Notes under the pieces: generated by a model | Told to the model about the DNA's origin: nothing | Databases searched by the model: none | The model's input: only the letters and a program-made list of their open reading frames with translations | In this document: in pieces, positions 1 to 40,948 of the stretch | How positions within the stretch are numbered: position 1 is the stretch's first letter | How the letters are laid out: each line of letters starts with the position of its first letter | Translations under genes and position numbers: made by a program | Source of the DNA: an uncultured Alphaproteobacteria bacterium | Lineage (GTDB): Bacteria; Pseudomonadota; Alphaproteobacteria; HIMB59; GCA-002718135 | Length of the DNA stretch: 40,948 nt | Assembly: GCA_902575375.1 (NCBI GenBank) | Contig: CACGRD010000008.1 | Coordinates: 1-40,948 of the forward strand | Direction: 5' to 3'

Positions 1-520
1 TTTTCATGTCATCATAGTAATTGTTGGCAATTGAATCTGTAATTGTCATTGGTCCAGGTAGCGTAATTTTAACTGGGTTTTTTGTAAATTGTTGTGCACT
101 CTTCCAGTCTAAATGCATACGTATTTCTTTACTTGAAATTGGTGCAACAATAGTTGGAAGGTCAGCTTCGAACGCACCCTGTCTTACTGACTTATGTGTA
201 ACTTCCTTAAAACTTACACCATTTAAAAATCGACATTGATATAATACATAACTCTCGCGCCTAACTTCCCCATCTGTTGGAACATCAATACCCGCACTTA
301 CTTGATCAGTTATAACTTCTTTAATTGCTGCCAAAAATAATTTTTCAGCATCCGCACCTGCAGACTCTAATGCTTTTTCATATGCGCCAGGTGACCAATT
401 TGATAATAATCCTTTTGATGCTTTTCTCTCTTCTTCTGATTTTGTCCCTAAAAACCAATCTTGAATGGGTGTTTGTTTAGGTTTTGGATAAGCACCTATT
501 GTAGTTGTTGTAAGAGGCAT
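1..520 (-). CDS. MetE-like cobalamin-independent methyltransferase, short form (partial, C-terminus missing)
   Basis: Partial gene running off the left edge; the first 173 residues are visible. It starts at an ATG (complement of 518-520) preceded by a GGGAG ribosome binding site. The protein opens with TTIGAYPKP, then AGIDVPTDGEVRRESY and LPGPMTITD. These resemble the C-terminal catalytic domain of cobalamin-independent methionine synthase, which transfers a methyl group to homocysteine at a zinc site. Beginning directly at the IGAYPKP-type motif means the N-terminal half of full MetE is absent, as in the family's short stand-alone members. The zinc ligands would lie in the missing part. The true methyl donor of such short forms is often uncertain. 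It follows the binding-protein gene on the same strand but is separated from it by a strong hairpin. Confidence 0.8.
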   Translation of the reverse strand, partial: MPLTTTTIGAYPKPKQTPIQDWFLGTKSEEERKASKGLLSNWSPGAYEKALESAGADAEKLFLAAIKEVITDQVSAGIDVPTDGEVRRESYVLYQCRFLNGVSFKEVTHKSVRQGAFEADLPTIVAPISSKEIRMHLDWKSAQQFTKNPVKITLPGPMTITDSIANNYYDDMK

Positions 521-552
521 CTATTTTTACTCCCATTTAAATTTAAAATAAA

Positions 553-577
553 ACAGCGGCTTTTATAAAGCCGCTGT
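553..577 (-). terminator. Rho-independent terminator after the UgpB-like binding protein gene
   Basis: A perfect 11-bp inverted repeat (553-563 with 567-577) with a three-base loop and a GC-rich core (AGCGGC/GCCGCT). Read on the minus strand it is followed by a T-rich stretch (complement of 541-552). It lies 30 bases beyond the stop codon of the binding-protein gene. The MetE-like start codon is only about 32 bases further on, so it may also act as a leaky attenuator between the two genes. Confidence 0.85.
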
Positions 578-607
578 AATAAAAAGTTAATAATAAATAA
601 TCTCAAA

Positions 608-1861
608 TTACATAAGATCGTTTATTTCTTCCATCATTTCTTCTTGAAGATCTGCCATATCATCAGCGTCGCCTGTAGCAATTTCTTCCGTGTAATCATA
701 GATTACCTGTGTAACAGCTAATCCATTTTCTCCAGGATATGCAAACCAATCTGCAAGAAGTGGAAGTTGTTCAACAGCAGTAAGTTTATTAGGGTTTTTA
801 CTATAGAAATCTCCTAATAATTCATTCGCTGCTTTGTTTGGTGGAACATATCCAGTTGTTTCAGCGACTAATGCAGCACCGATACCTGATGTAATGAACT
901 TTAAGAAAGTCCATGCAGCATCAACTCTTGCTGGGTCATCAGATGTAGACACTAACATTGCAGCGTTTCCACCTGCTGGTAATCTTGCTGGTGTTCCATT
1001 GTTTACTCCAGCCATTCCAGGGAACGGTGCAGTTTTTAGAACGAAGTCTGCCTTTGCAGCATTAACTGAACCCAAGCTTGAAGTAGACCAGAACATCATA
1101 CCAATAGTACCTGCGTTAAACGCAGCTTGACCATCAGCAATTGAGTAGTTTGGCATATTACATCCACTCATGATTGCTTTCATTTGCTCTAACGTTGCAA
1201 GTCCTGCATCACCACCCATATTTACAGCTCCATCTTTAACCATTGGAACATTCTGAGTATGCATTAATGCTTGGTGGAACCAGTTACCTGTGATGTTCCA
1301 ACCAAAGTATAGAGTTCCTTTACCTGCTGCTTCCAATTTATTACATGCTGCAATAACTTCGTCCCAGTTAGTTGGAATACTATCTACACCTGCTTCAGCT
1401 AATAAATCCATGTTATAATATCCAACTGGCGTTGATACAGAAAATGGTAATCCATAAACTTCACCACCGAATGTTGAAAGACTTAACATAGCAGAATGGT
1501 AACCATCTTTTTCAAAAGCTGCCTCTTTTGCAATAAATGGCTCTAAAGACTTTGCAATACCTTTATCAACTAGAGGTGCTTGTCTGTTAAGACCTTGCAT
1601 CGTTACATCTGGTAAATTACCTGAAGTAGACTCTCTGAAGATTGTTGCAGTTGCATCCTCATAGTTTTCATAAGTTGCTCTAAATTTAACTTGAATATCT
1701 GGATGTGCTTTTTCAAACTCTGGCATAATAGCTTGAAACGTAACATCGAATAATCCTGAATAAGGATAAGCTACTTCTATTTCAATAGACTTAGCTGAAT
1801 TAACAGAACCATAAAAACCGAAAGCTAATACGGCTGCCAATCCTGTAATTAATTTTTTCAT
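608..1861 (-). CDS. UgpB-like periplasmic binding protein of a CUT1-type ABC transporter
   Basis: 417 residues with a clear signal peptide (MKKLITGLAAVLAFGF, cleavage near NSA at about residue 23) and no lipobox. It belongs to the extracellular solute-binding protein family 1 that includes UgpB (glycerol-3-phosphate) and sugar-binding proteins. Motifs seen include AYPYSG near the mature start, GNLPDV, FWSTSSLG, and ETTGYVPPNKAA, which resembles the UgpB segment carrying a ligand-binding Tyr. A GGAGG ribosome binding site precedes the ATG. No permease adjoins it on this strand. The matching ATPase and permeases are on the other strand at 4854-7829, across phnY and phnA. From that context I infer an organophosphorus ligand (phosphonate or phosphate ester), but a sugar ligand is possible. 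A strong terminator follows, typical of highly expressed binding proteins. Confidence 0.85.
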   Translation of the reverse strand: MKKLITGLAAVLAFGFYGSVNSAKSIEIEVAYPYSGLFDVTFQAIMPEFEKAHPDIQVKFRATYENYEDATATIFRESTSGNLPDVTMQGLNRQAPLVDKGIAKSLEPFIAKEAAFEKDGYHSAMLSLSTFGGEVYGLPFSVSTPVGYYNMDLLAEAGVDSIPTNWDEVIAACNKLEAAGKGTLYFGWNITGNWFHQALMHTQNVPMVKDGAVNMGGDAGLATLEQMKAIMSGCNMPNYSIADGQAAFNAGTIGMMFWSTSSLGSVNAAKADFVLKTAPFPGMAGVNNGTPARLPAGGNAAMLVSTSDDPARVDAAWTFLKFITSGIGAALVAETTGYVPPNKAANELLGDFYSKNPNKLTAVEQLPLLADWFAYPGENGLAVTQVIYDYTEEIATGDADDMADLQEEMMEEINDLM

Positions 1862-1941
1862 TTAATCCTCCGATTGAATATAATAATTTAATCTAACATG
1901 TAGCCGCAAAGGGTTACAATTTTATTACGAAAATATTACTA

Positions 1942-1959
1942 AAAAATAAGCTTATTTTT
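1942..1959. other. 18-bp perfect AT-rich palindrome between phnY and the binding-protein gene
   Basis: AAAAATAAG followed by its exact complement CTTATTTTT (1942-1950 and 1951-1959), 38 bases past the phnY stop codon and 80 bases upstream of the binding-protein start. On either strand it would fold into an A/U-rich hairpin with a U-run, so a weak bidirectional terminator or a protein-binding palindrome are both possible. The rest of 1862-1996 shows only the GGAGG ribosome binding site at its downstream end. Chance occurrence in AT-rich DNA is a real alternative. Confidence 0.35.
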
Positions 1960-1996
1960 CCACAGCAATAAAGAAAAATTAGAGAAAAAATGATTT

Positions 1997-3439
1997 TTAC
2001 CAGGGTAGTGAGAAGGTTTTTACATTTGTAAAGCTTTTCATTGCTTCAATTACACCTTCTTTATAACCAAGACCTGAATCTTTAATTCCTCCAAAAGGAG
2101 ACATTTCAATTCTATAGCCTGGAACTTCCCAAATATTTACAGTTCCAACATTTAAGCCTTGAATATATTTTTTTGCTCGCATGAAGTTATTTGTACATAC
2201 ACCAGATGATAATCCGAATGCAGTTGAATTAGATATTTTCATTACAGCTTCATCGTCTTTAGGCACACGAATGATTGGTATAACTGGACCAAATGTTTCT
2301 TCTAAAACTAATTCACTTTTAGGATCAACATGATCTACAACTATTGGAGGTAACAAAGCACCCTTTCTTCCAGGGTGATATAAAATTTTTGCACCGTCTT
2401 CTTCAGCCATAGAAACTCTTTTATCAAAAAGTTCTGCAGCTTGAGCATTAACAACAGTGCCTAAGTCTGTTTCCATATTCATAGGATCACCAAATTTAAT
2501 TTTCTTAGCACGCTCGAGAGCCATTTCAACAAATTGATCTGCAATGGATTCTTGAACCAGTATTCTTTTAACAGCTGTACAACGTTGACCAGAGTTTTTC
2601 GTTGCTCCAGTAACAGCTAGCTCAACAGCTTTTTTAAGATCATCACCATCTAAGTCATTTAAAACAATTAAAGGATCATTACCACCAAGCTCAAGAACTG
2701 TTCTTTTGTATCCAGCTTGTTCAGCAATTAATTTTCCTACACCTACACTGCCTGTAAAAGTAATTAGATCAATATTTGGATTCTTGATCATTTCTGATCC
2801 GATATCTTGAGGCCATCCAGTTACAACTGAAAACATTTCTGGTGGTAAACCTGCTTCATATAAAACATCAGCGAGTACCATTGCTGTTAAGGGTGTTAAT
2901 TCTGTTTGTTTACATACAGTACAATTATTAGTTGCAATTGAAGGTGCAATTTTATGCGCTACCATATTCAAAGGATGATTAAATGGAGTGATTGCCGAAA
3001 TTGCCGTTAAAGGTTCTCTTATGGTAAATATTTTTCTCGCTTTTCCATGCGGAGTTAAATCACAAGAAAATATTTCTCCATCATCAAGAATACAAAGTTG
3101 AGCCGTTAATGAAAAGACATCAAAAGCTCTTCCTACTTCGTATAAAGAATCTTGTTTTGAGATACCAAGTTCTAAAGTAATAATATCAGAAATTTCTTCT
3201 TTTCTTTTAACAAGTACTTCTGCAGCAGTTTGAAGAATTTTTTGTCTCTCGTATCTTGTAAGTTTAGGTTGGTAATTTGCAGCAATATCTAAAGCCTTTC
3301 TTGCATGCTCTGCAGTACCGGCTGGAACCGTTCCGATTACTTCACCTGTAAAAGGGTACTCAACATTTATTGTTTTATCTGAAGTAACTTTTTCTCCAGC
3401 AATACGCATTGCTTCATTAATCATTTTTTTGTGCATCAT
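1997..3439 (-). CDS. phnY: Phosphonoacetaldehyde dehydrogenase PhnY
   Basis: 480-residue aldehyde dehydrogenase. In the 2-aminoethylphosphonate pathway, PhnY oxidises phosphonoacetaldehyde to phosphonoacetate with NAD+ in the cytoplasm. Seen in order: oxyanion Asn (TPFNHPLN, residue 154), cofactor Lys (CKQTE, 177), general base Glu in LELGGNDP (250), and nucleophile Cys in [11 protein letters not shown] (287). The [11 protein letters not shown] segment and the [13 protein letters not shown] segment are characteristic of the PhnY group rather than of betaine or succinate-semialdehyde dehydrogenases. Its ATG overlaps the phnA stop codon by four bases, so the two are translationally coupled. Calling the substrate phosphonoacetaldehyde rests heavily on this partner. 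No phnW aminotransferase gene is present in the window. Confidence 0.9.
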
Positions 3440-4677
3440 AGGGCTCCGTTAATTGCATAGTAAAATGCATCATAGTTATATAATTGTTTGTTAGTATCTA
3501 AATTTTGTAATTTTAAATTTGATATGAATGGCACTTCTCTTTCATGAAGTCCACCGTGTGAACGTAAAGGTTCATTTAATCCAGAAAGATTGTGTTTATC
3601 TTCTGATGAACCAATAGTCATAAATTCTGAAGACATACATATAATATCCCCCATTCTATCTGGAGGTAAATTATAAGTAGAGCATCCTTCGTCTTTTGTT
3701 AAAACAACTTCTATATCTTTTATTTCTTTTATAGCATTTACAACTGTATCTATCTTACTTTTTTCTTCTAAATAAATTGTTGCAAAAGAACCAAGTGAAC
3801 CATGATGCACGACATATGGATCTGTAATTGGTAGAATAACTTTGGCCATGTTTGGTTCAAATTTTTTATCTAAATAATCTTGTAAAAATATTGCATTAGG
3901 TGAACCATCTTCTTTTGATTTTGGTTTCATACCGTGATCTGCGGTGATGATTATAGAAACATTCTCCTTATTTAAAAGACCAATATATTTATCAAACATT
4001 GCATAAAATTTATTTGCTGTTTCATTTCCTGGTGCATATTTGTGTTGAATATAATCCGTAGTCGATAAATACATGATATTTGGTTGGAACTCTTCAAGAA
4101 GCTTTACACCTGCAGCCATTACAAATTCAGAAAGTCCTTCAGAGTATACTTCTGGCACTGGCATCCCTAACCAATCGTTTACATTATCTATACCATTGAG
4201 ATCTTTTGTTGCTTGATCAGATTTTTCAGCAGAAAAACAAATAGCTCTCTCATCATCAAAACTTAATCCATTTCCTAAAAGTGTTCTCAGCTTATCTTTT
4301 GCAGTAACAAGAGCAATTTTAGAACCAGAATTATAAAATTTTTCAAAAATAGTTGGTGCTCGCATATATTTTGGATCATTCATCATTACTTCTTCACCGG
4401 TCTCGGGTGTATAAAAGAAGTTCCCGCATATACCGTGAACAGAACTTGGTTGGCCTGTTACAATCGAAATATTATTTGGATTTGTAAAACTTGGAATAGC
4501 GCTGTGTACTAGTAGGTTTTCACCACTTGCAATTAATTTATCAAGGTTTGGTGTAAGATTTGATTTTGATGCTTCTTCGAGATACTCTTTTTGACTGCCA
4601 TCAAGGCAAATCACAATAGCAGTTTTTGAAAAATTACTTGGATACTCTCTTTTATTAATTTCTAAGTTATCGGACAC
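3436..4677 (-). CDS. phnA: Phosphonoacetate hydrolase PhnA
   Basis: 413 residues, alkaline phosphatase superfamily (nucleotide pyrophosphatase/phosphodiesterase branch). PhnA cleaves the C-P bond of phosphonoacetate to acetate and phosphate using two zinc ions. The full active site can be placed: Asp26 (CLDGS), nucleophile Thr65 (SFTNPNN), Asp208 and His212 (TTDYIQH), Asp247-His248 (TADHGM) and His374 (RSHGG). A Lys pair in TAKDKLR (127, 129) sits where substrate contacts are expected. The segment [13 protein letters not shown] and HGICGNFF are typical of PhnA. The start is GTG (complement of 4675-4677) with only a weak ribosome binding site. It is the first gene of the minus-strand phnA-phnY unit and divergent from the transporter operon. 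Confidence 0.93.
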
Positions 4678-4757
4678 AATTTCATCTAATATATATTATT
4701 AAAAATAAGAATTTATAGTTATCTGCTAGTTAAACTCAATGATAATTTGAATATTTG

Positions 4758-4790
4758 TTAATAAAATTGAAATAAAACTGAAATAAATAG
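4758..4790. promoter_or_regulatory. Three phased 11-bp repeats, Pho-box-like, in the phnA/transporter divergent promoter region
   Basis: Three tandem 11-base units (4758-4768, 4769-4779, 4780-4790) share the core AATAAA; the last two both carry TGAAATAAA (4768-4776 and 4779-4787). The 11-base phase is that of PhoB sites. Against the enterobacterial Pho-box consensus, 4767-4784 matches 13 of 18 positions, with TC replaced by AA in both half-sites. A TAAAAT hexamer at 4794-4799 lies nine bases downstream, about where a -10 would sit in a PhoB-activated promoter for the ATPase gene. This is an inference from spacing; AT-rich background makes some match likely. The rest of the 176-bp spacer holds no other structure I can support. 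Confidence 0.45.
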
Positions 4791-4853
4791 ATTTAAAATA
4801 TTCTCAAATTTAATAAAATTTTGTAGATTAAAGTTAACATAGAGGGGGAATGA

Positions 4854-5987
4854 GTGGGGACTATATCACTTAAAAATATTTCAAAGTCATTTGGATCTAC
4901 ACAAGTACTTAATAATTTGAATGTTGATATAAACGATGGAGAATTCTTAACATTAGTTGGTCCATCTGGTTGTGGTAAATCCACGTTACTTAGAATAATT
5001 GCAGGATTGGAACAACAAACTTCAGGTGATGTATTAATAGATAATAAAAATGTAAATAGAGTTAGAGCCAGTGAAAGAGATTTGGCAATGGTATTCCAAT
5101 CATATGCTCTTTATCCTCATCTCACAGTAAGAAGAAATTTAGAAACTCCATTAAGACTTAGAGATTATAATGCATTTGAAAGACTACCCTTGATTGGTAA
5201 TTTTTCTCCAAGCAAAAAAGAGAAAACAGAATCTATAAATCAATTAGTAAATAAAACTTCTGAAACTCTAAAAATTTCAGAACTATTAGATAGAAAACCT
5301 GGACAATTGTCAGGTGGTCAAAGACAAAGAGTTGCTCTTGGTCGTGCTATGGTTAGAGAGCCTGTTGCCTTTTTAATGGATGAGCCTCTTTCAAATTTAG
5401 ATGCGGCTTTGAGAGTTCACATGCGTTCTGAACTATCTGAACTTCATAATTCACTTAAAACTACTTTCGTGTACGTTACACATGATCAAGCAGAAGCATT
5501 AACTATGTCTTCTAGAATGGCTGTTATGATTGATGGAAATTTATTACAACTTGATACACCTCAAGAAGTATATGACAATCCTTCCTCATTAAGTGTGGCT
5601 CAGTTTGTTGGAAGTCCAAAAATAAATATATTTAAAGGAACTTCGGACTCAAGTGGGACAGTAAGTTTTCTCAACGTTAATTTAAAAAGAAAAAGTTCTG
5701 AAAGTAATACAGATTTACATATTGGTATTCGACCAGAACATTTAGAAATTACAAATGAAAGTAATGACAATACATTTAGTGGAACAGTTGCATATAGAGA
5801 AAATTTAGGTTCAGATATTTTCTTTCATATAAATATTGAAGACGGTTCAAATAAAATAATTGTAAGGGGCTTACCACAATTTACACACCAAATTTCAAAC
5901 GGTTCTAGTGTGAATATTAAAAGAGTTTCAGATAAAGCATTACTATTTAATCAAGCAGGAATGAGAGTTCAATTTACTAATGCATAA
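4854..5987 (+). CDS. CUT1-type (UgpC/MalK-like) ABC transporter ATP-binding protein
   Basis: 377 residues. Walker A GPSGCGKST (36-44), Q-loop Gln82, signature LSGGQRQ (152-158), Walker B ending in MDEP (175-178), H-loop His210, then a C-terminal TOBE-like regulatory domain containing IGIRPEHLEI. It would power import through the two permeases that follow. The helical region between Q-loop and signature holds about 17 more residues (around 105-125) than is usual in UgpC/MalK. I choose the GTG at 4854, five bases after the strong AGGGGG (4843-4848); an ATG at 4850 lies in another frame and terminates after seven codons. It overlaps the next gene by eight bases. Its binding protein is probably the one at 608-1861. 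Confidence 0.9.
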   Translation: MGTISLKNISKSFGSTQVLNNLNVDINDGEFLTLVGPSGCGKSTLLRIIAGLEQQTSGDVLIDNKNVNRVRASERDLAMVFQSYALYPHLTVRRNLETPLRLRDYNAFERLPLIGNFSPSKKEKTESINQLVNKTSETLKISELLDRKPGQLSGGQRQRVALGRAMVREPVAFLMDEPLSNLDAALRVHMRSELSELHNSLKTTFVYVTHDQAEALTMSSRMAVMIDGNLLQLDTPQEVYDNPSSLSVAQFVGSPKINIFKGTSDSSGTVSFLNVNLKRKSSESNTDLHIGIRPEHLEITNESNDNTFSGTVAYRENLGSDIFFHINIEDGSNKIIVRGLPQFTHQISNGSSVNIKRVSDKALLFNQAGMRVQFTNA

Positions 5988-6936
5988 TTCAAAAGCTCAC
6001 ATATGGTTTATTGCACCAGCAATCATACTGATGATAATTATTTTAATCTTTCCTCTTTTTCTTGCAGGAGGAATTTCTTTTACTGACTATAATTTAGGAA
6101 ACAAAACATTCGAGTGGGTTGGACTAGAAAATTATGACAAAATGTTCAATCGCAAAACATATGTCAAAATGATTTGGGCCACAGCGACGTATGTTATTGT
6201 TGTCGTTCCAATTTCTGTTGTACTTGGATTATGTGCTGCTATGCTCTTAAATTCACTAAGGTTTGGCGCTGATATATATAAAACAATTTTCTTTCTTCCA
6301 GTTATGGCAACTCTTCTTGCAATGGCAATTGCATGGGAATTTACTCTTCATCCAACATTAGGAATTGTAAATAGTTTTTTAGCAAATGGGTGTGGAGGAG
6401 TTAGGGAATTCATTCTTGGTTTTCATTGGTTACCATGGGTAGACTCACAAGAAAGCTGGTACGCTGTAGCATGTGCAAACAACATGGATTTTCCATATTG
6501 GTTAAAACAAAAAAATACTGCGATTTGGACAGTATGTTTCATAGGAATTTGGCAGGCTTTTGGTTTTAACATGGTTTTATATTTAGCTGGTTTAACAAGC
6601 ATACCAAGAGAGTTATACCAAGCTGCAGAAATGGATGGGGCTAAATCTACTTGGGAACAATTTAAGCTTGTTACATGGCCAATGCTTGGTCCAACAACGT
6701 TGTTTGTTGTCACTATTACTACCATTAGAACATTTCAGGTATTTGATACCATCGAAATACTCACCAAAGGTGGTCCATCGAAAACAACGTATGTCATGAT
6801 GTATGCAATCTTTGAAAAAGCTATTCAACAAAACTTAACCAGTATTGGTGCAGCAATCACTGTTGTCTTTATTGGATTTATTCTTGTGTTAACGTTTTTT
6901 CAAAGATATGTCATTGAGAAGAGGGTTCATTATTAA
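5980..6936 (+). CDS. CUT1-type (UgpA-like) ABC transporter permease 1
   Basis: 318-residue inner-membrane permease of the binding-protein-dependent transport family. It starts with a long hydrophobic helix (residues 8-30) and has about six membrane segments. The cytoplasmic EAA loop is ELYQAAEMDGA (211-221), which docks on the ATPase. Between residues 136 and 180 there is an extra loop, largely hydrophilic and aromatic, with Cys138 and Cys165. UgpA and MalF-like short permeases usually have a much shorter link here. The gene overlaps the ATPase gene by eight bases and shares one base with the next permease start (TAATG). Confidence 0.88.
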   Translation: MHNSKAHIWFIAPAIILMIIILIFPLFLAGGISFTDYNLGNKTFEWVGLENYDKMFNRKTYVKMIWATATYVIVVVPISVVLGLCAAMLLNSLRFGADIYKTIFFLPVMATLLAMAIAWEFTLHPTLGIVNSFLANGCGGVREFILGFHWLPWVDSQESWYAVACANNMDFPYWLKQKNTAIWTVCFIGIWQAFGFNMVLYLAGLTSIPRELYQAAEMDGAKSTWEQFKLVTWPMLGPTTLFVVTITTIRTFQVFDTIEILTKGGPSKTTYVMMYAIFEKAIQQNLTSIGAAITVVFIGFILVLTFFQRYVIEKRVHY

Positions 6937-7829
6937 TGGAAGCTAAACAATATATTGGAGAAGGTTGGAAACATGCAATCTTAATTATTGGTGCTATCGT
7001 AGTGATGCTTCCTTTTTATATGATGGTTTCTATGTCATTAAAATCTCAGCAAGAAATCCAATCAATTTCTGGTGGTCTTATTGGTGCGCAAGAAACTCAA
7101 ACGTTTCCCGTATGTGTTAAAACTGGTTATTCAGAAGAAACATGTACAATGAAGCCATATCAATACAACTATTGGTTTGCATTTGAAAAAGCCCCTATTC
7201 CTAGATACTTAATGAATGGTGTCATTGTTACTTTATCAATCTTCATTATTCAGGTTTTAGTCGCCTTACCGTGCGCATATGCACTCGCCAAGTTACGGTT
7301 TTACGGACGAGAATTTGTTTTCTCGATGGTTTTATTTTGCTTGCTCATTCCAGTTCACGGAATTGCACTTCCATTATATGTTATGTTGGCCCAGGCAGGA
7401 TTAGTTGACACCTATTCCGCCTTAATACTCCCCTGGACCATATCGGTGTTTGGAATCTTTTTAATGCGGCAATTCTTTATGACTGTGCCCGATGAATTAA
7501 TTGATGCTGCCAGGATGGATGGCATGGGAGAGTACGCAATCGTATGGAAAGTAATGCTTCCAACTGCAATACCAGCGTTACTTGCTTTTGCAATATTCTC
7601 AGTTGTTGCGCACTGGAATGATTATTTCTGGCCTCGTATGGTAATAACAGGAAATAGAGACCTCTTTACTCCGCCTCTTGGTATAAGAGAATTCAGAGGT
7701 GGGATTGATAGTGACGAATTTGGTCCTATGATGGCTTCAATAGTTACTGTAACTGTTCCTCTTATTGTTGCTTTTATAATCGCGCAAAAACGATTTATTG
7801 AAGGAATTACTTTGACAGGCATGAAGTAA
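6936..7829 (+). CDS. CUT1-type (UgpE-like) ABC transporter permease 2
   Basis: 297-residue inner-membrane permease, second half of the translocation pore. It has a first helix at about residues 13-34 and the EAA loop ELIDAARMDGMG. After the first helix a loop contains Cys60 and Cys70 (PVCVKTGYSEETC), a stretch longer than in typical UgpE, where the chain goes almost directly to the ENY/YWFAF segment. With the cysteine-bearing loop of the partner permease this suggests a distinctive subfamily with possible periplasmic disulfides. It begins within the stop codon of the upstream permease gene and is followed after 14 bases by an EamA transporter gene. Confidence 0.88.
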   Translation: MEAKQYIGEGWKHAILIIGAIVVMLPFYMMVSMSLKSQQEIQSISGGLIGAQETQTFPVCVKTGYSEETCTMKPYQYNYWFAFEKAPIPRYLMNGVIVTLSIFIIQVLVALPCAYALAKLRFYGREFVFSMVLFCLLIPVHGIALPLYVMLAQAGLVDTYSALILPWTISVFGIFLMRQFFMTVPDELIDAARMDGMGEYAIVWKVMLPTAIPALLAFAIFSVVAHWNDYFWPRMVITGNRDLFTPPLGIREFRGGIDSDEFGPMMASIVTVTVPLIVAFIIAQKRFIEGITLTGMK

Positions 7830-7843
7830 ATTCTTATCTACTG

Positions 7844-8692
7844 ATGACATTGTCAGTAAATTTTATTTTTATCTTAATTCTTGTATCTGCTCTATGTCAT
7901 GCAGTTTGGAGTGCTATAATAAAATCAAGCAAGAACCCTTTATCATTAATGGGTATAACGTCTGTCTTGGAAGTTACTATTTTTTTACCTTTAACATTTA
8001 CTGTTCCATTTCCAACTTTAGAAGTTTGGTATTTTTTAATAGCAACCGTAATCATTCATGTCTTCTACAGACTAAATGTTATCTACTCATATAGGTACGG
8101 TGATCTCTCTTACATATATCCAATTTCTAGAGGAAGTTCATGTTTGTTTGTAGCGATCATTAGTATTTTATTTTTAAGTTCTGATATTAGTGTTGCTGGT
8201 TTTGTTGGAATATTAATTGTTTGTATTGGTTTATTTTTAATTTCTTATTCTAAAAATTTATCTTTTAACTTCAGAGGTTTTGCTCTCGCAATATCAACAG
8301 CTATTCTAATTACTGCTTACACTTTAGTTGACGGGGTCGGGGTTAGACTTTCTGAAAATGGTTTTTCCTATATTTACTGGCTCTTCACACTTAATGGAAT
8401 ACCTCTACTAATTATTGGTTTGATCTCGAAAGATGGTTTACGAAAAAGAGAAACATACACATTTAGATCAGGCATTGCTGCTGGTATCTTTGCAACAAGT
8501 AGTTACGCAATTGTTGTTTGGAGTATGCAATTTATAGAAATAGCTTATGTCTCTAGTATTAGAGAAATAAGCATTGTGTTTGCTGCAATTATTGGAATGC
8601 TTTTCTTATTTGAGAAGAATGCAAAATCTCGAATAATACCTTCTATGTTAATAGTGAGTGGTATTTCGGTTGTTTATTTTCAGATTCTTTAA
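7844..8692 (+). CDS. EamA/DMT-family transporter
   Basis: 282 residues, about ten hydrophobic segments arranged as two repeats, the pattern of the drug/metabolite transporter (EamA) superfamily. Near the middle of the first half is YIYPISRGSSCL, and the second half begins around residue 145. Substrates in this superfamily are diverse (amino acids, nucleosides, metabolites) and cannot be read from sequence. It starts 14 bases after the second permease of the putative phosphonate importer, so co-transcription is likely. It might export a by-product or import a related compound, but this is only context. Confidence 0.8.
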   Translation: MTLSVNFIFILILVSALCHAVWSAIIKSSKNPLSLMGITSVLEVTIFLPLTFTVPFPTLEVWYFLIATVIIHVFYRLNVIYSYRYGDLSYIYPISRGSSCLFVAIISILFLSSDISVAGFVGILIVCIGLFLISYSKNLSFNFRGFALAISTAILITAYTLVDGVGVRLSENGFSYIYWLFTLNGIPLLIIGLISKDGLRKRETYTFRSGIAAGIFATSSYAIVVWSMQFIEIAYVSSIREISIVFAAIIGMLFLFEKNAKSRIIPSMLIVSGISVVYFQIL

Positions 8693-8727
8693 GGAAAAAA
8701 TATAGACTTTTTATACGAAAATTTTAT

Positions 8728-8898
8728 ATGACTTTTATGACTGAGAATATTGTGGAAGTAGATCCAAAAACCGAAACTATCTCTTGCGATGGTGGTGAAG
8801 ATGGTTTAGGACATCCCGCAGTTTATTATACCTTCAATAATGAGAATAAAATAGTCTGTGGTTATTGTGGTAAAATATTTATAAGAAAAGAAGAATAG
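8728..8898 (+). CDS. Small zf-CHCC zinc-finger domain protein
   Basis: 56 codons. The protein contains ISCDGG, LGHPAVYYTF and VCGYCGKIF, giving the Cys-His-Cys-Cys pattern of the zf-CHCC family (related to the C-terminal zinc site of the mitochondrial complex I subunit NDUFS6). These small proteins are common in Alphaproteobacteria and are probably zinc-binding accessory proteins; the exact role here is unknown. Two in-frame starts are possible, ATG 8728 or ATG 8737 (MTENIVEV), neither with a strong ribosome binding site. It ends two bases before the next start codon, so the two small zinc proteins are probably translated together. Confidence 0.85.
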   Translation: MTFMTENIVEVDPKTETISCDGGEDGLGHPAVYYTFNNENKIVCGYCGKIFIRKEE

Positions 8899-8900
8899 AA

Positions 8901-9254
8901 ATGTATAAGGAATCTTGGGGTCAAAAAAGAATTTGTCCAATGTGTAGTAAACAATACTACGACCTAGGAAGAACAGAGCTTGAATGTCCAGAATGTGGTA
9001 AACTAATTGAAGTTACTACCATGACTAGACCAAGACGTGGCAGAAAACCTGGTAGTACTAATGCTGCTCCTCTAACGAATCCTATTCCTGAAAAACCAAA
9101 AGAAAAAGATGATGATCTTGATATCGATAATTTGGATTTGGATAACAACGAAGATAATCTTGAGGATGATACTGTTTTATTAGAAGACGAAACAGAAATT
9201 GATCCAATAGCCGAAGGTATTAAACCTAAAGAAGACGGCGAAGAAGAATACTAA
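8901..9254 (+). CDS. FYDLN_acid-type zinc-ribbon protein with acidic tail
   Basis: 117 residues. The N-terminus has WGQKRICPMCSKQYYDLG and CPECGKLIEV, a zinc-ribbon pattern of two Cys pairs, with YYDLG in place of the family's FYDLN. A basic linker (RPRRGRKPGS, about residues 44-53) is followed by a long Asp/Glu-rich tail to the end. This matches the FYDLN_acid family, widespread in Alphaproteobacteria and of unknown function. The basic then acidic arrangement suggests contact with nucleic acid or a basic partner, which is inference. It sits between the zf-CHCC gene (two-base gap) and the MFS transporter gene (21-base gap). Confidence 0.85.
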   Translation: MYKESWGQKRICPMCSKQYYDLGRTELECPECGKLIEVTTMTRPRRGRKPGSTNAAPLTNPIPEKPKEKDDDLDIDNLDLDNNEDNLEDDTVLLEDETEIDPIAEGIKPKEDGEEEY

Positions 9255-9275
9255 AATTTCAATAAAATTTAGAAG

Positions 9276-10514
9276 ATGTTTAAGGTACTACAAAACACTT
9301 GGGCCCTTTTTTTTGGTTTTGCTTTAATTAGTCTTGGTCATGGTTTGCAAGGAACGCTAATCGGTGTTCGTTCTGTTTTAGAAGGTTTTAGTTTTTTTGC
9401 ATCGGGGCTTATTATAGCTGGTTATTACGTTGGATACTTAACTGGCGCATTAACAATTCCAATTTTTTTACAACGTGTTGGTCACATAAGAGTTTTTGCC
9501 GCTTTAGCATCGCTTGCTTCTATCGCTATATTATTACACTCAGTATTTGTTCATCCTTATTCATGGATGTTTATACGAATATTAACTGGTTTAAGTCTAG
9601 CTGGAATTTATGTAATCATGGAGAGTTGGTTGAATGAAAAATCAAATAATCAAACTCGCGGTCAATTACTTTCCGTTTACATGATTATTACTTTTGTATT
9701 TGTTGGAGCAGGACAATTTTTATTAAATTTAGGCGATCCAGCTAAAGTTGATTTATTTATTTTAGTATCGATCTTATTATCATTCGCACTTCTTCCTATT
9801 CTTTTGTCTTCAACTGAACAACCTAATACAGAAAGTCCTAAATTTTTTTCTTTAAGAGAATTTTATACAGTTTCACCTCTAGGTTTTGTTGGCGCGTTAG
9901 CTACTGGTTTATCGCATAGTGCAGTTTTTGGTTACGGTGCAATTTATGCATCATCTATTAATTTAAGCTTATTTGAAATTTCTCTATATATGATGATTAT
10001 AACGTCAGCTGGCGCCCTATCTCAATGGCCTATTGGATATTTGTCAGATAGAATTGATAGACGTGTTATTCTTATTGGTGTTTCTTTTATGGCTTCAGGT
10101 TTGAGTTTATTTTTTGTTTTTGCAAACTTTATGCCTCTAACATTGTTCTTAATTTTTACTGGTCTTTTTTCAGTTGCATGTTTACCAATGTATTCACTTA
10201 CGGTTGCTCATACAAATGACTTCTTACAACCTAATGAGATAGTATCAGCAAGTGCAACCTTTGGTATACTTATTGGTATTGGATCAATTATCGGACCTTT
10301 GTTTGTTTCTGGATTCATGGAAATTTTGGGAGCGGTAGGTTTTTACATCTATTTATTTTTAATACATGGACTACTAGGACTGTTTGGATTGTATAGAATG
10401 ACACAAAGAACTAAACCACGTGATCTTGAATCACAATACAATCCTTTACCGCGAAATATTAGTCCTGCCGGTATGGAAATGAACCCCGTTACTGAACCAA
10501 CTGAGGACGAGTAA
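9276..10514 (+). CDS. MFS transporter, YcaD-like
   Basis: 412 residues, twelve predicted membrane segments. LGHGLQGTLIGVRSVLEGFS at the first helix and LSDRIDRRVILIG (the major-facilitator loop 2/8 type signature) mark an MFS transporter of the YcaD-like group. A hydrophilic C-terminal tail of about 35 residues (from TQRTKPRD) is probably cytoplasmic. Substrate unknown. It is the last gene of a plus-strand run that starts with the ABC ATPase at 4854, although the small zinc-protein genes before it look functionally unrelated. Its last 26 bases overlap the 3' end of msrQ on the opposite strand. Confidence 0.82.
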   Translation: MFKVLQNTWALFFGFALISLGHGLQGTLIGVRSVLEGFSFFASGLIIAGYYVGYLTGALTIPIFLQRVGHIRVFAALASLASIAILLHSVFVHPYSWMFIRILTGLSLAGIYVIMESWLNEKSNNQTRGQLLSVYMIITFVFVGAGQFLLNLGDPAKVDLFILVSILLSFALLPILLSSTEQPNTESPKFFSLREFYTVSPLGFVGALATGLSHSAVFGYGAIYASSINLSLFEISLYMMIITSAGALSQWPIGYLSDRIDRRVILIGVSFMASGLSLFFVFANFMPLTLFLIFTGLFSVACLPMYSLTVAHTNDFLQPNEIVSASATFGILIGIGSIIGPLFVSGFMEILGAVGFYIYLFLIHGLLGLFGLYRMTQRTKPRDLESQYNPLPRNISPAGMEMNPVTEPTEDE

Positions 10515-11094
10515 GTCTTTTAAAAATTCTGTGAAGTAATAAGAGGATAATTATTCCCATATAAATGACTGGTTCAGTTTTATCAGCACGAACTAAAACA
10601 TAAAAATGCATACTAGCCAGAATGGCTACTGGGTAAATTAAATAATGAATTTTCTTCCATAATTTAAAACCTAATCGTTTAATCATATTGTTTGTTGAAG
10701 TGCTAGCAAGTGGGATTAAAAAAAGAAAACTTATAAAACCAAAAGTTATAAATGGTCTTTTTATAATATCTTGTATGATAAATTTAATATCTAAAAAATG
10801 ATCTAAAACTATGTAAGTGGAGAAATGCAAACAGACATAATAGAAAGCAAAAAGTCCAATCATTCTTCGTAATACAACTATAGATTTTAAAGGTTTAATA
10901 TTTGATAGAGTAGTAATCATAAGAGTTATTATTATTAATCTGAGTGCCATTAGACCTAACTCATCCATTAGTTTTTCAATTGGATTTACTCCAAGATTAC
11001 CATTAACAAATTGGTACGCCCAGAGAAGACTTGGGAAAAGAATTAAAATAAATAAGACAGGTTTACTGCGGTTAAAATTTCTTGTTGAAAACAT
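10489..11094 (-). CDS. msrQ: MsrQ, membrane heme subunit of the periplasmic methionine sulfoxide reductase
   Basis: 201 residues with five to six membrane helices, ferric-reductase-like domain. MsrQ passes electrons from the inner membrane to periplasmic MsrP, which repairs oxidised methionines in envelope proteins. Candidate heme-binding histidines are visible in CLHFSTYIV and in IHYLIYPVAILASMHFYV. The RRMIGLFAFYYVCLH segment is typical of the family. It starts three bases after the msrP stop codon. The C-terminal coding end overlaps the convergent MFS gene by 26 bases. Confidence 0.92.
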   Translation of the reverse strand: MFSTRNFNRSKPVLFILILFPSLLWAYQFVNGNLGVNPIEKLMDELGLMALRLIIITLMITTLSNIKPLKSIVVLRRMIGLFAFYYVCLHFSTYIVLDHFLDIKFIIQDIIKRPFITFGFISFLFLIPLASTSTNNMIKRLGFKLWKKIHYLIYPVAILASMHFYVLVRADKTEPVIYMGIIILLLLHRIFKRLTRPQLVQ

Positions 11095-11097
11095 TCA

Positions 11098-12015
11098 TTA
11101 ATAAAATTTAGTTAAATCTAAATCTTTATAGAGATGTGCTACTTCTTCTTCATAGCCATTAAACATAAGTGTTTCTCTTCTTTTAAACTCTCCAATTCGT
11201 CTCTCTGTTCCTTGACTCCATCTTGGATGATTAACATTAGGATTAACATTAGCATAAAAACCATATTCCCAAGGAGCTAAAGTTTCCCATGATGTTTCAG
11301 GTTGAGTATCTAAAAATCTAATTTCCACAATTGATTTAATTGATTTGAAACCATACTTCCATGGAACAACTAATCTTATAGGTGCACCATTTTGATTAGG
11401 CATTTCATGACCATACAATCCAGTTGCTAATATTGTTAGAGGATTCATTGCTTCATCCATTCGAAGCCCTTCTCTATATGGCCAGATAATTGTTCTCTTT
11501 TGCTGACCTGGCATTTCTTCCGGTCTGAACACAGTTACAAATTGAACATACTTTGCTGAGCTTAAAGGTTCGGCCATTTTTATAAGTTCAGATAACTGAA
11601 AACCTTGCCAAGGAATTACCATGGACCAAGCTTCAACACATCTTAATCGATACACTCTATCTTCTATTGTTACATTTGATAAAATTTTTTCTAAGTCAAA
11701 TGTTTGAGGTTTTTTCACAAGACCATCTATTTTTATTGTCCATGGCCTAGGTTTAAAATTTCCAGAATTTAAATGGGGATGTTTTTTATGAGTCCCAAAC
11801 TCATAAAAATTATTGTAAGTTGTGATTTCTTCGTACGAATTAAGTTTGTCGTTTTCATTTAGATTTTTAGTATAAATTGAAAGATCACTATCGTGGTTTG
11901 CAAATGCTGATGAGGTAACCGTTGCTAGCATGGCGCTAGCTAAAGATCCCTTTATAAACTTACGTCTATTTAAATATGTCTTATAGGGTGTGATTTCAGA
12001 TCCTAAAATTTTCAT
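11098..12015 (-). CDS. msrP: MsrP, periplasmic molybdopterin methionine sulfoxide reductase
   Basis: 305 residues, close to the usual length. A Tat signal carries the twin arginine in NRRKFIKGSL (Arg17-Arg18) with cleavage near AFA (residue 39), so the folded cofactor-loaded enzyme is exported. YNNFYEFGT (67-75) and the molybdenum ligand Cys126 in RLRCVEAWSM are diagnostic. PEEMPGQ and GAPIRLVVPWKYGFKSIKSI complete the oxidoreductase molybdopterin domain. It pairs with msrQ three bases downstream and follows a cytochrome c gene by about 50 bases. Confidence 0.95.
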   Translation of the reverse strand: MKILGSEITPYKTYLNRRKFIKGSLASAMLATVTSSAFANHDSDLSIYTKNLNENDKLNSYEEITTYNNFYEFGTHKKHPHLNSGNFKPRPWTIKIDGLVKKPQTFDLEKILSNVTIEDRVYRLRCVEAWSMVIPWQGFQLSELIKMAEPLSSAKYVQFVTVFRPEEMPGQQKRTIIWPYREGLRMDEAMNPLTILATGLYGHEMPNQNGAPIRLVVPWKYGFKSIKSIVEIRFLDTQPETSWETLAPWEYGFYANVNPNVNHPRWSQGTERRIGEFKRRETLMFNGYEEEVAHLYKDLDLTKFY

Positions 12016-12066
12016 AATAATAATATATATCTTAAATATTAAAATTGAAGATTTGCTTTAATAATC

Positions 12067-12474
12067 TTAGCTTTTAAAATGGGAGTTATATTTATTTAGT
12101 ATTTTTTCTGGCCATGTACTTTTGATAAATTCAAGAATAGACCAAACATCTTCATCTGATAACGCATCATTACCAAGCATTTTACCTTCATAATCAGGAT
12201 TTGATTTATTAAAACCATATTTAATGACATGAAATAATTGTGCAGGAGAGTGGTGCCAAGTGTGCCCAGTGCCATTAAGAGGAGGTGCTCTTCTATGACC
12301 ATCTTCATCTAACGATTTATCCCACTCTTCATGACCTGCTAAATTACCCATATGACACCCTGCGCAATTTTCAGCATATAGTTTCATCCCTTTGAAAATA
12401 TCAACTTCTGCTGCATGCATACTATGTCCAATACATAATACTATAAGTACCGAAATTAATTTAAGGGTTTGCAT
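12067..12474 (-). CDS. Small monoheme c-type cytochrome
   Basis: 135 residues. A signal peptide (hydrophobic to about residue 19, cleavage near HAA) precedes the single heme motif CAGCH (37-41). The probable sixth ligand is Met99 in GKMLGNDALSDEDVW, followed by the terminal helix typical of class I cytochrome c. An unusual His-rich stretch (GTGHTWHHSP) lies between. It is the first gene of a minus-strand group with msrP and msrQ. MsrP normally receives electrons from MsrQ, so a cytochrome here could feed or drain that system, or simply be co-regulated; this is inference. Confidence 0.88.
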   Translation of the reverse strand: MQTLKLISVLIVLCIGHSMHAAEVDIFKGMKLYAENCAGCHMGNLAGHEEWDKSLDEDGHRRAPPLNGTGHTWHHSPAQLFHVIKYGFNKSNPDYEGKMLGNDALSDEDVWSILEFIKSTWPEKILNKYNSHFKS

Positions 12475-12542
12475 TCTATTTATATAATTTTTTAAATTTA
12501 TATTTCATTACAAATCTGTCTTTTTTTTGATAGGATATACCT

Positions 12543-14333
12543 ATGAAAAAATTCCTAATCGCATTTGCCATTTTAACTTCAATAATTGCACTTAACAAAC
12601 ATGCGTACAGTGAAAAAGTTCACGGTATTGCAATGCATGGAACACCAAAGTATGCCAGTGATTTTGAAAATCTAGATTATGTGAACCCAAATGCACCTAA
12701 AGGTGGAACGGTAAAATTTGGATCATATGGTTCTTTTGATAATCTTAATAGAGTAGCATTTAAAGGTTCTAAAGCTGCTGGACTTGGGTATGTTAATGAT
12801 ACGTTAATGAGAAGAGTATGGGATGAAGCATTCTCTCTCTATGGTTTAATAGCTGAAAAAGTAGAATTGCCTGAAGATAGATCGTCTATAACTTTTTATT
12901 TAAATTCAAATGCAACATTTCATGATGGCTCACCAATAACACGCGATGATGTATTGTTTAGTCTAGAAACATTTCAAACAAAAGGTACTCCAAATCAGAA
13001 AAAAACATATGGCAAAGTTGTTGAAACTCAATTGATTGGAAATGATGGAATAAAAATGATTTTTGAAAATAATGAAGATAAAGAATTGCCTCTTATTATT
13101 GCGGGCTTTCTTCCTATCATTCCAAAAAAGTTTTATGAAAATCTTGATGTTACAAAAACATTTTTAGATATCCCTCTAGGCAGTGGTCCATACCAAGTTG
13201 ATAGTCTCGATCCAGGACGTCAAATAAAATACAAACGCGTAGAAGATTACTGGGCAAAAGATTTGCCTGTAAATAAAGGTCTGTATAATTTTGATACAAT
13301 TATTTATGATTATTACAAAGACTCAAATGTATTAGTTGAAGCTTTTAAGGTTGGTGAATACGACTTTAGAAGGGAGTACAACGTTAAACGTTGGTTATCA
13401 GAGTATGATTTCAAAGCTGTCCAGAATGGTGAGGTAATACTGACAGAAATGAATAACGATAGACCTGTTGGAATGAATGGTCTTGTGATGAATACAAGAC
13501 GTGACATATTTAATAATAGAAATGTAAGACTTGCTTTAAGTTATGCCTATGATCATGAATGGATTAATAAAACGATATATCAAAATGCTTATGTGAGAAC
13601 AGATAGTTATTTTGATAATTCACCATTAGCTTCTTCAGGCTTACCATCAAAAAATGAGTTAGAATTACTGAATGTATGGAAAGATAAAATTCCAGCAGAG
13701 GTGTTTACGGAATCATTTACACCACCTATTACGGATGGCAGTGGTAATGACCGTAAAAATTTATTGAAAGCAAAAGAAATACTCGAAAAAGAGGGTTGGT
13801 TTGTTGAAAACGGAAAACTGGTAAAAGATGGAAAGGAATTCAAGTTTGAGTTCTTGATTGTCAGTCCATCTGATGAGAAGATTGCCTTGGCCTATCAAAG
13901 TAATTTAAAAAAACTTGGCATTACAATGGATGTAAGAACTGTTGATTCATCACAGTATCAAGAACGTTTGTTAAGTTATGATTTTGATATGATTAAAAGA
14001 TATTGGGGAGTCAGTTTAAGCCCAGGAAATGAGCAACAATTTTATTGGGGATCAGAAGTTGGTCAAAAAGATGGAAGCAGAAATTATCCTGGTATCAATA
14101 GTCCAGCAGTTGATGCATTAATTGAAAAACTAATTAGTGCAACAAATAGAAAAGAATTAACAACAGCGATCCACGCACTTGATAGAGTATTGTTATGGGG
14201 TCATTATGTCGTTCCTCTTTATCATAGCAACAAAGACAGAATTGCTTATTGGGATTTTTTTGAATACCCAGACGAAATTCCACTTTACGGAATTGTAATT
14301 GAGTCTTGGTGGATTAATAAAGATAAACAATAA
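12543..14333 (+). CDS. YejA-like extracellular solute-binding protein (family 5)
   Basis: 596 residues. Signal peptide to about residue 23 (ALNKHAYS). HGIAMHGTPKY, VNPNAPKGGTVKFGSYGSFDN and DGSPITRDDV mark the YejA subgroup of oligopeptide/nickel-type binding proteins, which serve YejABEF peptide importers. No permease or ATPase of that transporter is in the window, so the protein either works with components encoded elsewhere or has another ligand. The next gene, an EamA transporter, begins 21 bases downstream, followed by adenosine kinase. The 68-bp spacer upstream separates it from the divergent cytochrome c gene and has an AGGA ribosome binding site near its end. Confidence 0.85.
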   Translation: MKKFLIAFAILTSIIALNKHAYSEKVHGIAMHGTPKYASDFENLDYVNPNAPKGGTVKFGSYGSFDNLNRVAFKGSKAAGLGYVNDTLMRRVWDEAFSLYGLIAEKVELPEDRSSITFYLNSNATFHDGSPITRDDVLFSLETFQTKGTPNQKKTYGKVVETQLIGNDGIKMIFENNEDKELPLIIAGFLPIIPKKFYENLDVTKTFLDIPLGSGPYQVDSLDPGRQIKYKRVEDYWAKDLPVNKGLYNFDTIIYDYYKDSNVLVEAFKVGEYDFRREYNVKRWLSEYDFKAVQNGEVILTEMNNDRPVGMNGLVMNTRRDIFNNRNVRLALSYAYDHEWINKTIYQNAYVRTDSYFDNSPLASSGLPSKNELELLNVWKDKIPAEVFTESFTPPITDGSGNDRKNLLKAKEILEKEGWFVENGKLVKDGKEFKFEFLIVSPSDEKIALAYQSNLKKLGITMDVRTVDSSQYQERLLSYDFDMIKRYWGVSLSPGNEQQFYWGSEVGQKDGSRNYPGINSPAVDALIEKLISATNRKELTTAIHALDRVLLWGHYVVPLYHSNKDRIAYWDFFEYPDEIPLYGIVIESWWINKDKQ

Positions 14334-14354
14334 AATAATTAATCAAATATTTTT

Positions 14355-15239
14355 ATGAGTCATGCAAGAGCTAACATACTCATGTTAATTGCCTCACTTA
14401 TATGGGGAACAGCTTTTGTAAGCCAAACTACTGGAATGGGAGCCATAGGTCCTTTTACTTTTAGCTTTGGAAGATTCTTTTTTGCTTTTTTAACGGTAAT
14501 TCCATTTGCGATTTATCTAGAACAGCAAAATATTTTTAAAATATTAAGTGATAGAAAAAAAGTTTATCTTTGTTTGGCTACAGGTTTTTTTCTTTTTGGT
14601 GGTATGGGTCTTCAACAATACGCTTTACAAAAATCATTAATATCAAATGCTGCTTTTCTTAGCACTCTTTATGTTCCCTTTGTTGGTATAATTTCAAGAT
14701 TCATAATTAAAAAACAGGTACACTGGATAATCTGGATTGCCATTTTACTTTGTTTGTATGGATCATATCTTTTGTCCTCTAATCAATCAGTTGAAATTCA
14801 ACAATCAGATTCTCTCTTGTTTATTGCTGCTTTGTTTTTTGCCTTACATATTATTTGTATCGATATTTTTATGAAAGAACTTAACAGTCCTTTTTTATTT
14901 GGAAGTATTCAGTACTTTATTGTTTTTATTTTATCTATGATCCTAGCTTTTATGTGGGAGGAACCAAAGCTCTCCAATATGCAAGTTGAATGGTTTGAGA
15001 TTTTATATACGGGTATTTTTTCTGCTGGCATTGGATATACACTGCAAATTATTGCTCAACATAAAGCTAATCCTGCTCCTGCTGCTATTATTTTATCAAT
15101 GGAGTCAGTCTTTGCTGCAATAGCAGGTTGGATACTTTTAAATCAAGTTTTAGACACACAAAAAATACTTGGATGTCTTGCAATATTTATTGGAGTCATT
15201 ATAGTACAATTAGTACCAATAATTATTAAACAAAAATGA
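14355..15239 (+). CDS. EamA/DMT-family transporter
   Basis: 294 residues, ten membrane segments in two EamA repeats. Typical signatures are ASLIWGTAFVSQ at the first helix, FGRFFFAF, and in the second half YTLQIIAQHKANPAPAAIIL with SMESVFAAIAGW. Substrate not predictable from sequence. The stop codon overlaps the start of the adenosine kinase gene by four bases (ATGA), which suggests a linked function such as moving a nucleoside or purine product; this is context only. Confidence 0.85.
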   Translation: MSHARANILMLIASLIWGTAFVSQTTGMGAIGPFTFSFGRFFFAFLTVIPFAIYLEQQNIFKILSDRKKVYLCLATGFFLFGGMGLQQYALQKSLISNAAFLSTLYVPFVGIISRFIIKKQVHWIIWIAILLCLYGSYLLSSNQSVEIQQSDSLLFIAALFFALHIICIDIFMKELNSPFLFGSIQYFIVFILSMILAFMWEEPKLSNMQVEWFEILYTGIFSAGIGYTLQIIAQHKANPAPAAIILSMESVFAAIAGWILLNQVLDTQKILGCLAIFIGVIIVQLVPIIIKQK

Positions 15240-16210
15240 GTGATAAATTAGACGTAGTTGGAATTGGGAATGCTATGGTAGATGCCATAATTCCTTCCAA
15301 TCAAAGTGAAATTGAAAAACATGAAATTAATAGAGATTCTATGAATCTTATTGATGAAAATTTAAAAAATAATTTACATGAAAGTTATTCCATCAGAGAA
15401 ATGGCTGGTGGAGGTTCCCTTGGTAACTCCATGTTTGGTATCACCTCTTTTGGCGGTAATGGAAGTTTTATTGGAAAAATTAAAAATGATGAAATTGGAT
15501 TATACCTTCAAAAAGATATGATCCGGGAAGGACTAAAATTTCCATTGGGATTTACATCTCCTGATATTTCAACTGGATGTTGTACAATTTTTGTTGAAGA
15601 AGATGGAACAAGAACAATGTGTACTTTTCTTGGTGCTGGAACATTAATAGGTCCTGAAGATATAAAAGAGGATGATATTAAAAATCATAAGATTGCATAT
15701 TTGGAAGGCTACTTGTGGGACAATGAAAATGCAAAAAAGGCTATGAAAAAAATGGTGGATATTTGCAAAGCTGATAATCAAAAAATTGCATTTACTTTAT
15801 CTGATCTTTTTTGTGTTGATAGACATAGAGATTCTTTTAAAGAATTAATAACTGAGAATGTTGATATTCTTTTTGCTAACGAAGATGAAATCAAAGCAAT
15901 GGCACAAACAGAAAGTTTTGAAGATGGTCTAGAATATGCAAAATCATTAAATATAATTGCTACGATTACTAAAGGAAGTAGTGGATCAGTTATTGTTTCT
16001 GGTAATGACATCACTGAAGTTGCTGCAAAAAAAGTAGAAAAAGTTGTAGATACAACTGGAGCTGGAGATTTATTTGCAGCTGGTTTTTTATTTGGTTATT
16101 CTAAAGGTAAAGCAATGGATGAATGCGGTAATTACGCATCAATTGCTGCCGCAGAAATTATTTCGCATTATGGTGCAAGACCTTTAGTAAAATTGTCTAG
16201 TTTAATTTAG
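15236..16210 (+). CDS. PfkB-family carbohydrate kinase, probable adenosine kinase
   Basis: 324 residues, ribokinase/PfkB fold. The N-terminal VVGIGNAMVDAI and MAGGGSLGNSMFGI bind the sugar part of the substrate. The C-terminal DTTGAGDLFAAGF (from residue 272) provides the anion hole and the catalytic base Asp278. Alphaproteobacterial proteins of this type are usually annotated as adenosine kinase, phosphorylating adenosine to AMP. The neighbouring adenosine deaminase gene, whose end overlaps this one by 14 bases on the opposite strand, supports that reading. Inosine/guanosine kinase or another sugar kinase remain possible. Confidence 0.8.
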   Translation: MSDKLDVVGIGNAMVDAIIPSNQSEIEKHEINRDSMNLIDENLKNNLHESYSIREMAGGGSLGNSMFGITSFGGNGSFIGKIKNDEIGLYLQKDMIREGLKFPLGFTSPDISTGCCTIFVEEDGTRTMCTFLGAGTLIGPEDIKEDDIKNHKIAYLEGYLWDNENAKKAMKKMVDICKADNQKIAFTLSDLFCVDRHRDSFKELITENVDILFANEDEIKAMAQTESFEDGLEYAKSLNIIATITKGSSGSVIVSGNDITEVAAKKVEKVVDTTGAGDLFAAGFLFGYSKGKAMDECGNYASIAAAEIISHYGARPLVKLSSLI

Positions 16211-17177
16211 CTAATAATTTATTTTTATTTTCATCATCACAAAAAGAATACTTAATTGCGTTATGAGTAAGGGAGGTTAGTTCTTTTTCATTTAAACCTA
16301 AATCTTCCATGACTTTGTATTCACCGTTTATCGTAGCATTAAAAAAAGGAGGGTCATCTGAATTGACTGTTACTTTTACTCCTTGATCAAATAATGTTTT
16401 CACAGGATGATCTACATAATCTTTGTAAATTTTAGTTGCGATATTACTTGTTGGACAGGTTTCTAGAATAATATCTTTCTCAATTATATCTTTGACTAAA
16501 TCAGGATCCTCTATTGATCGAACTCCGTGACCTAATCTTGTTGGATGCAGAAGGTTAACAGCATTTCTTATATTTACAGGACCATCCCATTCACCTGCAT
16601 GAACTGTTATTGGAAAATTTTCTTTTTTTAACATATCAAATGTTTCAACAAATAAGTTTGGAGGAAAATGAAGCTCATCTCCAGCTAAACCAAAACCAAC
16701 TAAACAAGGATGGGGGTTATTTAAAACTTCCTCTGCAGTTCCTTGTACTGATTCTGGTCCTAAATGTCTGATCCCATTCATTATATAACGTGAAACAATT
16801 CCAAAATCCTCTTCAGCTTTTTTAGAAGCTTCATAGACTCCTTCAATAAATGAATGGTAAGTCATGCCTTTTTCTTTAGCATGAGTTGAGGAAATCATCG
16901 CTTCGACATAAAGAACATTATTAGCCGCACAATCTTTTAAATATTCATACGTTAATTCAAAATAATCTTCTGGCGTATGTATGACAGAAGTAACGATGTC
17001 ATATTTTTTTATAAAATCATAAAAATCATCCCATTGGTATGCATATTCTGAGCCAAACATTTCTTCAGGTATTTCATGATTATTTCGTTTAGCAAATTTC
17101 TTACATAATTCTGGCGTAATGGTTGCCTCTAAATGAACATGAATTTCTGCTTTTTTAACTGAATTAAAAATATTCAT
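16197..17177 (-). CDS. add: Adenosine deaminase family protein
   Basis: 326 residues from the ATG whose complement is 17175-17177. The frame stays open to 17306, but the extra N-terminal part is unrelated to the family and would overlap the divergent protease gene. Zinc ligands are visible in AEIHVHLEAT (HxH close to the N-terminus), the His of TVHAGEW, and the Asp pair in VNSDDPPFF; the catalytic Glu and His lie in GLAGDE and RLGHGVRS. The family usually has HLEG where this has HLEA. It deaminates adenosine (or a close relative such as adenine) to the hypoxanthine form in the cytoplasm. It converges on the adenosine kinase gene with a 14-base overlap, so both adenosine fates are encoded side by side. 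Confidence 0.87.
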   Translation of the reverse strand: MNIFNSVKKAEIHVHLEATITPELCKKFAKRNNHEIPEEMFGSEYAYQWDDFYDFIKKYDIVTSVIHTPEDYFELTYEYLKDCAANNVLYVEAMISSTHAKEKGMTYHSFIEGVYEASKKAEEDFGIVSRYIMNGIRHLGPESVQGTAEEVLNNPHPCLVGFGLAGDELHFPPNLFVETFDMLKKENFPITVHAGEWDGPVNIRNAVNLLHPTRLGHGVRSIEDPDLVKDIIEKDIILETCPTSNIATKIYKDYVDHPVKTLFDQGVKVTVNSDDPPFFNATINGEYKVMEDLGLNEKELTSLTHNAIKYSFCDDENKNKLLAKLN

Positions 17178-17194
17178 ATAAATAAAATTACCTA

Positions 17195-17200
17195 TATAAT
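17195..17200 (+). promoter_or_regulatory. TATAAT -10-like hexamer in the 29-bp spacer between add and the M48 protease gene
   Basis: The start codons of the divergent add and protease genes are separated by only 29 bases (17178-17206). A perfect TATAAT lies seven bases from the protease ATG. If used as a -10, transcription would begin at or next to the start codon, giving a leaderless or nearly leaderless message. No ribosome binding site is visible between the hexamer and the ATG. AT-rich DNA makes chance hexamers common. Confidence 0.35.
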
Positions 17201-17206
17201 AATAAT

Positions 17207-18118
17207 ATGGAAGCAAGAATAAACAGAAGAAGCTTTGTTTTTGGTGCAAGTTGTTCTTTATGTGGTTCCATGATTTTACCATCTTGTACACAAGTACCAT
17301 TAACAAATAGAAGTCAGCTTAATTTATATGATAGTAACCTTCCTATAATTTTAATGGGTGGCGGTGTTCTTGGTACTCCAAAAATTTATCCCAATGAAAG
17401 AGCTCTTAATCAAGAAGTTGAGAAAACATATTCTAGATTTTTATCAAAAGCTAAAGAAGATAAAATTCTTTTAGATAACACAGATGAGTCAAAAAAAATT
17501 GAAGAAATCGGAAGGGAAATTTATACCTCTCTAGATACATTTTATATTAATAAGCGTGAAAAAAATCCTGTAGAAAATTTTAATTGGCAATTTGCTCTAA
17601 TTGAATCTGATACAAAAAATGCATGGTGTATGCCTGGTGGTAAGATTGCTTTCTATACTGGTATACTTCCTGTTTGTAAAAATGATGACGGGATTGCAGC
17701 AGTCATGGGACATGAAATTGCGCATGCATTTGCTAGACATACCGTAGAGAAATTAACTCAAGCATCTATGATGCAGATGGCAACGATTGGAATATCGCGA
17801 AGTAAATACGCAGAACTTCTTAATAAATCTTTTAGAGTAGGTAATGTAGGAGGCAATGTTTACAACTCAGTTGTCAAGTACGGTATTTTTCTTCCATTTA
17901 GTAGAAAAATGGAAAGTGAAGCTGATTATTTAGGCATGGGATTTATGAATCTTGCTGGATTTAATATTAAGGAGCCTGCTAAATTATGGCAGAGAATGAT
18001 GGCGGGTCAAGAAGGAAGAGTACCTGAATTTATGGGGTCACATCCAAGTCCTGATAATAGATCTAAAAAGTTTCTTGAATGGGAAAGTGAAATTTTAGAT
18101 AAATTTCCTCAAGTTTAA
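17207..18118 (+). CDS. M48-family metalloprotease with Tat-like signal
   Basis: 303 residues. The zinc motif HEIAH lies in VMGHEIAHAFARH, and the third ligand Glu is in MESEADYLGM, the arrangement of M48 (LoiP/BepA/Oma1-like) peptidases. These are envelope proteases that remove damaged or misassembled proteins. The N-terminus carries twin arginines (INRRSFVFGAS) and then LPSC at about residues 23-26, which could be a poor lipobox (Pro at -2), so export through Tat and possible lipid anchoring are inferred. A conserved MPGGKIAFYTGIL segment lies before the zinc motif. The ABC ATPase gene follows after 21 bases. Confidence 0.87.
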   Translation: MEARINRRSFVFGASCSLCGSMILPSCTQVPLTNRSQLNLYDSNLPIILMGGGVLGTPKIYPNERALNQEVEKTYSRFLSKAKEDKILLDNTDESKKIEEIGREIYTSLDTFYINKREKNPVENFNWQFALIESDTKNAWCMPGGKIAFYTGILPVCKNDDGIAAVMGHEIAHAFARHTVEKLTQASMMQMATIGISRSKYAELLNKSFRVGNVGGNVYNSVVKYGIFLPFSRKMESEADYLGMGFMNLAGFNIKEPAKLWQRMMAGQEGRVPEFMGSHPSPDNRSKKFLEWESEILDKFPQV

Positions 18119-18139
18119 TTTTAGTGTAATAGGTATTTT

Positions 18140-19186
18140 ATGATTGCTGTTGAAGTTAAAGATCTTACTCACTCTATTAATAATAAAAAAATTTTAAATA
18201 ATATTAATTTTAATCTCAATAAAGATAGTATCTCTTGTATTTTGGGGCCGTCAGGTAGTGGAAAAACTACTTTATTAAAGCTTATAGCAGGTCTTGAAAA
18301 AGTACAGTCAGGGAAAATTATTATTAATGGTGAAGAAGTAAGTAGTACAGCAAAACACTTACCTACAGAAAAAAGAAAAATTGGTTTTTTATTTCAAGAT
18401 TACGCTTTATTCCCACATTTGACAGTAAAAGAAAATTTGAGATTTCCAACTAATGCTAAAAATTCAACTAATAATGTTGATGAAATTATTGAATTAATAA
18501 AATTACCAAATTCACTAGATAAATACCCACACGAGTTAAGTGGTGGTGAACAACAGAGAGTTGCTCTTGCACGATCTATAATTTCACAACCTGATTTACT
18601 ATTATTAGATGAGCCTTTTTCAAGTTTGGATTTAAGTCTTCGAGAAGAGGTGAGAGATGATACGCTGCATCTTTTACAAAAATCAAATGTGTCTGTAATT
18701 ATAGTCACTCATGATCCTTTCGAAGCAATGTTTATCTCAAATCATATAAATATTTTCGATAAATCAGGTTCGATTGTACAGTCAGGAACTCCGAATGATC
18801 TCTATAACAATCCAAAAAATTCATATGTTACAGGTTTTTTTGGTGAAACAAATAAATTTGAAGGTGTCGTTAAAGAATCTCACATTCACACACCGGTTGG
18901 GAAAATTAAAACACCTGGAAATTTAGAAGGTGAAAAAGTTGTGGTACACATAAGACCTCAAGGTATAAAACTCAACAAACAACCAACACCAGTTAATGGA
19001 ATTAAGGGAACCGTTATGGCATCAAAATTAATGGGGTCATTTAGTTTTATCCATTTATCTGTTTTAGATAATAATAATGAAGTTGTTCATGTTCATAGCC
19101 ACATGCCTGCTGACTTTAATCCAAAACAATCTTCTGCAGTCGAGATAGAAATTGATAATGAACAGGCTTACATATTTAAGAATTAA
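18140..19186 (+). CDS. fbpC: Fe3+ ABC transporter ATP-binding protein (FbpC-like)
   Basis: 348 residues. Walker A GPSGSGKTT, Q-loop in LFQDYALFPHL, signature LSGGEQQRVALARS, Walker B LLLLDEPFSSLD and H-loop THDPFEA, then a C-terminal TOBE-like domain. The closest type is the Fe3+/spermidine/sulfate group (FbpC, PotA). Assignment to iron comes from the permease and binding-protein genes immediately beyond its 3' end. It is convergent to them with a gap of three bases, so the ATPase is expressed from a different transcript than its partners. It may be read together with the M48 protease gene upstream. Confidence 0.85.
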   Translation: MIAVEVKDLTHSINNKKILNNINFNLNKDSISCILGPSGSGKTTLLKLIAGLEKVQSGKIIINGEEVSSTAKHLPTEKRKIGFLFQDYALFPHLTVKENLRFPTNAKNSTNNVDEIIELIKLPNSLDKYPHELSGGEQQRVALARSIISQPDLLLLDEPFSSLDLSLREEVRDDTLHLLQKSNVSVIIVTHDPFEAMFISNHINIFDKSGSIVQSGTPNDLYNNPKNSYVTGFFGETNKFEGVVKESHIHTPVGKIKTPGNLEGEKVVVHIRPQGIKLNKQPTPVNGIKGTVMASKLMGSFSFIHLSVLDNNNEVVHVHSHMPADFNPKQSSAVEIEIDNEQAYIFKN

Positions 19187-19189
19187 GTT

Positions 19190-20785
19190 TTAGTTTTTTA
19201 TTGGTTTAGTAATTGTTCTGTTAAGAAAAATCACTGGTCCTAATCCAGCAATAACGATAATTAGAGCTGCAAATGCTGACTCCTCTAACATTTCATCAGA
19301 GGCATATTGATAAACATAAGTTGCTAGTGTCTCAAAATTAAATGGTCTTAATAAAAGAGTTATTGGAAGTTCTTTTAAGATGTCTACGAAAACTAATATT
19401 CCTCCAACTAATAAATTTGTATACAGCAAGGGTAATATAATTTTTCTTATACTTTTGAAAAAACTAACACCCATTGTTCTTGATGCATCTAATAAGTTTG
19501 GATGAATTCTTGAAATACCTGATGTAATGGCTCCATTACCAACAGCTAAAAATCTTATACTATACGCAAATAATAAAATTATAAATCCACCAACAGCATA
19601 ACTCATACGAAAATAAATTAAATCATTAAGCCACCCAACAAATACCACTATTCCAACAGCAAGAATTGTTCCTGGAAAAGCATAACCAGAAGAAGCAAAA
19701 AATATTAAAATTTTTTGGAAATTATTTGATTTATATGCTCCAACTATAATCATTAATAAGGAGAGCGACATAATGAATGATGAAGAAATAAATGCTAAAG
19801 ATATGCTTGAAATTGTTATTTGAAAAATTTCAATAAAATTTATTATAGAATAACCTTTAATTACAAAATTCAATAAAATTGAAACAGGTATTATAAAACC
19901 AAGACTCAAAGGTATTAGGCAAATTAAAAACAATAAAAAATTTTTAACTCCAGAAACTGCTTGGGTTGGTGTATAAGATGCACCACTGTACTTTTCATGA
20001 AATTTTCTACTACGCCTACCCAAATACTCTAAAGTTAAAAGTACTATAACAATCATAAATAAAATACTAGAAATCTGTGATGCGCCAGATAGACTATTCA
20101 TTCCTAGCCAAACATTAAATACACCTAAGGTTAATGTTTCAATTGCAAAATAATCAACTGTCCCAAAATCAGAAATTGTTTCCATTAGTACTAAGGCCAA
20201 ACCTGCAATTATACCTGGACGACCAAATGGAATAGCAACATTGAAGAAGGAATTCCTTCCGTAAATAGAACTAGTTTGAAAAAAAGATATAGGTGTCGTT
20301 ATAAATGATGCTCTAGTCATTAAATATACATATGGATACAATACAGAGGACATTACTAAAATTGCACCTCCCATTGATCGCACATTTGGAAACCAGTAAT
20401 CTTTCGTGCTTGTCCAACCAAATATGTCTCTTAACAATGATTGAAGAGGACCAGCATATTCAAAAAAGTCGGTATAAGTATAGGCAATAATATAAGCTGG
20501 GACAGCAGCTGGTAATAATAACATCCATTCAAAAAATTTTTTCCCAAAAAAATTATATCTTGTCACTATCCAGGCAGTAGTTAAACCAAAGACTAAACTT
20601 AATCCTCCAACACCAAACATTAAAATTATTGTATTGGTCAGATATCTGGGCAAAACAGTTGAAAATAAATGTGGCCATAGTGACGTATCGCCTAAGATTG
20701 CGTAATAAAATATTGAAAAAATTGGAGCGATAATTACTAAAGCAATTATCGCCACAGAATTTGACCATAAATTAAAATTTATCAA
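19190..20785 (-). CDS. fbpB: Fe3+ ABC transporter permease (FbpB-like, fused two-domain)
   Basis: 531 residues with about twelve membrane segments: two permease domains fused in one chain, as in FbpB/SfuB iron transporters. Segments such as LPAAVPAYIIAYTYTDFF in the first half and YAFPGTILAVGIVVFVGWL in the second are typical; EAA-like loops are IYGRNSFFNVAIPFGRPG and DASRTMGVSFFKSIRKIILP. It forms the inner-membrane channel fed by the binding protein encoded 17 bases upstream. Convergent with fbpC. Confidence 0.9.
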   Translation of the reverse strand: MINFNLWSNSVAIIALVIIAPIFSIFYYAILGDTSLWPHLFSTVLPRYLTNTIILMFGVGGLSLVFGLTTAWIVTRYNFFGKKFFEWMLLLPAAVPAYIIAYTYTDFFEYAGPLQSLLRDIFGWTSTKDYWFPNVRSMGGAILVMSSVLYPYVYLMTRASFITTPISFFQTSSIYGRNSFFNVAIPFGRPGIIAGLALVLMETISDFGTVDYFAIETLTLGVFNVWLGMNSLSGASQISSILFMIVIVLLTLEYLGRRSRKFHEKYSGASYTPTQAVSGVKNFLLFLICLIPLSLGFIIPVSILLNFVIKGYSIINFIEIFQITISSISLAFISSSFIMSLSLLMIIVGAYKSNNFQKILIFFASSGYAFPGTILAVGIVVFVGWLNDLIYFRMSYAVGGFIILLFAYSIRFLAVGNGAITSGISRIHPNLLDASRTMGVSFFKSIRKIILPLLYTNLLVGGILVFVDILKELPITLLLRPFNFETLATYVYQYASDEMLEESAFAALIIVIAGLGPVIFLNRTITKPIKN

Positions 20786-20802
20786 AACAGTTAACCTATA
20801 AT

Positions 20803-21816
20803 TTACCAGCCTACTCTATCAATGATTTTCTGAGCTACGGGAGCAAGTTCTGCAAGTTTTTCAACAGGCAGTTTATCTTCTTTAAACTCGCCCCATGATT
20901 TTAACTCATCAGTTAATTGCATATCTGGGTTAACCGGATATTCATAGTTTATAGAACTGTAAAGGACTTGTGCTTTTGGCTGAGTAAGAAATTCAAATAG
21001 TGCAATCGCATTGTCTTTATTTTTAGAGTACTTAATTACACCTCCGCCAGCAACATTGATGTGATTCCCTCTGTCTTTTTGATTAGTAAAAACTAACTCT
21101 ATTGAGTTAGCCCACTCTTTTTGTTCTGGATTCTTTTCATTAAATTTCATTTTTCCAAAGTAATATGTATTCATTACAGCAATATCACAGACACCTTCAT
21201 AAATTGCTTTTGCTTGAGCTCTATCATTACCCTCAGGTTTACGTGCTAAATTTGCCACAACGCCTGCAGCCCATTCTTCAGCAATAACTTCTCCATTTGC
21301 AGCAATTATTGAAGCTAAAAGTGATCTATTGTAGTCATGGCTGCCAGGTCTTGTACAAATTTTACCTTTCCATTTTGGATCAGATAAATCTTCTATTCTT
21401 TTAATTGAGTCTGTAGATAATCTTTCTTTTGATATTGCAACAATTCTAGCTCTCTTTGAAAGTGCAAACCATTTATTATTACTGTCTCTTAAATGATTTG
21501 GAATATTCATATTCAAAATATCTGAGTTAATTGGTTGCAAAATATCCTTTTCAACAAATTGGTTTAACCTTGCTATATCAACTGTTAATACCAAGTCAGC
21601 AGGTGTATCTTCACCTTCAGCTAGAACTCTTTCAAGTAATCCTTTTTTTGCATGTAAAACATTTACCTTTATACCAGTCGATTTTGTAAATTCCTCAAAG
21701 AAAGGATCTATTAAAATTGGCTGCCTGTATGAATAAACATTAACCTCTTTGGCAAACAAGTTTAGTGAAATGGTGGATGCAATTAGTATTAGTAGTAATC
21801 TAAAAATAATTTTCAT
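20803..21816 (-). CDS. fbpA: Fe3+ periplasmic binding protein (FbpA-like)
   Basis: 337 residues. Signal peptide ending near NLFAKE (about residue 22). VNVYSYRQPILIDPFFEEFTK, ADLVLTVDIARL, GSHDYNRSLLA and VMNTYYFGKM are typical of ferric-iron binding proteins; Tyr residues in the NTYYFG segment are the expected iron ligands. It captures Fe3+ in the periplasm and hands it to the FbpB permease encoded 17 bases downstream. The start ATG is preceded by GAAGG and, further upstream, by a strong inverted repeat. Confidence 0.9.
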   Translation of the reverse strand: MKIIFRLLLILIASTISLNLFAKEVNVYSYRQPILIDPFFEEFTKSTGIKVNVLHAKKGLLERVLAEGEDTPADLVLTVDIARLNQFVEKDILQPINSDILNMNIPNHLRDSNNKWFALSKRARIVAISKERLSTDSIKRIEDLSDPKWKGKICTRPGSHDYNRSLLASIIAANGEVIAEEWAAGVVANLARKPEGNDRAQAKAIYEGVCDIAVMNTYYFGKMKFNEKNPEQKEWANSIELVFTNQKDRGNHINVAGGGVIKYSKNKDNAIALFEFLTQPKAQVLYSSINYEYPVNPDMQLTDELKSWGEFKEDKLPVEKLAELAPVAQKIIDRVGW

Positions 21817-21833
21817 ATAACCTTCTTTTTTTT

Positions 21834-21856
21834 GTGGAGATAATAAATATCTCCAC
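21834..21856 (-). promoter_or_regulatory. Inverted repeat directly upstream of fbpA
   Basis: Nine-base arms GTGGAGATA and TATCTCCAC (21834-21842 and 21848-21856) around a five-base loop. On the minus strand it lies just before an A-rich run, the GAAGG ribosome binding site and the fbpA start codon. It could be a 5' leader hairpin or a repressor palindrome for iron control. It does not resemble the published Fur, Irr or RirA sites I know. The neighbouring 21857-21980 is AT-rich and I see no gene in it. Confidence 0.5.
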
Positions 21857-21986
21857 GTTCTATGATTAAGAATCTTATTAAAAATTATCAGAATACGAAT
21901 GTAGATCTATATGAATTTTTTTTTAATATCAGTGTTGTTAAAATTCATAAAATTAGATTTATTCTAAATTTAAAGTTAAAAATGTT

Positions 21987-22004
21987 GGGGCCACTTTGGG
22001 CCCC
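21987..22004 (-). terminator. Rho-independent terminator after hsp20
   Basis: GGGGCC (21987-21992) pairs with GGCCCC (21999-22004) around a six-base loop. On the minus strand the stem is followed by AACATTTTTAAC, giving the U-rich tail. It lies just beyond the hsp20 stop codon (22013). The GC-rich stem stands out sharply in this AT-rich DNA. Confidence 0.8.
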
Positions 22005-22012
22005 TATCAAAA

Positions 22013-22450
22013 CTATTTTATTGAAATAAGTCTAGCTTTTTTTTCTTCTGGAATAATTCTCTCCAAATCAATCGCTAAAAGTCCATTTTTCAATTCAGCA
22101 TCTTTGACTTTGATGTCTTCTGAAATTGTGAACGATCTTTCAAATTGTCTTGTTGAGATACCTTTATGGATTACACCATTATCGTTTTCATTAACCACTT
22201 TTTCTTTAGGTTTATTTCTAACAGTTAAGTTGTTTTCTTTTAATTCAATCTCAATGTCTTCTTTACTATATCCAGCGAGAGCAACTTCAATTTTATAGTT
22301 ATGCTCATCAACTCTATGAATATTGTAAGGTGGATAATTTGTATTGTATCGTTCCGTAGACTCCAACATTCTATCAAATTCATCAAAAATTGAGTCAAAT
22401 CCAACAGAGAATGGTCTTAAAGAATTCCAAACGGATAGGTTTCTAGTCAT
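22013..22450 (-). CDS. Small heat-shock protein Hsp20 (IbpA-like)
   Basis: 145 residues from the ATG complementing 22448-22450, which has a good AGGAG site; an upstream in-frame ATG at 22492 would add 14 unrelated residues and lacks one. SVGFDSIFDEFDRMLES is the N-terminal segment typical of IbpA/HspA class proteins. The alpha-crystallin domain follows (from about residue 36, YNIHRVDEHNYKIEVALAGY, ending near LKNGLLAIDL). The C-terminal anchoring I-x-I motif is ISI at 142-144. It holds unfolding proteins for refolding by DnaK/ClpB. The 5' leader carries a ROSE-like thermosensor (separate entry), which also supports the chosen start. Confidence 0.93.
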   Translation of the reverse strand: MTRNLSVWNSLRPFSVGFDSIFDEFDRMLESTERYNTNYPPYNIHRVDEHNYKIEVALAGYSKEDIEIELKENNLTVRNKPKEKVVNENDNGVIHKGISTRQFERSFTISEDIKVKDAELKNGLLAIDLERIIPEEKKARLISIK

Positions 22451-22525
22451 AATAACTCCTTTATTAAGCAAGTTTATTTTGTCCGCACCCACAATGGCAT
22501 ACAGACAATATTAATGTGGGGATGA
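22451..22525 (-). promoter_or_regulatory. ROSE-like RNA thermometer in the hsp20 leader
   Basis: On the minus-strand transcript UUGCU (complement of 22467-22471) stands six bases before AGGAG (complement of 22456-22460). Paired antiparallel they give U-G, U-A, G-G, C-G and U-A, the ROSE arrangement in which U(U/C)GCU masks the Shine-Dalgarno through a G-G mismatch. Further 5' is a hairpin with arms CCCACA and TGTGGG (22515-22520 and 22488-22493), like the stabilising upstream hairpins of ROSE elements. ROSE elements are known before small heat-shock genes of Alpha- and Gammaproteobacteria. I infer that heat melts the structure and opens translation. Confidence 0.7.
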
Positions 22526-22547
22526 TTGTGTTTAATTCAAGTCTTTG

Positions 22548-23204
22548 TTATTTTTTTCTTATAAACGATAATCCATCTGATAATGGCAGAAGAGAGAATT
22601 CCACTCTTGTGTCATTTTTTATTTTTAAATTTAAATCACGGATAGTTTTTGTTTGAGAGTCTTGTTTAGTTTCGTCAGCGACATCACCGTGCCAAAGCAT
22701 ATTATCAATAATTATTATTCCATTGGAAACTAATAGGTTTAGCGACAGTTCGTAATAATTTGGATAATTATTTTTATCAGCATCTATAAAAATTAAATCA
22801 TAAGTGTGTTGATGGTCTATCATGCTTTGCATTACCTCAACACCATCTCCAATAATCGATTCAATTTTTGAACTTATATTATCTAATTCCCAATATTTTT
22901 TTGCTAAGGGTAAAAATTCATCTGAATTATCAACAGTTACAATGTTTCCTGATTCAGGTAGGCCTCTAGCCAAAAACAAAGTGCTCATCCCTGTAAATCT
23001 TCCAATTTCTAAACAATTTTTAGCATTAGAAATTTTAGTGATCATTTCTAAAAACTGACCTTGTTCTTTTGCAATCTGCATTTGGGAAACACTGCCAAGT
23101 TTTAGAGTTTCATTTTCTAGTTCACTAATTATTTTATCTTCTCGGTAACCTACGCCTTGTAAGTATTGCACAAGTGCTTCATTAATTTCAGTTTGGGTAC
23201 TCAT
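22548..23204 (-). CDS. Class I SAM-dependent O-methyltransferase (CCoAOMT/COMT-like)
   Basis: 218 residues. The SAM-binding motif CLEIGRFTGMSTLFLA starts at about residue 62, followed by the acidic VTVDNSDEF and the metal-binding FIDADKNNYPNYY and IIIDNMLWHGDV. This is the family 3 (caffeoyl-CoA/catechol-type) methyltransferase with a divalent-cation site. Substrate unknown. Its ATG overlaps the deoA stop codon by one base, so it is the last gene of the nucleoside-salvage run; methylation of a nucleoside-derived compound is only a guess. Confidence 0.85.
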   Translation of the reverse strand: MSTQTEINEALVQYLQGVGYREDKIISELENETLKLGSVSQMQIAKEQGQFLEMITKISNAKNCLEIGRFTGMSTLFLARGLPESGNIVTVDNSDEFLPLAKKYWELDNISSKIESIIGDGVEVMQSMIDHQHTYDLIFIDADKNNYPNYYELSLNLLVSNGIIIIDNMLWHGDVADETKQDSQTKTIRDLNLKIKNDTRVEFSLLPLSDGLSFIRKK

Positions 23205-24514
23205 TAGTTTATGGTTTCAAATATTTCAGATAGTTTATGAGTTTTTTTATCTGAAATGATGAAACAACTTTTTATTTTATTTATTAAATTATCATCTATA
23301 TTTTTATTTGAGTATACACTTAATAAAGGAGTTGAGGAATTCACTTCATCACCAATATTGAGTACATTATCATATCCAACTCCGTAATCTATTTTATCGG
23401 TAACCTGTTTTCTTCCACCTCCAAGTTCAATAAGTATAAGGCCTAATTCTCTGGTATGAATTTTTTCTATCCAGCCTTGTTCACTAGAAAATACATCCTT
23501 TCGAATGGAAGTATTTATTAAATCATTTTCATAAGATGATAAAATATTTTTTGGTCCACCCAAGGCTGCAACCATCATTTCAAATTTTTCTGCAGCTAGT
23601 CCATTATTAATAACCGTATTAATTTTATTATAGGCTTCTTCTTTTGAAATTTTATAAATGTTTACTAATAGCGAAGAAATTAATTCATTAGTGATCTTCT
23701 CTAATCGATGATCTTTAAAATCATTTTTAATATATTTTATGCATTCTAATATCTCTAGTGTATGACCAGCACTTTTACCTAAGACCTGATTCATATCTGT
23801 TAATATAGCTTCGCAATGTAAGCCTGCTCCTTTAGCGACTCTTACTAAGGAGTTGGACAAATCTCTTGCTATATCAATAGTGCTATTAAAAGATCCATTA
23901 CCAACTTTTACATCAAGTACTAAAGATGAAAGACCGCTTGCAATTTTTTTTGAAAGAATAGATGATGTTATTAAGGGTAAAGATTCTACTGTACCCACAA
24001 TATCCCTTATTGAATATAATTTTTTATCAGCTGGTGCTAAGTTAGAGGTTTGACCGATAATTGCACAACCAACTTCTTTTACAACTTTTTTAAAAGTCTC
24101 TAAATCAGGCTTTGTATTATACCCAGGTATTGAATCAAATTTATCTAGTGTACCGCCCGTATGACCCAATCCTCTACCTGAAATCATAGGTACATACAAT
24201 CCACAAGCTGCAAGTATTGGGGCTAGTATAACGCTCGTCTTGTCTCCAACACCACCGGTTGAGTGTTTATCACAAACCAACTCATTATCTAGAATCTCAG
24301 ACCAGTTCAGTGTATCACCTGATTTCGTCATCGCCTCAGTTAAACAAACAGTTTCCTCAGGTGTCATTCCATTTGAAAATATTGCCATGCTCATTGCTGC
24401 AATTTGTGCGTCTGAAAAAGATCCATTTGTTAAACCGTCTACAAAAAAGTTGATATCTTTTTTTGACAGATCTTGGTTATCTCTTTTTTTTCTAATTATC
24501 TCTTGAGGTATCAT
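23204..24514 (-). CDS. deoA: Thymidine (pyrimidine-nucleoside) phosphorylase
   Basis: 436 residues, close to the usual length. The phosphate-binding signature DKHSTGGVGDKTS (from about residue 83) and SGRGLGHTGGTLDK are diagnostic, with LDVKVGNGSFN in the central domain and a C-terminal PYNP domain (QVTDKIDYGVGY). It cleaves thymidine or deoxyuridine with phosphate to the base and deoxyribose-1-phosphate. Whether it also takes uridine cannot be told. The gene overlaps the 3' end of the purine nucleoside phosphorylase gene by 23 bases. Confidence 0.92.
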   Translation of the reverse strand: MIPQEIIRKKRDNQDLSKKDINFFVDGLTNGSFSDAQIAAMSMAIFSNGMTPEETVCLTEAMTKSGDTLNWSEILDNELVCDKHSTGGVGDKTSVILAPILAACGLYVPMISGRGLGHTGGTLDKFDSIPGYNTKPDLETFKKVVKEVGCAIIGQTSNLAPADKKLYSIRDIVGTVESLPLITSSILSKKIASGLSSLVLDVKVGNGSFNSTIDIARDLSNSLVRVAKGAGLHCEAILTDMNQVLGKSAGHTLEILECIKYIKNDFKDHRLEKITNELISSLLVNIYKISKEEAYNKINTVINNGLAAEKFEMMVAALGGPKNILSSYENDLINTSIRKDVFSSEQGWIEKIHTRELGLILIELGGGRKQVTDKIDYGVGYDNVLNIGDEVNSSTPLLSVYSNKNIDDNLINKIKSCFIISDKKTHKLSEIFETIN

Positions 24515-25322
24515 CGAATTGAACTTCTTGTATAAATTGTTTAATTAAATTTAAAACATTGTTCTCTGCTAAACTTGCATTCTCTAAAGTTTCTTGATGA
24601 CTTAATTTTGTTTTATTCATACCAGCAGCTAAGTTGGTGATTACACTGATACCAATAACAGGAAGTCCGCAATGATTAGCAACTAAAACTTCTGGTACTG
24701 TAGACATTCCAACTGCATTTCCACCTATTACTTTTAAGGCATTAATTTCAGCAGGTGTTTCGAAATTTGGTCCTGAGTACATACAATAAATACCTTCATA
24801 AATTTTTTGATCTATTTTTTTAGCGACTTGTATTAACTGATCTCTATAAAACTTGTGATACCCATCACTCATATCATGAAAACGAGGGCCATACTCTTCA
24901 GCATTGGGTCCAATAAGTGGATTGAAACCACTCCAGTTAATATGATCTTTAATTGCCATTAGACTGCCTGCCGGCATAGCTTCATCTAAACTACCTGCTG
25001 CATTTGTAACAACTAATAACTTGCACCCAATGTCCTTTAATACTCTTATGGGTGAAGCTAAGCTTTGGGGATTGTGTCCTTCATAAATATGTGATCTTCC
25101 ATACATACAAACAACATTTAAAGTATTTATTTTTCCTAGAACTAATTTACCTGCGTGACCTTTTACAGTTGGTTGTGGAAAATCAGCTAACTGTTCATAT
25201 GAAATTGATTCTTGAATATCTTTTTCTTCAAAAAAATTGGTTAGTCCACTTCCTAAAATTATGGCAATGTCTGGTGAAGTATTATTTGTTATTTCTAGAA
25301 ATTTTTTGGCCGAAGGTAGCAT
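24492..25322 (-). CDS. punA: Purine nucleoside phosphorylase (trimeric type)
   Basis: 276 residues. IILGSGL and VKGHAGKLV near the N-terminus, YGRSHIYEGH, VVTNAAGSLDE, YSGPNFETPAE, GGNAVGMSTVPE and SVITNLAAGM match trimeric purine nucleoside phosphorylase; the Asn of ITNLAAGM contacts the purine and points to 6-oxopurine nucleosides (inosine, guanosine). It releases the base and ribose-1-phosphate. Product inosine could come from the adenosine deaminase encoded about 8 kb away. One-base overlap with the cdd stop codon. Confidence 0.92.
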   Translation of the reverse strand: MLPSAKKFLEITNNTSPDIAIILGSGLTNFFEEKDIQESISYEQLADFPQPTVKGHAGKLVLGKINTLNVVCMYGRSHIYEGHNPQSLASPIRVLKDIGCKLLVVTNAAGSLDEAMPAGSLMAIKDHINWSGFNPLIGPNAEEYGPRFHDMSDGYHKFYRDQLIQVAKKIDQKIYEGIYCMYSGPNFETPAEINALKVIGGNAVGMSTVPEVLVANHCGLPVIGISVITNLAAGMNKTKLSHQETLENASLAENNVLNLIKQFIQEVQFDDTSRDN

Positions 25323-25738
25323 TAAAGATTCTCTGGGCCAAAAGAATCTGGAAGTAATTCTTCGAGCGTAGATGTTTTCATATGACCATTTTCGTTACAC
25401 ATATGAATCTTAGTATCTAAAGTAGCAAATTCTCTTAACCTCTGTCTACAACCACCACAAGGTGAGCATAATAATTCACCTGAACCTATAACCACAACTT
25501 CTAAAATTTTTTTGTTTCCATTAGATATCATATTTCCAATTGCAGTTGCTTCGGCACACTGGGATTGAGGATAGGCAGCATTTTCAACATTACAACCAGT
25601 AATAATTTTACTATCTTCTGTTAGAAAAGCTGCTCCTACTTTAAAATTTGAATAAGGCACATGAGCTTGCTCTCTAACTTTTTTTGCAGCCTTGAATAAA
25701 CTATCAAAATTTTCTGAAACCATATTCTTGTTTAACAT
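25322..25738 (-). CDS. cdd: Cytidine deaminase
   Basis: 138 residues, homotetrameric type. Zinc and catalytic residues are in NAAYPQSQCAEATAIGN (Cys-Ala-Glu) and CSPCGGCRQ (two Cys ligands); substrate-contact segment VPYSNFKVGAAFL is present. It converts cytidine and deoxycytidine to uridine forms, which the phosphorylase encoded two genes downstream can cleave. It starts 26 bases after the DUF1501 gene on the same strand, so all six genes from 28349 to 22548 may be one transcription unit. Confidence 0.93.
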   Translation of the reverse strand: MLNKNMVSENFDSLFKAAKKVREQAHVPYSNFKVGAAFLTEDSKIITGCNVENAAYPQSQCAEATAIGNMISNGNKKILEVVVIGSGELLCSPCGGCRQRLREFATLDTKIHMCNENGHMKTSTLEELLPDSFGPENL

Positions 25739-25764
25739 GAAATTACTAAAAAAATTATTTATTT

Positions 25765-26916
25765 CTAAATCTTAAACAATTCTTGAGACAAATCAGGAAG
25801 TTCGTCTCCCCAAAAAACTTCTTTACGCAAAAATTCTGGATCTTGGTTAAAACAAATTGACATTGCAGAATTATAAACAGCCCTGGAATCAATAGTCGAA
25901 TTTAGATCTCTTCCCTCAAACAATTCTTTCTTTTTTAGTCCAGGCCAATCTGTATAAACTTGAGATTTTTTTAACAAGCCTCCAGCCATTAATATTGCAC
26001 TTCCATATCCGTGCTCAGTTCCATAGCCTCCATTTTGTTTTATAGTTCGGCCAAATTCAGTAAGAGTAAGAATAAGTGTATTATCAAATGCTTGGCCAAG
26101 ATTTTCATGTAAAATAGTAACAATCTTATTTACTTCTTCTAGTTCATCAGCATGTGCTCCATCAACACCTCCTTGAGCAGCATGGGTATCAAAACCATCT
26201 AAATCAAATACAGCAACTCGAGGACCACTTTGATCTTTTAATTGTTTAGCAGCTTCAAGAGCAAGTTTTTTTCTATCATCAGAGTCAGTAGCTATTTGCA
26301 TAGACAATGGTCTTTGTCTTATTGTATCAAGTGTAGATTTAATTAGCTCGTTATGCTCACCCTTAAATTCATTATAAATTTGATCTATTAACTTTGTTTC
26401 AACAAAATCTGGTGATGGGAAGAAATTATTATTCTGTGGCACACCTCTTAATAAAAGTGGCATTGGTAAAGATATTGCCAAACCTTTTCCTATAATATTT
26501 GAAGCTAGTAACCCCCTGCCAAGCCATCCTGTTTTTTCTTTGTATGGAATGTGTGCTCCAGTTTCCATTAAATTTTGTCCATCAAAATGTGATCTGCCTG
26601 TGTAAGGAATATTTGTTGCATGAACAAATGCCGCTTGATTTTTTTGCCAGAGTTTATGAAAAATTTCTAATTTAGGATGAAGGCCGAAGTCACTGTTCAA
26701 ATTAAGAACGTCTTCCAGAATGAGTTTTTTTCTTAATTTTTTGAGACGTTTATCTCCAATAACAGGAACAGCTGTTAAACCATCCATTCCTCCACGAAGT
26801 GATATAATAATTAGATTTTTTTTCTGCATTGAAGCTAAACTTATTTTTGGAAAATATCCAGAAAGAAACAATGTTGTTGATCCTCCAATTAAAAAATTTC
26901 TTCTTGTGCAGTTCAT
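25765..26916 (-). CDS. DUF1501 family secreted protein
   Basis: 383 residues. Tat-type signal CTRRNFLIGGSTTLFLSG at the start. The mature part shows the DUF1501 pattern: LIIISLRGGMDGLTAVPV, YTGRSHFDGQNLMETG, VFDLDGFDTHAAQGG and LTLTEFGRTIKQNGGYGTEHG. The metal-binding-like Asp/His positions recall the alkaline phosphatase superfamily, to which DUF1501 proteins are distantly related. Function not established. Its start overlaps the DUF1800 stop codon by four bases; the two families are found together in many bacteria. Confidence 0.9.
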   Translation of the reverse strand: MNCTRRNFLIGGSTTLFLSGYFPKISLASMQKKNLIIISLRGGMDGLTAVPVIGDKRLKKLRKKLILEDVLNLNSDFGLHPKLEIFHKLWQKNQAAFVHATNIPYTGRSHFDGQNLMETGAHIPYKEKTGWLGRGLLASNIIGKGLAISLPMPLLLRGVPQNNNFFPSPDFVETKLIDQIYNEFKGEHNELIKSTLDTIRQRPLSMQIATDSDDRKKLALEAAKQLKDQSGPRVAVFDLDGFDTHAAQGGVDGAHADELEEVNKIVTILHENLGQAFDNTLILTLTEFGRTIKQNGGYGTEHGYGSAILMAGGLLKKSQVYTDWPGLKKKELFEGRDLNSTIDSRAVYNSAMSICFNQDPEFLRKEVFWGDELPDLSQELFKI

Positions 26917-28349
26917 ATTTTTAATACTCCTGGCAAATTACAAATCACTCCATACTTTTGCCCTAAATCATAATCTGATGTGCCAAATCTAAAATTATCA
27001 ATAAGTGATGCCATATTTTCATGATCTTCAAAATTATTTTTAAGACAAGATAAAATAAAACCATGAGATCTGTTTCCAGATTTAACAAGCATTGGAAGTT
27101 CAACTGAAGCAAACCAAAAGCGACGTAATAATAATTCTGGCGATACCCAATCTACCTCCAAATCACTCCAACCATTAGGTTGTTTAGCACGATAAGGTGA
27201 ATGACCTATTTCTCTAAGTATCCAAGATAACTGTCTTTGTCTATTATTTGGCTTTATCTTAAAAGTATAATTCATTTTTTCAAATGAAAGCGGAATATTT
27301 AAATCAAACATTCTAGATAATTGCATTAACCATATTTCAGGTGGATGAAATTTATGTGTAATCTCATTATACTTATAAGCTTGCGTTATAACTGCTTTGT
27401 GAATTTCAATAAGGCTACCGTTGGATTTGTTCCATGCATCTATAACTGGGTTTATCATTTCATCTGTTGGTTCATCTGAAATAAAATGCCTGCATAATTT
27501 TGTTGAAACAAATTTGATACAGATTGGGTGTGTTGCCAAGTCATGAATTACCTTTGCAAGTTCTCTTTTTGCATCATTTTTATATTTAACTCCTAAAACT
27601 ACTTTATCTCCTTTTTGATGCATTTCCTGATCAAACCATATATCCCCGGTTTCTAAATTTTTTCTATCCCATTTGTGCACCCAACCTGTCATGATATAGG
27701 CTAACTGAATCACATCTTCCTGAGTGTATCCAGCATTTGGAGATACTGTATGTAATTCTAATAATTCTCTTGCATGATTTTCGTTTATCGTTTCTCCCCA
27801 TTCCATTCCTTTTTTAGAATTGGGGCCAAAAGATTCTGAATTATCAAGGTGATGAATCATACACCATGAAGTTGTAACTGACTGAACCATCTCTTCAAAA
27901 GTTTTAACCATGTTAGGTCTAATAATTTCACGTTGATAGGGTCCGGTACTAAACTCTGCTAAAAAATCTTTTTCACTTATTGCAAAATGATTTCCCCAAA
28001 AAAGCCAGAAACGCTCGAATACGGGTTGTTTGGAATACTTTGTTTGAAAATGACGAATGGCATGTTCATTTAATTCAAAATATCTTTCTCCAGTTTTTAT
28101 TCTTAATTCATCTTTTGCTTTCCTATAGGCATGTTTATCATTTTTAAATTTTTTTCTTAAAACTTCTCTATCTCCGTAGACCCATTCACCATATTTTTTT
28201 CTTAAATCTTTTTCTGTTGGGATTGTTCCAGGCCACAAGAGACCAGGTATGGTATCTAATTGATTTATTGCCCAATTAAGAGGATCTTTATCTGGTTTTT
28301 CATTTGGCGACAGGCCAAACGCTACTCGTCTATAAAAATTTAATGACAT
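26913..28349 (-). CDS. DUF1800 family protein
   Basis: 478 residues. RVAFGLSPNE near the start, FERFWLFWGNHFAISEKD, NENHARELLELHTVSPNAGYTQEDVIQLA and ICIKFVSTKLCRHFISDEP match the DUF1800 family; WMRHxxNxxARELxELF-like helices dominate. No obvious signal peptide is visible, in contrast to the Tat signal of its partner, so a Tat hitch-hiking export of the pair is possible. Function unknown in the family. Four-base overlap with the DUF1501 gene shows coupling. The start lies 52 bases from the divergent TrpF-like gene. Confidence 0.88.
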   Translation of the reverse strand: MSLNFYRRVAFGLSPNEKPDKDPLNWAINQLDTIPGLLWPGTIPTEKDLRKKYGEWVYGDREVLRKKFKNDKHAYRKAKDELRIKTGERYFELNEHAIRHFQTKYSKQPVFERFWLFWGNHFAISEKDFLAEFSTGPYQREIIRPNMVKTFEEMVQSVTTSWCMIHHLDNSESFGPNSKKGMEWGETINENHARELLELHTVSPNAGYTQEDVIQLAYIMTGWVHKWDRKNLETGDIWFDQEMHQKGDKVVLGVKYKNDAKRELAKVIHDLATHPICIKFVSTKLCRHFISDEPTDEMINPVIDAWNKSNGSLIEIHKAVITQAYKYNEITHKFHPPEIWLMQLSRMFDLNIPLSFEKMNYTFKIKPNNRQRQLSWILREIGHSPYRAKQPNGWSDLEVDWVSPELLLRRFWFASVELPMLVKSGNRSHGFILSCLKNNFEDHENMASLIDNFRFGTSDYDLGQKYGVICNLPGVLKI

Positions 28350-28401
28350 ATATATAAAAAAATAGTTTACATATATTTATAATTTTTAAAAATAAAATTT
28401 A

Positions 28402-29052
28402 ATGAAAAATATACCTCTAAAAATTTGTGGCATAACAAATGTAAAATCTGTTGAAGTGGCACATAAAAATAAAATAAAATCATTGGGTTTTGCAAGTAAA
28501 AATTTGAATGGACCAAACACAGTTAGTGATAAAAAAATACAATCATTAATTAAAGAATGTAAAAATTATAAGATAGAATCAGTACTTCTAACTCGGTATG
28601 TGTCTTTAGACAAGCTAATAGAACAAATAGATTTTACAAAACCAAAGACAATTTCATGTTCATATCATTTTCCCAAAAAAGATTTATTAAAAATAAAAAA
28701 AATATTTAGAAGATTAAAAATAGGTATTGCTATTAATCCAGAAAATTTTGATAAAAAGTACATTGAATCAATTAGAAAAATTGTTGATGTTATTTATTTT
28801 GATATGAATGTTTATAGAAAAAAGAGTATTAAAAAGTATTCATTGAGAAAAAGTATTAAACAAATACAATTTATAAAAAGTAAAAATATTCCAGTTTATA
28901 TTGGTGGTGGTATAGACAAAAGAAATGTTTCCAACATTCTAAAACAAATAATACCTTTTGGATTAGATATTTCTAGAAGTTTGAAAAATCAGAGAAATTT
29001 AATTTCTAAATCAAAACTCAAAGATTTTTTAAATCAAATTTCGGTAGGATAA
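28402..29052 (+). CDS. Divergent TrpF-like (phosphoribosylanthranilate isomerase family) protein
   Basis: 216 residues. LKICGIT (residues 6-12) carries the TrpF general-base Cys9, and VIYFD (131-134) carries a candidate for the general-acid Asp. The C-terminal phosphate-binding part reads YIGGGIDKRN and GLDISRS, compared with the usual LAGGLxPxN and GVDVSSG. The VQLHG and GGTG motifs expected in the middle are not recognisable. By my count 38 of 216 residues are Lys. It may be a fast-evolving TrpF, or a paralogue with another substrate. Its last 24 bases overlap the convergent folK gene; no other tryptophan gene is present unless pabA/pabB serve both pathways. Confidence 0.7.
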   Translation: MKNIPLKICGITNVKSVEVAHKNKIKSLGFASKNLNGPNTVSDKKIQSLIKECKNYKIESVLLTRYVSLDKLIEQIDFTKPKTISCSYHFPKKDLLKIKKIFRRLKIGIAINPENFDKKYIESIRKIVDVIYFDMNVYRKKSIKKYSLRKSIKQIQFIKSKNIPVYIGGGIDKRNVSNILKQIIPFGLDISRSLKNQRNLISKSKLKDFLNQISVG

Positions 29053-29529
29053 TCGTTTAATAATATATTTATTTTGCAACTCTTTCGATAAGACTTTTAT
29101 TGATTTTTTTTGGATCGGATGTCTGAGAAATGGATCAATATCAAGTATTGGATATAACACAAAGTCTCTTTCAGCTGCTCTTGGGTGAGGAATTATTAAA
29201 TTTTTTTTATTAAATATTTGTTTGCCAAAAAAAATAATATCCAAATCAATAATTCTTGGACCATTGATAATTTTTTTATTTTTTTTTAATTTTTTTTCAA
29301 TTTCATAAATATTATTTATTAATTCTAATGGCTGCTGATTGGTTAATAGTTGAATTGCGGTGTTAAAAAAATTACTTTGCGATTTGTATCCATAAGGAGA
29401 AGAAATATAAATATTTGCAAATTTTTTTATATTACCAATATTTTCTAACTCTCTAACAGCACAGCGTAAATTAAATATAGCATTACCTAGATTTGAGCCA
29501 AGTGCGATTATTGTTTCAGTTTGATACAC
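29029..29529 (-). CDS. folK: HPPK: 6-hydroxymethyl-7,8-dihydropterin pyrophosphokinase
   Basis: 166 residues from a GTG start. ALGSNLGN at the N-terminus, SSPYGYKSQSNFFNTA, and NGPRIIDLDIIFFG with IPHPRAAERDFVL make HPPK clear. It transfers pyrophosphate from ATP to 6-hydroxymethyl-dihydropterin, the step before dihydropteroate synthase. The gene overlaps folB upstream by 14 bases and is the last of the operon. Confidence 0.94.
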   Translation of the reverse strand: MYQTETIIALGSNLGNAIFNLRCAVRELENIGNIKKFANIYISSPYGYKSQSNFFNTAIQLLTNQQPLELINNIYEIEKKLKKNKKIINGPRIIDLDIIFFGKQIFNKKNLIIPHPRAAERDFVLYPILDIDPFLRHPIQKKSIKVLSKELQNKYIIKRLSYRNLI

Positions 29530-29860
29530 TTAGAGATTCAGCTCCATATTTTTTTGCTACAGCTGTTTTATTAATTGTAATTTTAACTTTTTTTATTTTA
29601 AATTTTTTTTCAATAGCATTGGATATTTTTATTATTAAATGCTCAAGAGTATGTGATTGAGATTCCTTTATGAAAGTTTTTAAATATTTTGTAATAGATG
29701 AATAATCCCTAACATTATTTATATTGTTTAAATCTAGTGAGTTTTTAACAGGATAACTAAATTCTAATGTTACCTTTAACAACTGTTTTTTCTTTCTCTC
29801 TTGAGCAGTGATACCTATATTTGCACTGATGGATAAGTTTTTAATCTCTACTTTGAACAT
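29516..29860 (-). CDS. folB: Dihydroneopterin aldolase
   Basis: 114 residues, usual length. VEIKNLSISANIGITAQERKK contains the family's N-terminal motif with the Glu near residue 23 (normally GVxxxER). The segment DYSSITKYLK and SHTLEHLI (catalytic region) and the C-terminal KITINKTAVAKKYGA, with the conserved Lys, support the call. It turns dihydroneopterin into hydroxymethyl-dihydropterin and glycolaldehyde. Overlaps folP by 13 bases and folK by 14. Confidence 0.88.
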   Translation of the reverse strand: MFKVEIKNLSISANIGITAQERKKKQLLKVTLEFSYPVKNSLDLNNINNVRDYSSITKYLKTFIKESQSHTLEHLIIKISNAIEKKFKIKKVKITINKTAVAKKYGAESLSVSN

Positions 29861-30666
29861 AGTTTTTCAAAAATTTTTAATGATTGAGACGTTTCTTTTA
29901 TGTCGTGAACTCTAAATATATCAACTCCCTTTTGATAACAATATAATGCAGAAGCGATAGAACCTCCCAATCTTTGATTTGTTTCACTTTTATCTATGAA
30001 GCTGATCCAGCTTTTTCTAGATGATCCTAATAATAATCCATATCCCTTAAACTTAAACTGATTAATTTTTTGCATGATTTCTATATTCTGTTTTAAATTT
30101 TTACCAAAACCAATACCTGGGTCAAACCATACTTTGGATGAAGGAATTTTTATTTTTTCTAATTGTTTAATTTTCTGAAGAAATATTTTTTTAATATCTT
30201 GTACAACATTATTATATGAGTGTATTTTCTTTTGCATAGTTTTGGGTGGCGCAGGTGTGTGCATTAAAATTAAACCAGTTTTAAATTTTTTAGTTAAAAA
30301 GAATAAATCTTCAGAACCACCGAAGACATCATTTATAATATGTGCTCCCATATTTAATGCATATTCTTGAGTTTCAATTTTATTAGTATCAACCGATATG
30401 ACAAATTTATTTTTTGGCAATTTTTTTAATATCGGGTCTAATCTTTTAACTTCTTCTTTGTGTGTTAATGGATCTGAGCCAGGTCTTGTACTTTCTGCTC
30501 CAATATCAATAATACTTGCTCCATTTTTTATCATTTCTTTGATATTTTTTAGTGCATCTGAACTTTTAAAGCTCTTTCCACCATCACTAAAAGAGTCGGG
30601 AGTAACATTACATATTCCCATTACCGTTGGACTAGATAGTTTAAAATTATAATTTCCTAATTTCAT
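29848..30666 (-). CDS. folP: Dihydropteroate synthase
   Basis: 272 residues. GICNVTPDSFSDGG (residues 17-30), IIDIGAESTRPGSDP and VSVDTN are the three N-terminal signatures; WFDPGIGFGKN and LLGSSRKSWIS with the final FRVHDIKET complete the TIM-barrel active site. It condenses hydroxymethyl-dihydropterin pyrophosphate with p-aminobenzoate. The pABA comes from the three upstream genes of the same operon. Four-base overlap with pabC. Confidence 0.95.
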   Translation of the reverse strand: MKLGNYNFKLSSPTVMGICNVTPDSFSDGGKSFKSSDALKNIKEMIKNGASIIDIGAESTRPGSDPLTHKEEVKRLDPILKKLPKNKFVISVDTNKIETQEYALNMGAHIINDVFGGSEDLFFLTKKFKTGLILMHTPAPPKTMQKKIHSYNNVVQDIKKIFLQKIKQLEKIKIPSSKVWFDPGIGFGKNLKQNIEIMQKINQFKFKGYGLLLGSSRKSWISFIDKSETNQRLGGSIASALYCYQKGVDIFRVHDIKETSQSLKIFEKLCSK

Positions 30667-31418
30667 TTCAATAATATTTTTGCATATTTTTTTGATAATA
30701 GATTATACATTTTCATTGAAGACCTATACCAATTAAATTGTTTAATAAAAGAAATACTAACCACACCTTTACCAGAGCCAACTAGAAGTATTTCACTAAA
30801 TTGATGTAAACTAGAAATATTAATATCTGTTCTATGAATTTTATAAGGTAGATTTTTAATTAAGTATTCTAGAGTAATTCCATGATAATAGTAATTTTTT
30901 GGAGTGAATAATTTATTATTGTTTACAAAAATTAAATTGGTCGTAGAGCCTTCTAAAACTTTGTTGTTAAAATAAAAAAGAATCTCTTCTTTTTGTAAAT
31001 TAATTTTTTTTTGTAAAGAAATTATTTTTTTGTATTGTAAGTTTTTGAAGTTAGGTAAAGCCCGTTGGAATCTAAAAAATTTTGCAGTAAAATACTTATG
31101 ATCTTTGTTTCGTTTACGTACAGATAATGAGATTATTTTTTTTGTGACTGCAATTCTTAATAGGTGATCGTAATTTTTAATTTTAGAATATTTATTTAAA
31201 AAATTGGTTAAAAAATTTTTTGAAATTTTAACATCAATGCCAAAGTATCTTAAATCTTTATTTAGTTTTTTTAAATGCTGATCAACTAAGATAAAATTTG
31301 GCTCTTTGCCAAATAGTCTAATGGTTGTAAAGATGCCCTTGTATCCCCAAAGAGAATTGAACTTAAGTAATTTAAAATTCTTAGCGTGAAAGGATTTTTT
31401 TAATAAGATATTTTCCAT
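30663..31418 (-). CDS. pabC: Probable aminodeoxychorismate lyase (class IV aminotransferase fold)
   Basis: 251 residues. The PLP Lys is probably in PNFKNLQYKK (the family usually has KxLNR here), and the Glu that binds the pyridine nitrogen lies in LEGSTTNLIFV. The C-terminal LLVGSGKGVVSISFI replaces the more usual TxxxGVxPV motif, so the sequence is divergent. The role, releasing pyruvate from aminodeoxychorismate to give pABA, is inferred mostly from its place between pabA and folP. A branched-chain or D-amino acid aminotransferase is unlikely in this setting. Overlaps pabA by 38 bases. Confidence 0.8.
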   Translation of the reverse strand: MENILLKKSFHAKNFKLLKFNSLWGYKGIFTTIRLFGKEPNFILVDQHLKKLNKDLRYFGIDVKISKNFLTNFLNKYSKIKNYDHLLRIAVTKKIISLSVRKRNKDHKYFTAKFFRFQRALPNFKNLQYKKIISLQKKINLQKEEILFYFNNKVLEGSTTNLIFVNNNKLFTPKNYYYHGITLEYLIKNLPYKIHRTDINISSLHQFSEILLVGSGKGVVSISFIKQFNWYRSSMKMYNLLSKKYAKILLK

Positions 31419-31938
31419 GTGGAGTTAAAAATGAATCTGGGTGAAACTGTAATCCATAGACTTTATTAATATCATCTTCAACCGCCATTGCTACATTTGT
31501 TTTTACACAACGCATTGTAATTATCATTGATTGAGAAACAAATGGTTCAGCCATTTTTAAGGAATGATATCGACCTCCAAGGAAATTAAAATTTTTTTTA
31601 AAAATTGATTTATCGTTAGTAACTTTAATATGACTCTGATAACCATGAAGGATATTTTTTTGTTGAACTATTTTAGCTCCTTCACAAAAAACTATTTGTT
31701 GGAAACCTAAACATATTCCTAATATTTTTTTCTTTCCTTTATATTTATTGTAAATCTTAGTTGTTAATGGATAATCTTTTGGTTCACCAGGACCTGGTGA
31801 AAGAACGATGGTCGAAGATTTTTCTAGTTTTGTTTGATTTATTTCATAATAATTTGAAACAAATGTTGGCTCAATACTATCTAGTAGATGAGCTAAATTG
31901 TATGTGAATGAGTCTTCGTGATCAATGAGATAAATCAT
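31381..31938 (-). CDS. pabA: Glutamine amidotransferase subunit (PabA/TrpG type)
   Basis: 185 residues, class I amidotransferase. DHEDSFTYNL, LSPGPGEPKDYP, nucleophile Cys76 in GICLGFQ, HGYQSH and GGRYHSL are clear. The catalytic dyad part reads QFHPDS (His166, Asp168), where the family has HPES: the usual Glu is Asp. It supplies ammonia from glutamine to the chorismate enzyme PabB. PabA and TrpG cannot be told apart by sequence alone; the operon supports pABA synthesis but joint use for anthranilate is possible. Starts within the pabB stop codon. Confidence 0.88.
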   Translation of the reverse strand: MIYLIDHEDSFTYNLAHLLDSIEPTFVSNYYEINQTKLEKSSTIVLSPGPGEPKDYPLTTKIYNKYKGKKKILGICLGFQQIVFCEGAKIVQQKNILHGYQSHIKVTNDKSIFKKNFNFLGGRYHSLKMAEPFVSQSMIITMRCVKTNVAMAVEDDINKVYGLQFHPDSFLTPHGKYLIKKILSR

Positions 31939-33143
31939 TAGTTAAATAGATCTAAAAGTGATTTAGCCTTAATATAATTTTCATTATATTCTTTTTTTGC
32001 AGTACTACCTAAGATCACACCACTAGCAACTGATAATTCAATATCATTTTTAAAATTAAGTAGTGTTCTAATCATTATGTTAAATCGCATATCGCCATTT
32101 GAATGTATAATTCCAAAACTGCCTGTATAAATATTTCTGTCAAATTTTTCTTTTGTATTTAGAAGTTGAATAGTACTAATTTTTGGACAACCAATGACTG
32201 AACCTCCTGGCATTAAAGAAGAAATTATATCATGGTTACTCATTTTATTTTTTATAACTCCCTTGATTGTTGTAACGTAATGAAAAAGATCACGATATTC
32301 CTCAACCCTTTTTAGTTTATCTATTTTTACAGATCCAGTTTTACAAATTTTAGACAGATCATTTCTTTCCATATCAACAATCATATTATGTTCTTTAGTT
32401 TCTTTTTCATTTCTTCTAAAGAATGTGAGAGCTTTATTTTTATTTAACTGCTTTGTTTTTCTTAATGTTCCAGCAATAGGTTTAGTTCTAATTGTGTTAT
32501 CTTTTTTCAATATGAGTGTCTCTGGTGAACAACTTACGATATTATAGTCTTTTTCCCTGATAAGAAAACTTTCAGGTGATTCATTCATTTTCATTAGCTT
32601 CCAAAAAAGATCAATAGAATTGATATTACCTTTTTTCGAATATGTTTGAGCTATTTTAATTTGATAAGTTTTTCCCTGTTTAATATTTTTAGAGAAATCA
32701 TTAAATATCTTAGAGTACTGCTTTAAAGATAAATTAAGATTAAACTTTTTATTTAACTGTAAATATTTTTTTGTATTGATACTTATATTTCTAAAATTGG
32801 CTTTAATGCTTTTGATTACTATTTTTTTACCAATACTAATTTTAGTTTGTGGCTTGTAAAATACGCCACTATGAAAATTTTTAGATTGCTGTTTTGGAAA
32901 CTTTATTCCTATATTTTCACAAAGAAGCTTATAACCAAAGAAACCAACATAACAATTCAATTCTTCAATCTTAGATTTTTTTGATTTTGATTGGATATTA
33001 AGAAAATATTTTAGATTTTTTTTATTAATAATAATTCTTCTAGAAAAATCAGTATAGATATCATAACCCTTATCAGTTTTATAAATTATAAGAGGTTTAT
33101 CTGATTGATATAGTCTATTTAGATATTCTTTATTGTTCAGCAC
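31938..33143 (-). CDS. pabB: Aminodeoxychorismate synthase component I (PabB-like chorismate enzyme)
   Basis: 401 residues from a GTG start (complement of 33141-33143). The chorismate-binding domain shows SCSPETL, KPIAGTLRKT (PIAGT at 222-226), MIVDMERNDL, MPGGSVIGCPK, YTGSFGII and the final VASGVILGST. It aminates chorismate. E. coli PabB has Lys in place of the Ala of PIAGT, while anthranilate synthase TrpE has Ala, so the product cannot be settled by this motif; the following pabA, pabC and folP favour aminodeoxychorismate. The N-terminal part is unusually lysine- and isoleucine-rich. Its start lies 28 bases from the divergent DUF2141 gene. Confidence 0.83.
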   Translation of the reverse strand: MLNNKEYLNRLYQSDKPLIIYKTDKGYDIYTDFSRRIIINKKNLKYFLNIQSKSKKSKIEELNCYVGFFGYKLLCENIGIKFPKQQSKNFHSGVFYKPQTKISIGKKIVIKSIKANFRNISINTKKYLQLNKKFNLNLSLKQYSKIFNDFSKNIKQGKTYQIKIAQTYSKKGNINSIDLFWKLMKMNESPESFLIREKDYNIVSCSPETLILKKDNTIRTKPIAGTLRKTKQLNKNKALTFFRRNEKETKEHNMIVDMERNDLSKICKTGSVKIDKLKRVEEYRDLFHYVTTIKGVIKNKMSNHDIISSLMPGGSVIGCPKISTIQLLNTKEKFDRNIYTGSFGIIHSNGDMRFNIMIRTLLNFKNDIELSVASGVILGSTAKKEYNENYIKAKSLLDLFN

Positions 33144-33151
33144 TTGATTCT

Positions 33152-33159
33152 ATTATAAT
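33152..33159. promoter_or_regulatory. Palindromic ATTATAAT between the divergent pabB and DUF2141 starts
   Basis: Only 28 bases (33144-33171) separate the two start codons. The 8-base palindrome ATTATAAT gives a perfect TATAAT on both strands (33154-33159 on plus, 33152-33157 on minus). As a -10 on each strand it would place both transcription starts close to the start codons. The plus-strand gene has AGGA at 33161-33164; pabB has no visible ribosome binding site, as expected for a leaderless GTG start. Inference from position only. Confidence 0.4.
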
Positions 33160-33171
33160 TAGGATACTTAT

Positions 33172-33594
33172 ATGAAAAGTTTTTTTACTAAAATATTCTT
33201 TTTTAGCTTAACAGTCACATGGTCTTTAGGTCTTTTTGCACATGGAACTATCATTTTTCCAAATGTAGAACATGGTGATGGTTATATTGATGTTAAGATA
33301 TATGACTCAAAAGAGAGCTTTTTGGATGAAGAATTAGCAATTGAGAGCGTTAGAAAAAGAGTGCAAAAGGGTGAGGTTGTAGTTCCTTTGAGTAGGATCC
33401 ATGAAGGAAAAATAGCAATTGTTGCCTATCACGATGAAGATTCAGATGGAAAATTAAAGACTGGATTATTCTGGAGACCAAAAGAAGGTTTTGCTTTTAG
33501 TAATAATTATCAACCAAAAGGTCCTCCATCATTTGAAAAAGCCGCAATCATTTTAGTTCATGGCGAACCCGTGGTAATAGAACTTAATTATTAA
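33172..33594 (+). CDS. DUF2141 family secreted protein
   Basis: 140 residues. Signal peptide through FFSLTVTWSLGLFAHG (cleavage near residue 24). The mature part has the DUF2141 pattern: YIDVKIYDSKESFL, IAIVAYHDEDSDGKLKTG and EGFAFSNNYQPKGPPSFEKA. The acidic DEDSDGK loop could bind a metal such as calcium. Function of the family is not established. It is the first gene of a plus-strand operon and lies 11 bases before cysS; its link to tRNA synthetase and cofactor genes is probably only positional. Confidence 0.87.
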   Translation: MKSFFTKIFFFSLTVTWSLGLFAHGTIIFPNVEHGDGYIDVKIYDSKESFLDEELAIESVRKRVQKGEVVVPLSRIHEGKIAIVAYHDEDSDGKLKTGLFWRPKEGFAFSNNYQPKGPPSFEKAAIILVHGEPVVIELNY

Positions 33595-33605
33595 AAATTA
33601 TATTG

Positions 33606-34988
33606 ATGTCATTACAGTTACAAAACACATTAAGTGGTAAAAAAGAATTTTTTAAACCAGTTAATCCAGATCATGTAAGAATATATGCTTGCGGTCCAAC
33701 TGTTTACAATTTTGCGCACATAGGTAATGCGCGTATGGCAGTTGTAAATGATTTATTAGTCCGTGTATTAAAAACACAATTTAAACAAGTGACCTATGTA
33801 TCTAATATCACTGATATTGATGACAAGATTATAGAAGCTTCTAAAGAAACAGGTGAGGATATTAGTGTTATCACAAATAAATATACAGAGATTTACAATA
33901 ATGACATGAGTGCACTTGGCGTTAATCTTCCTGATATTCAACCAAGGGCAACTGATCATATTAAAGAAATGATTGAATTGATAAAAAAATTAATTGATGA
34001 AAATAAAGCTTATGAAAAAGAGGGTCATGTTTTATTCCATGTGCCAAGTTTTGATAATTATGGAATTCTTTCAAAAAGAAATAGAGATGAACAAATAGCT
34101 GGAAGCCGTGTTGAAGTAGCGCCGTTCAAAAAAGATCCAGCAGATTTTATTTTATGGAAACCATCTCCCTCACCCTTACCTGGTTGGGATTCACCTTGGG
34201 GATTTGGAAGACCAGGATGGCATTTAGAGTGCTCCGTTATGTCAGAAAAGTCATTAGGCCTTCCTTTTGATATCCATAGCGGTGGTATTGACTTGGTGTT
34301 TCCGCATCATGAAAATGAAATAGCACAAACTTGTTCCATATCTGAAAATAAAGATCCTAAAGATTTTGCAACTTATTGGTTTCATAATGGATTTGTTAAT
34401 GTTGAGGGAGAAAAAATGTCAAAGTCAATTGGCAATATTAGACTCGTTCATGATCTCAATAAAAAATACAAGGGAGAGGTTTTGCGTTTAACATTGTTGT
34501 CAGCTCACTACAAACAGCCATTGAACTGGACAGAAGAAATCATTGAACAAAATAGCAAAATGATAGATCGACTTTATAGAGTTCTATTAGAGCTGTCAGA
34601 AGTTGAAATAAATTCTAACTTACCTTCTGATTCTATAATGGAATCATTTTTAGATGATTTGAATACGCCTAAAGTCATTGCAAAACTTAATGAAGAAGCA
34701 AATGATGCTTCATCTGCATCTGATGAAAGAAAAAAAGAAATCAAAAAAAATCTTCTTTCTGCTGGTAAAATATTAGGTATTCTTGAAGATGATCCAGGAA
34801 ATTGGTTAGGTTATAATCAAAAAGATACTGAAAATACTGAAGAAATTGAAAGGTTGATAAATGAACGTAATGAAGCTAGACGCAGTAAAAATTTTAATTT
34901 GGCAGATACTATTAGGGACACATTAAAAGATAAAGGCATAGAAATAGAAGATACTAATAAAGGAACGATTTGGCGGAAATCTAGATGA
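33606..34988 (+). CDS. cysS: Cysteinyl-tRNA synthetase
   Basis: 460 residues from ATG 33606 (a TTG one codon earlier is also in frame but less likely). [16 protein letters not shown] contains the zinc-ligand Cys and the HIGN signature, [14 protein letters not shown] and [10 protein letters not shown] give the remaining zinc ligands, and EKMSKSIGN is the KMSKS loop. It charges tRNA-Cys in the cytoplasm. Length is normal for a monomeric CysRS. Four-base overlap with thrS, an arrangement that suggests co-transcription of the two synthetases. Confidence 0.96.
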
Positions 34989-36910
34989 GTGAAAAGATAA
35001 CAATTACATTTCCAGATGGAAATAAAAAGGAAGTTGATAAGGGCATCAATGGTCTTGAGTTGGCATCACAAATTTCTAAATCTCTTGCCAAAGAATCAGT
35101 TGCTATAAAAATTAATAGTGAGATAAAAGATATTAGTTTACCTATTAATAGTGATGCATCTGTAGCGATTTTAAAAAGAGAGAGCGAGGAAGCACTTGAA
35201 TTAATTCGACATGATTGCGCTCATGTAATGGCAGAAGCTGTCCAAGAATTATTCCCTGGAACACAAGTTACAATTGGTCCAGCAATTGAAAATGGTTTCT
35301 ATTATGATTTTGCAAGAGATGAACCTTTTACTGTTGCTGATCTTCCAAAAATTGAAAAGAAGATGCATGATATCATTCAAAGAAATAAAAATTTTATAAG
35401 AGAAGTATGGTCTAAAGAAGAATCAATAAAACATTTTAAAGATAAAGGTGAAAACTACAAAGTTGAATTAATTAATGATCTACCTGATAATGAGGAAATA
35501 AGTATTTATAAACAAGGTGATTGGTTAGATTTATGCAGAGGTCCTCATATGGTTTCAACAAAACAAATTGGTAAAGCATTTAAATTAATGAAAGTTGCTG
35601 GTGCTTACTGGCGAGGTGATTCATCTAATGCGATGCTAACAAGAATTTATGGAACAGCCTGGGCAACAGAAAAAGATCTTGAACAACACCTTTTACAAAT
35701 TGAAGAAGCGGAAAAAAGAGATCACCGAAAACTAGGGAGAGAAATGGATTTATTTCATTTTCAGGAAGAGGCTCCTGGAGCGGTTTTTTGGCATCCTAAG
35801 GGTTGGACATTATTCCAATCGTTAATAAATTATATGCGAAATAGACAAAACAAGGCAGGGTATGTAGAAACTAATACGCCTGACATGATGGATAAATCTC
35901 TATGGGAAATGTCTGGTCACTGGGATAAATTTAGTGACATGATGTTTAGGACTGAAGCCAAAGACGATAAAATTTATGCTATCAAACCAATGAATTGTCC
36001 TGGCGCTGTAGAAATTTTTAAACAAGGATTAAAAAGTTATAGAGACTTACCATTTCTATTATCTGAGTTTGGAAAAGTACATCGTTATGAACCATCAGGT
36101 GCTCTTCATGGATTAATGAGGGTGAGAGCATTCACACAAGATGATGCACATATATTTTGTACAGAAGATCAAATTACACAAGAAAGTAAAACGGTATGTG
36201 ATTTGATACTTAGTATTTATAAGGATTTTGGTTTCGATAATGTTAGAATTAAATTTTCTGACCGTCCTGAAAAACGCGTAGGAGATGATGCTATTTGGGA
36301 TAAAGCTGAGGCTGCATTAATGCAAGCCATGGAAGCAACAGGTCTTGAATACACACTCAACCCAGGAGAAGGCGCATTTTACGGTCCAAAATTAGAGTTT
36401 GTTTTACGTGATGCAATTGGCAGAGACTGGCAATGCGGAACACTGCAAGTAGATTTAAATTTACCTGGAAGATTGGGAGCTACTTATATTGGAGAAGATG
36501 GTAATAAAAAAACACCAGTTATGTTACATAGAGCTCTATTTGGTTCCTTAGAGAGATTCACCGGCATTCTAATTGAGCATTATGCAGGCCATCTTCCGTT
36601 TTGGCTTTCACCATTACAAGCCGTAGTTGCTACTATTACATCTGATACTGATGAGTATGCATATGAAGTACAAAAGGCATTAGTATCAAAAGGAATTAGA
36701 GCCGAAATAGATACACGTAATGAAAAAATTGGTTATAAAATACGTGAACATAGTAATAGTAAAGTGCCAGCAATTATCGCTGTTGGAAAAAAAGAAGCTC
36801 AAGATAAAACAGTATCCGTTAGAAGAATTGGATCTTCTGAAACAAAGACCTTTAAATTAGAAGATATTGCTACTAGCTTGTCTAAAGAAGCAAAATCACC
36901 AATAGAATAA
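34985..36910 (+). CDS. thrS: Threonyl-tRNA synthetase
   Basis: 641 residues, full length. An N-terminal TGS domain (to about residue 60) is followed by the editing domain with [12 protein letters not shown] and [15 protein letters not shown], then the class II catalytic core: [10 protein letters not shown] (zinc Cys), [15 protein letters not shown] (motif 2), [10 protein letters not shown] (zinc His) and [13 protein letters not shown] (motif 3, third zinc ligand). The anticodon-binding domain ends the protein. It charges tRNA-Thr and clears mis-charged serine. Three bases separate it from hemB. Confidence 0.97.
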
Positions 36911-36913
36911 ACA

Positions 36914-37915
36914 ATGAATAACATGCAAGGTAAGTTTCCAAGTACAAGACTTAGACGTAATAGAATGAAAGAATTTTCTCGTCGTTTAGTTGCTGAAAAT
37001 ACACTTAGTGTTAATGATTTAATCTTACCTCTATTTGTATGCGAGGGAAACAAGGTTGATGATCCTATTAATTCAATGCCTGGTGTTAGCAGATACTCTA
37101 TTGATAATCTTTTAAATCAAGTAGAGAAAGCTGCTAAATTTAATATTCCTGCTATTGCAATATTTCCACAAATTGAAAGTGATCTTAAAAATTCTGAGGG
37201 AAGTTTAGCTGTAGATGAAAACAATTTGGTGTGCAGATCAATTAAAAGTATCAAAAAAGATTTTCCACATATTGGTATTGTATGTGATGTTGCGTTAGAT
37301 CCTTTTACGGATCATGGGCATGATGGTTTAGTTATAAATGATAAAATAGATAATGATAAAACGTTGGAGGTTTTGGAACAACAGGCTCTAGTCCAAGCGA
37401 ATGCTGGTTGTGATGTAATCGCCCCGTCAGATATGATGGATGGAAGAGTTGGAAGAATAAGAATTGCATTAGATTCAAACAATTTAACAGATACCCTTAT
37501 TCTCTCTTATGCTGCAAAATATGCTTCGGGTTTTTATGGACCTTTTAGAGATGCTATAGGTTCTGGTTCTAATTTAGGTATAGATGGTAAATTAACATAT
37601 CAAATGGATCCATCAAACAGTGATGAAGCTATTAGAGAAGTTGGATTAGATATAAATGAAGGTGCAGATATGGTAATGGTTAAGCCTGGTATGCCTTATC
37701 TTGATATTATTTCTAGAATAAAATCAGAATTTAAAGTTCCAACTTTTGCCTACCAAGTATCTGGTGAATATTCGATGATAAAAGAATCAATTAATAAAGG
37801 TTGGCTTAATGAAAAAGTTGTAATGGAATCTCTTTTATCTTTTAAAAGAGCTGGGGCAAATGGTATACTGACTTACTTTGCATTAGAGGCTGCTGAAAAA
37901 TTAAAAAATGAATAA
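36914..37915 (+). CDS. hemB: Porphobilinogen synthase (delta-aminolevulinic acid dehydratase)
   Basis: 333 residues. The Schiff-base lysines are in [18 protein letters not shown] and [23 protein letters not shown] and [11 protein letters not shown] also match. The metal-site loop reads [15 protein letters not shown] with Asp residues where zinc enzymes have a cysteine cluster, so this is the magnesium/potassium-type enzyme common in Alphaproteobacteria. It joins two aminolevulinate molecules in tetrapyrrole synthesis. Overlaps hisI by eight bases. Confidence 0.95.
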
Positions 37916-38381
37916 CATTCAATTTGAAAAAAGAAAATCTATAGAACAAGTTGAAGAGTCAAATGAGCTTGCTCCGAAATTTGATTCAAATGGTCTAATA
38001 CCAGTTGTAACAACAGATTTTTCATCTGGCGAGCTACTTATGCAAGGTTATATGAATGAAGAAGCTTTTAAAAAAACTATAAGTTTGGGCGAAGCGGTTT
38101 ATTTTTCTAGAAGTAGAAATACTCTTTGGCATAAAGGTAAAACAAGTGGATTAACTCAAAAAATAAAAGAAATAAGAATTGATGATGATCAAGATTGTGT
38201 TTGGTTAAGAGTTGATGTCGAAGGTGGTGCCAGCTGTCATGTGGGATATAGATCATGTTTTTATAGAAGCATTCCTTTGGATAGTTCTAGCTCTAAAGTT
38301 ATTCTTAAATTTGAAGAGAAAGAAAAAGTTTTTGATCCTGAAGAAGTATACAAAGGTGCTGCAAATCCAACTAAACTATAA
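37908..38381 (+). CDS. hisI: Phosphoribosyl-AMP cyclohydrolase
   Basis: 157 residues, stand-alone HisI domain without His[29 protein letters not shown] and the metal-binding [15 protein letters not shown] with [14 protein letters not shown] carry the conserved Asp and Cys ligands. It opens the purine ring of phosphoribosyl-AMP in histidine synthesis. No other histidine gene is nearby; it sits between hemB (eight-base overlap) and ribA (one-base overlap). About 20 N-terminal residues precede the usual family start. Confidence 0.94.
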
Positions 38382-38971
38382 TGTCAAACAAATTAAAGTT
38401 TATTGAAACTAGTAAACTTCCAACAGATATTGGGGAGTTCACTGTACATGCCTTTACAGATGAAAATGAATCTAAAGATCATTTAGCAATATGTATGGGT
38501 GACTTGCTTACTAATGAGCCAGTTTTATCAAGAATTCATTCACAATGTATTACAGGTGAATCTTTTTTTAGTATGAGATGTGATTGTAGATTCCAACTAA
38601 CTGAATCATTAAAACAGATTGCTCAAAATGGAAGAGGTGTTATTTTTTATCTTCAACAAGAAGGAAGAGGCATTGGTCTTTCAAATAAAATTAAAGCATA
38701 TAGTTTACAAGACAAGGGACTAGATACTGTTGAAGCCAATCATCAATTAGGTTTCAAAGATGATGAGCGAACATATGAAAATATTGCTGGAATGGTAAAA
38801 TATCTAGCAATTAAAAAATTGGACTTGATGACAAATAATCCGAAAAAAATTAAAGCACTTAAAAATATGGGTATTGAGGTAAATCAGAGAATTCCTCTTT
38901 TTTCCGATACTAATAAATATAATGAAAAATATATTTCTACAAAAAAAAGTAAACTTGGTCATTTAATTTAA
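38381..38971 (+). CDS. ribA: GTP cyclohydrolase II
   Basis: 196 residues, stand-alone RibA as in E. coli (no fused RibB domain). The zinc Cys residues lie in SQCITGESFFSMRCDCRFQL; YLQQEGRGIGLSNKIKAYSL and DTVEANHQLGF, then LMTNNPKKI, are the nucleotide-binding and catalytic motifs. It opens GTP as the first committed step to riboflavin. Starts in the hisI stop codon (TAATG) and its own stop is directly followed by the GTG of the cupin gene. Confidence 0.96.
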   Translation: MSNKLKFIETSKLPTDIGEFTVHAFTDENESKDHLAICMGDLLTNEPVLSRIHSQCITGESFFSMRCDCRFQLTESLKQIAQNGRGVIFYLQQEGRGIGLSNKIKAYSLQDKGLDTVEANHQLGFKDDERTYENIAGMVKYLAIKKLDLMTNNPKKIKALKNMGIEVNQRIPLFSDTNKYNEKYISTKKSKLGHLI

Positions 38972-39376
38972 GTGGAAGCAGATAGTTTAATAAGTAAATT
39001 AAATATGATTAGTCACCCTGAGGGTGGACATTATGCTGAAAACTTCAAGAATGATAATGTAAGTCAAATTTATTATTTATTAAAAAAAAATGAAAAATCT
39101 CATTGGCATCGACTAACTAAAAATGAAATATTGCATTTCTATTCTGGAGATCCTCTAGAAGTATTTACATCTAACGATGGAGTTGATTATGAACTTTTCT
39201 CCTTAGGATTAGATGATAATTATATTTACACGGTACAAGCAAATACGTGGTTTGCTATGCGATCTGCAGGATCTTACAGCTTAATTGGATGCACCGTCGC
39301 ACCTGCTTTTGATTTTAATGATTTTGAGCTTGCCCCTGCGACGTGGCGACCTGAAAAATTCAAAATAGAGTTATAG
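38972..39376 (+). CDS. DUF985 (cupin_5) family protein
   Basis: 134 residues starting at a GTG immediately after the ribA stop codon. The next ATG (39006) would remove residues aligning with the family's N-terminus, so GTG is preferred although no ribosome binding site is visible outside ribA. SHPEGGHYAE, SHWHRLTKNEILHFYSGD and APAFDFNDFELA are typical of DUF985, a small cupin barrel that may bind a sugar nucleotide or metal. Function unproven. End of the operon begun by the DUF2141 gene. Confidence 0.9.
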   Translation: MEADSLISKLNMISHPEGGHYAENFKNDNVSQIYYLLKKNEKSHWHRLTKNEILHFYSGDPLEVFTSNDGVDYELFSLGLDDNYIYTVQANTWFAMRSAGSYSLIGCTVAPAFDFNDFELAPATWRPEKFKIEL

Positions 39377-39398
39377 TTTTCACTTTTCTTTAATTTAA

Positions 39399-39418
39399 AT
39401 TCTTTATATATTAAGAAT
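39399..39418. promoter_or_regulatory. Imperfect palindrome in the katG promoter region
   Basis: Arms ATTCTT (39399-39404) and AAGAAT (39413-39418) with an ATATAT centre give a 20-base inverted repeat with one mismatched pair. It lies about 20 bases before the katG start and next to the GGAGG site, inside the 60-bp spacer after the cupin gene. It could be an operator for peroxide or iron control (OxyR, Fur/PerR family), but I cannot match it to a named site. AT-rich chance is an alternative. Confidence 0.4.
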
Positions 39419-39436
39419 ATATAACGGAGGTTCTAA

Positions 39437-40948
<1,512 letters not shown>

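Follow-up and report, generated by a model that had tools for sequence, protein, structure and literature searches.

Linkage of phnYA with a sugar-type ABC importer and an iron alcohol dehydrogenase in AEGEAN-169-type bacteria suggests, but does not prove, growth on hydroxyethylphosphonate

The window (the whole stretch of 40,948 nucleotides that was analysed, G000:C8:1-40948) starts at a contig end inside an operon, and the operon is therefore cut. All the genes listed in a preliminary description of this DNA were recovered at the same coordinates. The features are given below, with family scores in bits against the cut-off of the family.

2-520, minus strand: MetE-like gene, truncated by the contig end (reading frame open at the contig end)
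608-1861, minus strand: CUT1-type substrate-binding protein (NF008211 UgpB, 66 against 411)
1997-3439, minus strand: phnY, phosphonoacetaldehyde dehydrogenase (TIGR03250, 797 against 636; solved homologue 4i3t)
3436-4677, minus strand: phnA, phosphonoacetate hydrolase (TIGR02335, 467 against 408; solved homologue 3szy)
4678-4853, no strand: intergenic region between the two divergent gene sets; a weak direct repeat of 11 bases at 4768-4784 resembles a Pho box
4854-5987, plus strand: UgpC/MalK-type ATPase of the transporter (NF008653, 387 against 432)
5980-6936, plus strand: first permease, UgpA-like (103 against 335; PF00528)
6936-7829, plus strand: second permease, UgpE-like (128 against 297; PF00528)
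7844-8692, plus strand: EamA-type membrane protein (best match TIGR03340, 142 against 288)

The operon of relatives extends past the end of the window, with the MetE-like gene followed by an iron alcohol dehydrogenase (Fe-ADH). The window is the cut end of a module in which Fe-ADH, the MetE-like protein, the binding protein, PhnY and PhnA are divergent from the ATPase and two permeases. A full-length relative of the MetE-like gene (L060:5359-6438) belonged to PF01717, and this protein finds no role in the module proposed below. The EamA-type gene, which fell below the cut-off of its best family ("phosphonate utilization associated putative membrane protein"), adjoins phnYA in the genus whether the transporter is present or absent. 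The Pho-box scan was weak, with 2 matches in the window and 2 also reached in 11 of 100 shuffles.

PhnY and PhnA both exceeded the curated cut-offs of their families and aligned over nearly full length to their solved homologues, PhnY to 4i3t (E 1.2e-247) and PhnA to 3szy (E 3e-160). The PhnA motifs CLDG, FTNPNN, TTDY.QHKYAPG, TADHG and RSHGG and the PhnY motif GQRC were identical in these alignments, and we take the catalytic residues to lie within these motifs. The two enzymes were thus identified as in the preliminary description, and their position beside a UgpB/CUT1-type transporter was confirmed.

The UgpB/CUT1 type that had been proposed for the transporter was also borne out, although all four subunits scored below the curated Ugp cut-offs; by family score, it is UgpB/CUT1-like but not Ugp. 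The binding protein was of the SBP_bac_1/8 CUT1 kind. Neither the AepX/PhnS families TIGR03261 and TIGR03227 nor any other phosphonate-binding family was among its five families listed at E<=0.001, and its nearest solved structures were UgpB proteins (20-24% identity), the nearest fold being UgpB with glycerophosphocholine. This fold would suit an importer of glycerol phosphates or other phosphodiesters that supplies phosphorus in general and only shares a phosphorus island with phnYA, as would the phosphoesterase that follows the binding protein in 8/8 plasmid loci and 3/7 other loci outside the order to which the window belongs. Such a role is nevertheless quite unlikely, as the Ugp cut-offs were not reached, phnY and phnA are flanked by the transporter genes in an arrangement that is constant across two families, and the sister-family cluster keeps Fe-ADH yet contains no phosphoesterase.

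The binding protein and phnA lay on one contig in 75 of the 78 genomes having both, with a spacing that was always 1,577-1,700 bases, and this held in two families; the linkage of the transporter to phnYA is therefore not chance. Fe-ADH was likewise found in 75 of these 78 genomes, the contig ending there in the other 3. All eight genes stood in one order in 65 of the 73 loci of the group in the named collection, and the other 8 lacked genes on the side where the contig ends; these 73 loci come largely from the same genomes as the 78 and are not a second sample. The proposal of the preliminary description would have been refuted if close relatives of the transporter were never neighbours of phnYA in other genomes; the neighbourhood survey showed that within the order they belong together, so the proposal was not refuted on this point. 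The tie mostly did not hold outside the order, where only 1 of 7 transporter loci at 64-69% identity carried phnWAY, about 6 kb away, and phnYA was absent from 8/8 plasmid loci with transporter relatives. One genome (G149) had the binding protein and no PhnA match. Six genomes of the order had Fe-ADH beside phnY and lacked this transporter, so the enzyme step does not depend on it.

The best family of the Fe-ADH in relatives was by far TIGR03405 "Phn_Fe-ADH", with scores of 363, 373 and 383 in the order against a cut-off of 423.7, and on this basis the enzyme probably works like Phn_Fe-ADH although it lies below the cut-off. The Fe-ADH genes of L060, L048 and L162 lie at L060:4242-5354(-), L048:14485-15597(+) and L162:9316-10464(-). 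Outside the order, locus L162 had in one run an Fe-ADH (458 against 424), a PhnD protein (TIGR01098, 213 against 112), an ATPase, two ORFs placed like permeases, PhnA (552 against 408) and a PhnY 61% identical to that of the window; the 20 kb that were read contained no PhnW match. Such a gene run in a different order lends support to the enzyme step. Locus L158, also outside the order, had PhnA (494 against 408), an aldehyde dehydrogenase and Fe-ADH, with no PhnW match. Fe-ADH identities were taken from a table without the L161 row (wrong frame, 12-24% to the rest), and the tree, which had a very long pepM-linked branch, was not used. The PhnD proteins of L156, L157, L159 and L160, the LysR genes, and three kinds of ORF in L134 and L143 (aminotransferase, dehydrogenase and isomerase) were recognised by eye only.

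No PhnW match was found in the window or in its assembly (G000, 66% complete). The preliminary description had read the missing phnW as a pointer to phosphonoacetate or phosphonoacetaldehyde, which is not supported for this genus: the window is truncated by a contig end, and 51 of the 57 same-genus genomes with the transporter had PhnW, so that absence from the window was set aside as evidence here. Near relatives carried phnW on the same contig as phnA, usually at a distance of 7.7 kb, and the phnW product passed the curated model (L060:582-1679, 461 against the TIGR02326 cut-off of 401). The absence stood for the sister family, where no PhnW match was found in 20/20 transporter genomes.

The presence of PhnW in the same cluster, together with the rarity of AepX (4 of the 78 genomes of the order that carry the transporter, which may therefore need another importer of 2-aminoethylphosphonate, 2-AEP), would fit a transporter that brings in 2-AEP or a conjugate of it for the classical PhnW-PhnY-PhnA pathway, with Fe-ADH as an accessory. 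We regard this as unlikely, given the sister-family genomes with no PhnW match and the position of PhnW beside phnYA in the genus also where the transporter is missing (L043, L053, L057). The same 20 sister-family module genomes had no PEP mutase and no PbfA over its cut-off, and the FAD oxidoreductase TIGR03364 was found in one of them (G129), which leaves Fe-ADH as the one recognised enzyme that could feed PhnY.

Direct import of phosphonoacetate or phosphonoacetaldehyde, as first proposed, would agree with the placement of PhnY and PhnA between the two halves of the transporter. It is very unlikely, because it gives no role to an Fe-ADH of phosphonate type that travels with the transporter and points to an alcohol phosphonate, and phosphonoacetate import was set aside as the main reading.

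The Fe-ADH could also run in the reducing direction, from phosphonoacetaldehyde to 2-hydroxyethylphosphonate (2-HEP), a proposal made by Lockwood et al. for the phpC genes of 2-AEP operons (excerpts of PMC9381506). A relative in G126, of the same order, with TIGR03405 as its best family, comes after ppd and pepM, which lead to phosphonoacetaldehyde and 2-HEP (excerpts of PMC8931226); its identity to the Fe-ADH of the module is low, at about 31% (206 bits). The reducing direction appears scarcely probable for the module, where the neighbouring PhnY and PhnA would destroy the precursor. The published reading from 2-AEP through PhnW to 2-HEP misfits because some genomes have no PhnW; of 151 genomes, a single one had a PEP mutase over the cut-off, and it was not among the 20 sister-family module genomes. 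2-HEP synthesis in that family was rejected on the lack of PhnW and PEP mutase matches in its 20 module genomes.

The reading we prefer, at a probability of about one half, is that the module imports 2-HEP, a major marine phosphonate, or an ester of it, that Fe-ADH oxidises 2-HEP, and that PhnY and PhnA finish the pathway. The CUT1-type transporter would import 2-HEP, probably esterified to glycerol or a sugar, and the neighbouring metallophosphoesterase, where present (L060:2340-3128, plus strand, in one relative), would release 2-HEP from the ester. Fe-ADH would oxidise 2-HEP to phosphonoacetaldehyde, PhnY would convert this to phosphonoacetate, and PhnA would yield acetate and phosphate, hence no ethylene. 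PhnW in this genus would be a parallel entry for 2-AEP. Further points in favour are locus L141, which carried a true UgpB operon, a phosphoesterase and an Fe-ADH in one run, and the Fe-ADH relative that comes after ppd and pepM in G126. Points against are the Fe-ADH scores below the cut-off, the low identity of the G126 copy, the general lack of phnYA beside transporter relatives outside the order, the binding protein without a PhnA match in G149, the MetE-like protein with no role, and the sister family, whose cluster contains no phosphoesterase, with only distant matches (35-36%) elsewhere in 8 of its 20 module genomes. From gene content and family matches we infer which compound is imported, what the esterase does, and on which substrate and in which direction Fe-ADH acts.

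According to excerpts of PMC9381506 and PMC5649143, marine dissolved organic matter is rich in 2-HEP esters; with methylphosphonate esters they account for as much as 20% of the phosphorus of its high-molecular-weight fraction (PMC9381506). The use of 2-HEP shown for the isolates of PMC5649143 goes with C-P lyase and releases ethylene (excerpts). The open-ocean AEGEAN169 lineage is reported to reach as much as 6% of the cells of the South Pacific Gyre, and 30% of "Ca. Nemonibacter" have phnY and phnA but lack the first step (excerpts of PMC11366302). The oxidation of 2-HEP into the hydrolytic pathway was a hypothesis for PbfF, ruled out for that enzyme (excerpts of PMC12366243). Among the listed titles and abstracts of the open-licence PMC literature, neither a Ugp/CUT1-type transporter with phnYA nor a 2-HEP dehydrogenase feeding PhnY was found; the word phnA was absent from excerpts of PMC10734472 and PMC10308909, and no paper behind the name "PsrA" was found in the open-licence PMC literature.

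If true, the Fe-ADH-PhnY-PhnA route would yield acetate and phosphate and no gas in an open-ocean lineage, and would reverse a published interpretation of phpC-like genes that lie in catabolic operons; the transporter is a candidate for a new class of phosphonate importer. More tentatively, and with the odds somewhat against it, AEGEAN-169-type cells may hold a full pathway for 2-HEP esters of marine organic matter that needs no C-P lyase and releases no ethylene (CUT1 transporter dedicated to phosphonate esters, esterase, 2-HEP dehydrogenase, PhnY and PhnA), with the same enzyme step served by a PhnD-type importer in other Alphaproteobacteria, among them a small SAR11-like genome.

The module shares its last two steps with the PhnW-PhnY-PhnA 2-aminoethylphosphonate pathway and differs in that the entry enzyme tied to the transporter is Fe-ADH. 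The transporter has the subunit make-up and fold of the glycerol-3-phosphate importer UgpBAEC, but differs from it in family scores and in its low identity to solved UgpB. AepXVW and PhnCDE importers serve phnYA loci in relatives (AepX, 523 against 393, in L041; a PhnD-family protein in L162), whereas the binding protein here is of the CUT1 kind. The phosphonoacetaldehyde reductase PhpC/Pdh of 2-HEP synthesis has the same best model, as does the G126 copy beside ppd and pepM, whereas the Fe-ADH described here stands beside PhnY and PhnA. PbfA, PbfC, PbfD and PbfF likewise provide additional entry steps around PhnYA or PhnX; excerpts of PMC12366243 describe them as a lyase, FAD enzymes and a racemase, whereas the entry enzyme here would be an Fe-ADH.

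The assembly from which the window comes (G000) has 1.09 Mb and is 66% complete, and the window is one complete contig of it (G000:C8). Relatives from the same genus and order, the latter inferred to be HIMB59/AEGEAN-169, had genome sizes of 0.7-1.6 Mb, and one relative, G091, is assembled into one contig of 1,410,127 bases. The genes around phnY and phnA were arranged as follows.

2-520, minus strand: MetE-like gene, cut
608-1861, minus strand: CUT1-type binding protein
1997-3439, minus strand: phnY
3436-4677, minus strand: phnA
4854-7829, plus strand: ATPase and two permeases, divergent from the minus-strand group
7844-8692, plus strand: EamA-type gene, also divergent from that group

PhnY and PhnA scored above their curated cut-offs, and the transporter scored below those of UgpBAEC. 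No phosphonate-binding family was among the matches listed for the binding protein in the family-model search. The third-best model for the ATPase was PhnT2 (putative 2-AEP transporter ATPase), whose cut-off it did not reach (305 against 458). A weak Pho box-like direct repeat with 11-base spacing lies at 4768-4784, in the gap between phnA and the gene for the ATPase; its count was reached in 11 of 100 shuffles. By eye, the genes at 10489-12474 resemble those for methionine sulfoxide reductase MsrPQ and cytochrome c.

The window operon is truncated by the contig end. The near relative G038 (locus L060), with 95%, 99% and 96% identity in binding protein, PhnY and PhnA, respectively, continues past this point with the MetE-like gene, an iron alcohol dehydrogenase (Fe-ADH) and a 368-residue protein, followed in the opposite direction by a metallophosphoesterase, a ureidoglycolate-lyase-like protein and PhnW (TIGR02326, 461 against 401). 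The best family of this Fe-ADH was TIGR03405 "Phn_Fe-ADH", with the whole model covered and 363 bits, below the cut-off of 424. The 368-residue protein (L060:3133-4239, minus strand) matched no family above cut-off and adjoins phnYA or Fe-ADH in the genus; in the sister family, a distant relative of it (32-38%) is found near the cluster (L046:15556-16668, minus strand).

Among 151 relatives, PhnA was present in 109 genomes, Fe-ADH in 86, a phosphoesterase relative in 83, the binding protein in 79, PhnW in 77 and AepX in 16; because the genomes are near relatives of one another, these numbers do not represent independent events. PhnA and the binding protein occurred together in 78 genomes, on one contig in 75, always 1,577-1,700 bases apart, and on separate contigs in three (G031, G032, G078). 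Fe-ADH was found in 75 of the 78, and in the others (G000, G068, G141) the contig ends at or just before its place. The remaining 31 PhnA genomes, which have no binding protein, contained Fe-ADH in 7 cases and lacked it in 24; in six of the seven it lies one gene's length from phnA, and in G143 on a different contig. One genome outside the order (G149) had a binding protein match at 63% and no PhnA match. PhnW was present in 51 of the 57 transporter genomes of the genus. In the 20 sister-family genomes with the module, sequence searches found PhnW in none, PEP mutase in none and PbfA above cut-off in none (weaker matches in all 20, as expected of related aminotransferases), and TIGR03364 in one (G129, also with AepX). 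Single absences carry little meaning, since many genomes are 53-90% complete; 5 of these 20 reach at least 90%.

The genus stretch reads PhnW, lyase-like protein, phosphoesterase, 368-residue protein, PhnY, PhnA and EamA. It occurs without the transporter (L043, L053, L057), with Fe-ADH (L055, L056, L144), and with Fe-ADH, MetE-like gene and transporter (L045, L051, L060). The sister family has two versions: FeADH-MetE-SBP-PhnY-PhnA//UgpC-A-E (L046-L048, L058, L059), and PhnA-PhnY-FAD oxidoreductase-EamA-AepX-ATPase-permease in L041 (TIGR03364, 339 against 285; AepX, 523 against 393), whose gene set L042 and L049 share by similarity. Across these versions the PhnY-PhnA core thus stays fixed, and the entry enzymes and importers vary. 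In G088, which has Fe-ADH and lacks the window-type transporter, the phosphoesterase is accompanied by permeases and another CUT1-like binding protein (L054:1-3266).

Of 385 sampled genomes from the class, 9 contained Fe-ADH (E<=1e-70), one within the order and eight outside it (L141, L156-L162). Locus L162 carries FeADH (458 against 424), PhnD (TIGR01098, 213 against 112), an ATPase, two permease-placed ORFs, PhnA (552 against 408) and PhnY (61% to that of the window); PhnW had no match within the 20 kb examined. In the SAR11-looking genome G513 (1.24 Mb, 30% GC), PhnA (494 against 408) is grouped with an aldehyde dehydrogenase, Fe-ADH and an EamA-like gene (L158:8247-18822); a PhnD-family system lies nearby, and PhnW had no match. 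Its aldehyde dehydrogenase scored too low for PhnY (256 against 636); this betaine-aldehyde-dehydrogenase-like enzyme, standing in PhnY's place, is possibly a replacement. L156, L157, L159 and L160 contained Fe-ADH, an ABC ATPase and a PhnD-like protein (the last by eye), with no phnYA match in the stretch examined. In L141:4848-11002 (G143:C52), a true UgpB (569 against 411), permeases, ATPase, SpdA-like phosphoesterase and Fe-ADH (416 against 424) form one run, and PhnA is on another contig. Within the order, G126, the only one of the 151 relatives with PEP mutase above cut-off, has Fe-ADH (206 bits, best model TIGR03405) downstream of ppd (363 against 313) and pepM (378 against 320), genes described as a route through phosphonoacetaldehyde to 2-HEP (PMC8931226). 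The three lie amid surface-polysaccharide-synthesis-looking genes (L163:8016-11428, G126:C39). Since the family links phosphonoacetaldehyde and 2-HEP, and Fe-ADH adjoins PhnY/PhnA where PhnW is unmatched, gene context and family suggest that it is most simply a 2-HEP dehydrogenase there.

A wider survey confirmed 201 binding-protein relatives in a named collection. Among the best 80 of the 201, 73 were 77-100% identical and belong to the window's group (largely the genomes of the 151-relative set), and seven had 64-68% identity. The co-occurrence of transporter and phnYA proposed in the preliminary description held within the order, where 65 of the 73 loci had all eight genes in fixed order and the other eight lacked genes on the contig-end side. 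It did not extend to plasmid loci, where phnYA was absent within 10 kb in 8 of 8 and a phosphoesterase stood next to the transporter in all eight. A phosphoesterase also adjoins the transporter in L137, L138 and L140; L136 (Thiotrichales MAG) has transporter, MetE-like gene (54%) and AepXVW-like genes, and the L135 sequence stops after the binding protein. Downstream of the transporter in L139 (Boseongicola MAG) come an aminotransferase that passes the GABA-transaminase model (531 against 507), a zinc alcohol dehydrogenase and an isomerase-like protein; PhnW-PhnA-PhnY lies about 6 kb from the transporter, behind a LysR-looking gene; L134 has, by eye, the same arrangement downstream of the transporter. 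This association (L139:6735-15878, L134, L143) perhaps marks a pathway for a different substrate. The transporter family is thus tied to phosphonate in the window's order and not everywhere.

For the binding protein, the AlphaFold model had a mean pLDDT of 82.9, and its closest structure was glycerophosphocholine-bound UgpB (6r1b; Z 41.7, rmsd 2.7, 382 aligned), followed by maltose-type proteins and other UgpBs (Z 38.6-39.9), a dinucleotide-binding protein (Z up to 38.5) and sulfoquinovosyl-glycerol/sulfoquinovose-binding proteins (Z 37.1-37.9); structures up to 1 Z apart are tied, and a common fold is no proof of ligand. Marine 2-HEP is described as polysaccharide esters (PMC9381506, PMC5649143), and transporter relatives are often accompanied by a phosphoesterase. 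An ester of 2-HEP may accordingly be what the transporter would import, and this ester step is the weakest link of the proposed 2-HEP route: the sister-family cluster has no phosphoesterase within it, and only distant ones (35-36%) were found, in 8 of its 20 module genomes.

In AEGEAN-169, phnY and phnA are already described, in part without the first step (PMC11366302). Lockwood et al. described phpC in 2-AEP operons and interpreted it as 2-HEP synthesis (PMC9381506). Ruffolo et al. considered whether PbfF might feed the hydrolytic pathway by oxidising 2-HEP, and then excluded this for that enzyme (PMC12366243); PbfF and Fe-ADH, however, are of different enzyme families. No report of a CUT1 transporter linked to phnYA, or of a 2-HEP dehydrogenase feeding PhnY, was found in the open-licence PMC literature. 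The locus is a real and conserved variant of the PhnYA pathway, and its entry module is new.
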